64,000 nucleotides of DNA from Klenkia sp. PcliD-1-E (GTDB taxonomy: Bacteria > Actinomycetota > Actinomycetes > Mycobacteriales > Geodermatophilaceae), in assembly GCF_024124375.1 (NCBI RefSeq), contig NZ_JAMXRZ010000002.1:1-64000 (forward strand). Direction: 5' to 3'. The notes under the pieces were generated by a model. That model did not search any database, was not told where the DNA came from, and saw only the letters and a program-made list of their open reading frames with translations. Below are positions 1-64,000 of the stretch, piece after piece (within the stretch, counting starts at the first letter, position 1; every line of letters starts with the position of its first letter). The translations under genes and the position numbers were made by a program.

Positions 1-669
1 GAGCGGGCCGCGCCCGCCGCCGCCACCGCACCCCGGTTGCCCGAGCTGCCCGCGCTGGCCCCGGCCGCCGGCGAGGGCCTGCTGCACCGGGCCCTGGCCG
101 CGACCACCAGCGGGGTGGTCATCGTGGACATGCAGCTGCCCGACCAGCCGATGGTGTACGTCAACCGGGCCTTCGAGGAGCTGTCGGGCTACCCGCGGGA
201 GGAGGTGCTGGGCCGCAACTGCCGGTTCCTGCAGACCGCCGACACCGACCTGGCCGCCGTCGCCCGCATCCGGGAGGGGCTGGACGCCGGGCGGGAGTGC
301 CGGGAGACCCTGCTCAACCACCGGGGACCTGACCGCACGCCGTGGTGGAACGAGCTGCACCTGGCGCCGGTCACCGACGCCGCGGGCCGGGTGGTGCAGT
401 ACATCGGCGTGCAGAACGACGTCACCGCGCGGGTCGAGGCCCAGCAGCGGCTGGCCCGGGAGCAGGAGCGCACCATAAGATTTGGGCTACTTCCGCCGGC
501 GACCCCCGTGGCCGGCGGAAGCCAAACTCCAGGTTGCGGGCTGGCAGCGACTCTGCCTGTGCTGTTGGCCGATACAGTCGAGCGGTGGTTGCCGAACGCG
601 ATGTGGCCCATCACCTGCTTCCCGGTGGCCGGGAGCGGGTTAACGATCTGGCGTCGGCCCTCGTGTTGA
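1..669 (+). pseudogene. Truncated LOV (blue-light PAS) sensor gene, 5' end outside window
   Basis: The reading frame is open from base 1, so the gene begins before the window. It encodes a LOV domain with the flavin-binding Cys motif GRNCRFLQ and the downstream NDVTARVEA linker. The protein closely matches the DICT-LOV linker and LOV region of the complete EAL-DICT-LOV-GGDEF gene at 30604-32847. The match stops abruptly after REQERT near base 474. Where the paralogue continues into its GGDEF domain, this frame runs into unrelated sequence starting with a strong hairpin and stops at 667-669. I infer a 3'-truncated paralogue that lost its output domain; the LOV part could still fold, but signalling output is probably gone. 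Confidence 0.75.
490..521. repeat. Palindromic hairpin at LOV truncation point (REP-like)
   Basis: Arms CTTCCGCCGGC (490-500) and GCCGGCGGAAG (511-521) are perfect inverted repeats around the loop GACCCCCGTG. Flanking TTTGGGCTA and CCAAAC extend the pairing imperfectly. The core with the same loop recurs in opposite orientation at 25388-25415. It begins about 15 bases after the point where the LOV gene diverges from its paralogue, so it may be a mobile palindrome or the edge of an inserted segment. Confidence 0.6.
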
Positions 670-851
670 TCGAGCAGCTGGAGCAGGCCCTGTTGACCAA
701 CCGGATCATCGCCCTGGCCATGGGGATGCTGATGGAGCGCCACACCATCGACTCCAGTGCTGCGTGGGACCGGCTCCGCGAGCACAGCAACCGTTCCAAC
801 ATCCCGGTCACCCAGCTCGCCCAGACCATGATCCAGGATGTGGAACGGTAG
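585..851 (+). CDS. Small ANTAR-domain protein
   Basis: An 88-residue frame from a GTG at 585. A short coiled region (LIEQLEQALLTN) is followed by a segment typical of the ANTAR RNA-binding three-helix bundle: RIIALAMGMLMERH, then AWDRLREHSNR and TQLAQTMIQ. ANTAR proteins bind paired hairpins in nascent RNA and prevent termination. There is no sensor domain in this frame. The start is uncertain because the frame is open further upstream; it may be a remnant of a longer GAF-ANTAR or PAS-ANTAR gene left next to the truncated LOV gene. A similar free-standing ANTAR protein lies at 42452-42754. Confidence 0.55.
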   Translation: MVAERDVAHHLLPGGRERVNDLASALVLIEQLEQALLTNRIIALAMGMLMERHTIDSSAAWDRLREHSNRSNIPVTQLAQTMIQDVER

Positions 852-1001
852 GGGTCTGCGGCTCCGGGTTGGCATTGCAACCACGCCGGGCAGCATGATC
901 ACTGATGGCTGGCTGCCGATCCGTCGAGTCCTCAGGCGGGCGCCGTCGAGATGTAGGAGTGACTGCACCGTGATGGACGTCCTGCTGCCCGACGGTGGCT
1001 G

Positions 1002-1712
1002 GTGACCGCAGTGGATCTGGTGGCTGCCTTCCACAACGAGCTCGCCACCGCAGGCGGCACGGACCTGTTGGTCCCGGACCAGCTGGCGAGGGCGTGCACG
1101 GCGGTGCTGCCCTTCGATGGGGCGGGGATCAGCATGACCTTGCTCCCGGATCGTCGCTTGCCACTCGGCGCCAGCGACGAGACGGCGGCTTCTGCCGAAC
1201 GGTTGCAGTTTGCCGTGGGCGAAGGACCCTGCCTGACAGCGCAGCGGACCCGCACCGTCATCGCAGCGACCACCGCCGAACAGCTGCACCGCCGGTGGCC
1301 GATGTTCGCCCATCAACTGGAACAGCGCACCCCCTATCAAGGGGTGGTGTGCCTACCGGTTAGTGGGCCGCTGGCCGGGGCCGTCGTTCTGGATCTGTAT
1401 CGCCGCCGACCCGGTGAGCTGGCGCCGGGCCTGCTGGACGTCGTGCGGGACATCGCCGATGTGGTCGGCGATGTTCTCGCTGGTCAGTTCCGTGAGGACG
1501 CGCCGGCGGGGCTGGGCTTGCCGTCGGCCTTGCGCAGCGCGCCGATCGACGCCCGACACCAGGTCTGGACGGCCGTCGGATACCTCGCAGGGGTCCAGAA
1601 CTCGACCGGGAGCACAGCGCTGGCCACCATGCGTGCGCTCGCCTTCACCCACGACCTGGATCTGGAGACAACGGCCGACCGCATCCTCAGCGGCGAAATC
1701 ACCCCCAGCTGA
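1002..1712 (+). CDS. GAF and ANTAR-like domain regulator
   Basis: A 236-residue protein. Residues about 10-150 look like a GAF domain (VLPFDGAGISM, LPLGASDE, LQFAVGEGPC, LPVSGPLAGAVVLDLY). The C-terminal 70 residues (RHQVWTAVGYLAG to ADRILSGEI) have the helical spacing of a degenerate ANTAR domain. The family is expected to couple small-ligand or redox sensing to transcription antitermination. The GTG at 1002 places the GAF domain at the N-terminus. A full paralogue is at 46753-47505 and a decayed one at 41749-42230, so this family has been copied at least three times here. Confidence 0.8.
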   Translation: MTAVDLVAAFHNELATAGGTDLLVPDQLARACTAVLPFDGAGISMTLLPDRRLPLGASDETAASAERLQFAVGEGPCLTAQRTRTVIAATTAEQLHRRWPMFAHQLEQRTPYQGVVCLPVSGPLAGAVVLDLYRRRPGELAPGLLDVVRDIADVVGDVLAGQFREDAPAGLGLPSALRSAPIDARHQVWTAVGYLAGVQNSTGSTALATMRALAFTHDLDLETTADRILSGEITPS

Positions 1713-1811
1713 CCGCGCGGCGCTGTCTGGATTGCGGACGTCGCGACACCGACAACACCTCGTACCACTGCGGCTGCGAACCCCTATCGAGCACGGGCGC
1801 ACCTCAATACG

Positions 1812-2594
1812 ATGCCGGTTGTGTCCGATTCGGTCCACCACATTCGATTCGGTCAGCGCGGGGCCGGCGGCCGGCCAGCGCTGGGCCGGCCCAGGGATGA
1901 GCAGCTGACCACGCGCCTGCTCGAAAGCGCGCTGGACCTGCTGGTCGAGGAGGGGTTCGAGCACGTCCACCCCGAAGCGCTCGCGGCACGCACAGGTGCG
2001 GGCAAAGGCTCCATCTATCGTCGCTGGCCCACCATGGCCGACCTGGTCGCCGAGGGACTGGCGGGACGAGACCTGGTCCCGGCTGCACCCGACACGGGTG
2101 CGCCGCGCAGTGACCTGGTGGCCGCACTCGAGCCGTGGTGCTCCCCGGTGACCCGGGACGAGCGTGCCGCGGGGGTCCTGCTCGGCGCGGCTCACCATCA
2201 CCCGGCCATCCATCACGCCCTCACCGCTGCTGTCATCGACCCCCTGCAAGCCATCGCCGGCACCCTGACTGCCCGCCAGGCCCGCCGCCGAGGACACGAC
2301 ATTGCACCGGACCGGGGACGTCTGCTGGGCGTTCTGCTGCAGGCCTTGTGGTGGGACCGCTGCGCCCGCACCCTGCTCCCCTTGACCGGGCCCGAGCTCG
2401 ACCACCTGGTCGACACGGCCCTCCTCCCCGTGCTTGGAGCACCCCTGACCTCCGCACACCGCACAGGCGGGCGCGGGACAATCAGATCGCGGACAGAGCA
2501 CCGGCCCGGACGGGACCCAGATCGTGGCTCAGCTCGTCGAGCTCACCGACAGGCCCGGGGCGGCGATCCTGTCCACCGCACTCGCCATTTGTGA
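1812..2594 (+). CDS. TetR-family transcriptional regulator
   Basis: 260 residues. After a basic 25-residue leader comes a TetR HTH whose recognition helix contains TGAGKGSIYRRWP, then an all-helical ligand-binding domain with the conserved LLQALWW motif. The TetR proteins at 8010 and 26815 share IYRRWP and ALWW, so the three form one paralogous family. The last 66 bases overlap the convergently transcribed GGDEF-EAL gene, and the Arg/Gly-rich tail may be non-conserved extension. The ligand and target genes are not evident. Confidence 0.8.
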   Translation: MPVVSDSVHHIRFGQRGAGGRPALGRPRDEQLTTRLLESALDLLVEEGFEHVHPEALAARTGAGKGSIYRRWPTMADLVAEGLAGRDLVPAAPDTGAPRSDLVAALEPWCSPVTRDERAAGVLLGAAHHHPAIHHALTAAVIDPLQAIAGTLTARQARRRGHDIAPDRGRLLGVLLQALWWDRCARTLLPLTGPELDHLVDTALLPVLGAPLTSAHRTGGRGTIRSRTEHRPGRDPDRGSARRAHRQARGGDPVHRTRHL

Positions 2595-4397
2595 CGGTGC
2601 ACCAGGTGCGGCTGGGCGCCCGAACAGCCAGCCCTGGCCGTGGCTGCAGTGCAACGCGGACAGCTGGTCGCGCTGGTCGACGGTCTCCACGCCTTCGGCG
2701 ACGACGTCCAGACCGAGACTGCGGGCCAGTTCGATGATGGTCGACACCAGGGTGGCCGCCGCCCCACCGCTGCTCAGGTCGGCGACGAAGGATCTGTCGA
2801 TCTTGATGCGGTCGGCGGGGAGCTGGCGCAGGTAGGACAAGCTGGAGTAGCCGGTGCCGAAGTCGTCGATGGCGATCTTGACCCCGACCGAGCGCAGCCG
2901 GGCCAGGCGGTCGACCACGGCGGTCACGTCGTCGACCAGCACGCTTTCGGTGACCTCCAGCAGCAGCTGGCCGGCCGGCAGCCCGGCCGCCTGCAGGGCG
3001 TCGACCACCTGGTCGACGAAATCATTCTCGTGCAGCTGGCGGCTCGAGACGTTCACCGACATCGTTAGTGGTCGACCGGCGGCGCGGCTCAGTGCGGCGG
3101 CGTGGTGCACGGCTTGGCGCAGGACCCAGGTGCCGATGGGCACGATGCTGCCATTCTCCTCGGCCAGGGGGATGAATTCGACGGGGGAGATCGGCCCGCG
3201 GGTGGGGTGCTGCCAGCGCAGCAGCGCCTCCTGACCGACCACTTGCCCCTCGGGCAGGCAGACGATGTCCTGGTAGTGCACCGCCAACTGGTCACCGGCG
3301 GCGAGGGCGGTGGTCAGGTCCTCGGCCAGTTCGGCGCGGCAGCGGGCGGCCATGGCCATGCCATCGGCGTAGACGGCCATCCGTCCCTTGCCGGTGGCCT
3401 TGGCCTGGTACATGGCCAGGTCCGCGTTGCGCAGCAGCGTTTCCACCTTGCGGTCACCGGCCGCGGCGACGTCGGCGACACCGATGCTGGCGTGCACCAC
3501 CAGCGGCCGGCCCTCCACCGACACCGGCACCGCCAGTGCGGCGAGGATTCGCTCCCCGACCGCCCGCGCGGTGTCGGCACCACCGGCGTGGGCGATGGCG
3601 AACTCATCGCCACCCAGGCGCGCCACGACGTCCCCGGCGCGGACGTTGGCGGTCAGCCGGTCGGCGACGGTGCGCAGCAGCTGATCACCGGCGGCGTGCC
3701 CGCGGCTGTCGTTGACGTCCTTGAAGTCATCCAGGTCGATGAACAGCACCGACACCTCCCCACCCCGCACCAGCAGCCGGTGCACCGACTCCGTCAGCAG
3801 CAGCCGGTTGGCCACCCCGGTCAGCGGGTCGTGCAAGGACTGCTGCTCGTTCAGCCGCCAGCTGGCCAGGTGAGCGCAGCTGGCGGCCAACACGAACGCC
3901 CCGTGCACCAGCGCCCAGAACAGTGGGCTGCTCGTGTCGTGGTCCATGCCGGCGTGGCCGGCGCCGAAGACGGTGCCGGCGTCGACCGTACCCAGGACCG
4001 CGTGGTGCACCACCGTGATCACCAGGGCGACCAGGAAGGCCGTCCAGTCCTGGTAGAGCGCGGCGACCGCGACCATGACGAAGAAGTGGAAATGGGTCTC
4101 GATGACCCCGGGGAAAGTGTGCACCAGCACTACCGCCGACAACGTCAGGCTCGCCGCCGACGCCGCCGTGCGCAGCCCCCGCCCCAACCGTGGCGATCGG
4201 GCCACCAGTGCCGGGAAGACGACGATCGCCGTCCCCAGCGCCGCGTTGCCCCACCCCTGGCCCAGGGTGGCGATGATCAACCCCAGCGTCACCCCCTGCA
4301 GCAGGCACAGCTGCACGATCCAGGCATGCCGACGGGCGAACACCTCATCGGTGAGCAGACGCCCCTCGGGCAGCCACGACCGGAGCAGGGTTATCAC
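2529..4397 (-). CDS. Membrane-bound GGDEF-EAL bifunctional cyclic-di-GMP enzyme
   Basis: 622 residues. The N-terminal ~200 residues contain about six hydrophobic helices (MASE-like sensor). They are followed by a GGDEF domain with the intact RLGGDEF active site (diguanylate cyclase) and a C-terminal EAL domain (phosphodiesterase) with QEALLRW, LEVTES, DDFGTGYSS, IKIDRSF, AEGVET and GQGWLFGRP. Both catalytic cores look complete, so it could make or break cyclic-di-GMP in response to a membrane signal. It stands alone, and its 3' end overlaps the convergent TetR gene. The ATG at 4397 sits directly before the predicted amphipathic and membrane region. Confidence 0.92.
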   Translation of the reverse strand: MITLLRSWLPEGRLLTDEVFARRHAWIVQLCLLQGVTLGLIIATLGQGWGNAALGTAIVVFPALVARSPRLGRGLRTAASAASLTLSAVVLVHTFPGVIETHFHFFVMVAVAALYQDWTAFLVALVITVVHHAVLGTVDAGTVFGAGHAGMDHDTSSPLFWALVHGAFVLAASCAHLASWRLNEQQSLHDPLTGVANRLLLTESVHRLLVRGGEVSVLFIDLDDFKDVNDSRGHAAGDQLLRTVADRLTANVRAGDVVARLGGDEFAIAHAGGADTARAVGERILAALAVPVSVEGRPLVVHASIGVADVAAAGDRKVETLLRNADLAMYQAKATGKGRMAVYADGMAMAARCRAELAEDLTTALAAGDQLAVHYQDIVCLPEGQVVGQEALLRWQHPTRGPISPVEFIPLAEENGSIVPIGTWVLRQAVHHAAALSRAAGRPLTMSVNVSSRQLHENDFVDQVVDALQAAGLPAGQLLLEVTESVLVDDVTAVVDRLARLRSVGVKIAIDDFGTGYSSLSYLRQLPADRIKIDRSFVADLSSGGAAATLVSTIIELARSLGLDVVAEGVETVDQRDQLSALHCSHGQGWLFGRPAAPGAPSQMASAVDRIAAPGLSVSSTS

Positions 4398-5059
4398 GGT
4401 CTCTCAACGACATATGCGCGGCTTCGCTTGAACTGAGACTGATGCACTCACCCCACCGAGGCCGGAGCTGCCTGCGCCCACCCCCCGTCCTGGCGGCGAA
4501 TACAAAACCTCCGGCGATTCAGGCTGCTGACCTGGTCGGCCCTCTAAGTCGAGCGTCACACCGCATCCAGTCTGGCCTACCGCAGATGACCCACCGCTCT
4601 ACTCACCAAGATGCAAGCTGGCGGCGGATCGTCGTACTGCGCCGCTGTGACGAGTCCCGCCCGAGCCGCCCACCCTGGACCGCTTCCACCAGTTGGTGCA
4701 CAGCCGAGCTAGCATTGGCGGTCGGTCGAGGCTCGTGGTCAACCCACGCTGGCGCCGTTGTTGGTCGCGGCGGATGACGACGTGTTCGCACAACTGCCGG
4801 GCCAGCTAAAGCCCTATCCCACCGGGGGTCGAGGCTCGTCGCGGGGCGTGGGTTCTGGAACCGGCTAGACGGGTCGTTCAGCCGGCTGTGGGTCGGCGAC
4901 GACCGGGTGGTGCGCTCCGTCCGCGACTCCGTATCTGGATCATTACGCGGGGGAGGGGGGTGGGCGGTCTTCCTGTGCAGTTTGACGGGTCACCTAGAAC
5001 GCACCTAGTTCGGGTTGCCTTCTGGACTGATCAGCTAACACTTGGGGGGTCGGGAGGGA
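4398..5059. other. Intergenic region with no supported gene
   Basis: About 660 bases between the divergently oriented GGDEF-EAL start and the 3' end of the phosphatase gene. A 111-codon frame at 4442-4777 is open, but it has the Arg/Ser/Thr-rich composition of chance frames and no recognisable motif. I see no convincing gene; this may be decayed sequence. Confidence 0.4.
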
Positions 5060-7189
5060 TTAACGGCTGATCGGGGATGGGCCCGGGGAGCCGTGTCGGC
5101 CCGGATGCTGCTGGTCTTGGCGGTGCAGCCGGACGGTGACTAGTGCGACGTCGTCGTCGGGGCGGCCATCGACGAGCCGGTGGAGCAGCTGGTCGCATAA
5201 ATCCTGCAGCGGGAGGTCGGCCAGTTCGGCAAGGGCGTCCTTCAGCCGGGTGATACCTGCGTCTAAGTCGCTGTCGCGGCGTTCGATGAGGCCGTCGGTG
5301 TAGAGCAGCACGGTGGTGCCGCGGTCGAGGACGGCGACGGAGTCCGTGCGGGGGGTGGCGGGGTTGACGCCAAGCGGCAATTCGGCGCGCCGATTGGCCA
5401 GCTCAGTCACGGTGCCGTCGGGGGCGAGCACCAGCGGAGGCAGGTGCCCGGCATTGGCCCACCGCAGGCGGGTGACGCCCCGCAGGCGCTCGTCCATGGT
5501 CTGCTCGAGGCGGGCAATGGTCGCGGTGGCCAGGACGCCCACGTCCAGCAGGGCCATGGAGTTGTCCAGCCGGGTGAGCACATCAGCCGGCCCCGTGCCG
5601 TGGCTGGTGGCGATGCCGCGCAGCAGCGCGCGCAGCTGCCCCATGGCGGCGGCCGCGGCGATGTGGTGCCCAGCAACATCGCCGATGACCAGGACGGTGG
5701 CCCCATCAGCCTGAAAGAAGGCGTCGTACCAGTCACCGCCGACCGCGGCGGCCTCCACGGCGGGCAGATAGCGGACGACGACCTCGGCGTGGTCGGGCTC
5801 GGGCGGGGCGGTGAGCAGGCTGCGCTGCAGCTCCTCGGCGAGCAGCCGCTGCTGCCGGTAGAGCCGGGCGTTGTCCAGCGCCATGCCTGCTCGCGCGGCG
5901 ACCTCACCTGCGGTGACCAGGTCCGCAGCCGACATCGGGCCACGGGCCGCGTCGTTGAACAGCGTCAGCAGCCCGACCGTGCGGTCCCGCGCGCGCAGGG
6001 GAAGGACGACGAAGGACTCAGGTGCCAGCTGCTCCAGCAGCTCGGTCGCGGGCCCGGGCGTGAGGACGTCGCGGATGCGGCTGGTCGCATCGCGGTCCAG
6101 GGTGATGCGCTCCCCCGAGGCCAGTGCGCGCAGCAGGAACGCCTGGTCGCGCAGTGCAGGGATGCGAGCGGAACCGTAGGCCTCCACCACGGGGCGTAGG
6201 TCCTCGCGCGCGTGCCACCAGCCGACGTCGCGGAGGGTGCGCCGACCGCCGGCCAGATCGTCGTCGACAAGTGTGACCACGCACCAGTCCGCCAGGGCCG
6301 GCACCACCAGGCGGGCCAGCCGGGCAACGGCCTGCTCGGCCAGCATCGTGCCGCCCAGCTGATCGGTGACCGCGGCCAGCAGTTCCAGTCGGGCGGCGGC
6401 CTGCGCGGCCCGCTGGGCCGCCTCGGTGGCGCGCTGGGTCTCCTGCCGGCGAGCGGTGATGTCCAGGAAGTACACGGCCAGACCGTCGGGGCTGGGCCAG
6501 GCCAGCACCTCGTAGTGCGCGTCCAGCGGCGGTGGGTAGTAGGCCTCGAACGTGCGGGTCTGCCGCGAGATCATGGCCTGGCGGTAGTGCTCCTCGAACG
6601 GGGTGCCGACGGCGTCGGGGAACGCCTCCCAGATGACCTGGCCGATCAGGTCCCCGCTGACCGGCTGCAGCATCCGCTGGGCGTGGGCGTTGACGTAGGT
6701 GAACTGCCATGCCCGGTTGAGGGAGAAGAACGCCGCCGGCATGGCCTCCAGCACCCGCGCGACGCTCAGGTCGGCCTCGTGCTCCCGGGTGATGTCAGAC
6801 GCCGCCCCCAGCAGGCGGGTCGCGGTGCCACCGGGATCGCACAGGGTGCGGCCCCGCGCCGAGACCTAGCGGGTCGCCCCGTCCGGCAGGCATACACGGT
6901 AGACCGCCTGGAAGTCACCGCAGGTGTCGATCGCCGACTGCAGTGCCTGGGTCACCCGCGGCAGGTCATCAGGGTGCAGGCGAGCGTTGAAGCCCTCAAT
7001 GGTCCGCGAGAACGTCGCGGGGTTGTACCCGAACAGTTCGATGAGCCGGTCGTCCCAGTCCAGCCGGCCGGTGACGAGGTCCCAGTTGAAGGTGCCGATG
7101 CCCGCTGCGTCCATGGCCAGCTCCGCGCGCAGGCGGTCAGCTTCCTCGGCCCCGAGGGCAAGCCGGTCGGCAGGCTCGTCCACAACCAC
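5060..7189 (-). pseudogene. PAS-PAS-GAF-PP2C (SpoIIE-type) phosphatase split by an in-frame TAG
   Basis: One continuous frame encodes an N-terminal PAS domain (AAGIGTFNWDLVTG onward), a second PAS (LEAMPAAFFSLNRAW), a GAF domain and a C-terminal SpoIIE/RsbU-type PP2C phosphatase (GGDWYDAF, VIGDVAGHH, LLYTDGLIERR, DDDVALVTV). A TAG at 6866-6868 interrupts the first PAS domain at a position that is Trp in the paralogue at 28440-30623 (ERWLCLLGRTL there; TR-stop-VSARGRTL here). Upstream and downstream parts are in the same frame. A shortened product starting at the ATG at 6754 (564 residues) would keep PAS2, GAF and the phosphatase. The family dephosphorylates anti-sigma antagonists. The start at 7189 is a GTG; the frame is open to 7285. 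Confidence 0.85.
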
Positions 7190-7291
7190 AGTCCTGTCTC
7201 GCACGAGGCGTCGATGCCCGTGCCTTTTACAGGCGCCGATATACTTGCCAGGCCGCTGCATCGCGCACAATGCTTTGTCACACAAATCATG

Positions 7292-7304
7292 TCAGGATTC
7301 CTGA
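7292..7304. promoter_or_regulatory. Candidate operator palindrome between phosphatase and MarR remnant
   Basis: TCAGGATTCCTGA is a perfect 6-1-6 inverted repeat in the divergent space between the phosphatase gene (minus) and the MarR-like gene (plus). Size and position suit a winged-helix regulator site. No copy was seen upstream of the intact MarR paralogue at 27689. Confidence 0.4.
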
Positions 7305-7335
7305 CGCGGTGGAAGCGCGTGGCTAGCCTGGGGCG

Positions 7336-7763
7336 ATGCCGGTGGAGTCTTCGCACCCTGACCCACCGCTGGCCCGCCTGCTCCTGCTTGCCAGTCGATA
7401 GTTCGACGCCAGGTCGCGCGAAGACCTCGAGCGCGCGGGCTGGCCACGCCTGGCCCGGCGCAGACGTTGCTGTTCGCTTTCCTCGACGACGCCGGGACTC
7501 CCCCTGCCGAACTTGCGAGACGGCTGGGTCACAGTCGGCAGGCAACCGGCCAGCTGGTCGAGGGGCTGTGCCGGCTGGGGCTACTGGACCTGGTCGACAA
7601 CCCGAATCGCCGGGGCGGCCGCCTCGTCTGCTACAGCCAGCAAGGCCTGCAGCTGCGCTCTGCCGCCTACGACATCCTCATCGATCTGGAGTCCGGCCTC
7701 GGTGCACGCCGGGTTCGCACTCTCCGGCGACTGCTGGCCGAGTTCAACACTCCCGTCCGATAG
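7336..7763 (+). pseudogene. MarR-like winged-helix regulator, broken by TAG and a frameshift
   Basis: Compared with the intact paralogue at 27689-28213, this copy begins at the ATG at 7336 (PPLARLLLLASR) and meets TAG at 7399-7401 exactly where the paralogue has Trp (GSRWFDA). It continues FDARSREDLERAGWPRL, then shifts frame near 7450. The 3' part (7467-7763) is open and encodes the winged-helix core QTLLFAFLDD, LARRLGHSRQATGQLVEGL and RRGGRLVCYS. Two independent lesions make it a pseudogene, although the 98-codon 3' piece could be translated. It sits back to back with the TAG-interrupted phosphatase. Confidence 0.8.
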
Positions 7764-8009
7764 CGGCCACGGGCCTGGACGAGGCCGACGGGCGCACGGT
7801 CGGCCCGCGGGCGACGTCATCAGGTGCCCCGTCGCCGGCGGACTTCGACCGTTACCGAAAGGATGTTTGCGCCTGTTGTGCGCGATTTGGCAGGGTGCTT
7901 CCCGGTGTGGCACGGCTCACTTGGCGGGGTTCGCTGGCGCTCGGGTGAGCGCCGCACCCCCCGGGTGGCCGTCACGGAGTGAGCACAGCGCAGAGAGGCA
8001 TTGGAGTTC

Positions 8010-8711
8010 GTGAGCGACGAGGTGACGGGCCGGCGCATATCGACGGGGACGACAGCGGGCAGCTCGCGTAGCTCCACCGAGAGCGCAACCTCCAGGCCAC
8101 CCACCGTCAGCCCCCGCACTGGCCGACCCCAGGACCAAGCACTCACCCAACGCCTCCGAGACGACGCGGTCGCCCTCGTCGTCGACTCAGGCTTCAAACC
8201 GTTCTCCTACGAACGGTTGGCCAAGCGCACCGGAGCGGGCAAGGCCGGCATCTACCGGCGGTGGCCCGACACCGTCGAGCTGATGATCGACGCCCTCGCC
8301 ACCTGCCAACTCGTTCCCCGCACCCCCAGCACCGGCTCCCTGACCGGTGACGTGCGCACCCTGCTGCAATCCTTCACCCGCGAACTGACCGTCCAGGACA
8401 AATTCGCCGGAAGCTTGATCGGCCCCTCACGCCACCTGCCAGCACTCGCCGACGCCCTGCACTCAGCCGTCGCGGCCCCGTTGGCGGCGGCTACCCAGGC
8501 CATCACCACCGCCCATGACGCCCGCCACCCCGGCACGCACACCGACCCGCGGCTGACCACCCACCTGATTCAGGCGCTGTGGTGGGCACGCCTCATCAGC
8601 ACCGGACCGCCGTGGACACCGGCGCGGCTGAGCCAGTGCGTGGAGGCCGTTGCGCGATGCGTGGCCGAGTCAACGATGCCGCGGATGGCCAGCCCAGCAG
8701 GCGAGGGATGA
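8010..8711 (+). CDS. TetR-family transcriptional regulator
   Basis: 233 residues from a GTG at 8010 (an upstream TTG at 8001 is also in frame). A polar N-terminal tail of ~40 residues precedes the HTH (YERLAKRTGAGKAGIYRRWP). The C-terminal half has the family LIQALWW motif and a long terminal helix. It belongs to the same paralogous set as the TetR genes at 1812 and 26815. It lies upstream of the PRC-barrel stress gene, whose promoter region contains a GTAAAC/GTTTAC inverted repeat, so control of that gene is plausible but unproven. Confidence 0.82.
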   Translation: MSDEVTGRRISTGTTAGSSRSSTESATSRPPTVSPRTGRPQDQALTQRLRDDAVALVVDSGFKPFSYERLAKRTGAGKAGIYRRWPDTVELMIDALATCQLVPRTPSTGSLTGDVRTLLQSFTRELTVQDKFAGSLIGPSRHLPALADALHSAVAAPLAAATQAITTAHDARHPGTHTDPRLTTHLIQALWWARLISTGPPWTPARLSQCVEAVARCVAESTMPRMASPAGEG

Positions 8712-8775
8712 GACGCATGCGCGGGCTTGGCTGTCCAGGCCGGTAGGCGTCTAACCAGCAGGCTGCGTGTACCTC

Positions 8776-8822
8776 GTAAACATTTGGCCTCTGGTGTGTT
8801 TACCCCGTACAGCGTCGGGCAA
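8776..8822 (+). promoter_or_regulatory. Inverted repeat and stress-sigma-like promoter upstream of PRC-barrel gene
   Basis: GTAAAC (8776-8781) and GTTTAC (8798-8803) are inverted half-sites whose starts are 22 bp apart. The GTTT at 8798, 15 bp before GGGCAA (8817-8822), also resembles the actinobacterial SigF/SigB pattern GTTT-N15-GGGTAA with one mismatch. Half-sites of the same sequence, also 22 bp apart but in swapped order, recur upstream of the Asp23 cluster at 13213. Confidence 0.45.
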
Positions 8823-8951
8823 CGAATGGCCCAGCCGGCGTGGTTGAGCAAACAGCTTCCGGCCTTCCCTGGCGCTAGCCGCCCTGCCAGCAGCCGTTGC
8901 CGCGACCCCGTGGGTCGCTTCTCAGTGCTGCCCAACCCCGGGAGTACCCAC

Positions 8952-9788
8952 ATGATCACCGAGCAGGACATCACCACCGTCATCGGCGCCACCGCCATCG
9001 ACAACGACGGAGACCAGATCGGCACCGTCTCCGAGGTCTACCTCGACGACCAGTCCGGCCGCCCCGAGTGGGCCACCGTGAAGACCGGACTGTTCGGCAC
9101 CAAGGAGACCTTCATCCCGCTGGCCCAGGCCCAGCTGTCCGGGGAGGAGCTCCGCTTCCCCTACGACAAGGCCACGGTCAAGGACGCCCCAACGATCGAG
9201 GCCGAGGGCCACCTGTCTCCCGCCGAAGAGACCGAGCTCTACCGCTACTACGGCATCGCCGAGGGCACCGCGGACAACCGCGGCACCGAGCAGACCACCA
9301 CCACCGGGACCGCCGGCCTCACCGAGGGCCACGCCGATCAGCGCGAGGACCGGCGCGATGCACCCGGCACGGTCGGGCACGACACCTCCGGCCCCACCAC
9401 CGACGACGCCATGACCCGCTCCGAGGAGCGGCTGCAGGTCGGCACCGAGGCCGTGGAGACCGGTCGGGCCCGGCTGCGCAAGCACGTGGTCACGGAGAAC
9501 GTCACCCGCACGGTCCCGGTCTCCCACGAGGAGGTCCGCATCGAGCGCGAGCCCATCACCGACGCCAACCGCGGCGAGGCCCTCGACGGCCCCGCGCTGT
9601 CGGAGGAGGAGCACCAGGTCACCCTGCACGCCGAGCGCCCCGTGGTGACCAAGGAGACCGTCCCCGTCGAGCGCGTGCGACTGTCCACCGAGACCGTCAC
9701 CGACCAGGCGCAGGTCAGCGAGCAGGTCGCGCACGAGGAGATCGAGCAGGTCGAGGGCGACGTCCACCCCACCGACGGCAACCGCTGA
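8952..9788 (+). CDS. PRC-barrel and DUF2382 (YsnF/AvaK-type) stress protein
   Basis: 278 residues. Residues 1-90 form a PRC-barrel-type domain (IGATAIDNDGDQIGTV, YLDDQSGRPEWATV). A Thr/Gly/Asp-rich linker follows, and residues ~160-265 are a DUF2382 domain (RLRKHVVTENVTRTVPV, RPVVTKETVPVERVRL). The ATG at 8952 begins MITEQDITTVIGA, a typical family start; the upstream open frame looks non-coding. DUF2382/YsnF proteins are stress-associated, but their biochemical role is not established. It leads a run with a channel-like protein, a second DUF2382 protein and a membrane-anchored protein, all on the same strand. Confidence 0.88.
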   Translation: MITEQDITTVIGATAIDNDGDQIGTVSEVYLDDQSGRPEWATVKTGLFGTKETFIPLAQAQLSGEELRFPYDKATVKDAPTIEAEGHLSPAEETELYRYYGIAEGTADNRGTEQTTTTGTAGLTEGHADQREDRRDAPGTVGHDTSGPTTDDAMTRSEERLQVGTEAVETGRARLRKHVVTENVTRTVPVSHEEVRIEREPITDANRGEALDGPALSEEEHQVTLHAERPVVTKETVPVERVRLSTETVTDQAQVSEQVAHEEIEQVEGDVHPTDGNR

Positions 9789-9966
9789 GGTACGCGGTCG
9801 CGGCTGCACCACCTGAGCCCACCGCCCCACACCCCACCCCGTCGACGCGGCCGCACCACGGCGCGCACTGACCTGTCTAGCTGGCCCACCCCACCCGCGG
9901 CACAGCACGTCCTCGGGTGGGGTGCCTTCAGCTGCCCACGCTCGCCCCCCACACCAGGAGAGATCT

Positions 9967-10701
9967 GTGTCATCCCTGAAGGACTCATTCACCACCCTGC
10001 TGGACACGGTCGTCCAGTTCCTGCCCAAGCTGGTCGGTTTCCTGCTGATCCTGGTCATCGGCTACTTCATCGCCAAGGCCCTGCAGAAGGTCATCAGCAA
10101 GGTCCTCGAGAAGGTCGGGTTCGACCACGCCGTCGAGCGCGGCGGCATCAAGAAGGCCCTGGCCCGCTCCCAGTACGACGCCTCGGACATCCTGGCCCGG
10201 ATCGTCTTCTACGCCGTGATGCTCTTCGTGCTGTCCACCGCGTTCGGCGTCTTCGGGCAGAACCCGATCAGTGACTACCTCGCCGCGATCATCGGCTACC
10301 TGCCCAAGGTCTTCGTGGCGATCCTCATCCTCGTCATCGCCTCCGCCATCGCCGCCGGCGTCAAGCTGCTGGTCCAGAACACCCTGGGCGGGCTGTCCTA
10401 CGGCCGCATCCTGGCCAACGTCGCCTCGACCGTGATCCTGGCCCTGGGCGTGATCGCCGCGCTGAACCAGCTGGAGATCGCCCAGAACGTCGTCAACGCC
10501 GTCCTCTACGCCACCCTGGCCGCCGTCGTCGGCATCGCCGTGGTCGCGATCGGCGGCGGTGGCATCGCCCCCATGCGTCAGCGGTGGGAGTCCACCCTCG
10601 CCAAGGTCGAGGCCGAGGCCCCCAACGCCCGCCGCGAGGCGCGGCACTCCGCCTCCCCGGCCGACGCCATCCGCGACGAGGCCCAGCAGTACCGCCAATG
10701 A
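9967..10701 (+). CDS. Mechanosensitive-channel-like TM-helix membrane protein
   Basis: 244 residues from a GTG at 9967 with AGGAGAG just upstream. It has about four membrane segments: LVGFLLILVIGYFIAKAL, ILARIVFYAVMLFVLSTAF, YLPKVFVAILILVIASAI and a C-terminal pair ending VVGIAVVAIGGGG. The repeated pattern of a hydrophobic helix followed by an amphipathic helix matches the conserved TM-helix family related to MscS. It lacks the large MscS beta domain. It is flanked by two DUF2382 proteins, suggesting a role in osmotic or envelope stress; this is inference. Confidence 0.82.
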   Translation: MSSLKDSFTTLLDTVVQFLPKLVGFLLILVIGYFIAKALQKVISKVLEKVGFDHAVERGGIKKALARSQYDASDILARIVFYAVMLFVLSTAFGVFGQNPISDYLAAIIGYLPKVFVAILILVIASAIAAGVKLLVQNTLGGLSYGRILANVASTVILALGVIAALNQLEIAQNVVNAVLYATLAAVVGIAVVAIGGGGIAPMRQRWESTLAKVEAEAPNARREARHSASPADAIRDEAQQYRQ

Positions 10702-10776
10702 GCACCACCGGACGGGGCGCATCGGACACCTCCGGTCGCCCCGTCCGGCGCCACCGCATCGCAGACCGGAGTAGAC

Positions 10777-11208
10777 ATGCCCCAGCTCCCCAACCCCCCG
10801 CACCCGCCGGAACCGCAGCCGGCGGAGGCGACCCGCACCCAGCAGCAGTTGACCGTCACCACCGAAGTGGTGCCGGTCCGCCGAGCCGTACTGCACGTCG
10901 AGACCGTCAGCGAACAGGTCATGGTGCCGGTCACCCTGACCCGCCAGCAGGTGCGCGTCGAATACGACGACATCGACCCGGCGACCGCCGCTCGCGTCCT
11001 GGCCGGGCAGCAGCTCGACGGTGCGGTCAGCGACTGGCTCGTGCTCACCGCCGACGAACCGGTCATCACCGCCCGCCCTGTCCCGGTCGAACGGGTCCGA
11101 CTGGCCACCTCCTGGGTGAACGCCACCGCCGCCGTGCAGACCCAGCTCACCCACGACGACGTCCGCGTCGAGACCACCGACATCCCGGGCGCACCACACC
11201 ACGCCTAA
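10777..11208 (+). CDS. DUF2382 (YsnF-like) stress protein, short form
   Basis: 143 residues. A proline-rich N-terminus precedes a single DUF2382-type domain with its alternating beta pattern (TVTTEVVPVRRAVLHVETV, VMVPVTLTRQQVRVEYDDI, PVITARPVPVERVRLATSW). It has no signal peptide or membrane segment and lacks the PRC barrel of the gene at 8952. It lies 75 bases after the channel-like gene on the same strand, consistent with co-transcription. Confidence 0.8.
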   Translation: MPQLPNPPHPPEPQPAEATRTQQQLTVTTEVVPVRRAVLHVETVSEQVMVPVTLTRQQVRVEYDDIDPATAARVLAGQQLDGAVSDWLVLTADEPVITARPVPVERVRLATSWVNATAAVQTQLTHDDVRVETTDIPGAPHHA

Positions 11209-11266
11209 CCCCCAGCCGCCCGGCCTCACGGCCCGCGGCAGCGACCCGTTGAACAAGGAAGCCGAT

Positions 11267-11947
11267 ATGCCCGACCCCACCCCTGACCGCACCCCCGCCC
11301 ACCGCCGGGGATCCACCCCGGTGGGTGGCGCAGCCCCCCGACGCAGCCGCGGCAAGCTCGTCGGGCTCATCATCGCCGCCCTCGTAGTCGCCGTCCTGCT
11401 TGCGCTGCTGCTCAGCCGCTGCGGAGGCGACCAGAACTCCGGCTCAGCCGCCACCCAGGGCACCTCCTCCGCGGCGGGCACGAGCAGCCAGAACACACCC
11501 AGCGCCACCGGCTCCGCCGGCGCCGGCGGCGGCGCGACCTCCGCCGTCACCCCCGCCCCGGCCACCGGTACCCCAGGAACTGTCACTGCGGGTGCCCAGT
11601 CGCTGCTAGACGCGGCCGCCGCTGCCAATCCCGCAGCCTCCCTGGCGGCGCTCAGCGGGCAGCCGGTCACCGGCAGCGCGGTGCAGGTGCTCTCGGTTCC
11701 TGCCGACGAAGGGTTCTGGGTCGGCACCTCAGACACCGCCCGTGTGTGGGTGCAGCTGACCGGCGACAGCGAGTCGACCTATCAGGTCGCCCAGGGTGAC
11801 ACGGTGGACTTCGCCGGCACCCTGGTCGGCCACGACAGCACATTCGCCACCACTGTCGGGGTCGATGAGGCCGAGGGCGCCGCCCAGCTCACCACCCAGG
11901 CTCAGCACGTCGAGGTCGCCAAGAACGCCGTGTCCCTGACTGCCTGA
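11267..11947 (+). CDS. Membrane-anchored protein with extracytoplasmic beta domain
   Basis: 226 residues from the ATG at 11267, preceded by AAGGA; an upstream TTG at 11249 is also in frame. A basic cytoplasmic tail leads to one membrane helix (KLVGLIIAALVVAVLLALLL) and a long Ser/Thr/Gly/Ala-rich linker. A C-terminal ~90-residue domain follows (VQVLSVPADEGFWVGTSD, RVWVQLTG, GDTVDFAGTLVGHD) with the beta pattern of an OB-like fold. Topology suggests the domain lies outside the membrane. I recognise no specific function. It is the last gene before a strong terminator, so it probably closes the stress operon. Confidence 0.75.
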   Translation: MPDPTPDRTPAHRRGSTPVGGAAPRRSRGKLVGLIIAALVVAVLLALLLSRCGGDQNSGSAATQGTSSAAGTSSQNTPSATGSAGAGGGATSAVTPAPATGTPGTVTAGAQSLLDAAAAANPAASLAALSGQPVTGSAVQVLSVPADEGFWVGTSDTARVWVQLTGDSESTYQVAQGDTVDFAGTLVGHDSTFATTVGVDEAEGAAQLTTQAQHVEVAKNAVSLTA

Positions 11948-12076
11948 CCTCCCCTCTGAGCCGCCCTCCGCTCTTCTCACGAGCTGCAGACCGGGAATAA
12001 AAGCCAAAGGAGACAACGGGCCCGCGGAACCAGCACGGCCCAGGGAGGGCCTGTCGCAGGCCGTGTATCGGATCAC

Positions 12077-12120
12077 AGGACGGAGCGGTGCCCCTTTAGG
12101 GCACAACTCCGTCCTATTTT
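12077..12120 (+). terminator. Strong nested hairpin followed by T-rich tract
   Basis: AGGACGGAG (12077-12085) pairs with CTCCGTCCT (12107-12115). Inside it GTGCCC pairs with GGGCAC around a CTTTA loop, and ATTTT follows at once. This is a textbook intrinsic terminator shape about 130 bases after the membrane-anchored protein gene and before the TetR gene. Confidence 0.75.
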
Positions 12121-12233
12121 GGTGGTGCCGCCCCGTCGTTCCGCCATCCTGCACTCGTGCCACAACGGTACTGGTGCGTGTCGGCACGACCCCGCACGCC
12201 ACGGCGAGCAACAGGACGAAGGGAAGCCCGGGA

Positions 12234-13160
12234 ATGCCCGATGCACACTCCACCGAGCCGCACGCTGCCGGGCACGACCAAGAAGTCGACGATGTGGCGA
12301 GCCCCAGCCCACGACGTGAGGATGTCGACCTGATTTCGGCCATCGGCGCGCGGGATGTCGGGGCGACCGTCAGCGGGGGAATCACCCCGCCTGATCACCC
12401 TGATGACCCCGACCTGCCCGAGAACCGCGGCCGCCGACCGGCCGAGCAGCCACCGGGGGTGCAATCCCTGCGCACTCGCGAGCCCCTGACCCGGGACCGG
12501 ATCATCACCGCCGCGATCGACTACGTCGACACCCACGGGCTGCCCGCCTTGACCATGCGCCGACTGGGTCAACGCCTCGGCGTGGAGGCCATGGCCTTAT
12601 ACCGCTACGTCCCCAGCCGCGACGACCTGCTCGACGCGGTCGTAGCTGCCGTGGTCGATGAGCTGTACAGCGACGACGACGTGCACTTCACCCCCCAGCA
12701 CGGCTGGCAGGACTACCTGCAACGCCTGGCCCACGGCGTCCGCCGCATTGCCCTGGCCCACCCTGCGCTGTTCCCCCTGGTGGCCACCCGCCCCTCGAAA
12801 GCCCCGTGGGTGCGCCCCCCGCTGCGCAGCCTGAAGTGGGTGGAATCCTTCCTCACAGCGCTGCTCACCCATGGCTTCACCCGAGAGCAGGCCGTCATCG
12901 CCTACCGGGCCTACACCAGCTTCCTGCTCGGTCACCTGCTGCTGGAGGTCGCCCAGCGCGGCGTGGCCATCAACGCAATCGACGACCCTGATGGGGCCCC
13001 GGGCACCGACGTCGCCGAGCTGGGCGGCGACTATCCCGTCCTGGTCGACCTGCAGGATCTGCTCTCCCTGGACGAGACCATCAGCGAGTTCGAGGAATCG
13101 CTGGAGAACCTCATCGCCAGGTTGGGAGACATGCTGACCACCCACTCGTCCCATCTGTGA
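12234..13160 (+). CDS. TetR-family regulator with TetR-type C-terminal domain, adjacent to Asp23 cluster 1
   Basis: 308 residues. An acidic, Pro-rich ~75-residue N-terminal extension precedes the HTH (LTMRRLGQRLGVEAMALYRYVPSRDDLL), which is of the TetR/AcrR type with the MALYRYV recognition helix. The C-terminal domain (WQDYLQRLAHGVRRIALAHPALFPLVATR) matches the drug-binding TetR_C class. It precedes the first Asp23 cluster by 145 bases on the same strand. The equivalent position before the second cluster holds a broken copy (19467-19997), so this protein may now control both clusters. A later start near the HTH cannot be excluded. Confidence 0.85.
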   Translation: MPDAHSTEPHAAGHDQEVDDVASPSPRREDVDLISAIGARDVGATVSGGITPPDHPDDPDLPENRGRRPAEQPPGVQSLRTREPLTRDRIITAAIDYVDTHGLPALTMRRLGQRLGVEAMALYRYVPSRDDLLDAVVAAVVDELYSDDDVHFTPQHGWQDYLQRLAHGVRRIALAHPALFPLVATRPSKAPWVRPPLRSLKWVESFLTALLTHGFTREQAVIAYRAYTSFLLGHLLLEVAQRGVAINAIDDPDGAPGTDVAELGGDYPVLVDLQDLLSLDETISEFEESLENLIARLGDMLTTHSSHL

Positions 13161-13212
13161 CGGGCCGCGGGGTCTGCGCCCGCAGAGCGGACGACGCCGA
13201 CAATGAAGTCGT

Positions 13213-13240
13213 GTTTACAGACCAAACGTAGGCGGTAAAC
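13213..13240 (+). promoter_or_regulatory. GTTTAC/GTAAAC inverted repeat upstream of Asp23 cluster 1
   Basis: GTTTAC (13213-13218) and GTAAAC (13235-13240) have the same 22-bp start-to-start spacing as the pair at 8776-8803. It can be read as a TetR operator, or as a stress-sigma promoter (GTTT-N16-CGGTAA). The site lies 65 bases before the first Asp23 start and just after the TetR gene. Confidence 0.5.
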
Positions 13241-13305
13241 GGCTGGGGTCCCTAGACGAGTCGGCACGCCCGTGGCGTGTCGACCAACGCATCAGGAGCC
13301 CCACC

Positions 13306-13758
13306 GTGAGCAGCCCCACCACCGACACCACCCCGGCCAAGCCGTCCACCGAGCTGGTCAGCTCGCAGGGCAAAACCACCATCGCCGACACCGTGGTCTC
13401 CAAGATCGCCGGGATGGCTGCTCGTGAGGTCAACGGGGTCTACCGCCTCGGCGGCGGGACGGCGCGAGCCTTCGGGGCAATTCGGGAGCGCATCCCCGGC
13501 TCCGGCGGCCCCAACGTCAGCCAGGGCGTGTCGGTCGAGGTTGGGGAGACCCAGGCAGCCGTCGACATCGACGTCGTCGTCGAGTACGGGGTCGCCATCG
13601 CCGACCTGGCCGCCGGCATCCGACGCAACGTCATCACCAGCCTGCAGCGGATGACCGGCCTGGAGGTCGTCGAGGTCAACATCAGCGTGGATGACATCCA
13701 CCTGCCCACCGACGACGCGTCCGCCGAGGACGAGCAGCAGCCCTCCCGCGTCCAGTGA
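13306..13758 (+). CDS. Asp23/Gls24 family envelope stress protein (cluster 1)
   Basis: 150 residues. After a polar leader comes the Asp23/Gls24 domain: GKTTIADTVVSKIAGMAAREVNGV, the Gly-rich GGGTARAF, VSVEVGETQAAVDIDVVVEYG and the closing LEVVEVNISVDDIH. In Gram-positive bacteria Asp23 coats the inner face of the membrane, held by AmaP, and is induced by alkaline and envelope stress. An AmaP-like gene lies downstream in the same run. The stop overlaps the next start (GTGA). It is about 90% identical by eye to the cluster 2 copy at 20145-20612. Confidence 0.92.
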   Translation: MSSPTTDTTPAKPSTELVSSQGKTTIADTVVSKIAGMAAREVNGVYRLGGGTARAFGAIRERIPGSGGPNVSQGVSVEVGETQAAVDIDVVVEYGVAIADLAAGIRRNVITSLQRMTGLEVVEVNISVDDIHLPTDDASAEDEQQPSRVQ

Positions 13759-14135
13759 CCACCCCGGACCGCACGCCCACCGCACCCGGGCCCACCGCGC
13801 GAGCCCTGCCGGCGGTGCCCGCCGCACCCGCCGCGGTGGTCGAGGGCGTGGATGTCGATGCCCTCTCCGAGGCGGTGCGTGCGTGTCCGGCGGTCACCGA
13901 CCTCTCGCCGGGCCCGTTCGGCGCAGTCGCGACCTACCTGCCCGGACGCCGGGTCACCGGGATCGCCGTGCGCACCCCGGATGCCGGGGGCGCAGTGCAG
14001 GTCGAGGTGCACGTCGTCGCGGCCTACGGGCCGACCATGGCCACCGTCGCCGAGCAGGTGCACGCCGTCATCGCCGCTCAGGTACCCGCTGCCACCGCCA
14101 CGGTGGCGATCGACGACATCGCCACCCCGTCATGA
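13755..14135 (+). CDS. Short Asp23-like protein (cluster 1)
   Basis: 126 residues, starting at a GTG that overlaps the previous stop by four bases. A Pro/Ala-rich leader precedes VVEGVDVDALSEAVRACPAV, GAVATYLPGRRVTGIAV, VQVEVHVVAAYGPTMATVAEQV and AATATVAIDDIA. This is the same beta-helix plan as Asp23 in shorter form. It is probably a partner subunit. The cluster 2 counterpart (20609-21045) carries a frameshift, so this may be the only intact copy. Confidence 0.75.
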   Translation: MTTPDRTPTAPGPTARALPAVPAAPAAVVEGVDVDALSEAVRACPAVTDLSPGPFGAVATYLPGRRVTGIAVRTPDAGGAVQVEVHVVAAYGPTMATVAEQVHAVIAAQVPAATATVAIDDIATPS

Positions 14136-14371
14136 GCACGCAGGCCGGTCCCAGTGCCGCCGAGTTCCGGTCCTTCGTCCGCGCCGCCCACCCCGATGTC
14201 GGTGGCGACCCGGACACCTTCGCCGCGGGTCTGGCTGCCCGCGGCCGCGGCCCACGCCCGACCACTGGCCAGCGCATCACCGTCGTGCCTGGCCGGTCCC
14301 TGACCAGCAGGCTGCGCCGTCTGCGCCGGGCGCTACGACCGCGCCCTCCGCGCTCCACCCCGCTGCGCTGA
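14132..14371 (+). CDS. HPD-motif mini-protein (J-domain-like fragment), cluster 1
   Basis: 79 residues, ATG overlapping the previous stop (ATGA). The N-terminal half, AEFRSFVRAAHPDVGGDP followed by an amphipathic helix, resembles the helix II-HPD-helix III part of a J domain, including the invariant HPD and the common GGDP. The C-terminal half is very basic (RSLTSRLRRLRRALR). The cluster 2 copy (21042-21287) preserves HPDVGGDP and the basic tail, although the rest differs, which supports a real gene. Whether it recruits DnaK is unknown; a complete J domain is about 70 residues and helices I and IV are not evident. Confidence 0.7.
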   Translation: MSTQAGPSAAEFRSFVRAAHPDVGGDPDTFAAGLAARGRGPRPTTGQRITVVPGRSLTSRLRRLRRALRPRPPRSTPLR

Positions 14372-14423
14372 GCAGCCCGCCCACACCCCCGGACCTGCGG
14401 TCCACCTCACATCGGAGACCACC

Positions 14424-14609
14424 ATGCGAACCAGCACCCTCGGCCTGATCGTGGGCCTCGTCCTGGGCCTGGCCGGCGCCTTCGGCGGCTTCGGGGCCTT
14501 CGTCCTCGTGGCTGTCCTGGGCGCCATCGGCTTCGCGGTCGGCAGCGTCCTCGACGGCCAGCTCGACGTCACCTCCTACCTGCCCGGCGCCGACCGCACG
14601 CGACGATGA
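14424..14609 (+). CDS. DUF2273-like small membrane protein (cluster 1)
   Basis: 61 residues. One long hydrophobic hairpin (LGLIVGLVLGLAGAFGGFGA, FVLVAVLGAIGFAVGSVL) is followed by a polar tail with YLPGADRTRR. Small DUF2273 integral membrane proteins accompany Asp23 genes in Firmicutes and Actinobacteria. The tail is identical in the cluster 2 copy at 21338. Its stop overlaps the next Asp23 start by four bases. Confidence 0.8.
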   Translation: MRTSTLGLIVGLVLGLAGAFGGFGAFVLVAVLGAIGFAVGSVLDGQLDVTSYLPGADRTRR

Positions 14610-15010
14610 CCACCGCCCACCCCACCGACCAGCCGGCCGACCAGCGGGCGCAGTCCGCCGCCGAGGGCCGGGGCGCGCTCGAGATCGCCGACCGGGTGAT
14701 CGAAAAGATCGCCGCCCACGCCGCCGCCGGCGTCCCGCACGCCACCGGATCCCCCCGCCGGGTCCTGGGCCTGACCGTCAGCGAGGACCCGGGAACGCCC
14801 CAGGTCACGGCCAAGGTGCACGGCGACGTGGCGACGGTGTTCATCGACCTCGCCGTGACCTGGCCGGCGCCGGTCACCGAGGTCACCCGCGCTGTCCGCG
14901 CCGCCGTCATCGACCGGCTTACCACCCTGGTCGGCATCGGCACCGCCCAGGTCGACATCGAGGTGTCGGCGCTGCCGGCCGCCCGACGCGAGCAGCGCAG
15001 GGTCGCCTGA
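14606..15010 (+). CDS. Asp23/Gls24 family protein, second paralogue (cluster 1)
   Basis: 134 residues from an ATG overlapping the previous stop. Asp23-type features: ALEIADRVIEKIAAHAAAGV, RRVLGLTV, VTAKVHGDVATVFIDLAVTW and VTEVTRAVRAAVIDRLTTLVGI. It differs from the first Asp23 in the cluster and in this family is likely to be the membrane-proximal or co-assembling subunit. The next gene starts within its stop codon (TGATG), so translation is coupled. Confidence 0.85.
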   Translation: MTTAHPTDQPADQRAQSAAEGRGALEIADRVIEKIAAHAAAGVPHATGSPRRVLGLTVSEDPGTPQVTAKVHGDVATVFIDLAVTWPAPVTEVTRAVRAAVIDRLTTLVGIGTAQVDIEVSALPAARREQRRVA

Positions 15011-15537
15011 TGCGCACCCTGGACCGCGTCCTGGCCGTCGTCCTGGCCATCGTCGGGTTCGCCGCCGGGATCGCTTTGACTGTGGAGATCGCCCACCGCG
15101 CCCTCGGCGGCAGCGGCCACCTACTGATTCCATACGAACCGGTGGCCGCTTTCGTCCGCAGCAACGCCTGGTCCTCCCCCGCTGTGCTGATCATCGGCGC
15201 CGTGCTGGCCCTGTTGGGGCTGGTGCTGCTGGTCGCCGAGCTCAAACCGCGCCGGCCCGGCCTGCTGGTGCTGGAGTCCGGGCACCCCGACGTGACCGCA
15301 GCCCTGCCCCGTGCCTCTATCGCCCGCGTCGTCGAGTACGCCACCAGCGACCTGCCCGGCATCGATCACGTGCGAGCCAAAGCGCGCGGCAACAAGATCA
15401 CCCTCACCGCCCACACGCCCCTGGCCCGGGCCGGGGATTTGCCCGCCCAGGTGGAGTCCGCCGCCGCCCGCGCCCTGGCCGACCTGCGGCTGCGCCGCAC
15501 CCCGACCGTGACCGTCCGCATGCAGGAAGGTGCCTGA
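15010..15537 (+). CDS. DUF6286-type membrane protein of Asp23 cluster 1
   Basis: 175 residues with two membrane helices (VLAVVLAIVGFAAGIALTVEI and AVLIIGAVLALLGLVLLVAEL). A conserved cytoplasmic-side domain follows (RRPGLLVLESGHPDVTAALP, IARVVEYATSDLPGIDHVRAKARG), ending in beta strands (TVTVRMQEG). This family regularly sits between Asp23 and AmaP genes in actinobacteria. It probably anchors or organises the Asp23 layer. Starts and stops overlap both neighbours. Confidence 0.82.
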   Translation: MRTLDRVLAVVLAIVGFAAGIALTVEIAHRALGGSGHLLIPYEPVAAFVRSNAWSSPAVLIIGAVLALLGLVLLVAELKPRRPGLLVLESGHPDVTAALPRASIARVVEYATSDLPGIDHVRAKARGNKITLTAHTPLARAGDLPAQVESAAARALADLRLRRTPTVTVRMQEGA

Positions 15538-16157
15538 TGACCACCGTCCAGGCCGGCCCGGCCACCTTGGCGCCGGAGACCCGCTCACCCGCTGCGGTGC
15601 GCACCAACCGGGCCCTGCTCGGCCTGGGCGGGCTGCTCCTGCTCGCCACCGGGCTGGCCACCCTCGCCCTGGGCACTGGACTGCTCAACCCGCCGGCGCA
15701 AGAGGAACCTGTGCTCAACGAGGTCGCCGACGGCTGGCTGGACAGCCACAGCTGGATCTGGTGGCCCATCGCCGGCGCCGGCGTGCTCATCGCCGCGATC
15801 TGCCTGTGGTGGCTGCTGGCCCAGGCCCGGTCCAACCGGGTGTCCACCTTGCGCGTCGGAGAGCGCACCGACGCCGGCCGCACCACCATCGCCGCCTCGG
15901 CCCTCACCGACGCCGTGGAGACCGACGTCGAGTCCATCCGCGGCGTCGCCCGGGCACACGCCCACCTGGCCGGCACCCCCACCGCCCCCACCATGACCCT
16001 CACCGTCGCCCTCGACGGTCGAGTCGACGTGGCGCAGGTGCAAGCGCAGGTCATCGGCGAGGCGATCGAGCACGCCCGCAGCGCACTGGCTGTGGACACC
16101 TTGCCCACCCGTCTGGAATTCACCGTGCCGCGCACGGTGGCCCGCGACATCCGCTGA
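15537..16157 (+). CDS. amaP: AmaP-like alkaline-shock membrane anchor (cluster 1)
   Basis: 206 residues. Two membrane helices (ALLGLGGLLLLATGLATLAL and WWPIAGAGVLIAAICLWWLL) flank a short external loop containing NPPAQEEPVLN. The cytoplasmic C-terminal half (TLRVGERTDAGRTTIAASAL, TMTLTVALDGRVDVAQV) has the Asp23-interacting AmaP pattern. The expected role is to tether Asp23 proteins to the membrane. The start overlaps the previous stop (TGATGA). The cluster 2 homologue is at 22439-23059. Confidence 0.85.
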   Translation: MTTVQAGPATLAPETRSPAAVRTNRALLGLGGLLLLATGLATLALGTGLLNPPAQEEPVLNEVADGWLDSHSWIWWPIAGAGVLIAAICLWWLLAQARSNRVSTLRVGERTDAGRTTIAASALTDAVETDVESIRGVARAHAHLAGTPTAPTMTLTVALDGRVDVAQVQAQVIGEAIEHARSALAVDTLPTRLEFTVPRTVARDIR

Positions 16158-16177
16158 CCCGACCGGGACGGACCTCC

Positions 16178-16492
16178 GTGCACCACACCTCGTTCACCTG
16201 GGCCGCAGGCGGCGCCCTGTTCCTCGCCGCTGGCATCGCGGCAGCGATGACCTCCCGACGCCTAGCCCGCACCCAGCCGCCCGGCCGCGCCACCACCGCA
16301 CTACTGTGGCTCCTGGGCACTAGCACCCTGGCCGTCACCGCAGCAGCCTTGTGGTCGGGACCTGGCACCGCGCTCAGCCGCACCTGGCCATTCGCGATCG
16401 CCCTGGTGATGGCCCTGAGCCCACTGCTCCTTGCCGCGGCCCTCCGCCGCGGGCGCCCGCACTCATCCCGGGACACCAGCGATGTTGGGTGA
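16178..16492 (+). CDS. Small three-helix membrane protein (cluster 1)
   Basis: 104 residues from a GTG at 16178. Three hydrophobic helices (AAGGALFLAAGIAAAMT, TALLWLLGTSTLAVTAAALW, PFAIALVMALSPLLLAAAL) and a polar tail. I recognise no function. The matching position in cluster 2 (23068-23403) encodes a similar-sized three-helix protein, so it is a standing member of the operon. The next gene starts inside its 3' end. Confidence 0.7.
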   Translation: MHHTSFTWAAGGALFLAAGIAAAMTSRRLARTQPPGRATTALLWLLGTSTLAVTAAALWSGPGTALSRTWPFAIALVMALSPLLLAAALRRGRPHSSRDTSDVG

Positions 16493-16658
16493 TCAATACC
16501 GCGATGACGATGAAGTCCTCGCTGATCTCGAACGAGACCTGACCGAAGACCGCCCGCTACGCAACCAGTTCACCGCGCACCCCACCAACACCACGTGGCC
16601 TATTCACACGGTGGTCCTGACCTGGCTATTCTGGATCATGGGACTGCTGCACGAGTAG
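16482..16658 (+). pseudogene. DUF3040-like gene truncated by IS3 (cluster 1)
   Basis: 58 codons from the ATG at 16482, overlapping the previous gene. The N-terminus has the acidic helix typical of DUF3040 proteins (DDDEVLADLERDLTEDRPLRNQF) and then one hydrophobic helix. The last residues, GLLHE and the stop, are read from the terminal inverted repeat of the IS3 element that starts at about 16640. The cluster 2 counterpart (23393-23716) continues for a second membrane helix and a basic tail. The native 3' end is therefore missing. Confidence 0.75.
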
Positions 16659-16708
16659 GTGACATCTGATCTGTGGTGCCGAGAGGCGCCGCTGGAAGGA
16701 TGTTGATC

Positions 16709-17002
16709 GTGCCCAAGCCCTACCCCGAGGAGTTCCGGGACGACGTGGTGAACGTTGCTCGCAGCCGTGAGCCCGGGACTCATCTGAAGCAGATCGCGGC
16801 GGACTTCGGGATCAGCGAGTCGTGTCTGACGAACTGGCTGAAGGTCGCTGACGTTGAAGACGGCGTCAAGCCGGGCGCCACGGCGGCGGAGAACACCGAG
16901 TTGCGTGATGCCCGCCGGCGGATCCGGTTGCTGGAGCAGGAGAACGAGGTGTTGCGCCGGGCGGCGGCCTACTTGTCGCAGGCAAATCTGCCGGGAAAAT
17001 GA
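16709..17002 (+). CDS. IS3-family transposase OrfA
   Basis: 97 residues from a GTG at 16709 with GGAAGGA upstream. HTH_Tnp_1 type: YPEEFRDDVVNVARSR, QIAADFGISESCLTNWLKVAD, then a leucine-zipper-like helix (RIRLLEQENEVLRRAAAYL). It binds the element ends. OrfB begins inside its stop at GGGAAAATGA, a sequence that would suit the programmed frameshift that makes OrfAB in IS3 elements. Confidence 0.88.
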   Translation: MPKPYPEEFRDDVVNVARSREPGTHLKQIAADFGISESCLTNWLKVADVEDGVKPGATAAENTELRDARRRIRLLEQENEVLRRAAAYLSQANLPGK

Positions 17003-17610
17003 TCTACCCGCTCGTCCGTGAGCTGGCCGCTGCCGGTGCCCGTGTGCGGGTGCCGGTCGCGGTGACGTGCCGGGTCTTGAAGATCGCCCGCCAGCCCTAC
17101 TACCGGTGGCTGGCAGACCCGGTCACCGCCGCCGAGCTCGAGGCGGCCTACCGGGCCAACGCCCTGCACGACGCCCACCTCGACGACCCAGAGTTCGGCT
17201 ACCGCTACCTCGCCGTCGAGGCCGCCGGCGCCGGGGAGCCGATGGCTGAGCGCACCGCGTGGGCGCTGTGCTCGGCGATGAGCTGGTGGTCTGCCTTCGG
17301 CAAGCCCCGCCGCGGCAAGGCCGGCCGGCCCGGGCCGCCGGTGCATGACGACCGGGTCCAGCGCGTGTTCACCGCGCCGGCACCGAACCGGTTGTGGCTG
17401 ACCGACATCACCGAGCACCCCACCGCCGAGGGCAAGCTCTACCTCTGCGCGATCAAGGACGTGCACTCCAACCGGATCGTCGGCTACGCGATGGACGCCC
17501 GGATGCAGTCCCGGCTGGCCCTCGCAGCGCTGGAGTCCGCCGTCGCGCGACGGGCCACCGGCGGGAACGACGTCGCCGGCTGCATCGTCCACTCCGACAG
17601 GGGGTCGCAA

Positions 17611-19109
17611 GGCGGATTCCACCGGTCGTCGCAACACCTCGATCGTGGAGGTGTGTGTCGTGGCGACAGCCGACTGGAGCAGGAAGACCAGCGAGGTGCC
17701 CGAGGGTGTGCGTCGGCAGTGGCGGGCTGATCGGGCGCTCCGCCCGGCGATGCGCTCGCCGGGTCGGCCGGAGCCCTCGCGGGCGGTGCAGCGTCAGTTC
17801 TGGCGGGTCATCGCCACCGGGGTCACCTCGGTGGATGCGTCGCTGGAGGTGGGCGTGTCCTGGCCGGTCGGTTGCAGGTGGTTTCGCCACGCTGGCGGCA
17901 TGGCCCCGATCTCGCTGGCCGAGCCCACGGGCCGGTACCTGTCGTTCGCTGAACGGGAGGAGATCGCGATCCTGCGGGCTACCGGCGCCGGGGTGCGCAC
18001 GATCGCTCGCGCCGTCCAGCGGGACCCCTCGACGATCTCCCGCGAGCTGCGCCGTAACGCCGCCACCCGGGGCGGCCGACCGGAGTACCGGGCCACGGTG
18101 GCGCAGTGGAAGGCGCAGCAGGCTGCCAAGCGCCCCAAGGTCGCCAAGCTCGTGACCAACGTGCGGCTGCGCCATTTCGTGCAGGAGCGGCTGGATGGCA
18201 CGGTGCGGCGCGCCGATGGCACCGCCGTCACCGGGCCGGTGACGGCTGAGTTCAAGGGGCGCACGATGAAGCCCCACCGCGCCGACCGGCGCTGGGCGAC
18301 GGCTTGGAGTCCGCAGCAGATCAGCAACCGGCTGCGGCTGGACTTCCCCGACGATGAGTCCATGCGGATCAGCCACGAGGCGATCTACCAGGCGCTGTTC
18401 ATCGAAGGCCGCGGCGCCCTCAAGCGCGAACTCGTCGCGTGCTTGCGCACCGGTCGAGCTCTTCGCGAGCCACGGGCCCGCACGCGCAACAAGCCCCACG
18501 GGCACGTCACCGATGAGGTGGTGTTGAGCCAGCGACCTGCCGAGGCCGCCGATCGGGCCGTCCCGGGCCACTGGGAGGGCGACTTGATCATCGGCACCGG
18601 ACGCTCGGCGATTGGCACGCTCGTGGAGCGCTCCAGCCGCACCACGCTGCTGGTGCATCTCCCGCGCCTGAAGGGCTGGGGTGAGCAGCCGGTAGTGAAG
18701 AACGGGCCCTCCCTGGCCGGCTACGGGGCGTTGGCGATGAACGCGGCCCTGGCCTCCTCGATGGCGCGGTTGCCCGTGCAGCTGCGCCAGACCCTGACCT
18801 GGGATCGGGGCAAGGAGCTCTCCGGGCACGCCCAGTTGACCCTTGACACCGGCACCAAGGTGTTCTTCGCCGACCCCCACTCACCCTGGCAGCGACCCAG
18901 CAACGAGAACACCAACGGGCTGCTGCGTCAGTACTTCCCCAAGGGCACCGACCTGTCCCGGTGGACCGCTGAGGACCTCGAGGCCGTCGCGCTTGCGATC
19001 AACGACAGGCCCCGCAAGACACTGGGCTGGAAGACCCCCGCCGAGGTCTTCTCCGAGCAGCTACGGTCCCTCCAACAGCCCGGTGTTGCATCGACCGGTT
19101 GAACCCGCC
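17611..19109 (+). mobile_element. IS30-family insertion sequence nested in IS3
   Basis: 1499 bp. Imperfect terminal inverted repeats of about 28 bp: the left end starts GGCGGATTCCACCGGTCG, and the complement of the right end starts GGCGGGTTCAACCGGTCG. It is flanked by a 3-bp direct repeat CAA (17608-17610 and 19110-19112), and the uninterrupted IS3 copy has a single CAA there. One transposase gene fills it. The clean duplication indicates a simple transposition later than the IS3 insertion. Confidence 0.93.
17660..19102 (+). CDS. IS30-family transposase
   Basis: 480 residues from the GTG at 17660 (another GTG at 17645 is in frame). It has an N-terminal HTH (LSFAEREEIAILRATGAGVRTIARAVQRDPSTISRELRRN in outline), then the RNase-H-fold DDE core: GHWEGDLIIG (first Asp), LTWDRGKELSGH (second Asp) and SNENTNGLLRQYFPKGTD (Glu). 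C-terminal INDRPRKTLGWKTPAEVF is the IS30 signature. All catalytic residues are present, so the element may be active. Confidence 0.95.
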   Translation: MATADWSRKTSEVPEGVRRQWRADRALRPAMRSPGRPEPSRAVQRQFWRVIATGVTSVDASLEVGVSWPVGCRWFRHAGGMAPISLAEPTGRYLSFAEREEIAILRATGAGVRTIARAVQRDPSTISRELRRNAATRGGRPEYRATVAQWKAQQAAKRPKVAKLVTNVRLRHFVQERLDGTVRRADGTAVTGPVTAEFKGRTMKPHRADRRWATAWSPQQISNRLRLDFPDDESMRISHEAIYQALFIEGRGALKRELVACLRTGRALREPRARTRNKPHGHVTDEVVLSQRPAEAADRAVPGHWEGDLIIGTGRSAIGTLVERSSRTTLLVHLPRLKGWGEQPVVKNGPSLAGYGALAMNAALASSMARLPVQLRQTLTWDRGKELSGHAQLTLDTGTKVFFADPHSPWQRPSNENTNGLLRQYFPKGTDLSRWTAEDLEAVALAINDRPRKTLGWKTPAEVFSEQLRSLQQPGVASTG

Positions 19110-19466
19110 CAATTCCGATCTCGGCGCTACGTTCACGCCCTCGGCGCTCATGGCCTGGTCGGCTCCATGGGCCGCGTCGGTGCTGCTGGGGACAACGCAG
19201 CGATGGAGTCCTTCTTCGCGCTGCTGCAGAAGAACGTCCTGGACCGGCAGCGCTGGGCCACCCGCCAGCAGCTGCGGATCGCGATCGTCACCTGGATTGA
19301 ACGGACCTACCACCGCCGACTGCGGCAAGCCGCCCTCGGCCGCCTCACACCCATCGAGTGCGAGATGATCGAACCCGCACCAGCCGCCCAGGCCGCCTGA
19401 CCCGAACTGTCACCTATCCGTGCAGCAGTCCCGACCCTCGGTAAGGGTCGGTGGCGGGGCGCTCTT

Positions 19467-19997
19467 CGTTGCAGAAGCCGTCGTCGACGAGCTGTAAACC
19501 GACGACGACGTCGACCTCGAGCCACAGCGCGGCTGGCAGGACTACCTGCAGCGACTGGCCCATGGGGTGCGACGCATCGCGCTGGCCCACCCCGCCTTGT
19601 TCCCGTTGGTGGCCACCCGCCCCCCGGCCGCACCATGGGTCAGACCCCCGCTACGCAGCCTCGGGTGGGTGGAGTCGCTGCTGTCGGCGTTGCTGGCCCA
19701 TGGATTCAGCCCTGAGCAGGCCGTCGTGGTCTACCGGGCCTACCGGGCCTACACCAGCTTCCTGCTGGGCCACCTGCTGCCGGAAGTCACCCAGCGCGGG
19801 GTGGCAAGCAACACCATCGACGACCCCGACGGCAGCACCGATGACGGCCGGGCCGACATCGGGACGGGCTTTCCGATGCTGGTCGACCTGCAGGACCTGC
19901 TGTCCCTGGACGAGACAGGGACCGAGTTCGGGAATCATTGAAGAACCTCATCACCCGGCTCTCCACCGTGGTCTCCGCCCGGACCACCCACCTGTAG
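19467..19997 (+). pseudogene. TetR-family regulator remnant of Asp23 cluster 2
   Basis: Matches the C-terminal two-thirds of the intact regulator at 12234-13160, starting at AVVDEL. Lesions: the HTH half is absent beyond the IS3 end; a TAA replaces the Tyr codon after VVDEL (about 19495); a 9-base tandem duplication gives VYRAYRAYTS; and a frameshift near 19932 separates TEFGNH from KNLITRL. The terminal TTHL and stop are still recognisable. The gene is dead, consistent with an IS-associated deletion removing its promoter and HTH. Confidence 0.88.
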
Positions 19998-20047
19998 CCC
20001 GATTGCCGGCATCCGGTCCGAGTCGACAGTCATCGTTCGACAACGAG

Positions 20048-20073
20048 GTTTGCATCTTATTTACGCGGTAAAG
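20048..20073 (+). promoter_or_regulatory. Degenerate GTTT/GTAAA site upstream of Asp23 cluster 2
   Basis: GTTTGC (20048-20053) and GTAAAG (20068-20073) occupy the place of the GTTTAC/GTAAAC repeat of cluster 1, but half-sites and spacing (20 bp) differ. As a promoter it reads GTTT-N14-CGGTAA. TTTACGCGGTAAA also forms a compact palindrome here. It lies 72 bases before the first Asp23 start of cluster 2. Confidence 0.4.
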
Positions 20074-20144
20074 CAGGGGGTGCGGCCGTCCGCGTCGCAG
20101 CCGTGAGCTCAGCGCTCGCCGGCGCCCCCGACCCAGGAGCTGTG

Positions 20145-20612
20145 ATGAGCACCCCCACCGACCCCACCACCACGACCGGCAAGGGTGCGAGCAAGCCCTC
20201 CACCGAGTTGGTCTCCACCCAGGGGAAGACCACCATCGCCGACACCGTCGTCTCCAAGATCGCCGGAATGGCCGCTCGCGAAGTCAATGGCGTTCACCGT
20301 CTCGGTGGCGGCACCGCCCGCGCATTCGGTGCTATCCGCGAACGCATCCCGGGCTCCGGTGGCGCCAACGTCAGCCAGGGTGTCTCGGTGGAGGTCGGGG
20401 AGACCCAGGCCGCCATCGACATCGATGTCGTCGTGGAGTACGGCGTGGCCATCGCCGACCTCGCCGCCGGGATCCGGCGCAACGTCATCTCCAACCTGCA
20501 GCAGATGACCGGCTTGGAGGTCGTGGAGGTCAACATCGCCGTCGACGACATCCACCTGCCCACCGACGACGCCGCAACGGAGGACGAGCAGCAGCCCTCC
20601 CGAGTCCAGTGA
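20145..20612 (+). CDS. Asp23/Gls24 family envelope stress protein (cluster 2)
   Basis: 155 residues from an ATG with CAGGAG upstream. The sequence is nearly the same as the cluster 1 protein at 13306-13758 from KPSTELVS to the C-terminus (QQPSRVQ), differing mainly in the Thr-rich leader. The Asp23 core GKTTIADTVVSKIAGMAA and IDIDVVVEYGVAIADLAAGI is intact. It opens the second copy of the operon, directly downstream of the dead TetR gene. Confidence 0.92.
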   Translation: MSTPTDPTTTTGKGASKPSTELVSTQGKTTIADTVVSKIAGMAAREVNGVHRLGGGTARAFGAIRERIPGSGGANVSQGVSVEVGETQAAIDIDVVVEYGVAIADLAAGIRRNVISNLQQMTGLEVVEVNIAVDDIHLPTDDAATEDEQQPSRVQ

Positions 20613-21045
20613 CCGGCCCGGGCCGCACGCACCCCCCAGCCCCGACTGCCCGGGCGCTGCCCTCCCAACCTGCAGGACCGGGTCCAGTCGTGGAGGGCGT
20701 CGACATCGAAGCCTTGCCGCAGCGGTGCGTGCGTGTCCGGCCGTGGCTGACCTATCCCCTGGCTCGTTGGGCACGGTCGCGACCTACCTGCCCGGCCGGC
20801 GGGTGCCCGGAATCGCGGTACGGCACGCGTCAGGGAATGGCTCCACAACACAGAGCTTGCAGGTCGACGTTCATGTCGTGGCCGTATACGGCCCGACGAT
20901 GGCGACCGTGGCCACCCAGGTGCACACCGTGATCGCAGCCCATGCTCCCGGTGCAGTGGTCGCCGTCGCCATCGACGACATCGTTGTAGGCGAGGATGCC
21001 GCCGCGCTGCAGGTCGATACGACTAGCCCCGGGACAACCGCATGA
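20609..21045 (+). pseudogene. Short Asp23-like gene with frameshift (cluster 2)
   Basis: It starts like cluster 1 (GTG overlapping the previous stop; VVEGVDIEALP), but one base is missing near 20717 relative to the cluster 1 sequence. The frame therefore leaves the family; the correct continuation VRACPAVADLSPGSLGTVATYLPGRR is read one frame over and runs to the TGA at 21043-21045. The second half is well conserved, with an extra loop (GNGSTTQS). Either a recent inactivating deletion or a sequencing error; the downstream ATGA overlap is preserved. Confidence 0.8.
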
Positions 21046-21287
21046 GCGCTACCGGCGGTGGCCAGCGCGCTGAGTTCCGGGCCTTTGTGCGGGCCCACCA
21101 CCCAGACGTCGGCGGGGATCCGGCCATCTTCCAGGCCGGGCTGGCCGACCGTGGTCGCAGCCACCACGGTCGCCACCGCCCGCCGGTCACTGTGGTGCCC
21201 AGCAGGTCACTGCCGGCTCGGCTACGCCGACTGCACCGGCGCCTGCGCCGGGGCAGGCGCCCCACGCGCAGCGTCCCGCTGCGCTGA
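21042..21287 (+). CDS. HPD-motif mini-protein (J-domain-like fragment), cluster 2
   Basis: 81 residues, ATG overlapping the previous stop. RAEFRAFVRAHHPDVGGDP followed by a short helix, then VTVVPSRSLPARLRRLHRRLRR. It keeps the HPD tripeptide, GGDP and the basic tail of the cluster 1 protein while the connecting residues differ, which argues for selection on those two parts. No other domain is visible. Confidence 0.7.
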   Translation: MSATGGGQRAEFRAFVRAHHPDVGGDPAIFQAGLADRGRSHHGRHRPPVTVVPSRSLPARLRRLHRRLRRGRRPTRSVPLR

Positions 21288-21337
21288 GCTGCCCTTTCCC
21301 TACCTGCCTACCCACGTTCCCCTCCTTGGAGATCATC

Positions 21338-21523
21338 ATGCGTCCCAGCACTCTAGGCCTGGTTGTGGGCCTCATCCTCGGCGTGGCCGGCGCCTTCGGG
21401 GGGTTCGGGGCTTTCGTCCTGGTCGCCGTCCTCGGCGCCATCGGATTCATCGTCGGCAAGGCCGTGGAAGGCCAGATCGATGTGTCCAGCTACCTGCCCG
21501 GCGCCGACCGCACCCGGCGATGA
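21338..21523 (+). CDS. DUF2273-like small membrane protein (cluster 2)
   Basis: 61 residues from the ATG at 21338, preceded by TTGGAG. Hydrophobic hairpin LGLVVGLILGVAGAFGGFGA and FVLVAVLGAIGFIVGKAV, then VSSYLPGADRTRR. It is a close homologue of the cluster 1 protein, and the ATGA overlap with the next Asp23 gene is retained. Confidence 0.8.
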   Translation: MRPSTLGLVVGLILGVAGAFGGFGAFVLVAVLGAIGFIVGKAVEGQIDVSSYLPGADRTRR

Positions 21524-21912
21524 GCCTCACCGCATCGGCTGACCCCCGGCTGGACACCCCCCCGGAGGACCGCGGCCGACTGGATATCAAGGACCGGGTG
21601 ATCGTGAAGATCGCCGCCCACGCCGCCACCGGCATTGAACACGCCACCGGTTCCCCCCACCGGGTACTGGGGGTCGCCATCGGTGATGAGCTCGGCGCAC
21701 CTGCGGTCACCGCCCAGGTGCACGGGGACATCGCCACCATCACCATCGACCTGGGCGTGGCGTGGCCGGCCTCGATCATCGACGTCACCCGCGCGGTCCG
21801 CGCAGCCGTCATCGACCGGCTCACCACCCTGGCCGACATCCACACCGCCCAGGTCGACATCGCCGTCACCGCTATGCCCGCCCCCCGCAGCCGCCGCGGG
21901 AGGGTTGCCTGA
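21520..21912 (+). CDS. Asp23/Gls24 family protein, second paralogue (cluster 2)
   Basis: 130 residues. Asp23-type core: LDIKDRVIVKIAAHAATGI, HRVLGVAIGDE, VTAQVHGDIATITIDLGVAW, VTRAVRAAVIDRLTTLADI. It is the homologue of the cluster 1 gene at 14606-15010, with a shorter leader. The following gene begins within its stop codon (TGATG). Confidence 0.85.
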   Translation: MSLTASADPRLDTPPEDRGRLDIKDRVIVKIAAHAATGIEHATGSPHRVLGVAIGDELGAPAVTAQVHGDIATITIDLGVAWPASIIDVTRAVRAAVIDRLTTLADIHTAQVDIAVTAMPAPRSRRGRVA

Positions 21913-22442
21913 TGCGACTATTCGACCGCATTGCGGCCGTCGTGCTCGCCGCCCTCGGGTTCGCCGCCGGCGCCGTGGTGGTCGTGGAGATCGCCCACCG
22001 CGCCTTCGGTGGCACCGGGCACCTGGTGGTGCCCTACGAGCCCGCGGCCGGTTTCGTCCGGGGCCACGCGTGGTCCTCGGCCCCGGTCATCGTCATCGGC
22101 GTCGGCCTGGCCGTCGTCGGACTAGTCGTGCTAATCGCCGAACTCACGCCGCGGCGTCCCGGGCTGCTGGTCCTGGAATCCGGGCATCCGGACGTCACCG
22201 CGGCACTCCCCCGGTCCTCGGTGGCCCGCGTCGTCGAGCACGCAGCCGGCGATGTGCCCGGCGTGGAATCGGTGCGGGCCGCCGCTCGCGGACGCCGGGT
22301 CACCCTCACCGCTCGCACCCTGATCACCGACCCCGGTGACCTGTCCACCCAGCTCGACTCGGTGGCCACCCAGGCACTGGCCGGGCTGCACCTACGGCGC
22401 ACCCCCCCGGTAACCGTCCGCATCCAGGGAGGCCCCTCGTGA
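21912..22442 (+). CDS. DUF6286-type membrane protein of Asp23 cluster 2
   Basis: 176 residues; two membrane helices (AAVVLAALGFAAGAVVVVEI and VIVIGVGLAVVGLVVLIAEL) around a short loop with PYEPAAGFVRG. The conserved RRPGLLVLESGHPDVTAALP domain and C-terminal VTVRIQGG strand follow. Colinear with the cluster 1 homologue at 15010. Confidence 0.82.
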   Translation: MRLFDRIAAVVLAALGFAAGAVVVVEIAHRAFGGTGHLVVPYEPAAGFVRGHAWSSAPVIVIGVGLAVVGLVVLIAELTPRRPGLLVLESGHPDVTAALPRSSVARVVEHAAGDVPGVESVRAAARGRRVTLTARTLITDPGDLSTQLDSVATQALAGLHLRRTPPVTVRIQGGPS

Positions 22443-23059
22443 CTACCGTCCAAGCCGGACCGGCCACCCTGCCCACCGAGACCCGGTCACCGGGCGCAGT
22501 ACGAACCAACCGCCTCCTGCTCGTGCTGGCAGGTGTGCTCCTGCTGACCGCTGGGCTGCTCACCCTCGCGCTGGGCACCGGACTGCTCAACCCCCCAGCC
22601 CAGGACCAGGCGGTGCTCAATCACGTCGCCGACACCTGGCTGACCTCCCACAGCTGGGTGTGGTGGCCCATCGCCGCCGGCGGGGTGCTCCTGATGGTGC
22701 TGTGCGCGTGGTGGCTGCTGGCCCAAGCCCGGTCCAACCGGGTGTCCACGCTGCGCATCGGGGAACGCACCGGGCAGGGCCGCACCACCATCGCCGCGTC
22801 CGCACTCACCGACGCCATCGAGGCCGACGTCGAGACCTACCGCGGCGTGACCCGGGCCCGAGCCCATCTCAGCGGCACCATCAGCGCACCCACCCTTACC
22901 CTCACCGTCGCCCTGGACGGACGGGTCGATGTCGACCAGGTGCAGCAACAGGTCAGCGAGCAGGCGCTCACCCACGCTCGAACCGCCCTCGGGGTTGCCT
23001 CGTTGCCCACCCGCTTGGAGCTCACCGTGCCCCGTACCACCGCCCGCGACGTGCGCTGA
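22439..23059 (+). CDS. amaP: AmaP-like alkaline-shock membrane anchor (cluster 2)
   Basis: 206 residues, the same length as the cluster 1 homologue. Two membrane helices (LLLVLAGVLLLTAGLLTLAL and WWPIAAGGVLLMVLCAWWLL) and the cytoplasmic domain TLRIGERTGQGRTTIAASAL, LTLTVALDGRVDVDQV. It begins at a GTG overlapping the previous stop. Expected to anchor Asp23-type proteins. Confidence 0.85.
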   Translation: MTTVQAGPATLPTETRSPGAVRTNRLLLVLAGVLLLTAGLLTLALGTGLLNPPAQDQAVLNHVADTWLTSHSWVWWPIAAGGVLLMVLCAWWLLAQARSNRVSTLRIGERTGQGRTTIAASALTDAIEADVETYRGVTRARAHLSGTISAPTLTLTVALDGRVDVDQVQQQVSEQALTHARTALGVASLPTRLELTVPRTTARDVR

Positions 23060-23067
23060 CCACGCCG

Positions 23068-23403
23068 ATGTCCACCGACCTGGGCACCATTCCCTCGGGG
23101 GCCTTGGTGCTTACCACAGCCGCCGTCCTCGCTGCCGCCACCGGAACGTTCTTGGTGCGCGCCGCCGCTGCCGGACGCCCCCGCAGCGACGTCCACGTCT
23201 TGGTGTTGTTGCTGCTGCTCACCGCGGTGGCCGAGACCGGTGCGGCGTTGCTGTCCACCGGCCGCTGGGAGCTCGCCGGGGTGTGGCCCTCCACCGTCGC
23301 GGCGGTCATCTCGGTCGCACCCCTGCTGGCCGGCGCGTGGCACTACCGCAGCAGCCATGACGGTCAGGGTCATCGCCGACGCGGGCCCGGTCATGGACGC
23401 TGA
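23068..23403 (+). CDS. Small three-helix membrane protein (cluster 2)
   Basis: 111 residues from the ATG at 23068. Helices GALVLTTAAVLAAATGTFLV, VLVLLLLLTAVAETGAALL and STVAAVISVAPLLAGAW, then a basic tail. It is positionally equivalent to 16178-16492 although sequence similarity is low. Function unknown. Confidence 0.7.
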   Translation: MSTDLGTIPSGALVLTTAAVLAAATGTFLVRAAAAGRPRSDVHVLVLLLLLTAVAETGAALLSTGRWELAGVWPSTVAAVISVAPLLAGAWHYRSSHDGQGHRRRGPGHGR

Positions 23404-23716
23404 GAGCGAGCGGGAGTTGGCCGCGCTGGCCGACCGGCTGCGCGCCGACGACCCGCGCTTCGCCGACCGCCTGGCCACCTCGGTCCCCGCCGCCGCACCA
23501 TGGCCGGTGCAGACCATGACCTGGTGCTGGATCCTGCTGACCAGCGCCCTGGTCACGGCATACCTGTGGTTCGGAAACTCCGCAGCCCTGGTTCTCGCCA
23601 CGACGCTGGCGGTGCTGTACCCGGCCGGTCTGCTCACCGCACTTCGCCTGCGCGCGTCGATCCAGGTGCTGGCCGGCGTCGCCTCGGTGGACCGCCGAAG
23701 TCGCCACCGCCGATAG
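23393..23716 (+). CDS. DUF3040-like two-helix membrane protein (cluster 2)
   Basis: 107 residues from the ATG at 23393; an earlier in-frame ATG at 23357 would overlap the previous gene by 47 bases. DUF3040-like start: DAESERELAALADRLRADDPRFADRL. It is followed by two helices (MTWCWILLTSALVTAYLWF and LVLATTLAVLYPAGLLTAL) and a basic tail. It is the intact counterpart of the IS-truncated gene at 16482. It closes cluster 2. Confidence 0.72.
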   Translation: MDAESERELAALADRLRADDPRFADRLATSVPAAAPWPVQTMTWCWILLTSALVTAYLWFGNSAALVLATTLAVLYPAGLLTALRLRASIQVLAGVASVDRRSRHRR

Positions 23717-23794
23717 CCGTCGGCGCGGTGCACGTGGTGGCAGGTCAGGCCTGCAGCCGCTGGAACACCGGACGCCCCCAACCGGCAGGCGGGG

Positions 23795-25261
23795 TCAGCC
23801 CCGTCGAGGGGTGGGGAGGTCTCGGCGGCTCCGTTTGGCTGTGTACATGGCCCGGTCGGCGCTGCTGAGCAACGTGTCCGGTGAGGAGTCGGTGCCGGAG
23901 ATCGCTACCCCCACGCTGATGCCGATGGTGTGCGTGCCGTGGGTGGACAGCACCGGGGCGGTGAATGCACCGCGAACGCGGTCGGCGATGGTGTCGGCCT
24001 GTTGCCAGCTGCGCATCCCCGGGCACAGCAGGACGAACTCATCGCCACCGAGTCGGGCCACGGTGTCACCCGGGCGTACGGCCTGGCGCAGGTAGCCGGC
24101 GGCGGTGATGAGCACCTCATCGCCCACGGCGTGGCCGTGGTGGTCGTTGACGGCTTTGAAGCGGTCCAGGTCGCAGTAGAGAACGGCGACCTGGGTGCCC
24201 TGCCGGGTTGCGCTGTGCAGCGCGTGGGTGAGCCGGTCCATCAGCAGGGTCCGGTTGGGCAGTCCGGTCAAGCCGTCGTGCAGAGCGGCGGTGCGCAGCT
24301 GCTGCTCCATCTTTCGCTGGCTGGTGACATCAGCCATCGCCACCACCGCGCCCAGCACCTCTCCGTCATCGCCCATGACGCGCGACGCCGAGCAGGTGAC
24401 CAGCCGTGCCTGTGCCCCGTGGGCACGGATGACGATCTCGGCGTCGAGCACCCGGCCTTCCTCGAACGCGCGCAGCAGAGGAACCTGGCCAGCCGACAGC
24501 GGGGTGACCCCATCGGAGGCGAACAGATCATAGGCAGTGGGGATGTCCGCGGGGGCGACCCGGGCGGCTTCACCCGCGGGCTCGTCGTGCCCGTGCCATT
24601 GGCGGCTGACCCTGTTGAAGTAGGTGACCTGCCCATCGGCGTCGGCGGCGACCACCCCTACCGGGAGCGCCTCCAGCAGAGCTCGGGAGAACGCCTGGGT
24701 GCGAGACAGCCGCGCATAGGCCTCGCCGAAGAAGGACTGGGCCTGGTCGGCGCTGCGATCGGTGCGCCGTCGCTGCAACAGCACCACGACCAGCGCGGCG
24801 AGGTCCTCCAGAGCAGCGATGTGGGCACCGGTCAGGTCACCGGGGGTGTCATCGTGTACGCACAGGGTCCCCACGATGACGCCGGCAACCTGCAGCGGTG
24901 TGCTGGCATACAGCCGCACGTGGCCACGGCGACCATCGACCCACGGGTTACCGGCGAACGCCGGGACCGCCGAGGCGTCCCCCACTGCCACGGTGACCCG
25001 TGAGCGCGCCGCGGTCTGACACAGGGACTCATGTCGAGGGGACCGCGACCACCCGGAGCCGGTGCGGGCGAGCTGGTACTGCCAGGAACCGTCCAGCAGG
25101 TTGATCACTGCCTGCCCGGCGCCGGTGAGCATGACAGCCAGCCGCAGCACTCCGTCCAGCTCGGGGTCGATGGGCAGGTCGGCCAGATCGAGGTCCGTCA
25201 TCGTTCGACCTTGCGTTGCAGGAGCGGGCTGCGCCAGGGGCATGTCGTGGGTAACGGGCAC
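23795..25261 (-). CDS. GAF-PAS-GGDEF diguanylate cyclase
   Basis: 488 residues. An N-terminal GAF domain (VMLTGAGQAVINLLDG, CQTAARSRVTVAVGDASA, VRLYASTPLQVAGVIVGTLC) is followed by a PAS domain (LLEALPVGVVAADADGQVTY). The GGDEF domain has DGLTGLPNRTLL, YCDLDRFKAVND and RLGGDEF. The active site is complete; there is no EAL domain, so the predicted activity is cyclic-di-GMP synthesis under GAF/PAS control. It is soluble. Alternative start: the ATG at 25201 (MTDLDLADL). Its 3' end faces the Asp23 cluster 2 end. Confidence 0.92.
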   Translation of the reverse strand: MPVTHDMPLAQPAPATQGRTMTDLDLADLPIDPELDGVLRLAVMLTGAGQAVINLLDGSWQYQLARTGSGWSRSPRHESLCQTAARSRVTVAVGDASAVPAFAGNPWVDGRRGHVRLYASTPLQVAGVIVGTLCVHDDTPGDLTGAHIAALEDLAALVVVLLQRRRTDRSADQAQSFFGEAYARLSRTQAFSRALLEALPVGVVAADADGQVTYFNRVSRQWHGHDEPAGEAARVAPADIPTAYDLFASDGVTPLSAGQVPLLRAFEEGRVLDAEIVIRAHGAQARLVTCSASRVMGDDGEVLGAVVAMADVTSQRKMEQQLRTAALHDGLTGLPNRTLLMDRLTHALHSATRQGTQVAVLYCDLDRFKAVNDHHGHAVGDEVLITAAGYLRQAVRPGDTVARLGGDEFVLLCPGMRSWQQADTIADRVRGAFTAPVLSTHGTHTIGISVGVAISGTDSSPDTLLSSADRAMYTAKRSRRDLPTPRRG

Positions 25262-25387
25262 CCAATGGCCCTGCTTGAACGCTGAAACAAGAGCTCACCC
25301 CACGGGGTGATGCGGGGTCCGCTGCTGTCGACGCAGCCAGCAGCAAAGGTCATCTTCAGTGTGGCTGACTAGCGCGGTGCAGGGAAG

Positions 25388-25415
25388 CCCGCCGGTCACG
25401 GGGGTCACCGGCGGG
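25388..25415. repeat. Palindromic hairpin matching the one at 490-521
   Basis: CCCGCCGGT (25388-25396) and ACCGGCGGG (25407-25415) form a 9-bp stem. Read on the minus strand the loop and arms match the 490-521 hairpin (CCGCCGGY, GACCCCCGTG, RCCGGCGG). It lies between the IS110 gene and the GGDEF start. Either a REP-like repeat or, for minus-strand transcription out of IS110, a terminator without a clear T tract. Confidence 0.55.
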
Positions 25416-25527
25416 AGTGGCTGGACGCTAATCGTCGTCGGCGTCCGTGTCAGCCCCCGGGACGTCTCACGCACCTCAGCGCACACCGCTGGGGAGGTGC
25501 TGACCGGTGAGATGCTCCTATGCCTCG

Positions 25528-26598
25528 TCAAGTGGTCAGGACGTGGTGGATCTCGCGGGCGATGTAGCGCTTGAGGCAGCGAATGATCTTGAGGTTGCTC
25601 AGGCCTTGGGCGCGTCTGCGGGCAGCGTAGTCGCGGGTGGGTTGGTGGGCGGAGAGCCTGACCAGGGCGATGACGTGCAAGGCGTAGTTGGCATGTCGGT
25701 CGCCGCCGCGGTTGAGCCGGTGGCGGGTGGTGCGGCCGTTGCTGGCCGGCAGCGGTGCGGTGCCGCAGAGCTGGGCGAAGGCGGCTTCGGAGCGGAGACG
25801 GTCAGGGTCGTCCCCGGCGGTGATCAGTAGCTGGGCGCCGACTTCGGTGCCAACGCCGTAGACATCCATCAACTGCGGGGCTGTCGCCTGGACCAGGGGC
25901 TGCAGTTCGGTGTCGATGTCGGCGATCTCCTCGGTCAGCGCGGTGATCCGTCGGGCCAGCCGGCGCAGGGTTGATCTGGTCGCCGCAGCGACCGGGTCGC
26001 TGGCCTGGGACGGCGGCTGGGTGGTGCGCATCCGCCGGCAGGTGCCCAGCAGCTCTCGGGTGGACTGCCCGGCCAGCGCCAAGCGCAGCTGCGCTGGTCC
26101 GGTGAGCACGACGGCCTTGAGCTGGTTGATCGCCTGGGTGCGGCCCTTGATGGCGCTGCGCCTGGCCACCCGCAGCGTGCGGATGGCCTCCACCTGCCCG
26201 TCGCGAGTCTTCGGAATGCCGACTGCGGCGCCGGAGAGCACGGCTGCTGCGGCGGCGTAGGCATCGATCGGGTCGCTCTTGCCGTGCTGACGTCGGGTCT
26301 TGCGGTCGGGCCGGTCCACTTCGATCACCACCTGCCCAGCCGCCCGCAGGTCTCTGGCCAGCCCGGCGCCGTAGGCGCCGGTGCCCTCCACCCCAAACGC
26401 AGCGACTTCGCCGTGCTCGGCGGCCCACTCACGCAGGTGCCGGTAGCCCTCCGGCGTGGTGGGGAAGCCGGCGTCGGCGATCGGGCGGCCCACCTCATCG
26501 AAGACTGCCGCGTGGTGGGTGTCGCTGTGGGGGTCCACCCCGACGGTGACAACCCGCCGGGTGCTGGTCATGCTCGTCATGTCGTCTCCCGCTCGCAC
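25528..26598 (-). CDS. IS110-family transposase
   Basis: 356 residues. N-terminal DEDD (RuvC-like) domain: GVDPHSDTHHAAVFD, AFGVEGTGAYGAGLARDL, KSDPIDAYAAA. The C-terminal transposase_20 domain (MDVYGVGTEVGAQLLITAGD, FAQLCGTAPLPASNGRTT, RGGDRHANYALHVIAL) includes the conserved Ser. All catalytic residues appear present. IS110 elements lack obvious inverted repeats, so element ends cannot be fixed from one copy; the ~260 bases on the 3' side and ~215 on the 5' side may include them. Alternative start at MTSMTS (26580). Confidence 0.92.
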   Translation of the reverse strand: MRAGDDMTSMTSTRRVVTVGVDPHSDTHHAAVFDEVGRPIADAGFPTTPEGYRHLREWAAEHGEVAAFGVEGTGAYGAGLARDLRAAGQVVIEVDRPDRKTRRQHGKSDPIDAYAAAAAVLSGAAVGIPKTRDGQVEAIRTLRVARRSAIKGRTQAINQLKAVVLTGPAQLRLALAGQSTRELLGTCRRMRTTQPPSQASDPVAAATRSTLRRLARRITALTEEIADIDTELQPLVQATAPQLMDVYGVGTEVGAQLLITAGDDPDRLRSEAAFAQLCGTAPLPASNGRTTRHRLNRGGDRHANYALHVIALVRLSAHQPTRDYAARRRAQGLSNLKIIRCLKRYIAREIHHVLTT

Positions 26599-26814
26599 CG
26601 GTGATGGCGACGCGCGTCCGGGCGGGCCGGTCGGACAAGACAGTGATGGGTGCCTCTCGCACAGGCTCCTATGAGGTCATGACCACCCGCTCGGACGTGC
26701 GCACAGACGCCACCGGACGCGGCCGACAGATCTCAGCCAAGACAGCCAGGCGTCGGTCAGAACACTGGGTCAGACCGCGCCCGATGACGCTGCAACCATC
26801 CTCACTGTCAGTAC

Positions 26815-27381
26815 TCACGCAGCGTTAACCACGCCGCGGAGGAGGGCGATGAGATGGGGTCGTTCCCAGGACAACGGGTGGGGGCTGAGCCGTTGCCACC
26901 ACAGGGCTTGCAGCAACGCCTGCCATGACGCCACCTGCACGGTGGTGATGGTCTGCCCCTGCGCCCGGCTTGCTGCGGCTACGGCCTGGACTCCGTCCTG
27001 AAGGGGCGCGAGAAGGGACTGCTCCACCGCAGCTGCAATGACAGGATCGGCGCCGGCCATGGACACCACGGCGGCCGCAGCCCGCTCGGACTGATTCGGT
27101 GGTGCAGCCCAGCTGGGGATCAAGCTGGCCAGGTCATCGGCAATGGCACCAGTCAGATCTGGGTAGGGCACGTGGACAGCGTCGGTGATCACATCGGCCA
27201 CCAGGTAGGAGATGGACGGCCAGCGCCGGTAGATCCCGGCCTTGCCGCACCCCAGCATGCTGGACAGCATGTCCGCGTTCAGGGCGCGTTCACCGTGTTC
27301 GGCCAGCACCTCAGCCGCGGCGGTCTTCACCCGCTCAGTCAACTCCGCAGACAGCGGCCGACCCGGGTGTCGGTCGGTCAC
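26815..27381 (-). CDS. TetR-family transcriptional regulator
   Basis: 188 residues from the GTG at 27381 (VTDRHPGRPLSAEL); the frame is open to 27486, but the extra N-terminus looks unlike the family. The HTH contains MLGCGKAGIYRRWPS, and the C-terminal LLQALWWQRLS places it with the TetR genes at 1812 and 8010. It is divergent from the MarR-like gene at 27689, the same neighbour type as the TetR at 8010. Confidence 0.8.
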   Translation of the reverse strand: MTDRHPGRPLSAELTERVKTAAAEVLAEHGERALNADMLSSMLGCGKAGIYRRWPSISYLVADVITDAVHVPYPDLTGAIADDLASLIPSWAAPPNQSERAAAAVVSMAGADPVIAAAVEQSLLAPLQDGVQAVAAASRAQGQTITTVQVASWQALLQALWWQRLSPHPLSWERPHLIALLRGVVNAA

Positions 27382-27688
27382 GACGAGGCCACCTCGCCCC
27401 CCGAGTGGGAGTTCACCGACCGGGCACACCAGCCCGCCGTGAACTGCCCGCCAGCCGAGAACGAAGCTGGCGTACCCGTTCGGCATATCGCCGACCCTGA
27501 ACTTCTACGTCTCGATGGCACGCAACGCATATTGGCATGAAACCTGACGATTGTATGCCCGGCCAAGCCGCCCGAGCCGTCTCCCGGCCGCCGTGGGGTG
27601 GCGCCGGTACCAACGGACCGCTCGCTGGGTGAGAGGGACGTCGTGGACGCAGCCCCCGCGGTGTGCGGCGGGCGATAGCTTGAAGCTT
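27382..27688. other. Divergent TetR/MarR intergenic region
   Basis: About 300 bases between the divergently transcribed TetR and MarR-like genes. Both promoters must lie here, but I see no clear consensus or long palindrome. Confidence 0.35.
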
Positions 27689-28213
27689 GTGCAGCCCCTC
27701 CAGGATCGCCCCGCCCCGCCTCTGGCTCGGCTGCTGCTGATGGGCAGCCGTTGGTTCGACGCAGCGTGTGCAGCTGAACTGCTGCGGATGGGGTGGCCGC
27801 GGCTGAGCCCGGCCCAGACCCTGGTGTTCGCCTACGCCGGGTTCGATCGCCTCACCGTGCCCACCTTGGCGCGCCGCTTGGGCAACACTCGGCAATCGAC
27901 CCATCAGTTGGCCCAGGGCTTGGTCGACCTGGGCTTGTTCGCCTTTACCGTCGATCCCGGACGGCGCGGTGGACGACTGCTGGGCATCACCGAACGGGGC
28001 ACGGCCCTGGCCACCGACGCCTACCAGGTCCTCGGCCGGCTGGAGGCGACATTGGGCGGGCACTCCGCCGAGGTGCTCCGCGAGCACCTGCAGCTCATCG
28101 ACTTCGAGCGGCGACCGCTACCAGCAGACCCCCTTGTGGCCGCCCCGACCACGTCTCCGGACAGCGGTGAGGACCCCGGCCCCACGCGGCCCACACCGCT
28201 GGCGCCGCGATGA
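27689..28213 (+). CDS. MarR-like winged-helix regulator
   Basis: 174 residues from the GTG at 27689; the upstream open frame is Arg-rich and probably not coding. Winged-helix core: LSPAQTLVFAYAGFDRLTV, LARRLGNTRQSTHQLAQGLVDLGL, then the wing RRGGRLLGITERGTAL and a C-terminal helix. A Pro/Thr-rich tail ends the protein. It is the intact paralogue of the broken gene at 7336-7763, and like it sits next to a PAS-GAF-PP2C phosphatase gene, here 226 bases downstream on the same strand. Confidence 0.8.
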   Translation: MQPLQDRPAPPLARLLLMGSRWFDAACAAELLRMGWPRLSPAQTLVFAYAGFDRLTVPTLARRLGNTRQSTHQLAQGLVDLGLFAFTVDPGRRGGRLLGITERGTALATDAYQVLGRLEATLGGHSAEVLREHLQLIDFERRPLPADPLVAAPTTSPDSGEDPGPTRPTPLAPR

Positions 28214-28439
28214 GGCCGCTGCCTTGACAGGGACTACCCCCTCACACCCGCCACGGCCCGCACCATCCCCACACCCCGGACTCCCCGGGCAATCGGACAC
28301 CCACCTCCAGTTCGTCAGGGGACCTGACGATGAGCTGCCGTCAGCTGTAGGTTGCCGACAACTGATCCGCAGCTGTTGTCGCCGTCATTGACCGAGCAGT
28401 CCGGGCCGGCCGTGTAACGCCCCCTGTGAGGAGGATGCT

Positions 28440-30623
28440 GTGGCCCACCCCGACGAGCCACCCCACGACCATGGGTACGACCCCGAGTTCGTGCACGGCG
28501 CCCTGGCCATCGACGTCGCCGGGGTCGGCACGCTGGAGTGGGACCTGACCACCGGTGAGCTGACCTGCAGCGGCCAGCTGCTGGAGCTTGTCGGCTCGCC
28601 AGCTGGCCCGCCCATCTCCGGCATCGCTGACCTCACCGACCGGGTTCATGCCGGTGACCGGGAGCGGGTGATCGGCACCCTGCAGTCTGCGACCGATGCT
28701 CGCTCAGAAATACGGTCATCGTTTCGGGTGCGTCTGTCGGGCGGTGAGAGATGGCTCTGCCTTCTGGGTCGGACCCTGCGCGGCGCCGGCGGTCGCGCCG
28801 AACGCTTCCTCGGCGTCGTCGCCGATGTGACCGACCACCACAGCGTCACCACCCACGATCACACCAGCCACCGCTGGGCCGACTTGGGTGTCACCCACGT
28901 GTTGGAGGCAATGCCGGCTGCCTTCTTCTTCCTGGACCGACGGTTCCGGTTCACCTATCTCAACGCCCGCGCCGAGGAACTGCTGCGCAGCACCCGGGAG
29001 GAGTTGTTCGGCCGGGTCATCTGGGAGGCATTCCCCGCCGCCGTCGACAGCCTCTTCGAAGTCCACTACCGCCACGCCATGGTCACCGGGCGCGACGTCA
29101 CGTTCCAGGCGCACTACCCCCCACCCCTGGACGCCTGGTACGAGGTCCTCGTTTGGCCCAACGAGGCAGGTCTGTCGGTGTACTTCCTGGACATCACCAC
29201 CCAACGCCGGGAGCAGGCGCAGGCAGCCAGCGGCGCGGCCAGCCTGGCCCTGCTCGCCGCTGTCACCGAGCAGCTCTCAGGCACCTTGCAAGCCGACACG
29301 TTGGTGGCGCGCTTGGCCCAGCTGGTGGTCCCCGCCCTGGCTGACTGGTGCGTGGTGACCCTCGTCGAGGACGAGGCGCCGGCCGGTTCCCGGGCATCCA
29401 TCCACGATGTGGGGGCATGGCACCGCGACCCTGACCTGCGCCCGGTCCTGGATGACTTTATCGCCGTGCGCATCCCCGCGTTGCGGGACGACGCCCATCT
29501 CCTGCAGGTGCTGGCCTCAGGTGAGCGGGCGGTGTGCATCAGCGGTGCCACCGCGGCGATCGAGCAGGTGCTGCAGGCAGGGCAGGCACAGGAGTTGATC
29601 GGCCGGCTGGCCCCTGACTCCTTCGCGGTCCTCCCCCTGCGCGGGCGTGACCGCACCGTCGGTTTGCTGACGTTGTTCAACTCCGCCGCCCGGGGCCACC
29701 TGTCCGACGCCGACCTGTCCACCGCCGCCGAGGTCGCCGGTAGAGCCGGGATGGCTCTGGACAACGCCCGACTGTTCAGCCAACAACGGCAACGGGCCGA
29801 ACAGCTGCAGCGCAGCCTGCTGACCCCTCCCCCGCACCTTCACCAAGCCGACGTGGCCGTACGTTACCTGCCCGCCGCCGAGGCCGCCGCCGTGGGGGGC
29901 GACTGGTACGACGTGTTCCTCCAGCAGAACGGGGACACCGTGCTGGTCATCGGCGACGTCGCCGGGCACGACATCGCCGCGGCCGCCACCATGGGCCAGG
30001 TGCGGGCGCTGCTGCGCGGCATCGCCACCAGCACCGACATCGGGCCGGCCGAGATCCTCACTCGCCTGGACAACTCCATGCGCCTGCTCGATGTCCGCAC
30101 CCTGGTCACCGTCGCCGTTGTCAGACTTGAACGCGACACCGGCGACTCCAGCGACACGGGGCCCGGCGTGACCCGGCTGCGGTGGTCCAACGCCGGCCAC
30201 CCCCCTCCGCTCCTGCTGGGCCACGGTGGACGGGTGCAGCGGTTATCGACCCCGCGCGCGGACGTCCTGCTGGGCACCGACCTGGGTGGCCACCGGACCG
30301 AGTCGGTGACCACCGTCGAGGCGGGTATGACCGTGCTGTTGTACACCGACGGCCTCATCGAGCGCCGAGACGCCGACATCGACACCGGGCTGGACCGCCT
30401 CCGCACCGTCTTGTCCAGGCTCGACGACCGACCTCTGGAGGACCTGTGCGACCAGCTGCTCACGCAGCTCGTGGACAGCTCCCCGGCAGACGACGTCGCC
30501 GTCGTCGCCGTTCGCCTGCACGCCCAGGGCGTGCCCGCTCACGGCGACAGTCCCCCATCCCCAGCGCACGGCGAGCATCGGTCTGCCAACCGGGCCGGCA
30601 GCCTCAACCGACGAGCTGTTTGA
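28440..30623 (+). CDS. PAS-PAS-GAF-PP2C (SpoIIE/RsbU-type) phosphatase
   Basis: 727 residues from a GTG with GAGGAGG upstream. PAS1 ~20-130 (AIDVAGVGTLEWDLTTGEL), PAS2 ~150-265 (VLEAMPAAFFFLDRRF), GAF ~270-435 (VVPALADWCVVTLV, FAVLPLRGRDRTVGLLTLF), PP2C ~455-690 (GGDWYDVF, VIGDVAGHD, LLYTDGLIERR, PADDVAVVAVRL). Metal-binding Asp residues are in place. Expected role: dephosphorylating an anti-anti-sigma protein when its sensors are triggered. It overlaps the convergent EAL-DICT-LOV-GGDEF gene by 20 bases. It is the intact counterpart of the TAG-interrupted gene at 5060-7189. Confidence 0.92.
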   Translation: MAHPDEPPHDHGYDPEFVHGALAIDVAGVGTLEWDLTTGELTCSGQLLELVGSPAGPPISGIADLTDRVHAGDRERVIGTLQSATDARSEIRSSFRVRLSGGERWLCLLGRTLRGAGGRAERFLGVVADVTDHHSVTTHDHTSHRWADLGVTHVLEAMPAAFFFLDRRFRFTYLNARAEELLRSTREELFGRVIWEAFPAAVDSLFEVHYRHAMVTGRDVTFQAHYPPPLDAWYEVLVWPNEAGLSVYFLDITTQRREQAQAASGAASLALLAAVTEQLSGTLQADTLVARLAQLVVPALADWCVVTLVEDEAPAGSRASIHDVGAWHRDPDLRPVLDDFIAVRIPALRDDAHLLQVLASGERAVCISGATAAIEQVLQAGQAQELIGRLAPDSFAVLPLRGRDRTVGLLTLFNSAARGHLSDADLSTAAEVAGRAGMALDNARLFSQQRQRAEQLQRSLLTPPPHLHQADVAVRYLPAAEAAAVGGDWYDVFLQQNGDTVLVIGDVAGHDIAAAATMGQVRALLRGIATSTDIGPAEILTRLDNSMRLLDVRTLVTVAVVRLERDTGDSSDTGPGVTRLRWSNAGHPPPLLLGHGGRVQRLSTPRADVLLGTDLGGHRTESVTTVEAGMTVLLYTDGLIERRDADIDTGLDRLRTVLSRLDDRPLEDLCDQLLTQLVDSSPADDVAVVAVRLHAQGVPAHGDSPPSPAHGEHRSANRAGSLNRRAV

Positions 30624-32847
30624 CCTGGTACATCCGCTGGTCCGCGCAATGCAGCAAGCCAGCGAAATCGGCCCCGTCGTCCTGGCTGGTAGCCCAGCCG
30701 ATGCTGGCACCGACCTGCACGTCCACCCCCCGCAGTGGAACCGGTGCACCGACCAGCTCGGCCAGGTGACTGGCCACCCGGTCAGCCTCGGCGGCCGCCG
30801 CGTGGGGGTCCAGGCCGGGGAGAGCAACCAGGAACTCGTCCCCGCCGAGGCGGGCCAGCAGGTCGGTGCGCCGCAGGCCGGCGCGCAACCGTTGACTGAT
30901 CGTCACCAGCAACTCGTCGCCGGCGGCGTGCCCGAGCCGGTCGTTGACCGCCTTGAACCCGTCCAGGTCGACGAACAGCAGCCCCACCGCGGTCCCCCCG
31001 GCAGCGGCCTCCCACAGCGCCAGCTCGACCTGTTCCTGCAGCCGGCGCCGATTGGGCAGGTTGGTCAGCGGGTCGGTGTAGGCCAGCTGCTCAATCCGGG
31101 CCAGGTACTGCCGGGTGCGGTCCTGCTCGCGGGCCAGGCTGCGTTCAGCCTCCACCCGAGCAGTCACGTCGTTCTGCACGCCGATGTACTGCACCACTCG
31201 CCCGGAGGCATCAGTCACCGGGGCTAGGTGCAGCTCGTTCCACCACGGAGTTCGCTGCGGCCCGCGGTGGTTGAGCAGCGTCTCGCGGCACTCCCGGCCA
31301 TCCTTGATCGCCTCGCGGATACGGGCCACCGCGGCCAGGTCGGTGTCCCCGGTCTGCAGGAAGCGGCAGTTGCGCCCGAGAACCTCCTCCCGAGGCGCAC
31401 CCGACAGCTCCTCGAACGCCCGGTTGACGTACACCAGGGGCTGGTCGGGGGCCAGCAGGTCGACGATGACCACCCCGCTGGTGGTGGCGGCCAGCGCTCG
31501 GTGCAGCAGCCCTTCCACCGCGGGACCGGTCACCGTGGGATCAGGCAGCCGCGGTGCGGTGGACGCTGCTGTCCGCTGCTGCATCTGCCCGACCGTACGC
31601 TCGGCCCGAGGCGCGACCCGGGCCACCAAGGCATGTGCTGCGCGGGCGACGGTCGTCCGGTCATAGGTCACGGCGTACTCGAACATGCGCTCCATGTCCG
31701 GGCCCTCGTCCCCCAGGTCCCGTGCCAGCAGCGCAGCGCTGAAGTGCGGGCTGAGGACGGCCAGGTCCCATTCACCGCGCACCTGGTCGGTGTCGGCCAG
31801 GGTCGCCCCGCGGACCCCGGGCAGGGGCTCGGCAGGAAGACCCTCACCCAGAGCGCAGACGAAGCCGGTGCGGGCGGCCAGCTCGCGGTAGCGCCCGACG
31901 GTGGAGGGCGTGAAGTGCCGCGCGTCCTGGAAGGTCGCGGCCACCACCGCAGTCTCCCCCACCCGCATAGCGTGCCGCTCCAGCTGCTTGGACAGCTCGA
32001 TGAGCAGCAGCTTGGGCGAGCGGCGCAGCGGGGTTCCGGCTGGCAGGCAGGCGAAGGGGGAGACATCGGTCCCTGGCGTCCCGGCGGGCACGGCCGGCAA
32101 CACCAGCTCCGCGGTGGGCAGATGCCCGGCGGGGCCGGGCTGCGGGCGCCCGAACAACCAACCCTGACCCAACGTCGCACCCAGGGCGAGAGCCTGCACG
32201 ACGTGCGCCTGGGTCTCGATCCCCTCGGCGAGCACCAGGGCGCCGGTGCGCTCGGCATAGGCATTCACCGCGTTCATGATCTCAGCGACCTCAGGCCCAG
32301 GCCGGTCCTGCACCAAGCGAAGGTCCAGCTTGACCACATCGGGCTGCAGCAGTGGCATGAATGCCAAGGACATCGAGTCCGCGCCCACATCGTCCAGGGC
32401 CAGTCCCCAGCCGATCTCCCGGATCCGTTGCACGGTGGCCAGCAACTCCGCCGGGCGTGCCGCGATCGCCCGCTCCGTGATCTCCACGACCACCCGCAAC
32501 TCCGCCGGCGCGCCGTCAGCAATCGTCAGCAGCTCCTCCAGCGGCGCGGTGTCCAGCACCTCGGGCTCCACGTTCACGAACACCGTCAGCGGGGCCAGCA
32601 GCCCCTCTGCCACGGCCCCCCGGAACGCCGCCGAACGACACAAGGCATCCAGTTCGCCCAGCCTGCCGGCCGAACGGGCCACCGTGAACAGCGTGTCTGG
32701 TGCCTGCAACGGGCCTACCGGCCCGCGGGCCAGCGCCTCGTAGGCCACCACGGCGCCGCTGTCCAGGTCCACGATGGGCTGGAACACACTGCGCACCCCA
32801 CCCCCTGTCAGGATCTCATCCAGGGTGCTGCTCATCGTGTTGGACAT
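30604..32847 (-). CDS. EAL-DICT-LOV-GGDEF blue-light cyclic-di-GMP regulator
   Basis: 747 residues from the ATG at 32847 (MSNTMSSTLDEIL; AGGAAC upstream). Order: EAL (~10-245; YEALARGP, VEITERAI, DDVGAD in place of the usual DDFGTG, AEGIET, GQGWLFGRP), DICT sensor (~280-420), LOV (~450-565; GRNCRFLQ with the flavin-adduct Cys), GGDEF (~580-745; RLGGDEF intact). It could couple blue light to cyclic-di-GMP turnover. The altered EAL loop leaves phosphodiesterase activity uncertain. The LOV region is duplicated in the truncated gene at 1-669. Confidence 0.92.
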   Translation of the reverse strand: MSNTMSSTLDEILTGGGVRSVFQPIVDLDSGAVVAYEALARGPVGPLQAPDTLFTVARSAGRLGELDALCRSAAFRGAVAEGLLAPLTVFVNVEPEVLDTAPLEELLTIADGAPAELRVVVEITERAIAARPAELLATVQRIREIGWGLALDDVGADSMSLAFMPLLQPDVVKLDLRLVQDRPGPEVAEIMNAVNAYAERTGALVLAEGIETQAHVVQALALGATLGQGWLFGRPQPGPAGHLPTAELVLPAVPAGTPGTDVSPFACLPAGTPLRRSPKLLLIELSKQLERHAMRVGETAVVAATFQDARHFTPSTVGRYRELAARTGFVCALGEGLPAEPLPGVRGATLADTDQVRGEWDLAVLSPHFSAALLARDLGDEGPDMERMFEYAVTYDRTTVARAAHALVARVAPRAERTVGQMQQRTAASTAPRLPDPTVTGPAVEGLLHRALAATTSGVVIVDLLAPDQPLVYVNRAFEELSGAPREEVLGRNCRFLQTGDTDLAAVARIREAIKDGRECRETLLNHRGPQRTPWWNELHLAPVTDASGRVVQYIGVQNDVTARVEAERSLAREQDRTRQYLARIEQLAYTDPLTNLPNRRRLQEQVELALWEAAAGGTAVGLLFVDLDGFKAVNDRLGHAAGDELLVTISQRLRAGLRRTDLLARLGGDEFLVALPGLDPHAAAAEADRVASHLAELVGAPVPLRGVDVQVGASIGWATSQDDGADFAGLLHCADQRMYQVKQLVG

Positions 32848-33106
32848 TCCGGCCCCGTTCCTCCTGCCATGTCGCCCCCAGGATGGGAGTGTGGCGCTAC
32901 TGGTCACCACTTCGGCACGTCAGCCCTCAGCATTGATTCCACAAGAATTGGCGGTACCCCGGAGGAGGGACCGCCCACAGTGTTTGCCGCCCGGTCGACG
33001 ACGTTCCGGAGATCGCCCGGCAGGGCGTCGAGGCCCACGTGCCGAGGCGCGGACGGTGCGACCATTCCGGGCGCAGGCAAGAATCAGTCTCTGCGGAGGG
33101 TCGGGC

Positions 33107-33385
33107 ATGACGAGTGATGAGCAACGTCAGCGCCTGCTGGAACAACGCGTCCGATACTTCACGGCAGTGTGTGCAGCCATCGAGCATCGGTCCACAGTCT
33201 TGGACCTGGTGTCTGCCGCGTGCGACCGGCCCGCAGCCGCAGCATTGCTGCACCTGCGGCTCGGGTGGGACAGTTGGCAGTGCGGGACGGTCCTGGACAT
33301 GCAGATCGTCGAATTCACCGAGCAGCGCAGGCGCCGCGCAGCCGCAGACCTGCTCGCAGCCCAGCACGAACTGCGGGAGTGGTAG
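33107..33385 (+). CDS. Small helical protein resembling the GyrA/ParC coiled-coil segment
   Basis: 92 residues from an ATG with GGAGGG upstream. Entirely helical, with the layout RQRLLEQRVRYFTAVCAAIEH, LDLVSAACDRPAAAALLHLRLG, GTVLDMQIVEFTEQRRRRAA. This parallels the GyrA tower segment, in which a long helix is followed by a short bundle and a conserved AILDMRLQRLT-type helix. It lacks the catalytic Tyr domain, so it cannot be a gyrase subunit. I infer a stand-alone fold of this type with unknown role. It stands alone between two cyclic-di-GMP genes. Confidence 0.6.
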   Translation: MTSDEQRQRLLEQRVRYFTAVCAAIEHRSTVLDLVSAACDRPAAAALLHLRLGWDSWQCGTVLDMQIVEFTEQRRRRAAADLLAAQHELREW

Positions 33386-33842
33386 AAGAATGCAGCAGCA
33401 GAACGCAATTGCCCTTGACTATGGCCGGACCGGGCCTCGCTTCGGGCAATGCGCATCCACGTGCGCCCCTCGTCACGGCCGCCCCGCGCGCAATCCGGTC
33501 CGCCGTGGGCTCCGCGGCGGACCGGATCACACCCTTGGGTCCCTGATAGGCCGCCCCACCCCAGGGCCAGCCGCACGGCGGTAGACCCCGTGCTGCAGTG
33601 CTCACCGCCCAGAATCTCACCGACCACGAAGCCTGGTGGCACGTTCCACGACACCAGTCCTGCCGCCAAGTGATGGGTTGTAGCGTCCCGACGCCGATAG
33701 GACACCGGCACGCAGCTCACAGGCCGCATTGCCCCGACATCTGGCGCCTCGACCCATCAAACTGGCCCGACTGCCAGCTCAGGGCGGGCGAGGGCAGCTG
33801 GCCCAGGCTGGGAGTGCAGGAGCTACCAGAACGCGAGTTCGC
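33386..33842. other. Intergenic region containing a hairpin, no gene seen
   Basis: About 455 bases between convergent genes. Other than the hairpin at 33493-33527 I see no feature; frames here have chance composition. Confidence 0.4.
33493..33527. terminator. Candidate bidirectional terminator hairpin
   Basis: ATCCGGTCCGCCG (33493-33505) pairs perfectly with CGGCGGACCGGAT (33515-33527) across a 9-base loop. It lies between the 3' ends of the small helical protein gene and the membrane GGDEF-EAL gene, as expected for a shared terminator, though there is no T-run on either side. Confidence 0.5.
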
Positions 33843-36461
33843 TCAGGTCGCAAGGACGGCCTTGGCCGCAGTTGCAGCACGGTCGTCCAGCCACGACAGG
33901 AGGGCGTCGACCGGCATGGGGCGGGCGAGGTGCCAGCCCTGGATGAGGTGGACGCCGAGTTCGGTGAGGGCGTCCCAGGTGTCCTGGTCCTCCACGCCCT
34001 CGGCGACAACGTCCAGGCCCAGGTTGCGGCCGAGGTCGGCGACCGCCCGGACGATGGAGGTGTCTCCGGGGCGGTGGAGCATGTCGGCGACGAAGCTCTT
34101 GTCGATCTTGACCTCGTCGATGGGCAGCCGCTGCAGGTAGGACAGCGAGGAGTAGCCCGTGCCGAAGTCGTCGACGGACAGCCGCACACCAAGCTGCCTG
34201 AGCTCGCGCAGCAAGCTGATCGCCCGCGTCGGGTCGGCCATGACCGATCCCTCGGTGACTTCGAGGGTGAGTGCGACCGGCGGGACGCCGTGGTGGCTCA
34301 GCAGCTGGGCGACCTCGTCGACCAGGCCCGGGTCCAGCAGGCTGCGGCTGGAGAGGTTGACGGCGATGGACAGGTCGTGCCCGCTGCGGCGCCAGTGGGC
34401 GACAGCGGCCAGGGACGCGTCGAGAACCCGGGTCGTGAGGGCGCCGATGAGCCCGCTGCGCTCGGCGATCGGGATGAATTCCTCGGGCGAGATGCGGCCG
34501 CGGGTGGGGTGGTTCCACCGGACCAGTGCCTCTACGCTGCACACACGGCCGTTCTCGGTGCGTCCCTGGGGTTGGACGTGCACCTGGATGTCGTCGGTGG
34601 TGAGCGCGGCCCGCAGTTCGGCGACCAACGCGAGCCGGTTCACGTCGTTGGGGTCCAGGTGTGCTTCATACAGTCGGAGGCCTTCCCCGGTGCGCTTGGC
34701 CTCGTACATGGCCACGTCGGCGCGCTTGAGCAGCGCCGCCGGGTCGGTGGCGTGCTGGGGAGACAAGGCGATCCCCAGCGAGCCGCTGACCTCGACCTCG
34801 ACACCGTCCAGGAGCACTGGGGTCCGCAGCTCCCCCAGGATTCGGCGGCCTGCCTCTAGGGCGGCGCCCTCGTCGGCGCCCTCCAGCAGCACGGCGAACT
34901 CGTCGCCGCCCAGCCGGACCACGAGGCCGTCGGCACCGACGCAGGTGCGCAGTCGGGCCCCCACCTCCACCAGGAGCAGGTCGCCCTGGTGATGGCCGAG
35001 GGTGTCGTTGACGTCCTTGAATCCGTTGAGGTCCAGGATGACCACGGCCCCGGCTGGTGTACGGCCCGGACCCCCGTCGCCCAGCAGCGCGGCCAGCCGG
35101 CGCTGCAGCAGGGCACGGTTGGGCAGACCGGTGAGGGCGTCGTGCAGCGCGTCGTGGCGCAGCTGGGAGATGAGCTCGCCGTTCTGCAGCGCTACGTTGG
35201 CGTGGGTCGCGACGGTCTCCAGCATGAGGACGTCGCCGTCCTCGAACGTCCGGACCTCGCCGAGCCTGTCGGTGACGATGATGGCCCCGAGCACGCCGGC
35301 CCCGCTGCGCAGCGGGACCGCGACGGCGTCGCGGGCCCCGTGGACCTCCAGCCAGGCGCGCTCGTCGGTGTCCCGGGTGCCGCGCGGCACCGTGAGGGAC
35401 GTGCCCTCCTGCATGACCTGGTCCAGCAGCCACTGTTCGGCCGCGCCGGGCAGGTCCTCTGACCGGGTCAGCCGGCCGGTGGGGCCGAGCCGGACGCGGG
35501 CCAGGGCCCCGCCCTCGGCGCCGACGAAGACGGCCTCTGCGTGCTCGGCGTGCAGCAGGTCTTTCGCCTCGGCCAGGACGCTGCGCAATACTTCGTCGAC
35601 CTCGGGGGAGCTCGAGATGGCCTGGGTGAAGCGGTAGAGACGTTCCAGGCTCAGGTGCCGGTCGGACAGCGCCGCGTAGGCCCGGTATCCGATCAGCAGG
35701 CCGGCACCCATCACCAGCAGCAGCACGACGGCGGCCGGGGTGGCGGCCAGGCTGGTCGCGGCGATGAGACCCAGGGTGACAACCACGGGCGAGGCCGGGT
35801 CGCCGGTGACGACCTCGCGCAGCAGCGGCGCCAGCGGCGGCGCCCCGTCGTAGATCGCCATGACCCCGGCTACGGCCAGGACACTGACCCGGTTGGCGAC
35901 CAGGCAACCGGCGCAGGCCGCCACCCAGGCCAGCCAGTGGGTGGCGTCGCCGGCGTTGTTGAGGACCCGGAAGACCGTGATGGCCACGACCATCTGCAGG
36001 CTGAGCGAGGCCATGTTCCAGAGGGTCTTGAGGACCGAGGACCGGCGGTGCACCAGCAGGATGACCGCCGACCCGAGCAGGTTGCCGGCAACCAGTTCGG
36101 CGGGTGCGGCGTAGAACAGCCCGAGGACCACCACGAGTTCGCTGACCGAGACCGTCTGGGCCTCCCGGCCGGTCTGGATGTGCATGACGCAGGCCTCTGT
36201 GGCGGCGAACAGCGCGGCCAGCAGCCACCACGGCAACACCACCGCGCCGTCGAGGGCCGGGTTCGAGGCCACAGGCAGACCGAGGGCCAGCGCCAGGCCG
36301 GCCATGGCCACGGCCATGCCGGCAACCAGCACCGACCGGGGGTCGACCAGGATCCGCCGGGCCCGGGCCGGAGCCGGGTCCGCCCCGGTCGCTGTCGTGT
36401 CCACGAGGACGGGAACGACACAGCGAGGCGCGGCCTTGAGCCGCGCCCCGCTGTACCTCAC
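33843..36461 (-). CDS. Membrane GAF-GGDEF-EAL cyclic-di-GMP enzyme
   Basis: 872 residues. About seven hydrophobic segments in residues ~40-270 form a MASE-like membrane sensor. Then come a GAF domain (~285-440; HAEAVFVGAEGGALA, VAVPLRSGAGVLGAIIV), GGDEF (~445-610; DLNGFKDVNDTLGHH, RLGGDEF) and EAL (~620-865; VEALVRWNHP, LEVTEGSV, DDFGTGYSS, VKIDKSF, AEGVED). Both catalytic cores are complete. It could integrate a membrane signal and a soluble ligand in cyclic-di-GMP turnover. It is transcribed in the same direction as, and downstream of, the subtilase gene (98-base gap). Confidence 0.92.
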   Translation of the reverse strand: MRYSGARLKAAPRCVVPVLVDTTATGADPAPARARRILVDPRSVLVAGMAVAMAGLALALGLPVASNPALDGAVVLPWWLLAALFAATEACVMHIQTGREAQTVSVSELVVVLGLFYAAPAELVAGNLLGSAVILLVHRRSSVLKTLWNMASLSLQMVVAITVFRVLNNAGDATHWLAWVAACAGCLVANRVSVLAVAGVMAIYDGAPPLAPLLREVVTGDPASPVVVTLGLIAATSLAATPAAVVLLLVMGAGLLIGYRAYAALSDRHLSLERLYRFTQAISSSPEVDEVLRSVLAEAKDLLHAEHAEAVFVGAEGGALARVRLGPTGRLTRSEDLPGAAEQWLLDQVMQEGTSLTVPRGTRDTDERAWLEVHGARDAVAVPLRSGAGVLGAIIVTDRLGEVRTFEDGDVLMLETVATHANVALQNGELISQLRHDALHDALTGLPNRALLQRRLAALLGDGGPGRTPAGAVVILDLNGFKDVNDTLGHHQGDLLLVEVGARLRTCVGADGLVVRLGGDEFAVLLEGADEGAALEAGRRILGELRTPVLLDGVEVEVSGSLGIALSPQHATDPAALLKRADVAMYEAKRTGEGLRLYEAHLDPNDVNRLALVAELRAALTTDDIQVHVQPQGRTENGRVCSVEALVRWNHPTRGRISPEEFIPIAERSGLIGALTTRVLDASLAAVAHWRRSGHDLSIAVNLSSRSLLDPGLVDEVAQLLSHHGVPPVALTLEVTEGSVMADPTRAISLLRELRQLGVRLSVDDFGTGYSSLSYLQRLPIDEVKIDKSFVADMLHRPGDTSIVRAVADLGRNLGLDVVAEGVEDQDTWDALTELGVHLIQGWHLARPMPVDALLSWLDDRAATAAKAVLAT

Positions 36462-36559
36462 CCAGGAGGGGCCCCTCGTCGGGTCATTCCCGCGGCGTCC
36501 CCGGACGGGGCACCGGCGGTGTCCTCGGCGGACGCGGGGTGGACCACATGCGGCTCACC

Positions 36560-38098
36560 TCAGAACCACCCGGCGCTGGAGAAACCACCGCTGCGCCACA
36601 TGCGGCCACTCCACGCGCTGTCCCGCCACATGCGACCGGCCCACTCGCCGTCCCGCCACATGCGGCCGGCCCACTCCCCGTCAGCGAGGACGGCACCGGC
36701 GCTGGTCCAGGTGGCCGTCGGCCAGCTCTTCCGCACCTCACCGGTGTTGGTCCAGCCCCGGGCGGTCAGCGTGTTGCCCATCCAAGCGCCGTCCTTCCAG
36801 GTCTTGCCCTTCTCGGTGTCCTGGGCCCACTTCGCGGCGTCCCAGGCGCGGCCGAACACGTCGACCTCGCCCAGCAAGGTGGTTTCCTCCGTGGTGCCGT
36901 CCCCCACTACGATGTGGAAGCTGCCCCGGGAGGCCTCCAGGGAGCCGGTACCGGTCCCCCACGGCGCGGGGTTGGCGACCGAGCGCGGCACAGAGCGCAG
37001 TGCCTTGCGCAGGTCGGTGGTGCCCGACCCCTCCAGGCGGGCGGAGACGTTGTTGAGCCCGGTGGCAGAACCCATGAGGATCTGCTTGACCTGGTCGGGG
37101 GTGAGCTGCGGCATGGCCTGCAGCAGGAGGGCGGCCTCGCCGCTGACCACCGCGGCGGCCTGGGAGGTCCCGGATCCACGCAGGAACTGGGTCCCCACCC
37201 GGGCACCAGGGTTCTGCGTGTCGGCGGTGCTGCCGGGCGACCGGAGCCCAAGGACCGAGACCCCCGGGGCGGTGACGTCGACGTGCCGGGCGTCGGTGCC
37301 ATCGGTGGACCAGGAGGGCACGGTGTCATCGGCGGTCGTGACGGTGCCTGCCGAGTCCATCGCGCCCACGGCCAGCACGTGCGGGTCAGAGGCCGGGTTG
37401 GCCAGGTTCGTCGTGGTGTCACCCTCGTTCCCGCCGGCGACCACGACGACGATCCCGTTGCGCCAGGCCTGCTCGACCGCATAGGCCAGCGGGTCGACCT
37501 GGCTGGGCTGCACCGAGTCGGTCCCGTAGGACAGGTTGATGACCCGGATGTTGAGCCCTTCGTCCTTGCGGTGCTCGACTACCCAGTTGATGCCCGCGAT
37601 GACCTGGCTGACGTCTACGTCGCCGTTGGCCGAGCCGACCTTGACGTTGACCAGGTTCGCATCGGGCGCGATGCCGGCGAAGCGGGCCGGGTCGGTGTAG
37701 CTGGCCGGGATCCCGGCCGCGGTGCGACCGGCGATGATGCTGGCCAGGTGGGTGCCATGACCGTAACCGTCGACGTGGGCCGTCGCCGGGTCCTGGCTGT
37801 CGAAGGACAGGTCAGGACCGTTCACGACGTTCCCTGAGTTCAGCCCGGCGACCCGGGTCACCCCGGTGTCGATCAGCGCGACACCGACACCGCGGCCGGT
37901 GATGCCCAATCGGTAGGCGTCCAGCGCGCCGACGACGCCGGCGATGTTGTACAGCGAACCCTTGTCCGTCTGGGCGTCGTAGCCCAGCGACGGGTTGACC
38001 TCGGCCTGGGCCGTGCCCAGGCCGTAGCCGACAAGCATCGCCGAGACGGCGAGCACCGCCGAGACGCGGGCTCCCGCCCACCGTGCCCTTGTTGCCAT
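36560..38098 (-). CDS. Secreted S8 (subtilisin-like) serine protease with Trp-rich C-terminal repeats
   Basis: 512 residues from an ATG preceded by AGGAAGTGG. Signal peptide with cleavage near GTAQA (residue ~32). Catalytic triad in order: Asp in VALIDTGV, His in GYGHGTHLASI, Ser in GSGTSQAAAVVSG; oxyanion Asn in VVAGGNEGD. After the protease domain (~residue 375), a linker leads to a tail with repeated WAGRMWRD/WSGRMWRS units ending SSAGWF. No pro-peptide of the I9 type is obvious. The protein is exported; the aromatic-basic tail may bind the cell wall, an inference without family support. Confidence 0.9.
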   Translation of the reverse strand: MATRARWAGARVSAVLAVSAMLVGYGLGTAQAEVNPSLGYDAQTDKGSLYNIAGVVGALDAYRLGITGRGVGVALIDTGVTRVAGLNSGNVVNGPDLSFDSQDPATAHVDGYGHGTHLASIIAGRTAAGIPASYTDPARFAGIAPDANLVNVKVGSANGDVDVSQVIAGINWVVEHRKDEGLNIRVINLSYGTDSVQPSQVDPLAYAVEQAWRNGIVVVVAGGNEGDTTTNLANPASDPHVLAVGAMDSAGTVTTADDTVPSWSTDGTDARHVDVTAPGVSVLGLRSPGSTADTQNPGARVGTQFLRGSGTSQAAAVVSGEAALLLQAMPQLTPDQVKQILMGSATGLNNVSARLEGSGTTDLRKALRSVPRSVANPAPWGTGTGSLEASRGSFHIVVGDGTTEETTLLGEVDVFGRAWDAAKWAQDTEKGKTWKDGAWMGNTLTARGWTNTGEVRKSWPTATWTSAGAVLADGEWAGRMWRDGEWAGRMWRDSAWSGRMWRSGGFSSAGWF

Positions 38099-38553
38099 CG
38101 GATTCCACTTCCTGTCGTACTTGGTCGACCACCGCGTTCTTCAGAGGTCTCACTTCGAGTAAGGATCCATGTACGCGCTGTGTCATCAGCTGGCACCGCG
38201 AACTCACCCGATATGGCGGGACCAGACGAACCAGGGGGCCATCCGGGGACCTGATCGGACACACCTCGCGCACCCGGACAGCGATGGCCTGCGCTCCGGC
38301 GAAACCGTCACGCGGCGGAGGACAGCCCGCTTCCGCATGTCATCCCCACCGGTGGACGTGCATCGAAACAGTGTCTTTCGTCAGCGCCTTGTGTCGTGCT
38401 GGGCGGTGCACGGGTTGCGTGAGAGAGCCCGTCGGCCCGGGATGGTGGGGTTGATGCACGGGCCGTCACGCTCCAAATTGCCCGCCGCCCTTCCGGCAGT
38501 CGGGTGCAGACCGGGCCCGGTCCAGGCACGGCCGGCGGCGTCGGCGTCGGCTG
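38099..38553. other. Intergenic region upstream of subtilase and VWA remnant
   Basis: About 455 bases between the divergent subtilase and VWA genes. Frames here are Arg-rich with no motif. In-frame sequence just before 38554 (a run of Arg codons then LLSPAVVG) may be the true cytoplasmic start of the VWA gene. Confidence 0.4.
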
Positions 38554-40122
38554 TTGAGTCCGGCGGTCGTTGGGATCGCCGCAGCCACGATGATCGCGTT
38601 GGTCGCGGCCATCTGGGTGACCAAAACCCCGGTCGACGGTGGGGGCGGTGACGCCGAAGCGAGTGCATGTCAAGTGGCCGACATGGTCCGGGTGACGGTT
38701 GCTCCCGAACTGGGTGCGCTGGTGCAGGGGCTGTTGTCGGGACCGATTCCAGTCGCTCCCGGTCGGTGGACCGAGGCCGCAGTGGGCACCGAGCAACCGC
38801 TGCAATCCGTGGCTACGTTGACCGGGCAACCGGAGGACGGCTGGCCCCAGCTGTGGATTCCGGACGACCGGTCATGGGCTGCGCGAGCGGGTTCTGCGGT
38901 CCTTGGGTCGGCGGTGACGCTGGGGCAGACGGCGATGGTGCTGGCCACCAGCCGGTTGGGTGCGCAGTCTCGGGGGTGGCTGTCCACCGCCCTGGAATCT
39001 GGTTGCAGGCGCTGAACACCTCCGGTGTCTTCCTCGCCGGCTCGGTCGCCGAAGGCCCCGGACTGCGCGCGCTGGGCGCGGTCCAGGGCGACCTGGAAAC
39101 CGGGGACGCCGCGGACAGCGCTCTGACACAACTGGTGCTGACCTCCAGTGGCCCGGCCGCCCCCGCGCAGGCCTTGGCTGCAGCCGTCGACGGCGCTGCC
39201 GATGCATCGGTAGTGGTCTCCACCGAACACCAGGTCGGTGCAGTCACCGCCGGCGGTGCAGGGCACCTGGTCGTGGTGGTGCCCGTCGAAGGGCGCACTG
39301 GTGCTGCAGGTGCCGGTGCTGCAGGTGCCGGTGCTGCAGACAGTTGCCGGTGGCGATGATGCCGCGGTCGCGGCGATGCTGCACCGCCTGGCGGACACGG
39401 CCGACGCCCGCGAAGCCGTGCGGGCCGATGGCTGGCGAGATGCTGCAGGCCGTGGACCTGGTGGCGGGAGCTCACCGCGTGCCCAATGCCGATCCGCTGG
39501 ACCCGGCCGCGTTGGCCACCCGAGTGGCCTCGTTGGTGACACCCAGCCGGTTGCTGACGGTGGTTCACGTGTCGCAGTCCATGAATGCCGCTGTCGGGGA
39601 GGGCACCCGGGCCACGGTGGCCCGTGACGCGCTGATCACGGGTTTGTCGGGCTCCCGGACCGGAGCACAACAGGTCTGTGGGTTCGCCGCCGGGCTGGTC
39701 GGTGACCAGGACTGGCAAGAGAAGAGGCCTCCCCGGCCCTTCGGCGCCATCGACGAGGGCAGGACGCAGCGTGAGCTGCTGGCCGGACAGTTCGCCCCAC
39801 TGCTCCAGCAGATGTCTGGCGGCGGCACCGGGTTGTACGACACCGTCATGGCCGCGGTCCGCGCTGCGCGCGGGGGCTACGACCCGACGCCGTCGACTCC
39901 GTGGTGCTGCTGACCGACGGCACCGACGACGACCCCGCCGGGGTGTCTGAGCAGCACTGTTCACCGCCGCTGCCAAAGGTCCAGCGGCGCTATCGCTGGA
40001 GTCGGGGCGCAGACCGACGGCGGGCTGCGACCACCTTCAGGCGGCAAAGAGCAGCTCAAGCACCATCCCGGGCCGTCGTCGATGCCATCGGACTGCTCGA
40101 CGGCTCGTCAAGCACGTCTTGA
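38554..40122 (+). pseudogene. Substrate-binding plus VWA domain membrane protein, multiply frameshifted
   Basis: A single ancestral gene is spread over all three frames. N-terminal membrane helix (VVGIAAATMIALVAAIWV) and periplasmic-binding-like stretch (38554-39015), then LQALNTSGVFLAGSVAEGPG and GHLVVVVPVEG in a second frame, a third frame around LQTVAGGDDAAVAAMLHRLAD, and finally the VWA domain (PSRLLTVVHVSQSMN, GGGTGLYDTVMAAVRAARGGYDP, VVLLTDGTDDDPAG). The MIDAS motif, normally DxSxS, reads HVSQS, so metal binding would also be lost. At least three frameshifts; one lies beside a 15-bp tandem repeat (39300-39340). It is dead. Confidence 0.82.
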
Positions 40123-40584
40123 CAACGGGCCAGGGTCAGTGGCCGCTGTACCGGGTGGTCCATGGATTTGCTGCCGAGGTCGGTCTTTGGGTGCGCTGAA
40201 AAAATCCGTCTCATTTTCTGCGCGCAGCTTGGCGCCGACCATCGGGGTTCGCTCCTCCGCGTTGGGTCCTGTCCCCTTCGGGATGGCCTGTAGGCGGTAG
40301 TCGACCGACGAGGGAGGTGCCCCCGCGGCGCGGGCGATGTCTGCGACGAGATGGACGGCGGCCGGGGCACACTTGATCAGGTGGACCCAGCGGGCAGTGG
40401 CCGTGGCAAAGAGTCGCCGGCCGTCACCGAGATCAAGGCCCGGGTCGTGGTCGGTTTCGGGCTCGGCAACGGCGTCAACGTTCCGGATGTGTGCCGCGCG
40501 GCCGACGGCGGCCGCAGCCTGCAGCTCCCGAAGCACGCGCGTAGGTTCCCGGGGGTCGGTGGGCGGCTCTGCAGGTAAGGTCAT
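40108..40584 (-). CDS. Hypothetical protein
   Basis: 158 residues from the ATG at 40584 (MTLPAEPPTDPREPTRV); the frame is open to 40692. N-terminal region Pro/Arg-rich, then a mixed stretch with DLGDGRRLFATATARWVHLIK and HLVADIARAAGAPPSSVDYRLQ, which has the look of helices with a conserved aromatic. No ribosome-binding site is obvious, and I recognise no family. Its 3' end overlaps the VWA remnant by 15 bases. Confidence 0.4.
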   Translation of the reverse strand: MTLPAEPPTDPREPTRVLRELQAAAAVGRAAHIRNVDAVAEPETDHDPGLDLGDGRRLFATATARWVHLIKCAPAAVHLVADIARAAGAPPSSVDYRLQAIPKGTGPNAEERTPMVGAKLRAENETDFFSAPKDRPRQQIHGPPGTAATDPGPLSRRA

Positions 40585-40848
40585 GGCTGGGGGTGCGGAT
40601 CGCCCACCGTTTGGGCGCCGACGGGCCGGCGGGATACCTGGCGGTCGAGCATCGCCGCATGGCTGTCTGGGTGTGGGCGACGAGCTCGGCAATCGCCCGC
40701 AGCGACCGGCTCACCCGGCAGCGCGCTACGACGAAGGCTTCAAGCTAGTTCTGCAGGTCGAAGCTGGCGATGGTGCCGTCGCGGGCGGTGCCGGCGAACA
40801 ACGGCAACGGGGCTCGCTGGGGACGGGGCGGATAGGGCGCAGGTCGGG

Positions 40849-41346
40849 TCAATCCCGGGGTGGCCAGGCCAGAAGCGGCGGCAGCGGTCGGTGGCGGAAG
40901 CCATGTGGGCTGAGTGGGCGGTGCTCGTGGCTGCCGCCGGCGTGGGAGATCGCGGCCAGCAGCAGCTGCAGGTGACGGCGGTCGAGGCCGGAGGCGACGT
41001 CGCCCAGGTCGACGGGCTGGCCGTCGGCGATCGATGCCGCGGCGCGCAGGATCCTCCACTGGCCGCTGCTGCCTTCTATCCGGCCGGCGTGCAGGGCTGC
41101 GTCGAGGTCGGTCCAGGCGATGGCCGCCCAGCCGACCCCGAGGACCTCGCCAGCGGGGGGTGCTGTGGGGTCTTCGTTGAACCTCACGGCGATGAGGTCG
41201 GCGGTGGCCAGGGCGGGCAGCCAGTAGCCGGCGTTTGCCAGCAGGAGAATGGCAGCTTCGGCGGTGTAGTCACCGACCGCGGTGCGCAGCAGCGCTGATT
41301 CCAGGTCGACGGGGTCCATATCGGCGGCGCGGGGTTCGAACAGCAC
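40849..41346 (-). CDS. Hypothetical helical protein
   Basis: 165 residues from a GTG at 41346 with a strong GAGGAGG upstream, which decides the start. Regular helices: DPVDLESALLRTAVGDYTAEAA, ILLLANAGYWLPAL, WTDLDAALHAGRIEGSSGQWRILRAAASIA, SGLDRRHLQLLLAAISHAGG. The last ~30 residues (HRPLSPHGFRHRPLPP) look non-conserved. It resembles small uncharacterised helical proteins common in soil actinobacteria; function unknown. Confidence 0.6.
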   Translation of the reverse strand: MLFEPRAADMDPVDLESALLRTAVGDYTAEAAILLLANAGYWLPALATADLIAVRFNEDPTAPPAGEVLGVGWAAIAWTDLDAALHAGRIEGSSGQWRILRAAASIADGQPVDLGDVASGLDRRHLQLLLAAISHAGGSHEHRPLSPHGFRHRPLPPLLAWPPRD

Positions 41347-41748
41347 GGTCCTGGTCCTCCTCGGGATGGTGGTGGCGGGTGCTGTGTGCGGGGTGGAGTA
41401 TGCGTTTTGGGGGCGACCCCCGGGGCTGGCATCCACCCCGTAGGGGTGGCCGGCCACGGTCAGCGGCAGGGTTCCTTGACCCCGCGCATCGGACCGTTAG
41501 GTGCGCCGGACGCACAACGGACGGACCGGCGCGCCTGCAACGGGTGCGCACGACCCCACCGCCGGCCAGCAGTTCCGGGCACATGCGAGAGTGCCTCGCG
41601 GGACGCACTCCGCTTCCGCGATCCGTGCCACCTTGCGAGCTGCGCGATTGCGGAACAGGGTCTGCTCACGGAACGGTCGTTGGTGTAGCTGATGAACTCC
41701 GAAGGTGCTGTGCACCCGGGACCTTACGTGGAACACCCCCCCCGACCG
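41347..41748. other. Intergenic region, no gene seen
   Basis: About 400 bases between the hypothetical gene start and the decayed GAF gene. Frames are Arg/Thr-rich and without motif. The promoter of the minus-strand gene should lie at its left end. Confidence 0.35.
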
Positions 41749-42230
41749 GGGTCCGCGACCAGTTCATTGACGACGTCGTCGCTACCGTGCGGACCGCCCA
41801 CACTGCCCTGCTCATCGCCGGCCGGCTGTGCCGGGCGCGTGTAGCTGTTCTCCCTTTCGCCGACGTCGGCTTGAGCTTCGGGTTGCGGGTCAACGGGCGG
41901 CTGCCGCTGGGCGCCGGCGACGAGATGGCCGGCCTGGCTGACGGCTGCAGTTCGCCACCGGCATCGGGCCCTGCTCGACAGCCCAGCGCACTCGGACGGC
42001 GATCCTGGCCTCCCAGCCGGAACTGCAGGAGCACTGGCCGGGATACGCCGCGCAGCTGGGCGAGCGGACCGACTACCGCAGCACCATGTCCTTGCCCGTC
42101 GGTGGCCACTGGGCAGCGCGGTGGTCCTCGACCTCTACAGCACGGGCCAGCTCCACCGCTTGAGGCGGATCTCGGCAGGCTTGGGTGCAGGCATACAGGA
42201 CTTCTCCCGGGCGATTCTCGCCTCAGGTCA
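41749..42230 (+). pseudogene. Decayed GAF-domain regulator
   Basis: Homologous to the GAF proteins at 1002 and 46753, but in pieces. VRDQFIDDVVATVRTA to RLPLGAGDEMAGLAD in one frame; a shift near 41945 moves LQFATGIGPCSTAQRTRTAILAS and TDYRSTMSLPVGGHW to a second frame; another shift near 42113 puts VVLDLYSTGQ in a third. The ANTAR-like C-terminus is not recognisable. A free-standing ANTAR gene follows at 42452, so a GAF-ANTAR gene may have fallen apart here. Confidence 0.78.
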
Positions 42231-42451
42231 GGTGTCCGGAGAACCGGGTCAGGCTCCCCTCACCGACTTATGCTGGTCAAGCCCGAAACACCCCGTGCGT
42301 CGAAAGCCCAACTCCTTCTCTACGGCTGACCCGAGGACTTGAAGGGGGCAGCGGTGGTGGTTGGTGGCGTCGGTCGGGGTGTTGGACAGGCAATTTGGGT
42401 CCACCTTGCTATGAATGGCCGGCGTGCGTGCAGAGCGGGATCACCCGGGTG

Positions 42452-42754
42452 ATGGGGCAGTTTGGTGCAGGGGCCGTTCCTGCGGTGGGGTCGTCGACGT
42501 GCAGCACCGAGCTTGATGACCTCCGAGCCGAAGTCCGGCAATTGCGCGAAGCACTGGCGTACAGGGCCGTCATCGAGCAGGCGAAGGGGGTGCTCATGGC
42601 TGTGCACGGCTGCACCGCAGAGGCGGCGTTCCAGATCCTTGCCGATCAGTCTCAGCACACCAACACCAAGGTCCGTGAGGTCGCCCAGCAACTGATGGAC
42701 TCGGTGCGGGGCACCTCCGCGCCGACAGCCAGCCGGTGGCCCAGGCGGCGATGA
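42452..42754 (+). CDS. ANTAR-domain protein
   Basis: 100 residues from the ATG at 42452. A coiled-coil helix (TELDDLRAEVRQLREAL) runs into the ANTAR core YRAVIEQAKGVLMAVHGCTAEAAFQILADQSQHTNTKVREVAQQLMD (read in two parts: the helix with EQAKGVLM and the helices after GCTAEAAF). Predicted to bind nascent RNA and antiterminate. There is no sensor domain. It lies downstream of the decayed GAF gene. Confidence 0.82.
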   Translation: MGQFGAGAVPAVGSSTCSTELDDLRAEVRQLREALAYRAVIEQAKGVLMAVHGCTAEAAFQILADQSQHTNTKVREVAQQLMDSVRGTSAPTASRWPRRR

Positions 42755-42779
42755 GCACCGGACGCCCCCCGTGTTCAGA

Positions 42780-43262
42780 TCAGTTGGGGTTCTTGGTCAG
42801 TGCTGCCCAGACGAGCTTGTGGTCTACGGCGTAGTGGACCCCGTGGGCGGTGCTGAGGTCGCTGATGACGTACAGGCCGTAGCCGCCGGCTCCGGCGGGG
42901 CGGTCGACCGCTGGGGTGGGTGGGCGGTCGGTGGCGCTGTCGCTGACGATGACCAGCCATCGGTGGGTCTCGTCGCAGATGCTGAGCCGGGACGGCGGTG
43001 ACCCGTGGCGTAGGGCGTTGGATGTCAGCTCATCGATCACCAGGATGGCGCGTTCCACCACGTCTTCAGCACCAGACGCCGTGGGGTCCAGGCTCGCGGT
43101 CAGGAAGGCCCGAACCTGACGCCGGACCAGGCTCAACGCACGCAGGGATTCCAGGACCAGGGTTAGCCGTTCGGTCTCCCGCGGGCGGGGCACCGGGGTG
43201 TCTTGGGACCACGACGCGGCCAGCGCCTCCAGCTCTGGTGCGGTGACTTCGTGCGTTCCCAC
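42780..43262 (-). CDS. RsbW-like ATP-binding (HATPase_c_2) protein
   Basis: 160 residues. GHKL ATPase fold: VRRQVRAFL helix, N-box VIDELTSNALRHG, G1-like VSDSATDRPP and GAGGYGLYVI (G2). No histidine-kinase dimerisation domain, so it belongs to the anti-sigma/serine-kinase class that binds a sigma factor or phosphorylates a STAS antagonist. It is divergent from the 928-residue PP2C phosphatase gene, the usual opposing activity. No sigma or STAS gene is adjacent. Confidence 0.85.
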   Translation of the reverse strand: MGTHEVTAPELEALAASWSQDTPVPRPRETERLTLVLESLRALSLVRRQVRAFLTASLDPTASGAEDVVERAILVIDELTSNALRHGSPPSRLSICDETHRWLVIVSDSATDRPPTPAVDRPAGAGGYGLYVISDLSTAHGVHYAVDHKLVWAALTKNPN

Positions 43263-43374
43263 CCTGCCCCTCCCCTCGTACCGCGCGACCTCATCAACCC
43301 TGGGCGCCTACTGGTGCTCGTGCTGCCCGGACACGCCGCTGGGCATGTTGTGACGTCCTGCGATGCCCTCGAAT

Positions 43375-43386
43375 GTGATACATCAC
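43375..43386. promoter_or_regulatory. Small palindrome in the ATPase/phosphatase divergent promoter region
   Basis: GTGAT and ATCAC arms separated by two bases, in the 295-base space between the divergent RsbW-like and phosphatase genes. A related palindrome (GGTGAT-G-ATCACC) lies upstream of bioY at 49557-49569. An operator role is speculative. Confidence 0.3.
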
Positions 43387-43557
43387 CTGCGCTGGGTGTG
43401 CGCGATCCCATCGTGCATGCTGTGGCAGTTTTCGCCCGGTAGGCGCTCCGTCCATTGCCACCCCGAACGGGTACGGGAGGGTAGTGCTCGAGGCCGAGCT
43501 CGGGTCGCAGCGCACCGGATGGGAGCGACCAGGTCACCGACGACGAGGAAGTAGGGA

Positions 43558-46344
43558 GTGGCCAACGATGACCACATGTCACCTCGAGCAGCCCCTCGTT
43601 GCGACTTCGGCCGACCGGCGGTGCTGCCGCTGTGCCGATTTCCCGTGGTGAGCGCTGCCGGCAGTCCGCCGTCCCAGGACATGGGCCAGCAGGAGTTGCT
43701 GCAGCACCTGCTGGGGTCCGCCGAACGAACCCCGTGCATGCAGCTGGTGCTGGACACCGACTGGTCGACCACGCCAGCTGGCCCGGTGCCGAGCTGGCCG
43801 GCGACCTTGCAGACGGCACTGAGCACGGCGCTGACATCGCGGTTCCCGATGCTGGTGATGGCCGGCCCCGAGCTGACGATGGTCTACAACGATGGCTACG
43901 CGCCCATGCTGGGCGATCGGCACCCGGCGGCCATGGGCCAGCCGTTGCATCAGGTGTGGTCCGACGTGTGGCCCACGATCGCCCCGATGATCGCCGACGT
44001 CGTGGACGGGCAGCGCGCCAACTACTTCGGTGACCTCGAGCTGTCGATGACCCGCAACGGTTACGACGAGCAGACCTTCTTCACCTTCTCCTACAGCCCG
44101 CTGCTGGACGCTACCGGTGCGGTGGTGGGGGTGCTGGACACCGCACTGGAGACCACCAGCCAGGTGCTGGCCGCCCGCCGGCTCGAACTGGTCCAGCACA
44201 CCTCCGCGGTAGCCGGCCGGCAGCACCCTGATGTCGCCGCTGCGTGCACCGCGGTCCTGCAGGCGCTGGACGGTGCCCCCGACATCGCCCACGCCGGGAT
44301 CTACCTGCGCGGCGACGCACTTGTGGGAGGTCCCCTGGCCCCGCAGGTCTTCGGTCTCCCGGCCGAGGCCGCAGCCGTGCTGCAGCCGGTCCTCACCAAC
44401 CTGCCTGCCGGTGACCTGCTCGAGGACCCGACCGATGTCTGGGGCGAGCCGTCTGCACCGGCCGCGTCCCCGGTGGCCCGCACCATCACCCTTCCCCTGC
44501 ACGCCGCCGGCACCGAGGAGGCGGTGGGGGTGCTGGTGGTGCGCACCCATGCCCAGCTGCCGGTGGATGAGGACTACCGGGTGACGCTGCGGCTGCTGGC
44601 CGCCCAGGTGGCCACCGCCGTGGGCAACGCCCGGGTCAACGCCGACGCAGCGCGCAGCACCCGCCTGCTGGAGACCATGTCCGCGGCGTTCTGCAGCGTG
44701 GACCGGGAGTGGCGCTGCACCTACCTCAACGGCCCCGCCGAGGAACTGTTGCGCCTCACCCGAGACCAAGCAGTCGGAAAGGTGATGTGGGACCTGTTCC
44801 CCGCAGCGGAGCACTCGATCATCGGGCAGACCTACCGGCAGGTCCTCGCTACCGGGCAGCCGGCCACGTTCGACGCCTACTACCCCGCCCCCCTCGACAC
44901 CTGGTTCGACATCCGGGTCACTCCCGACGCCGACGGGCTGTCGGTGTTCTTCCTGGACATCACCGACCGCGTTCAGCAACAACAGCGCACCGAGCTCCTC
45001 GCCCAGGTCACCGCCGAGCTCACCGGCATGCTCGACGCCGAGACCGCGGTGGCCCGGCTGGCCGAGCTCGTGGTCCCACGGCTGGGTGACTGGTCCCTGG
45101 TGACCGTGGTCGGGGAGGAGCAGCACGGCAACGCCACGCGCCGAAGCCTGCGCGACGTCGGCGCCTGGCACACCGACCCGCAGCTACGGCCCGTGGTCCG
45201 CCGGTACGCCGACACCCGCATCCCGGCCCTGACCGATCAGTCCTTCCTCGCCCGAGCCCTGGCCGAGGACGCCATCGTGCAGGCCGGCTCGGGCGCGGCC
45301 GCCCAGATCCGCGCGGTCCTGCACCCCGGTGAGGCCGCTGACCTGATCGCCGAGCTGGCACCGGAGTCCATCACTGTGCTGCCCATGCGCGGCCGTGGAC
45401 GCATCACCGGCCTGCTCACCCTCTTCGGCGGGCCCGGCCGGGCACCGCTGACCGGCGCTGACCTCGCCGCCGCGGCCGATCTCGCCGCCCGCGCGGGCCT
45501 CGCCCTGGACAATGCCCGCCTCTACACCGAGCAAGCCGGTCTGGCCGCCACCCTGCAACGGTCCCTGCTCACCAGCCCACCCGAACCCGACCACGCCCAG
45601 GTCGTCGTCCGCTACGAACCCGCCGCCCAGGCCGCCCAGGTCGGCGGGGACTGGTACGACGCCTTCCTCCAGCACGACGGCGCCACCATGATCGTCATCG
45701 GTGACGTCGCCGGCCACGACACCGCCGCAGCCGCCGCCATGGGCCAGCTCCGCGGCCTGCTGCGCGGCATCGCCACCTACTCCGGGGCCGGCCCCGCCGA
45801 CGTCCTGCGCGGTCTGGACACCTCCATGCAGGTCCTGCAGATCACCACCCTGGCCACCGCGGCCATCGCCCGCTTCGAGCAGACCCCCGACGAAGTCGAA
45901 CGGGGCGTCACCCGCATGATCTGGGCCAACGCCGGCCACCCACCACCGATCGTGATCAACCCCGACGGCACCCACCGCATCCTGGCCCCCTGGAAGGGCG
46001 AACTCCTGCTGGGCGTCAACGCCGACACCACCCGCACCGAACAGGTCACCACCCTCGACCGCGGCGCCACCGTCCTGCTCTACACCGACGGGCTCATCGA
46101 ACGCCGCACCTCCGACCTCGACGACGGCCTCGCACGACTCACCAATGCCATCACCGAGCTCGGCGACGCGACCCTCGACGACCTGTGCGACGGCATCATC
46201 ACCCGCATGGTCGACGGCCGACCCGACGACGACATCGCCCTCGTCGCCGTCCGCCTCCACCGCCAAGACCGACCACGACCCACCGAGGCCGGCCCCCGGA
46301 ACGTCCCGGACGGGGTGCCAAAACCAGCCCACCCGGCGCGATAG
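43558..46344 (+). CDS. PAS-GAF-PAS-GAF-PP2C sensory phosphatase
   Basis: 928 residues from a GTG at 43558 with GGAAGTAGGGA upstream (an ATG at 43681 is an alternative). PAS1 ~75-200 (TSRFPMLVMAGPELTMVYND), GAF1 ~210-365, PAS2 ~375-480 (LLETMSAAFCSVDREW), GAF2 ~485-650 (VVPRLGDWSLVTVVGEE), PP2C ~670-905 (GGDWYDAF, VIGDVAGHD, LLYTDGLIERR, PDDDIALVAVRL). The metal-binding Asp residues are present. It carries one more GAF than the two other phosphatases in the window. Likely to dephosphorylate an anti-sigma antagonist, opposing the divergent RsbW-like ATPase. Confidence 0.92.
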   Translation: MANDDHMSPRAAPRCDFGRPAVLPLCRFPVVSAAGSPPSQDMGQQELLQHLLGSAERTPCMQLVLDTDWSTTPAGPVPSWPATLQTALSTALTSRFPMLVMAGPELTMVYNDGYAPMLGDRHPAAMGQPLHQVWSDVWPTIAPMIADVVDGQRANYFGDLELSMTRNGYDEQTFFTFSYSPLLDATGAVVGVLDTALETTSQVLAARRLELVQHTSAVAGRQHPDVAAACTAVLQALDGAPDIAHAGIYLRGDALVGGPLAPQVFGLPAEAAAVLQPVLTNLPAGDLLEDPTDVWGEPSAPAASPVARTITLPLHAAGTEEAVGVLVVRTHAQLPVDEDYRVTLRLLAAQVATAVGNARVNADAARSTRLLETMSAAFCSVDREWRCTYLNGPAEELLRLTRDQAVGKVMWDLFPAAEHSIIGQTYRQVLATGQPATFDAYYPAPLDTWFDIRVTPDADGLSVFFLDITDRVQQQQRTELLAQVTAELTGMLDAETAVARLAELVVPRLGDWSLVTVVGEEQHGNATRRSLRDVGAWHTDPQLRPVVRRYADTRIPALTDQSFLARALAEDAIVQAGSGAAAQIRAVLHPGEAADLIAELAPESITVLPMRGRGRITGLLTLFGGPGRAPLTGADLAAAADLAARAGLALDNARLYTEQAGLAATLQRSLLTSPPEPDHAQVVVRYEPAAQAAQVGGDWYDAFLQHDGATMIVIGDVAGHDTAAAAAMGQLRGLLRGIATYSGAGPADVLRGLDTSMQVLQITTLATAAIARFEQTPDEVERGVTRMIWANAGHPPPIVINPDGTHRILAPWKGELLLGVNADTTRTEQVTTLDRGATVLLYTDGLIERRTSDLDDGLARLTNAITELGDATLDDLCDGIITRMVDGRPDDDIALVAVRLHRQDRPRPTEAGPRNVPDGVPKPAHPAR

Positions 46345-46752
46345 ATGTCCGTTCATCTACAAGACTGCATCCCGGCAGTCCCACAGGGATTTGAACGCCC
46401 TGTTCGAGCGCTGACCCAGGGCGCCCCTGCATGAGATGGGCGCAGAAGGAAGCTGAGCGGAGGAGAAGCAGCTCAACGGCGGGCCCTCGGGCCATTCTGC
46501 GCCACGCATGGGGGTACCCCAAGCATCCAGTCTCTGTGGTGACGGACAGCTCGGCCCGCCCACTAGCCTTGCTCGGCCGGCTGTTCGAGACCCACCACGC
46601 AGGACAAGGCCGCGGGGGGCCGCAGTAGCGCTCAACGTGGGGTCCTCTACCCCGGTTGGGTCACGCTTCTCCTAGGCTCAGTTGTCTGACCCATCGCCGG
46701 TGCATCGCCGGCTCCGGCGGCCGGCACCGCCATGTAAAGGAGCCCCGCACCC
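46345..46752. other. Intergenic region, no gene seen
   Basis: About 400 bases between the phosphatase and the next GAF gene. No motif-bearing frame and no strong hairpin. The promoter of the GAF gene should be at its right end; AAAGGAG precedes the GTG at 46753. Confidence 0.35.
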
Positions 46753-47505
46753 GTGAACCACCACGCGGCCCAGTCACCCGGCATGAGCGCGGCTGAGGCC
46801 TTCCACGCCGAGCTGGCTCACAGCTCAGCCGCCGGCGACGACCCGGAACTGCTTCCCGACCGCCTGGCGCGCGCCTGCGTCACGGTGCTACCCGTCGACG
46901 GCGCCGGCCTGTCCATGATGCTGGTCCCCGACCGGCGGCTACCGTTGGGCGCGAGCGATCCGACGGCCGCCGCAGCCGAGCGGCTGCAGTTCGCGCTGGG
47001 GGACGGGCCGTGCACGGCTGCCCACCGTGAGCGCCGACTGGTCGTCGCGGTGGATGAAGACCTGGCCGCCCGCTGGCCGGTCTACGCCAGCCAGTTCGCC
47101 ACCCAGACGCCATACCGGATGACCCTGGCCCTGCCCGTCGGCGGCCCGTTGACCGGCTCGGTCGTGATCGACCTGTACCGTTACCGTCCTGGCCGGCCCG
47201 CCCCCGGGGTGCTGGCGGCCGTCGGCGAAGTTGCCAACGCATGCGGCACGGTGCTGTCAACCGCGCTGGCCGAGGAGTCCGACGTGGTCCTCGGCCTGCC
47301 GGCTGCTCTACGCTCCCTGCCGGTGACCGCGCGGCGTCAGGTGTGGCAGGCCATCGGGATCGTTAGCGCGCAGCGGGGAGTGGACGCATCGACGGCCTTG
47401 GCGGTGCTCCGCGGGTTCGCCTTCGGCCAGGACGCCGACCTGGAGACCATCGCCGCCGGCGTCATGGGCGGCGAAGTGGAGGTGCCCCGCACGCTGCCCG
47501 ATTGA
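46753..47505 (+). CDS. GAF and ANTAR-like domain regulator
   Basis: 250 residues from a GTG with AAAGGAG upstream. GAF-like N-terminal ~165 residues (VLPVDGAGLSMMLVPDRRLPLGA in outline, LQFALGDGPCTAAH, LALPVGGPLTGSVVIDLY), then an ANTAR-like helical C-terminus (RRQVWQAIGIVSAQRGVDAS, LRGFAFGQDADLETIAAGVM). Same domain plan as the gene at 1002-1712. Single-gene transcription unit. Confidence 0.82.
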   Translation: MNHHAAQSPGMSAAEAFHAELAHSSAAGDDPELLPDRLARACVTVLPVDGAGLSMMLVPDRRLPLGASDPTAAAAERLQFALGDGPCTAAHRERRLVVAVDEDLAARWPVYASQFATQTPYRMTLALPVGGPLTGSVVIDLYRYRPGRPAPGVLAAVGEVANACGTVLSTALAEESDVVLGLPAALRSLPVTARRQVWQAIGIVSAQRGVDASTALAVLRGFAFGQDADLETIAAGVMGGEVEVPRTLPD

Positions 47506-47532
47506 CTTCAGTCCGGTCGTCCTGTCCTGCTG

Positions 47533-47832
47533 CTAACTGGGTGGCCGGACCCACTCCGGGGTGGGTAGGCCCGGCTGAGGCGGGGTGACCAGGCTGTCCA
47601 CCGGGACGTCAGAGTGGCCCACCCGCGCGGGCATCCAGGTAAACACTGCCCGCCACCCACCCTCGTCCTGGCGTTCGAGGCGGTAGCCGGTGGAACGCGC
47701 GGTCGCCACCGACACCGAAAGCTCGCGGGCAGCACCTTCCGCCGCCTGGTCGTCGTCCGCGTCGATCTCACCGACTGAGGCGCCGTGGTCACCGATCAAC
47801 CGGTATAGGGGCATCCTGAAGTTGTAGACCAT
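47533..47832 (-). CDS. Hypothetical small protein
   Basis: 99 residues from the ATG at 47832; an ATG at 47814 (MPLYRLIGDHG) is equally possible. Predicted beta-alpha-beta: MPLYRLIGDHGASVGEIDA, a helix DDDQAAEGAARELSV, then YRLERQDEGGWRAVFTWMP. A compact single-domain protein of unknown role. Converges on the GAF regulator gene with a 27-base gap. Confidence 0.55.
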   Translation of the reverse strand: MVYNFRMPLYRLIGDHGASVGEIDADDDQAAEGAARELSVSVATARSTGYRLERQDEGGWRAVFTWMPARVGHSDVPVDSLVTPPQPGLPTPEWVRPPS

Positions 47833-48128
47833 CCCCGGTGGCACCGCTCGACGGGCGAGCCCTGCCGGACCCCTCGCCGCAACCGCCGTCTGCAGCAATG
47901 AGCCGTTCGTCCAAACGGTGCGACCCCCACCCGACGCGCCCCGCGGCCCAGAGTTGCCTGCGCCTGGACCAATCAGGGCACCCACTGTTGCCGCCGCGGC
48001 TGAGGGTTGCGCGCGCTTGCCGTGCCCGGGTGGGCGGAGTAGGTCTATCCGGCCGGGTCAGGGTCCGCGGGGATTGAAACGGCGCGCGTGACCGCAGCGG
48101 TGACTACCAGGTTTCAAGAGGAGCAGCG

Positions 48129-48944
48129 ATGAGCGGACTGCACAGTGCCGCGATGCAGGATGAATTCGACATCACCGCGACCTGGACCGAGGAAGCCGTC
48201 CGGGCGCTCGGGCCAGGTCACGCGGTACCTGCGGGCTGCCGGGGTTCGGGCAGCGTTGGGTCGCTGCGGTGGCTGGCTGACCGGTTGGCTCTAAACCCGG
48301 GTGACCTGCTACTAGACGTCGGTTCCGGTGTCGGCGGCCCAGCCGCGTGGGTGGCCCGGGATCGCCAGGTGCGGCCGGTGTGCCTGGAACCGATGGCCGG
48401 TGCGGTGCGTGCCTCGCGCCACCTGTTCGGTTTGCCGTCTGCCGCTGCGATGGGACGGTCGCTCCCGGTGTCCTCCGGGGTCGCCGCGGCGGCTTGGAGC
48501 TTGGGCGTGCTGTGCACGACCGTCGACAAGGCCGCGGTGCTGGCTGAGTTGTACCGCGTACTGCGTTCTGGTGGCAGGCTGGGACTGCTCGTGTTTGTGC
48601 AGGTCGCCCACGTGTTGCCGACTCCCCCGCCGGAGGGCAATTCATTTCCTACCGAGAACGCCCTAAACGCACTACTCAGGGCGGCCAGCTTCGACGTGTT
48701 GGACCAGGCAGTCGCCCATATGGACGACAACCCACCGGGTTGGGACGACGCAGCCTCCGCCGTCGCCGCCGAGGTGCAGCGCCGTCACGGCACAGACCCC
48801 CGCTTTGAGCGCTCGGCCCGGCAGTCGGCACGGATGGGGGCCCTGCTGTCTGCCGGGGCGGTCCGCCCGACGCTCCTCGTGGCCGCACGAGGATCGTCAC
48901 GCGGTGTTGCAGCAAACGCCGAACCAGACATTCCTATTCTGTAA
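48129..48944 (+). CDS. SAM-dependent methyltransferase
   Basis: 271 residues from an ATG with GAGGAG upstream. Class I fold: motif I LLLDVGSGVGGPAAWVA (SAM-binding Gly loop), the acidic end of strand 2 near VCLEPM, motif post-II around AAAWSLGVLCTTVDK, and LRSGGRLGLLVFVQV as the strand before the C-terminal half. UbiE/MenG-like general plan; the substrate cannot be told from the sequence. No obvious operon partner. Confidence 0.85.
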   Translation: MSGLHSAAMQDEFDITATWTEEAVRALGPGHAVPAGCRGSGSVGSLRWLADRLALNPGDLLLDVGSGVGGPAAWVARDRQVRPVCLEPMAGAVRASRHLFGLPSAAAMGRSLPVSSGVAAAAWSLGVLCTTVDKAAVLAELYRVLRSGGRLGLLVFVQVAHVLPTPPPEGNSFPTENALNALLRAASFDVLDQAVAHMDDNPPGWDDAASAVAAEVQRRHGTDPRFERSARQSARMGALLSAGAVRPTLLVAARGSSRGVAANAEPDIPIL

Positions 48945-49694
48945 CTGCACCGGGCGTGGGCGCGAATGGCACGACAAGCACGGCCTGTCGAGCGAGCTCA
49001 TCGTTTTCTATGCCTTTGGCCTCGTTGCGGGCTCTCCAATTTCGGACACACCTGCGGGATTATCGACGGTTGCGGACGGTCAATCTGCCCCGCCGACACG
49101 CCCACCGTGACGGTGCATGACACCGCGCGGCGGCAGCACGTACCCGGTGGCAGATGCCGTTGTCTGTGGATGCCGACGCCGGAGCCACACTTCTACACCC
49201 TGGGCCAGTACGGCATGTGTGCCGCCTCTGCGAGCCCATTGCGAACCGACGGGAGTTGTTACCGTGTTCTGGGCCGCCCCGCCTTAGCCGCAGCCCGGGC
49301 CATTACGGCCGGAACGACTACGATCACAACTCGCAACTGTGCTTCAAGATACCTGCCCCGAGGTGGCGAAGATCGATTCTGTGTCAACCCTTCGAGCGAG
49401 CACAGCTGCACAACCCAGGCGCGCCGCCGAGTGACGACCTGAGTTGTCCTCTTGACCCCTACAAAAACCGCAAGAGCGGAACGCTTGAAGGTCGACTCGG
49501 CCGTCCCAGAACGTGGGATGGGGTTCTATGCGTACCCGTGAACGTTCCGCGTGCGCGGTGATGATCACCCGTAATTGGGGCCAACCCAGCTGCGCAACCC
49601 CCAGGTCAGGTCGCCGGCGGGGACCTGGTGGCGGACGGCGGCGCCGCACCGGTTACCTTCCGCGGTCGACGCTCACATCACGCCGGAGGACCCC
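48945..49694. other. Long non-coding region upstream of bioY
   Basis: About 750 bases of visibly lower GC than the surroundings, with stops in all frames and no recognisable domain. It contains the palindrome GGTGAT-G-ATCACC at 49557-49569, about 125 bases before bioY, and GAACGTTC just before that. It may be degraded foreign DNA or hold bioY regulation; I saw no canonical BioQ site (TGAAC-N3-GTTCA). Confidence 0.4.
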
Positions 49695-50258
49695 ATGAAG
49701 ACCCGCGACCTCGCCTACGTCGCGCTGTTCGCCGCGCTCACGGCGGTGCTCGGGCTCGTCCCGGCGATCAACGTGGGGCCGGTGCCGATCACCGCCCAGA
49801 CGTTGGGGGTGATGCTGGCCGGCTCAGTGCTGGGCGCCCGCCGGGGCTTCCTGGCCCTGGCGCTGTTCCTGGTGCTGGTCGCCGTGGGCCTGCCGGTGCT
49901 GCCCGGTGGCGGGGGTGGCCTGGCCGTCTTCGCCGGGCCGACCGGCGGGTACCTCGTCGCCTGGCCCTTCGCCGCCGGGGTGGTCGGCGCGATCACCGAG
50001 TGGAGCTGGAACCGGTACCACCTGGGCTGGGCCCTGCTGGCCAACGCCGTCGGCGGCATCGTGGTCGTCTACGCGGTCGGCGTGCCGGTCCTGGCCGCGG
50101 TGCTGGACCTCTCCCCCGGTGTCGCGCTGAGCACCGGCGCCGCCCCCTTCCTGGTCGGTGACGCGGTCAAGGTCGGGATCGCCTCGGTGGTGGCCGTCCA
50201 GGTCCGCCGGGCCTACCCGGTCATCGAGCGGCCGCGCCGGGCGGCAGCCGCGTCGTGA
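49695..50258 (+). CDS. bioY: BioY, biotin-specific S component of an ECF transporter
   Basis: 187 residues from the ATG at 49695, preceded by GGAGGA. Six hydrophobic segments. The BioY pattern is clear: LAYVALFAALTAVLGLVPA, VGPVPITAQTLGVMLAGSVLGARRG, GLPVLPGGGGGLAVFAGPTGGYL. It binds biotin in the membrane and hands it to the BioM/BioN energising module. The next gene, bioM, overlaps its stop by four bases but is destroyed by an IS3 fragment, and no bioN is present. Uptake may then rely on a shared ECF module elsewhere or on BioY alone. Confidence 0.93.
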   Translation: MKTRDLAYVALFAALTAVLGLVPAINVGPVPITAQTLGVMLAGSVLGARRGFLALALFLVLVAVGLPVLPGGGGGLAVFAGPTGGYLVAWPFAAGVVGAITEWSWNRYHLGWALLANAVGGIVVVYAVGVPVLAAVLDLSPGVALSTGAAPFLVGDAVKVGIASVVAVQVRRAYPVIERPRRAAAAS

Positions 50259-50383
50259 GGGGACGGCGGTCGGCCGCCGCCACGGCGGTCGCCGACCCCT
50301 CCCGGGGCATCGAGCTGCGCGGCGTCGGGCACGCCTACGCCCAGCGCGCGGTGCTGGACGATCTGAACCTGGTGCTCACGAAG
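50255..50383 (+). pseudogene. bioM: bioM (ECF ATPase) fragment cut by IS3
   Basis: 43 codons from the GTG at 50255 (GTGA overlap with bioY). IELRGVGHAYAQRAVLDDLNLVL is the N-terminal strand region of an ABC ATPase just before the Walker A loop. The reading frame enters the IS3 terminal repeat at about 50384 (KGTAARKGDS), so Walker A, signature and Walker B are all absent. The remainder is not found on the far side of the IS cluster. Confidence 0.85.
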
Positions 50384-51081
50384 GGGACTGCTGCACGGAA
50401 AGGTGACAGTTCGGGTCAGGCGGCCCGGGCCTTCGCAGGTTTCGATCATCTCGCACTCGATGGGTGTGAGGTGGCCGAGGGCGGCTTGCCGCAGTCGGCG
50501 GTGGTAGGTCCGTTCAATCCAGGTGACGATCGCGATCCGCAGCTGCTGCCGGGTGACCCAACGTTGCCGGTCGAGCACGTTCTTCTGCAGCAGCGCGAAG
50601 AAGGACTCCATCGCCGCGTTGTCCCCAGCGGCGCCGACGCGGCCCATCGATCCGACCAGGCCGTGGGCGCCCAGGGCGTGCACGAACCGGCGGGACTGGA
50701 ATTGCGATCCCCTGCCGGAGTGGACGGTGCAGCCGGCGACGTCGTTCCCGCCGGTGGCCCGTCGGGCGATGGCGGACTCCAGCGCTGCCACGGCCAGCCG
50801 GGACTGCATCCGGGCATCCATGGCGTAGCCGACGATTCGGTTGGAGTGCACGTCCTTGACCGCGCAGAGGTAGAGCTTGCCCTCGGCCGTGGGTGCTCGG
50901 TGATGTCGGTCAACCACAACCTGTCGGGCCGATCGGCGGCGAACATGCGCTGGACCTGGTCATCGTGCACCGGCGGCCCGGGCCGGCCAGCCTTGTCGGG
51001 CGGGGCTTGCCGAGCGCAGACCACCAGCTCATCGCCGAGCACAGCGCCCACGCGGTGCGCTCAGCCATCGGCTCCCCGGCG
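50384..51081 (-). mobile_element. IS3-family fragment (3' end), opposite orientation to the copy at 16640
   Basis: It starts with the terminal repeat GGGACTGCTGCACGG, continues through the whole 3' part of OrfB (minus strand frame 50213-50917 and an overlapping frame to 51051) and breaks off within the GEPMAERTAWAL region at about 51081. OrfA, the 5' part of OrfB and the other terminal repeat are missing. The DDE residues D (TDITEH) and the second Asp region (altered to HSGRGSQ) and E (NAAMESFF) are visible, but the gene is incomplete. It abuts IS481. Confidence 0.88.
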
Positions 51082-51085
51082 CTAG

Positions 51086-52168
51086 CTGTACCCGGCCAGG
51101 ACGTTGGTGACGTTCAGGCCACTTGATCGTGGGAGGACCTCCGGGTGGGGTGTGGCTTGTCGAAGGCCCACATCCGCCCGGAGGTCCTCGTGTCTCACGC
51201 TAATGCCCGCACCACGCCGTTAGGCCGGTTGTTGATCGTCGAGCGGGCTGCCGCTGGGTGGCCGCTGGCGCACATCGCGGCGGCGATGGGGATCTCCCGA
51301 AAGTGTGTGCGCACGTGGGTAGCCCGCTTCCAGTCCGAGGGCGTGGCTGGTCTGGTCGACCGGTCCTCCCGCCCGCACGTCAGTCCCACCCGCACGTCGG
51401 CAGAGGCGGTGGCCGACGTGGTTGCCGCCCGCCGGCGGCTGCGCTGTGGTCCCGACGGGATCGCTTCGGCCACCGGGGTGCCGGCCCGCACGGTTTCTCG
51501 GGTGCTGGCCCGCGAAGGCATGCCGCGCCTGGCCCTGCTGGACCGCATCAGCGGAGAGGTCATCCGCTCGTCCAAGCAGACCGCGGTCCGCTACGGACGC
51601 GACCGTCCCGGCGAGCTGGTGCACATGGACGTCAAGAAGCTCGGGCGCATCCCCGCCGGTGGCGGCTGGCGAGTCCATGGCCGCGCCGCGGGCTCCACCA
51701 GCCGCGACCGAGCCACCAAGGTCGGCTTCGACTACGTGCACTCCCTGGTCGATGACCACTCCCGGCTGGCCTACTCCGAGGTGCTCGACGATGAGCGAGG
51801 CACCACCTGCGCAGGCTTTTTCATCCGCGCAGCTGCCTACTTCGCCGACCATGGCATCCCCACCATCGAGCGCCTGATGACCGACAACGCCTGGGCCTAC
51901 AAACAATCCCTCAAGGGCGTGTGCGCCCAGCTGGGCATCCGGCAGAAGTTCATCCGCCCGCACTGCCCGTGGCAGAACGGCAAGGTCGAACGACTCAACC
52001 GCACCCTGGCCACCGAGTGGGCCTACCGGCAGCCCTGGACCGACAACGACCAGCGCACCGCAGCCCTTGCCGGCTGGCTCGAGCACTACAACACTCAACG
52101 CCGCCACTCAGCACTCGGCGGCAGGCCCCCGACCAGCCGACTGACACCAACCTGATGGCCGGGTACAG
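51086..52168 (+). mobile_element. IS481-family insertion sequence
   Basis: Terminal inverted repeats TGTACCCGGCC at both ends, with imperfect extension (GTTGGTG further in). Each end is bordered by CTAG (51082-51085 and 52169-52172), matching the known preference of IS481 elements for CTAG targets. About 1.08 kb with a single transposase gene. It landed at the broken edge of the IS3 fragment and next to the 3' end of efeU. Confidence 0.9.
51190..52155 (+). CDS. IS481-family transposase
   Basis: 321 residues from the GTG at 51190 (GGAGG upstream; the frame opens at 51145). N-terminal HTH domains (LAHIAAAMGISRKCVRTWVARFQSEGVAGL in outline; GIASATGVPARTVSRVLAREG), then the rve core: VHMDVKKLGRI (Asp), LMTDNAWAY (Asp) and NGKVERLNRTLATEW (Glu). 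The DDE triad is complete, so it may be active. Confidence 0.93.
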   Translation: MSHANARTTPLGRLLIVERAAAGWPLAHIAAAMGISRKCVRTWVARFQSEGVAGLVDRSSRPHVSPTRTSAEAVADVVAARRRLRCGPDGIASATGVPARTVSRVLAREGMPRLALLDRISGEVIRSSKQTAVRYGRDRPGELVHMDVKKLGRIPAGGGWRVHGRAAGSTSRDRATKVGFDYVHSLVDDHSRLAYSEVLDDERGTTCAGFFIRAAAYFADHGIPTIERLMTDNAWAYKQSLKGVCAQLGIRQKFIRPHCPWQNGKVERLNRTLATEWAYRQPWTDNDQRTAALAGWLEHYNTQRRHSALGGRPPTSRLTPT

Positions 52169-53047
52169 CTAGGGGCGCGCATCGACACGGGTGGGGTTCT
52201 CCGTCCGGGTGGGGGTGTGGGCAGTGCTGCGCCGGGCGCGGAACCCGGGCACGAGGAACAGGGTCAGGACCGGGACGAGGTAGACCAGGTAGGCCACGGT
52301 CTCCAGGACCGTCGGCCGCGCCGAGATGTGGAACACGCCGTCGAGGACGACGCCGTACCAGCTCCCCGGGACCAGCCAGCCGGAGGCGTCGTAGGCGTAG
52401 GTGCTCAGCCCGGGCAGGACGCCGGCTTCCTGGAAGTCGTGCACGCCGTACTTGAAGATGCCGGCGGCGATGAAGATCAGCAGGACACCGCTGATGGTGA
52501 AGAAGCGGGTCAGGTTGACCCGGAGGGCGCCGGCGTACAGGGCCGCCCCGATCGCGATGGCAGTCACCAGCCCGGCGCTCAGCCCAAGGACCGGGGTGGC
52601 GCTGACCGCCCCCTGCGCCGAGGCGAAGAACAGCAGCGTGGTCTCCAGCCCCTCGCGGATGACGGCGGCCAAGGCGATGCCGACCACGGCGCCCAGCCCC
52701 AGCCCCACCGCGTCGTCGAGGCGACCGCGCAGCTCCCCGGACAGCTTCCTGGCGGTGCGCCGCATCCAGAAGACCATCCAGGTGACCAGGCCGACGGCCA
52801 CCACCGAGGTGACGGCGTCGAACAGCTCCTGGCCGGGGCCCCCGAGCACGGTCGAGGACACGTAGGACAAGACGGCGCCGAACCCGACCGACAGGACGAC
52901 CGCGGCGCCGACCCCGGCCCAGACGGGCACCAGGTGCTGTCGGCGGCCGGTCTTGACGAGGTAGGCGACCAGCACGCTGACGACGAGGACCATTTCCAGG
53001 CCCTCGCGCAGGCCGATCAGGTAGCTCGGGAAGAAGACTTGACCCAC
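52169..53047 (-). CDS. efeU: FTR1-family iron permease (EfeU-like)
   Basis: 292 residues from a GTG with GGAGG upstream. Seven-helix plan with the two FTR1 REGLE iron-binding motifs: GLREGLEMVLVVSVLVAYL in helix 1 and IREGLETTLLFFA in helix 4. It transports iron across the membrane, in EfeUOB systems together with EfeO and EfeB. Those partners normally follow, but the stop codon here lies in the CTAG target of IS481, and beyond are IS elements and bioY. The operon has therefore probably lost efeO and efeB, and perhaps a few C-terminal codons. Confidence 0.92.
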   Translation of the reverse strand: MGQVFFPSYLIGLREGLEMVLVVSVLVAYLVKTGRRQHLVPVWAGVGAAVVLSVGFGAVLSYVSSTVLGGPGQELFDAVTSVVAVGLVTWMVFWMRRTARKLSGELRGRLDDAVGLGLGAVVGIALAAVIREGLETTLLFFASAQGAVSATPVLGLSAGLVTAIAIGAALYAGALRVNLTRFFTISGVLLIFIAAGIFKYGVHDFQEAGVLPGLSTYAYDASGWLVPGSWYGVVLDGVFHISARPTVLETVAYLVYLVPVLTLFLVPGFRARRSTAHTPTRTENPTRVDARP

Positions 53048-53129
53048 GGGACACCTCCATCTCCGCCCCCACCGCTCGGCAAGGCCAGCCTGACCTTAGG
53101 TGGACGCCGCGCGTCACCGAACCGGCGTT

Positions 53130-53145
53130 CTCAGTGAATCCTCAG
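53130..53145. promoter_or_regulatory. CTCAG-N6-CTCAG direct repeat upstream of glycosyltransferase gene
   Basis: Two CTCAG units 11 bp apart, in the 184-base divergent space between efeU and the GT39-like gene. The complement (CTGAG-N6-CTGAG) is the same as the repeat at 55700-55715. The 11-bp phasing is typical of OmpR-family response-regulator dimers. Confidence 0.5.
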
Positions 53146-53231
53146 CGGCCGACTCCACCTGGGAGAACGCTGAGGACCACCCAGGTGCCGTCCAGGAAGT
53201 CGCTGGCCGGCGCACAGGCAGGTCTCGCTGG

Positions 53232-55022
53232 ATGACCGGCATGACCACAGCTCGGGTACGGCTGATCCTCGGCGTCCAGCTCGTGCTGGCCGGTGTCCTG
53301 TACACCGTCGGCGTCGGCCGGTCCGGGTGGGCGAACGCCTACTACGCCGCCGCCGCCCAGGCCGGTGCGACCAGCTGGCACGCGTTCCTCTTCGGTGCCT
53401 TGGACCCGGCCGGGGGGATCACCGTCGACAAGCCTCCCGCGGCGTTGTGGCTGATGGCCGGTTCGGTCCGGCTGTTCGGGTTGACCCCGCAGGCCCTGCT
53501 CTGGCCCCAGGCAGCGTGCGGGGTCGCGGCGGTGGGCCTGCTGTACCTGACGGTGCGGCGGCACAGCAGCCCCGCGGTGGGTTTGATGGCCTCCGGGATC
53601 CTGGCCGTGACGCCGGTGGTCACCCTGATGGCCCGGTACGACAACCCCGACACCCTCATGACGCTGCTGCTGGTCGGCGCTGCCTACGCCGTCACCCGAG
53701 CGGTGGACCGACACAGTGGCGGCACGGGGTGGGTGGTGCTGGCCGGGGCGCTGGTGGGGCTGGCGTTCCTGACCAAGCAGGTACAGGGCCTCCTCGTGCT
53801 CCCGGCGTTGGCGGCCGTTCTCCTCGTGGCCGGACCGGGCGGGTTCGGTCGTCGGCTGCTCCGTGCGTTGGCCGGCGCGGCGGCCACGGTCCTCGCTGCG
53901 GGCTGGTGGGTGTTGGTCGTCCTGCTGACGCCGGCGCAGCAGCGTCCCTACATCGGGGGGACCGCGACCAACAGCATCTGGGAGCTGACGCTGGGCTACA
54001 ACGGGCTCGGCCGGCTGAACGGGGCGGGTGCGAACGGCACGCACGCGGCCAACTACGGCAGGCTGTTCGGGTCTGCGGCCGACGAGGCGGGGTGGCTGCT
54101 CCCGGCCGCGCTCGCCCTGCTGGTGGCCGGGTGGGTGGTGACCCGCGGTCGGCCACGCCGCGACCCGCTGCGGGCCGGCCTGGTCCTGTGGGGCGGCTGG
54201 CTGCTCGTGGTCGGCGTGGTGCTCAGCAGCCTGCGCGGCATCTCCCACAGCTACTACACGATCGAGCTTGCACCCGCGGTCGCCGCGGCCGTGGCGCTGG
54301 GGGGTTCGGCGGTGTGGACGGTCCGGTCGCGGGTCGACTGGGCCCGTCCCTTCCTGGCCGTCGTCCTCGGGGTGTCGGCCCTCTACGCCTGCCTGGTGCT
54401 GGCCCTGCAGCCGGCCTGGCCGGTGGTCGCGATCCCGGTGGTGGCCGTCGCCGGTGTCGTGGCGATCGTGGCCCTGGTCCTCGAGCCCTCGGCCCGCGCC
54501 GACCGACCGATGCGGGTGCTCGCGGTCACCGCGGCTCTGGTGGCGCTGCTGGTCGGCCCGGCCACGTGGTCGATGGCCACGGCGCGGTCGGTGCACCAGG
54601 GCGCCAACGTGCAGGCCGGGCCGGGGGTGACCGACCTGGTCACCCCGCCGGGCCTGGTGCCGGGCAGCCGGGTCCCTGCAGCGGTGGCCGACCTCGTCGG
54701 TCGGGGCGCTGCCGGGTACGACTGGGCTGCGGTGATGACCGGCCGCTACGCCGCGCAGGTCCAGCTCACCTCCGGCGCACCGGTGCGCATGCTGGGTGGC
54801 TTCACCGGCGGCGATCCCGACCCCTCGTTGGTGGCCTTCCAGGAGCTGGTGGCCGCCGACCGCATCCACTACCTGGTGGTCGAGGCCGGCAACCTGCACG
54901 CCGCCCCGGACTCCACCGCCGGCCAGATCACCTCCTGGGTGCTCGGCGCGTTCCCGGAGCAGCAGTTCCAGGGCTGGCTGGTATTCGACCTGACCCGACC
55001 CGGTGGACAGGCCCCGGTCTGA
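53232..55022 (+). CDS. GT39/ArnT-like membrane glycosyltransferase
   Basis: 596 residues from the ATG at 53232 (MTGMTTARVRL; another ATG nine bases on). About 11-13 membrane helices. The PMT/ArnT-type first loop is present (GGITVDKPPAALWL with the acidic VDKP motif; LMARYDNPDTLMTLL), and a C-terminal soluble domain ends near VFDLTRPGG. It is expected to move sugars from a polyprenyl-phosphate carrier to an extracytoplasmic acceptor. A paralogue is at 61775-63567. A strong hairpin follows its stop. Confidence 0.88.
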   Translation: MTGMTTARVRLILGVQLVLAGVLYTVGVGRSGWANAYYAAAAQAGATSWHAFLFGALDPAGGITVDKPPAALWLMAGSVRLFGLTPQALLWPQAACGVAAVGLLYLTVRRHSSPAVGLMASGILAVTPVVTLMARYDNPDTLMTLLLVGAAYAVTRAVDRHSGGTGWVVLAGALVGLAFLTKQVQGLLVLPALAAVLLVAGPGGFGRRLLRALAGAAATVLAAGWWVLVVLLTPAQQRPYIGGTATNSIWELTLGYNGLGRLNGAGANGTHAANYGRLFGSAADEAGWLLPAALALLVAGWVVTRGRPRRDPLRAGLVLWGGWLLVVGVVLSSLRGISHSYYTIELAPAVAAAVALGGSAVWTVRSRVDWARPFLAVVLGVSALYACLVLALQPAWPVVAIPVVAVAGVVAIVALVLEPSARADRPMRVLAVTAALVALLVGPATWSMATARSVHQGANVQAGPGVTDLVTPPGLVPGSRVPAAVADLVGRGAAGYDWAAVMTGRYAAQVQLTSGAPVRMLGGFTGGDPDPSLVAFQELVAADRIHYLVVEAGNLHAAPDSTAGQITSWVLGAFPEQQFQGWLVFDLTRPGGQAPV

Positions 55023-55038
55023 GCCCACCCACGAGCGC

Positions 55039-55074
55039 AGACGGGCCCCGGAGCGGCTGCTCCGAGGCCCGTCT
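55039..55074. terminator. Bidirectional terminator hairpin
   Basis: AGACGGGCC (55039-55047) pairs with GGCCCGTCT (55066-55074), and GGAGC pairs with GCTCC inside. It occupies the gap between the convergent glycosyltransferase and PepSY genes, so it can serve both. Confidence 0.7.
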
Positions 55075-55083
55075 GGTGGGGTG

Positions 55084-55638
55084 TCAGTCCTGCGGGTCGT
55101 TCGGCCCCTCCGGCTGGTCGGCGCCGTCGGCGGGGTCACCGGCGTCCCCTGCCTGCTGGGCCAGCACGGTCCCGTTGCCGGCGTCCACCGTCACCTCCGT
55201 GACCGTGCCGTCGGCGCCGGTGACCTCCACGCTGTAGACGACGAACCCGCTCTCGCTATCCAGGTCGGTCTCGGACACCGTCCCGGGTACCGCCGCCACC
55301 GCAGCCTGCTCGGCCTGCGTCTGCGTGACGGTGGCCAGCGCCTCGAGGGCGGCCTTCTCGGCCGCGTCGCTGCCGGAGGTCTCCTGGCCGTCGGGTACCT
55401 CGGTGGTGGCCGGGGCGGGCACCGACCCGGTGAACGTCGGGTCGGCCGCGTCCTGCTCGCTGCCCGGGCCGCCGTCGGCGCCGTCGGCGGTCTCGCCGTC
55501 GGTCTGGGCGGTGTCCGAGGCCGTGGCGGTGTCACCGTCGGGGCCACTCGCCGCGGCGATCGAGGCACCTCCGCCGACGATGACGGCGGTGGCCAGCCCG
55601 GCAGCGGCCAGGCTCTTCTTGGTCAGGCGCAGCTTCAT
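55084..55638 (-). CDS. Secreted PepSY-domain protein
   Basis: 184 residues from an ATG with GGAGGAAAC upstream. Signal sequence (KKSLAAAGLATAVIVGGGASIAAA), a long Asp/Thr/Gly-rich linker, then a PepSY domain: AEKAALEALATVTQTQAEQAA, GTVSETDLDSESGFVVYSVEV and VTEVTVDAGNGTVLAQQ. PepSY domains inhibit or sense at the cell surface. It is divergent from a histidine kinase gene with an OmpR-like site between them, a frequent PepSY/two-component arrangement. Confidence 0.88.
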   Translation of the reverse strand: MKLRLTKKSLAAAGLATAVIVGGGASIAAASGPDGDTATASDTAQTDGETADGADGGPGSEQDAADPTFTGSVPAPATTEVPDGQETSGSDAAEKAALEALATVTQTQAEQAAVAAVPGTVSETDLDSESGFVVYSVEVTGADGTVTEVTVDAGNGTVLAQQAGDAGDPADGADQPEGPNDPQD

Positions 55639-55699
55639 GTTTCCTCCTGGTTCCGGCGGGGCGATCTCGCCCTGCGTCAGCCACCTTGCGCCGAGGGCA

Positions 55700-55715
55700 C
55701 TGAGACGACGCTGAG
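55700..55715. promoter_or_regulatory. CTGAG-N6-CTGAG direct repeat between PepSY and kinase genes
   Basis: CTGAG at 55700-55704 and 55711-55715; each is followed by AC, so the repeat reads CTGAGAC twice at 11-bp spacing. It lies in the divergent promoter region, 62 bases from the PepSY start. Likely binding site for one of the nearby OmpR-type regulators. Confidence 0.55.
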
Positions 55716-55789
55716 ACAGCTGTGCGGGCACACAGCCGCGCCTCGCGGCGTCCGGTCCTGCACCGCCTCCGGGCACCTACGCTCCCGAC

Positions 55790-57220
55790 GTGGACCCGAC
55801 CGGCACGGCCTCCCGGCAGGCCCGGCTCCCGGGAGGTCGAGTGGGGGTGCGAGCGCGGGCCACGGCCGCCGCGGTGGCCGTCGTCGCACTCGCCCTGGCC
55901 GGGTCGGCGTTCGTCCTCGTTGGCCTTGTCAATCGCACCATCCAGGAGACGGTGACCACGGCCGCGAGCACACGGGTGCAGGAGATCGCCGCCGGCCTGG
56001 ACGGGCGAGGCGCGTCCGACCAGCCCGTCCTGGGCTCCGAGGACGGCGCGCTGGTCCAGGTGCTGCGGGGGGACCGGGTGGTGGCGGCCAGCCCCGACCT
56101 GGTGGGGGTTGCGCCGCTCACGGCGATGACCCCTGGACCAGGGCAGGAGCAGGCCAGCCGCGTCGACGGCTCGCTCGTCGGTGAACCCGGTGACAGCTAC
56201 CGCCTCGTCGTGCTGGGGGTGAACCCCTCGACCGGTGCCGACCGCGTCGTCGCCGTCCAGTCCCTCGCCGTGGCCGAGGACACCGCTGCCCTGGTCTCCC
56301 GGCTGGCACTGGTCGGCGTGCCGGTGCTGCTCGCGGTGGTGGCGGCGGCGACCTGGTGGTCGGTCGGGCGGGCACTGCGGCCCGTCGAGGCCATCCGGGC
56401 CCGGACCGCGCGCATCGGCGCCGACGACCTCTCCGCGCGGGTCCCCCAGCCCGGCACCCGGGACGAGATCGCAGCCCTGGCGTCGACCATGAACGCGATG
56501 CTGAGCCGGCTGGAGGCCTCGGCGGCACGTCAACGGTCCTTCGTCTCCGATGCCGGGCACGAGCTGCGCAGCCCGATCGCCACCATCCGGACCGAGACCG
56601 AGGTGGCACAACGGGTGGGTGCCTCCGACCGCACCCACCAGGTGGTCCTCGACGAGGCCGTGCGCCTGGAGCGCCTGGTGACCGACATGCTGACCCTCGC
56701 CAGCACCGACGAGGGGCATGGCCGCGTCGGCCACCGCCAGGACGTCGACCTCGACGACCTGCTCTCGGCCGAACGCTCGCGACTGCGTGCCCGGGCCGGG
56801 TTGCAGGTGTCCGGCGAGGTGGCACCCGCACGCGTGTGGGGCGATCCCGGGGCGCTGGCCCGGGTGGTCCGCAACGCCGTCGACAACGCCGTGCGGCACA
56901 GTCGTGGCCGGGTGCACCTCAGCTGCGGTCCGGCGGCCCGTGGCGGGGCCGACGGTCGAGACGGCGGCGCCTGGTTCGCCGTGGAGGACGACGGGCCCGG
57001 CATCCCGGTCGCAGACCGCGAACGGGTCTTCGGCCGGTTCGTGCGGCTGGACGAGGCGCGGGCCCGGGAGGACGGTGGCTCCGGGCTTGGCCTGGCCATC
57101 GTGCGCGACATCGTGACCGCTCACGGTGGCGAGGTCCGGTTCACCGACCCCCAGCTCCTGCCCGGAGCGCGGCTGCTGGTGGAACTGCCGGCTCAGCCTC
57201 CCCCGGGTTCGAGCAGGTAA
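55790..57220 (+). CDS. Sensor histidine kinase
   Basis: 476 residues. Membrane helix 1 (AAAVAVVALALAGSAFVLVGL), extracytoplasmic domain ~45-160, helix 2 (LVGVPVLLAVVAAATWW), HAMP (GRALRPVEAIRARTARI), HisKA with the phospho-His in SDAGHELRSPIATI, and HATPase_c (VRNAVDNAVRHSRG, VEDDGPGIPV, GGSGLGLAIV). Its 3' end overlaps the 3' end of the response-regulator gene by 28 bases: kinase and regulator are convergent instead of in one operon. Divergent from PepSY. Confidence 0.9.
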   Translation: MDPTGTASRQARLPGGRVGVRARATAAAVAVVALALAGSAFVLVGLVNRTIQETVTTAASTRVQEIAAGLDGRGASDQPVLGSEDGALVQVLRGDRVVAASPDLVGVAPLTAMTPGPGQEQASRVDGSLVGEPGDSYRLVVLGVNPSTGADRVVAVQSLAVAEDTAALVSRLALVGVPVLLAVVAAATWWSVGRALRPVEAIRARTARIGADDLSARVPQPGTRDEIAALASTMNAMLSRLEASAARQRSFVSDAGHELRSPIATIRTETEVAQRVGASDRTHQVVLDEAVRLERLVTDMLTLASTDEGHGRVGHRQDVDLDDLLSAERSRLRARAGLQVSGEVAPARVWGDPGALARVVRNAVDNAVRHSRGRVHLSCGPAARGGADGRDGGAWFAVEDDGPGIPVADRERVFGRFVRLDEARAREDGGSGLGLAIVRDIVTAHGGEVRFTDPQLLPGARLLVELPAQPPPGSSR

Positions 57221-57870
57221 CCCGCACCGCGCACCGTCCGGATGCTCGCCCGGCCGAACGGCACGTCGATCTTGCGGCGCAGGTACCCCACGTAGATCTC
57301 CACGTTGTTGACGTCGCCGTCGAAGGCGTCGTCCCAGACCTCCTGCAGGATCGTGGTCTTGTTCAGCACCCGGTCGGGGTTGCTCATCAGGAAGGCCAAC
57401 AGGGAGAACTCCCGGGGGGTCAGCGCGATGGGCGTCTCCCCCCGGCTGACCCGGTGGCGGGCCGGGTCCAGGACCAGGTCGCCCGCCCTGAGCACCGGGA
57501 CCGACGTCGCCCCGGCCCGACGGGTCAGCGCACGGAGGCGGGCGGTCAGCAGGACGAAGGAGAACGGCTTGGTGAGGTAGTCATCGGCGCCCAGGTCGAA
57601 GGCGTCGGCCTGGTCGTACTCGCCGTCCTTGGCGCTGAGCATCATCACCGGGGTGGTGACGCCGCCACCGCGCAGCTCCTCCAGCACCCGGTAGCCCTGC
57701 AGACCCGGCAGCATGATGTCCAGCACCACGACGTCGTACCCCCCGCGCAGCGCGGCGTCGCGGCCGCTGATGCCGTCGTGGGCGAGGTCCACCGCGTGCC
57801 CTTCGGCGCGCAGGCCCCGCGCGATGGCGTGGGTCAGCCCCACCTCGTCGTCGACGAGCAGCACCTTCAC
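57193..57870 (-). CDS. OmpR-family response regulator
   Basis: 225 residues. Receiver domain with acidic pair VDDE, phospho-acceptor Asp in VVLDIMLPG, Ser in MLSAKD and Lys in YLTKPFSF. C-terminal winged helix (TPREFSLLAFLMSNPDRVLNKT, DVNNVEIYVGYLRRKID, IRTVRGAGYLL). Probably paired with the convergent kinase at 55790-57220 and a candidate to bind the 11-bp-phased repeats nearby. Confidence 0.92.
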   Translation of the reverse strand: MKVLLVDDEVGLTHAIARGLRAEGHAVDLAHDGISGRDAALRGGYDVVVLDIMLPGLQGYRVLEELRGGGVTTPVMMLSAKDGEYDQADAFDLGADDYLTKPFSFVLLTARLRALTRRAGATSVPVLRAGDLVLDPARHRVSRGETPIALTPREFSLLAFLMSNPDRVLNKTTILQEVWDDAFDGDVNNVEIYVGYLRRKIDVPFGRASIRTVRGAGYLLEPGGG

Positions 57871-57925
57871 GACGCCGCCTTACGACGGGCGACGGGGGAA
57901 GGACGGTGCACCGCTGGTCGCCCGC

Positions 57926-58738
57926 TCAGCGGACCGAGGAACCGGACGCGGCCTCGACCTCGACCGGGGGCAGCTGGTCCCGCTTGCTGACGGCCAGGTA
58001 GGACACGACCGCCAGGATGGTGACCAGGAACAGGATGCTGGTCACCGTCGTCCCCAGTCCGAGGCCGCCGTCGGCCTTGGCCTGCGAGAGACCGTCGCCC
58101 AACGAGGCGCCCAGCGGTCGGGTCAGGACGTAGGCGATCCAGAAGGTCAGCACGGCGTTGGCCTTGAACACCAGGTGGCTGGCCGCGACGGCCCCGATGA
58201 GGGCGGCGAACAGCAGCGCGGAGAGCCAGTACCCGGCGCCCAGCTTCTCGGCGATGAGGTCACCGGCAGCCGTGCCCAGCGCGAAGGTGAACAGGATGGC
58301 CAGCCAGTAGAAGGCCTCCCGGCGGCGGGTGACGATGGAGTGGATCGACAGCGTCTTCTCCGAGGCGTACCAGGCACCGAACGTGATCGCCAGGGCCACG
58401 CTGAACAGGGCCGTGGTGACCGGCAGGGGGACGCCGGCGTTGTCGGTGAGGTTGTCGGTGACCAGCGTGCCCACCACGCTGATCAGCACGACGGTGGCCC
58501 AGTACAGCGGGGGGACGTACCGGCGGGCCTTGAACTGGAAACCGAGCACGACGAGGAACAGGGCCCCGACGACGACGGTCGTCCCGGTCAGGCCGAACCC
58601 CAGCGTGCCGTTGAGGTAGTCCGCGGCCGTCTCCCCGACCGTCGTGGCCAGGATCTTGATGACCCAGAACCAGATCGTGACCTCGGGGACCTTGTTGAGC
58701 AGTGCGCGCCCCGTCGAGGAGGCAGGAGAGTTGGTCAT
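57926..58738 (-). CDS. COG4705-type integral membrane protein
   Basis: 270 residues from the ATG at 58738. About eight membrane helices. The family's repeated helix signature is clear: NKVPEVTIWFWVIKILATTVGETAADYL, then VVGTLVTDNLTDN, FALGTAAGDLIAEKLG and TRPLGASLGDGLS, i.e. four copies of a T/G-x-x-D-type motif in an internally duplicated fold. Function is uncharacterised; in many actinobacteria it sits by two-component genes. Divergent from the response regulator at 58831, with 92 bases between them. Confidence 0.8.
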   Translation of the reverse strand: MTNSPASSTGRALLNKVPEVTIWFWVIKILATTVGETAADYLNGTLGFGLTGTTVVVGALFLVVLGFQFKARRYVPPLYWATVVLISVVGTLVTDNLTDNAGVPLPVTTALFSVALAITFGAWYASEKTLSIHSIVTRRREAFYWLAILFTFALGTAAGDLIAEKLGAGYWLSALLFAALIGAVAASHLVFKANAVLTFWIAYVLTRPLGASLGDGLSQAKADGGLGLGTTVTSILFLVTILAVVSYLAVSKRDQLPPVEVEAASGSSVR

Positions 58739-58830
58739 GGACGGCAGCGTCGGGCACCTGTTCTGCACACGACCTGAACACCTCGCCCCGGCGCCGTCCG
58801 GCCTGCGCGGGTGTCACCCATGATGGCGAC

Positions 58831-59514
58831 ATGAGCGCGCAGGAGCCTCGGGTGCTGGTGGTGGAGGACGACCACGGACTGCGGGACGTGCTGGCCCGGG
58901 GTCTGCGCGAGCACGGCATGGTCGTCGTGACCGCGCGGGACGGCACCGGCGCCCTGGGGGCGTTCCGATCCGGTGCCGCGGGCGCCTTCGACGCCGTCGT
59001 CCTCGACATCGGTCTGCCCGACTCCGACGGCCGCGACGTGTGCCAGGCCCTGCGGGCGCAGGGCCTCACCGCACCCGTGCTCTTCCTCACCGCCCGTGAC
59101 CAGCTGCACGACGTGCTGTCCGGGTTCGCCGCCGGCGCCGACGACTACCTGGCCAAGCCCTTCCACCTCAGCGAGCTGGTTGCTCGGCTGCGGGTGGCGC
59201 TGCGTCGCGCGGTGACCGCGCGCCCGGCCGCGACGGGCATGGCGCTGGACCCCACCACGCACGCGCTGGTCGGCCCGGCCGGTGCCCAACGGCTGACGCC
59301 GACGGAGTTCCGGGTGCTGGCCGCCCTGATGGCCCGGCCGGGTGAGGTCGTCCGTCGCCGGGACCTGCTGGCCGCCGGCTGGCCGGACGGCGCGCAGGTC
59401 GCGGACAACACGCTGGACCAGTACGTGGCACGGCTCCGCCGCAAGGTCGACGCCGCCGGCGAGGCGGGCCGGTCGATCTCGACGGCCCACGGCGTGGGCT
59501 ACACCTTCCGGTGA
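58831..59514 (+). CDS. OmpR-family response regulator
   Basis: 227 residues from the ATG at 58831. Receiver: VVEDDHGL, phospho-acceptor Asp in VVLDIGLPDSDG, Thr in FLTARD and Lys in YLAKPFHL. Winged helix: LTPTEFRVLAALMARPGEVVRR, NTLDQYVARLRRKVD, ISTAHGVGYTF. Its stop overlaps the kinase start (GTGA), so it is a classic two-component operon, unlike the convergent pair at 55790-57870. Confidence 0.92.
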   Translation: MSAQEPRVLVVEDDHGLRDVLARGLREHGMVVVTARDGTGALGAFRSGAAGAFDAVVLDIGLPDSDGRDVCQALRAQGLTAPVLFLTARDQLHDVLSGFAAGADDYLAKPFHLSELVARLRVALRRAVTARPAATGMALDPTTHALVGPAGAQRLTPTEFRVLAALMARPGEVVRRRDLLAAGWPDGAQVADNTLDQYVARLRRKVDAAGEAGRSISTAHGVGYTFR

Positions 59515-60857
59515 GCAGTCGAGGTGCCCGCGCCAGCTTGCGGACCCGGCTGTCCTGGTCGGCCACCTTGGTGGTGGCGCTGTGGGTGTTCCTGCTCGCG
59601 GTCGGTGCGAACGAGCTGCTGGCCCGGGTGCTGGCCGACCAGGCCGACAACGTCCTGCAGGCGCGTGCCGAGGCAGTGGCGCAGACCGTGGACGTCGCCG
59701 GCGACGGGTCGGTGTCGGTGCTGGACGCCCGCGACGACCAGGCACTCGACGTCGGCACCTGGATCATCGACGGCACCGGCGGGGTGGTCGAGAGCCCCCC
59801 GGGCAGCTCGGCCCGCCTGGATGCCGAGGCCGTAGCCCTCGCCGCAGGGGGCGCCGGGACGGTCGACGTGACGGCTGGGGAGACGCTCCGGCTGCGATCG
59901 TTGCCCCTCGTGGACGACAGCCGTCAGGTGGCGGCGGTGGTGACCAGCACTTCCCTGTCTCCCTACCAGCAGGTGGAGCGCGCTGCGCTGCTGGGCAGCA
60001 TCGGGGTGGCCTTCCTGCTGGTGGTCGTCGTCCACCTCGTGCTGCGGGCCAACGTCAGCCGCGCACTGCGACCGGTGCAGCAGATGAGCGCTCAGGCCGA
60101 GCGCTGGAGCGCCGACGACGGCGACCAACGCTTCGGCGACGCCCCCCGACCCGCCGAGCTCGCCGAGCTCGCCGAGACCCTGGACCAGTTGCTCGACCGC
60201 CAGGCAGCCGTGCTGCGGCACGAACAACGGTTCTCCGAGGAGCTCTCGCACGAGCTGCGCACCCCGCTGGCGCGCGTCCAGGCCGAGGTGGACCTGCTCA
60301 ACGCGCACCCCCGCGACGCCCGACAGCTCGCCGACGCCCACGCCGCCATCGACCGCTCCACCCGAGCCATGGCGGCCATCCTGGACACCATGCTCTCCGC
60401 TGCCCGCACCGGGGACGCCGTCACGCCGGGCCGCACCCGCCTCGCCGACGCCCTGGAGCACCTGGCCGACCTGGACGGTCGCGACGCGGGCGTCCCGGTC
60501 ACCGTGCGGTGCGACCGGTCCGTGGTGGTGGGCGTCGACAAGGACGTCGTCATCCGTGCTCTGTCCCCGATCGTCGGGAACGCTGCCCGCTTCGCGCGCA
60601 CCGGCGTCGCCGTCCGGGCCACCCGCGAGGGCGGCGTCGTCCGGATCGCGGTGTCCGACGACGGGCCGGGCATGTCCGAACCGGTGGCCGCACGCGCCTT
60701 CGACCCGGGCTTCCGGGGCGATCCCGCCGACGGGCATCCCGGTGCCGGCCTCGGCCTGTCCCTGACCCGGCGGTTGGTGGTCGCCGCCGGGGGAACGGTG
60801 CACGCAGTGGCCTCCCCCGACGGTGGTCTGGTCGTGGTCGACCTCCCGCCCGGCTGA
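59511..60857 (+). CDS. Sensor histidine kinase
   Basis: 448 residues, GTG overlapping the regulator stop. Membrane helix 1 (WSATLVVALWVFLLAVGANEL), extracytoplasmic loop ~40-155, helix 2 (LLGSIGVAFLLVVVVHLVL), HAMP-like ALRPVQQMSAQAERW, HisKA (FSEELSHELRTPLARVQAEV, phospho-His), HATPase_c (LSPIVGNAARFARTG, VSDDGPGMSE, GAGLGLSLTRRLV). Partner of the response regulator at 58831. Confidence 0.92.
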   Translation: MSSRGARASLRTRLSWSATLVVALWVFLLAVGANELLARVLADQADNVLQARAEAVAQTVDVAGDGSVSVLDARDDQALDVGTWIIDGTGGVVESPPGSSARLDAEAVALAAGGAGTVDVTAGETLRLRSLPLVDDSRQVAAVVTSTSLSPYQQVERAALLGSIGVAFLLVVVVHLVLRANVSRALRPVQQMSAQAERWSADDGDQRFGDAPRPAELAELAETLDQLLDRQAAVLRHEQRFSEELSHELRTPLARVQAEVDLLNAHPRDARQLADAHAAIDRSTRAMAAILDTMLSAARTGDAVTPGRTRLADALEHLADLDGRDAGVPVTVRCDRSVVVGVDKDVVIRALSPIVGNAARFARTGVAVRATREGGVVRIAVSDDGPGMSEPVAARAFDPGFRGDPADGHPGAGLGLSLTRRLVVAAGGTVHAVASPDGGLVVVDLPPG

Positions 60858-60865
60858 GCACCCGT

Positions 60866-60881
60866 TCAGGCGATCGTCAGG
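60866..60881 (+). promoter_or_regulatory. TCAGG-N6-TCAGG direct repeat upstream of DedA gene
   Basis: TCAGG at 60866-60870 and 60877-60881, 11 bp apart, in the 47-base gap between the kinase stop and the DedA start. It shares TCAG and spacing with the repeats at 53130 and 55700. Confidence 0.45.
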
Positions 60882-60904
60882 TCCGGCGTCGCAGGGTCGA
60901 GGCC

Positions 60905-61513
60905 ATGACCGGCTTCCTGGACCCGACCCACCTGATCAACACCTTCGGCCTGATCGGCATCATGGCAATCCTATTCGCCGAGACCGGGCTCCTGGTGGGG
61001 TTCTTCCTCCCCGGCGACTCACTGCTGTTCACCGCCGGCCTGCTGGTCGCCGGCGGGCTCGTCGCACCGCTGTGGGTGCTGCTGCTCCTGCTGCCGGTGG
61101 CGGCGGTCGCGGGCAACCTCGTCGGGTACTGGATCGGCCGCAAGGCCGGGCCGGCGGTGTTCGACCGGCCCGATTCCCGGCTGTTCAAGGCCGAGTACGT
61201 CACCCGGTCCCGGGACTTCTTCGACCGCAACGGTGCCCGCACGATCGTGCTGGCGCGGTTCGTGCCCGTGGTGCGCACCTTCGCCACGGTCATGGCCGGG
61301 GCCTCGCGCATGGACTTCCGGCGCTACTTGCTGTTCTCGGTCATCGGTGGCGTGGCCTGGACCGCGGGGGTGACGCTGATGGGGTTCTGGCTGGGCCAGA
61401 TCGCCTTCGTCCGCGACCACGTCGAGCTGTTCGTCCTCGGCGTCGTGGCGCTGTCGCTGGTGCCCGTGGCGCTCGAGGCTGTCCGCGGCCGTCGGCGCAG
61501 CTCCCGGGCCTGA
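60905..61513 (+). CDS. DedA-family membrane protein
   Basis: 202 residues. SNARE-associated/DedA fold: FAETGLLVGFFLPGDSLLFTAGLL (conserved E...PGD), LLPVAAVAGNLVGYWIGRKAG, then the signature region FDRNGARTIVLARFVPVVRTF (R..P) and GGVAWTAGVTLMGFWLG. DedA proteins recycle or flip lipid carriers and affect envelope homeostasis and polymyxin resistance in known cases. It follows the two-component operon on the same strand by 47 bases. Confidence 0.92.
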   Translation: MTGFLDPTHLINTFGLIGIMAILFAETGLLVGFFLPGDSLLFTAGLLVAGGLVAPLWVLLLLLPVAAVAGNLVGYWIGRKAGPAVFDRPDSRLFKAEYVTRSRDFFDRNGARTIVLARFVPVVRTFATVMAGASRMDFRRYLLFSVIGGVAWTAGVTLMGFWLGQIAFVRDHVELFVLGVVALSLVPVALEAVRGRRRSSRA

Positions 61514-61774
61514 GCACACCAGTCGCCATCGAGCAGGCGACCGGCCCGGAGGACCGCGAGGCACGCCAGCACCAGGCACACCACGGCGAGCAGCAGCTGG
61601 TGCACGATCGCCTCCCCGGCAGCAGAACCGCGGATCCTGTGCCGCAGCTGTTCGTGCACCACCTTCCTGGTGCTGGCCTGCAGATGCCCTGTACGGCACA
61701 GGCCACCTGTGGAGCCGCTCAGGAGCGGTCCGGCGTTCAGATCATCTGCAGGTCGGCGTTCCTAGCGTCGACCC

Positions 61775-63567
61775 GTGATCGGCAACCAGGTCCCATCGGC
61801 CCCCCGGCTGGGTGCACGACAGGCGGGGGTGGTCCTCGCCGGCGAGCTCGTGCTCGCCGCGCTGCTGTACACCGTCGGAGCCGGCCGCTCCGGTTGGGGC
61901 ACCGCCTACTACGCGGCCGCGACGCAAGCCGGCTCGCTGTCCTGGAAGGCGTTCCTGTTCGGCTCCCTGGACCCGGCCGGCGGCATCACCATCGACAAGC
62001 CCCCCGCATCGATCTGGCTCAGCGCCCTGTCGGTCCGTCTCCTCGGGCTCAGCCCGGAGGCCGTGCTGTGGCCCCAGGCCGCCTGCGGGGTGGCCACGGT
62101 GGCGCTGCTGTACGCGGTCGTCGCACGGCAGGCCGGCCGGCCCGCCGGGCTGCTGGCCGCCGGTCTGCTGGCCGTCACACCGGTCTTCACGCTCATGGCG
62201 CGGTACAACAACCCCGACGAACTGATGGTCCTGCTGCTGGTGGCCGCCGCCTGGGCCACCGTCCGGTCGCTGGACGGCGGTCGGGCCGCCCTGCTGTGGA
62301 CGGCCCTGGCCGGTGCGTTCATCGGTGCGGCGTTCCTCACCAAGCTGGGTCAGGCCCTCCTGGTCCTGCCCTGCCTCGCTCTCGTGGTCGTGGTCTTCGG
62401 GCCCGGCTCCTGGTGGCGGCGGGCAGGCCACCTCGTGGTCGGCGGTGCCGCCGCCGTCGCCGCGGCGGGCTGGTGGGTCCTGCTCGTACAGCTCACACCC
62501 CCGGCCGACCGCCCCTACGTCGGCGGGTCGACCGACAACAGCGTGCTGGGACTGGCCCTCGGTTACGACGGGTTCGACCGGCTCACCGGGTCCAGCCCCA
62601 CCGGCCACTCCCCCGACTGGACCCGCCTGCTGGTCAGCGGGGGCCAGCAGGCGGGTTGGCTGCTCCCCGCAGCAGCCTTCCTCGCGGTGCTCGGGTTCCT
62701 GTGCGTCCGCCGCCGGCCACGGACCGACCCCCAGCTCGCATTCATCCTGCTGTGGGGCGGCTGGCTGGTCGGGGTCGGCGTCGTGCTGTCGTCGCTCAAG
62801 GGCACCTTGCACAGCTACTACAGCGTCCAGCTGACCCCCGCGGCCGCCGCGCTGGTGGCCATCGGGGTGACGCTGCTCTGGGACCGGTCCCGCTCACCTG
62901 CACGGCAGGTCGCCGTACCGGCCCGGTGGGCACTCGCCGGCACGGTGGTGGGGTCGGCGATGTGGATGGCCGGGTTGGTCTCCTCCGCCACCCCGTGGGG
63001 CCTGGCGGTGGCCGGCGCCGTCGTCCTCACCGGCCTCGCGGCAGCGGGGGTGCTCCTGGTCGGACCTGGCGCCAGTCGCTCCCTCCGCGGTCTGGCCGCC
63101 TCGCTCGCGGTGCTCAGCGCCTGGCAGCTCCAGCCGCCCTGTCGGTGGCGACCGCGCAGGCCGTGCACCACGGCTCCGGGCCGCGCGCCGGGGTGGGGAA
63201 CTCGGCGATCGCCGCGACCGAGATCCCGGCCGAGGTCGTCGCCGTGGTCAGGGAGGGCGCCGCGGGCCACCGCTGGGCCGCCGGTGTGCCCGGCCGGGTC
63301 GCCGCCGACGTCCAACTGGCCACGGGCGTCCCGGTTCTCGAACTCGGGGGCTACAAGACCGCCGATCCCTTCCCCACCCTGCCGCAGTTGCAGCAGTGGG
63401 TGCGCGACGGGGCGATGCACTACCTGCTCCTGCGCGACGGGTCCGCCGGCGGGGCGGTGTCGTCGGTGACCCGCTGGGCGACATCGACCTTCCCGGCCGT
63501 CGACGTGGCGGGGTGGACGGTCGTCGACCTGACCGCTCCACCGGCCGACGGCGGAACCCCGTCGTGA
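61775..63567 (+). pseudogene. GT39/ArnT-like glycosyltransferase with a single frameshift
   Basis: Paralogue of the gene at 53232. Frame one (from the GTG at 61775) covers the whole membrane part (GGITIDKPPASIWL, LMARYNNPDELMVLL, ~11 helices) to about 63120. One base is then missing, so that the true C-terminal domain (LSVATAQAVHHGSGP to WTVVDLTAPPADG) is read one frame over and ends at 63567. Conservation on both sides suggests a very recent mutation or a sequencing error. The next gene overlaps the final stop by four bases, as expected if the 63567 stop is the real one. Confidence 0.8.
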
Positions 63568-64000
63568 AGGCGGGTACCCGCTGGGTGGCGACGCGGCCGG
63601 GGGCGCGCGGTGTGCTCCGGCGTCTGGCATCCGTGTGGTCGGTGCGCCCGGCTCCGTTGCGGCGGACCGTCGACCGCGTCGAGGCCGCGGTGCGGTGGGT
63701 TGGCCTGCTGGCGGTGTCGGCGTCGATCGCGCTCGCCGTCGTCCTCGGGGTGCACGTCGACCGGCAGGCAGCGGCCCGTGCCGACAGGCTGGCCGCCACC
63801 GAGGTGCAGGTCGACGCCGTGGTCACCGCGCCCAGCCAGGACCTCCTCACCGGCCCGGGTTCCCGCGCCGGCCGTGCACCCGTGAGGTGGACGGCTCCCG
63901 ACGGCTCGACGCACCGGGACGACGTCACGACCCAGGTCTCGGCCCGTCCCGGCGACGTGGTCACCGTGTGGGTGTTGCGGGACACCGGCGTACTCGCCCC
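63564..64000 (+). CDS. Rv1733c-like membrane protein, 3' end outside window
   Basis: 145 codons are visible from the GTG at 63564 (GTGA overlap with the glycosyltransferase stop), with no stop before the window ends. A basic N-terminus, a membrane helix (VGLLAVSASIALAVVLGVHV), then an extracytoplasmic beta domain with APVRWTAPDGSTHRDDV and GDVVTVWVLRDTG. This matches the actinobacterial Rv1733c family, which normally has a second C-terminal helix. Function unknown in the family. Confidence 0.75.
   Translation, partial: MKAGTRWVATRPGARGVLRRLASVWSVRPAPLRRTVDRVEAAVRWVGLLAVSASIALAVVLGVHVDRQAAARADRLAATEVQVDAVVTAPSQDLLTGPGSRAGRAPVRWTAPDGSTHRDDVTTQVSARPGDVVTVWVLRDTGVLA

What the first reader, a model, noticed from the sequence alone, without database searches (positions are those of the whole stretch)
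14132..14371. HPD mini-protein conserved in both Asp23 clusters: a minimal J-domain-like partner
Both copies (14132 and 21042) keep AEFR-x-FVRA-x-HPDVGGDP and a strongly basic tail while other positions diverge. HPD is the DnaK-stimulating motif of J domains, but the protein is only about 80 residues and the rest of a J domain is not evident. A chaperone-recruiting peptide encoded between Asp23 genes would be a new component of this system.
Basis: inference. Interest (0 to 1): 0.65.

Follow-up and report, generated by a model that had tools for sequence, protein, structure and literature searches.

The report
Half J-domain protein in Asp23 operons
Sitting among genes for a cell-envelope scaffold, this small bacterial gene makes what looks like the cut-down, chaperone-contacting half of a J domain, which suggests that the scaffold has its own link to the DnaK folding machine.

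Summary
Both window copies (14132-14371, 21042-21287) behave as constrained genes, each overlapping the upstream asp23-like gene by an ATGA. In 67 related loci (65 distinct cores) from the window's class, H, P and D are invariant, as is an Arg seven residues before HPD. Of these loci 66 hold an Asp23 gene in the fetched DNA, and 62 show the order Asp23, mini-J, DUF2273. In 30 Asp23 loci of the class, 5 hold the HPD protein, 24 have no room for it and one is unclear. The best evidence comes from other classes of the phylum: 12 Asp23 clusters there encode a longer protein with helix I (LGV) as well as helix II, HPD and helix III. Eight of eight tested match Pfam DnaJ. Profile comparison links mini to full (98.6%) and full to canonical DnaJ (98.0%). 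I read the gene as a J domain shortened to its DnaK-contacting finger, plus a basic tail. Pfam and NCBIfam miss it; direct comparison with canonical DnaJ is weak (6.3%). AlphaFold predicts helix-HPD loop-helix at moderate confidence, and Foldseek found no match. DnaK recruitment to Asp23 assemblies is the likeliest function, and it is untested.

The parts
14132..14371 (+). mini-J protein, copy 1 (79 aa): helix II-HPD-helix III plus basic tail
21042..21287 (+). mini-J protein, copy 2 (81 aa)
14132..14135 (+). ATGA overlap of asp23B stop and mini-J start (translational coupling likely)
   Evidence: sequence
13306..13758 (+). Asp23 family protein A, cluster 1 (PF03780 E 4.6e-30)
13755..14135 (+). 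divergent Asp23-like protein B, cluster 1 (PF03780 E 1e-5, below cut-off)
14424..14609 (+). DUF2273-like small membrane protein, cluster 1 (below cut-off)
14606..15010 (+). Asp23 family protein C, cluster 1
15010..15537 (+). DUF6286 / AmaP-like membrane protein, cluster 1
15537..16157 (+). AmaP-like membrane anchor, cluster 1 (NF033218 over cut-off)
20103..20612 (+). Asp23 family protein A, cluster 2 (frame as listed; true start not determined)
20725..21045 (+). Asp23-like protein B, cluster 2 (start uncertain)
21326..21523 (+). DUF2273-like protein, cluster 2
21571..21870 (+). PF03780 match of Asp23 protein C, cluster 2
21912..22442 (+). DUF6286-like protein, cluster 2 (start uncertain)
22439..23059 (+). 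AmaP-like protein, cluster 2

Best explanation
The gene encodes a J domain reduced to the part that touches Hsp70: helix II with its basic face, the HPD loop and helix III. Helix I is gone, and a basic tail follows. It is a subunit of the Asp23 cluster. Proposed action: the tail holds it on Asp23/AmaP assemblies at the membrane, and the helix II-HPD-helix III finger docks at the NBD/SBD interface of ATP-bound DnaK, so that DnaK is recruited and triggered there, perhaps to remodel Asp23 polymers or load clients. Shown here: the gene, its constraint, its homology to J domains through longer intermediates, absence of helix I, and linkage to Asp23. Inferred: that the full form is ancestral, DnaK docking, attachment by the tail, and Asp23 remodelling.
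For: HPD 65/65, Arg at H-7 65/65, Arg/Lys at H-11 63/65, Phe/Leu/Tyr at H+10 65/65 distinct cores. PMC13012618 names DnaJ residues D35, K26, Y25, H33 and F47 as contacting DnaK (passages). By its numbering K26 is H-7, and F47 aligns with the H+10 residue. Helices II, III and the HPD loop form the interface (PMC7289447, passages). Longer J proteins lie in Asp23 clusters of other classes: 12/12 with a helix I signature against 1/67 mini loci by the same pattern, and that one lies at or before the likely start; 8/8 tested match PF00226 at E 4e-8 to 1e-5, with 4 over the cut-off and 1 equal to it. hhalign: mini vs full 98.6% (20 shuffles, best 4.9%); full vs canonical DnaJ 98.0%. An Asp23 gene lies in the fetched stretch of 66/67 mini loci, and the order Asp23, mini-J, DUF2273 holds in 62/67. 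Deleting helix I of an ERdj3 J fragment left its activity comparable (PMC5561034, passages). The genome has DnaK and two DnaJ-family genes. Asp23 of S. aureus forms filaments in vitro, with a cell distribution compatible with them (PMC6954212, passages).
Against: Against canonical DnaJ alone the mini profile reaches only 6.3% probability (E 0.0017), and masking HPD drops the mixed-set score from 92.5% to 6.7%. The mixed set contained three J domains picked up by their likeness to the query, and the full-length operonic proteins were picked up by the mini profile or by A4, so the 92.5% and 98.6% are raised by selection. Pfam DnaJ hits 3 of 27 members, best E 0.037. No Foldseek match for either model, pLDDT about 67, pTM about 0.3. 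Without helix I the hairpin may not be stable alone. Most Asp23 loci examined in the class lack it (25 of 30), so it is not required for Asp23 function. The tail profile does not recognise 3 of 10 full-length proteins above shuffles. In PMC5561034 HPD was dispensable for the effect measured, so that precedent speaks for helix II, not for HPD. Another group of short HPD proteins without helix I has no Asp23 nearby, so the half-J form is not tied to Asp23 everywhere.
Confidence: 0.55

Rival explanations
1. Truncated J-domain relic kept as a structural subunit of the Asp23 complex: HPD and the helix pair now make a contact within the complex, and DnaK is no longer bound.
For: Helix I, part of the folding core of a J domain, is missing; tight linkage to Asp23; parts of the tail are conserved.
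Against: The most conserved positions are those that contact DnaK (with PMC13012618); a J domain that no longer met DnaK would be expected to lose HPD, and no HPD-less homologue was seen in the slot in the 30 loci examined.
Confidence: 0.2
2. Decoy: the mini-J occupies the J-domain site of DnaK without triggering it and so keeps DnaK or DnaJ away from Asp23 assemblies.
For: In simulations a J domain lacking helices III-IV does not push DnaK to the stimulated state, though it was built to stay bound (PMC13012618, passages); the mini form is also incomplete.
Against: The mini form keeps helix III with its hydrophobic position, the region those simulations need; HPD, needed for triggering, is invariant.
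Confidence: 0.15
3. Basic membrane- or nucleic-acid-binding peptide; the J-like stretch is only a dimerisation hairpin.
For: Arg-rich C-terminal half with a predicted helix.
Against: Does not explain invariant HPD or the longer J relatives in Asp23 clusters.
Confidence: 0.07
4. HPD is coincidental and the protein is unrelated to J domains.
For: No Pfam/NCBIfam match for the window copies; no fold match; weak direct match to canonical DnaJ (6.3%).
Against: Profile comparison 92-98% through intermediates, with shuffled controls at most 4.9%; the A2 profile, made of mini rows only, retrieves true J-domain proteins from whole genomes.
Confidence: 0.03

Closest known systems
DnaJ / J-domain protein family (Pfam PF00226)
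   Same: Helix II basic residues, HPD loop, helix III hydrophobic residue; a series from mini through operonic full J to canonical DnaJ.
   Different: Helix I absent, helix IV not seen, no Pfam match for the window proteins; only a short basic tail follows.
J-domain proteins of Asp23 clusters in other classes of the phylum (found here)
   Same: Lie in Asp23 clusters, HPD-x-GG loop, and in 7 of 10 tested a tail recognised above shuffles.
   Different: They keep helix I and match PF00226 (8 of 8 tested).
Asp23/AmaP envelope-stress operon (S. aureus Asp23, AmaP)
   Same: Asp23 proteins, DUF2273-like protein and AmaP-like anchors in one cluster.
   Different: A J-derived subunit is not mentioned in the S. 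aureus passages read (PMC6954212); extra divergent Asp23B and DUF6286 genes here.
Phage RB43 Rki J-domain protein (PMC3486835, passages)
   Same: A dedicated J protein with poorly conserved helix IV that engages DnaK.
   Different: 237 residues with an N-terminal J-domain of about 75 aa; not linked to Asp23.
J-like proteins that lost HPD (recalled: Pam16 type; PMC5561034 mentions HPD-less type IV J proteins, passages)
   Same: Derived from J domains by partial loss.
   Different: The mirror case: those keep the fold and lose HPD; this one keeps HPD and lacks helix I.

Membership tests
J-domain protein (PF00226) | Invariant HPD tripeptide between two helices | tested here: met
   65 of 65 distinct cores; predicted helix-HPD-helix
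J-domain protein (PF00226) | Basic helix II positions that contact Hsp70 | tested here: met
   Arg at H-7 65/65, Arg/Lys at H-11 63/65
J-domain protein (PF00226) | Helix I with its Leu-Gly-Val end | tested here: not met
   1 of 67 mini loci matches the pattern, and that match lies at or before the likely start; 12 of 12 full forms match
J-domain protein (PF00226) | Helix IV | tested here: inconclusive
   A third helix is predicted at about 55-70 but in the basic tail; no alignment to helix IV
J-domain protein (PF00226) | Score over Pfam gathering cut-off | tested here: not met
   Window copies: no match; 3 of 27 members weak, best E 0.037
J-domain protein (PF00226) | Four-helix J fold | tested here: inconclusive
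   Foldseek no match for either model; pTM about 0.3
J-domain protein (PF00226) | Stimulates Hsp70 ATPase through HPD | not testable with these tools
   Needs biochemistry
Component of the Asp23/AmaP cluster | Encoded with Asp23 and AmaP genes | tested here: met
   66 of 67 mini loci hold an Asp23 gene in the fetched stretch; the other (L034/L178) holds AmaP and DUF6286 on a 6 kb contig
Component of the Asp23/AmaP cluster | Present in all such clusters | tested here: not met
   5 of 30 Asp23 loci of the class examined have it, the window's own included

The most novel reading that the evidence does not exclude
A natural, working half J domain of about 35 residues (helix II-HPD-helix III, no helix I) couples DnaK to a polymer-forming envelope scaffold, Asp23. 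Cells would use Hsp70 to assemble or disassemble Asp23 polymers at the membrane, much as auxilin and Hsc70 act on clathrin (analogy recalled).
Probability: 0.35. Interest if true: 0.8.

Novelty: new variant of a known kind. Interest (0 to 1): 0.62.

Why it matters
The molecular function of Asp23 is called unclear in PMC6954212 (passages). A J-derived subunit in its operon makes a concrete, testable proposal: Hsp70-driven handling of Asp23 polymers. It also bears on how small a J domain can be: here the Hsp70-contacting finger appears to have been kept, HPD unchanged, in many genera of a bacterial class. On print: Asp23 with 'J-domain' gave 2 papers and with 'DnaJ' 40 (20 listed); judged from titles and abstract starts, none of those listed reports such a link (further searches). 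Subscription journals are mostly not in that library.

Tried and rejected
Direct Pfam, NCBIfam and PHROGs scans of the window copies: nothing. PDB sequence profile: best match NDUEG6 E 0.0066, then TIM14 E 1.2, two MTSase chains E 2.3 and SV40 large T E 4.5; suggestive only. Foldseek on both models and VIA-align on the first: no match. One scan of genome contigs with a single protein gave 9 loci, of which 4 are mini-J (L001-L004) and 5 are J-domain-like HPD stretches in cyanobacteria and Bacillota. Plasmid collection: no match for copy 2. The HPD in the neighbouring DUF6286 protein (SGHPDV) was judged unrelated by eye, not tested. A tail-only profile as proof of orthology was weaker than hoped: 7 of 10 full forms beat shuffles, 3 do not. 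The idea that every short HPD protein belongs to Asp23 clusters was rejected: family f65 has short HPD proteins with no Asp23 in the fetched stretch.

Rows dropped before counts: in the family search low-scoring fetched places without an HPD-GG core (L041, L043, L046, L048), further listed places that were not fetched, and in the own genome L012-L019 were not counted as homologues; L005-L009 were treated as J proteins of other phyla. The f65 short HPD proteins (L198-L210 in part) are left out of the 67 mini loci. L085 and L088 came in through the Asp23 search, so they are not independent evidence of linkage. In one search the row register used the GG of the loop, so the two Gly at 65/65 are by construction; HPD was not required except that P broke ties. 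The profile itself contains HPD, so relatives without it would score lower and could be missed; one search is a check on that, on 30 loci that were the best Asp23 matches (at most one per genome), not a random draw. J-domain set: three of its rows (L005, L008, L009) had been found by likeness to the query; three of 31 DnaJ loci (L112, L117, L119) gave no J domain by the pattern used, and one search used a slightly different pattern whose row count was not printed.

Full report
Observation. The two ORFs are as described. Copy 1 (14132-14371) encodes 79 residues and copy 2 (21042-21287) encodes 81; both read AEFR-x-FVRA-x-HPDVGGDP and end in an Arg-rich tail. Each begins inside the stop of an upstream divergent Asp23-like gene (ATGA), which suggests coupled translation. 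Between the copies dN/dS is 0.19/1.00 over the core and 0.35/0.80 overall. Neither copy matches Pfam or NCBIfam at E up to 10. The neighbours are Asp23 (PF03780), a DUF2273-like protein, a further Asp23, a DUF6286 protein and AmaP.

Homologues. In 112 genomes of the same family a two-row profile matched 36 at E<=0.01; of the fetched places I kept those with an HPD-GG core. A 27-row alignment (A2) has invariant R13, H20, P21, D22, G24, G25, D26, P27, F30 and a C-terminal Arg. In 394 genomes of the class A2 matched 90 at E<=1e-3, but part of these are ordinary J proteins that the profile also finds, mostly over positions 4-45. Over 67 mini loci collected (65 distinct cores): HPD 65/65; Arg at H-7 65/65; Arg/Lys at H-11 63/65; Phe, Leu or Tyr at H+10 65/65; mean frequency of the commonest residue over the 41 positions 0.59.

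Linkage. The 29 loci other than the window's own among the 30 fetched from the class search all show Asp23-cluster genes beside the mini-J gene. A recount by profile over the 67 mini loci finds an Asp23 gene in the fetched stretch of 66 (65 at first, one more after extending the stretch); the other (L034/L178) has AmaP and DUF6286 on a 6 kb contig. The order Asp23, mini-J, DUF2273 holds in 62 of 67; of the other five, L062 begins at a contig end, L070 shows no DUF2273, and in L034-L036 the gene lies downstream of AmaP or divergent from Asp23A, within about 3.5 kb. The converse does not hold. Comparing the tables by eye, 19 of 70 Asp23-positive genomes of the class (197 searched; the window's own included) have it beside Asp23-cluster genes. 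In 30 Asp23 loci of the class examined directly, 5 have it (one is the window's own), 24 have only 16-158 nt between the preceding Asp23 match and DUF2273, and one has 355 nt with no clear homologue. So in this sample the slot is empty or holds an HPD protein. All 5 with it have Asp23B, as do 11 of the 25 without.

J-domain descent. In 296 genomes of the phylum the mini-only profile A2 retrieved, from other classes, proteins that lie in Asp23 clusters and carry a helix I. Of its 11 best non-mini places, 8 are in Asp23 clusters and 3 are other J proteins with no Asp23 within the 1.5 kb fetched on each side. With two more found by profile A4 there are 12 such proteins. All 12 have the L-G-V-type end of helix I about 20-25 residues before HPD, against 1 of 67 mini loci by the same pattern, and that match (L026) falls at or before the likely start. 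The 8 scanned all match PF00226 (E 4e-8 to 1e-5; 4 over the gathering score, 1 equal to it, 3 below). They occur before DUF2273 as first gene, between Asp23B and DUF2273, after AmaP, or divergently. hhalign gives mini vs full 98.6% (20 column shuffles, best 4.9%) and full vs canonical DnaJ 98.0%. Mini vs a mixed J set gives 92.5%, with both reversals and 10 shuffles at most 0.08%; but three rows of that set had been found by likeness to the query. Against canonical DnaJ alone it gives only 6.3%, E 0.0017, in the right register, and masking HPD against the mixed set gives 6.7%. The full forms too were chosen by likeness to the mini profile. Homology thus rests on the intermediates. That the full form is ancestral is inference; the polarity was not tested with a tree. 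The tail is recognised above shuffles in 7 of 10 full forms.

Structure. Two AlphaFold runs on 6-row alignments give helices 6-19, 27-42, 56-70 (copy 2) and 9-19, 27-38, 55-68 (copy 1), mean pLDDT 67.2 and 66.6, pTM about 0.3; residues 11-40 are the best part, block means 70-83. HPD sits at 20-22, between the first two helices. Foldseek found no PDB match for either. This agrees with a J finger but does not prove it.

Mechanism. [quoted passage not shown] D35, K26, Y25, H33 and F47 are key contacts, and deletion of helices III-IV stops the push in simulation (PMC13012618). The residues invariant or nearly so in the mini family map on K26 (H-7), H33, P34, D35 and F47 (by alignment). What is missing, helix I, is not named as part of that interface in the passages seen; an ERdj3 fragment without helix I kept its activity in a secretion assay, although HPD was dispensable there too (PMC5561034). 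Asp23 forms filaments in vitro and is anchored by AmaP in S. aureus (PMC6954212). The window's genome has one DnaK gene and two DnaJ-family genes. The likeliest function is therefore a dedicated DnaK-docking subunit of Asp23 assemblies (0.55). Rivals are a structural relic (0.20), a decoy (0.15), a basic binding peptide (0.07) and coincidence (0.03).

Novelty. Filed as a new variant of a known kind: derived from J domains, but not a J-domain protein by the tested criteria (helix I absent, Pfam not met). Searches of open papers for Asp23 with J-domain, DnaJ, AmaP, DUF2273 and Streptomyces, and for Gls24 with J domain, showed no report of the link among the papers listed; listings and abstract starts only, apart from PMC6954212, of which passages were seen.

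Noticed in passing
L198:3324-3563, L199, L200, L201, L203, L206, L209, L210 (family f65): A second group of short HPD proteins (WRLLLARLHPDAGGDxELFLFA-like) also without a visible helix I and with no Asp23 gene in the fetched stretch: possibly an independent half J domain.
   Followed up: partly
L163, L168, L170, L172, L174 (family f63): J-domain proteins with a conserved GRPSR-type stretch after helix III, with no Asp23 gene within the fetched 1.5 kb flanks.
   Followed up: no
window 16673-19102: Two transposase units (HTH_Tnp_1 plus rve, and an HTH_38 protein) lie between the two Asp23 clusters.
   Followed up: partly
window 12231-13157 and 19567-19938: TetR-type regulator before cluster 1 and a shortened piece with a weak TetR C-terminal match (E 0.001, below cut-off) before cluster 2: the duplicated block seems to have included the regulator.
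   Followed up: partly
L178-L180 (genera g6, g8): The mini-J gene lies outside the operon, downstream of AmaP or divergent from Asp23A, yet stays within about 3.5 kb.
   Followed up: yes
window 15010-15537 and 21912-22442: DUF6286 proteins also contain HPDV (SGHPDVTAALPR); judged unrelated by context, not tested.
   Followed up: no
window 23795-25261 (-): GAF-PAS-GGDEF protein next to cluster 2.
   Followed up: no
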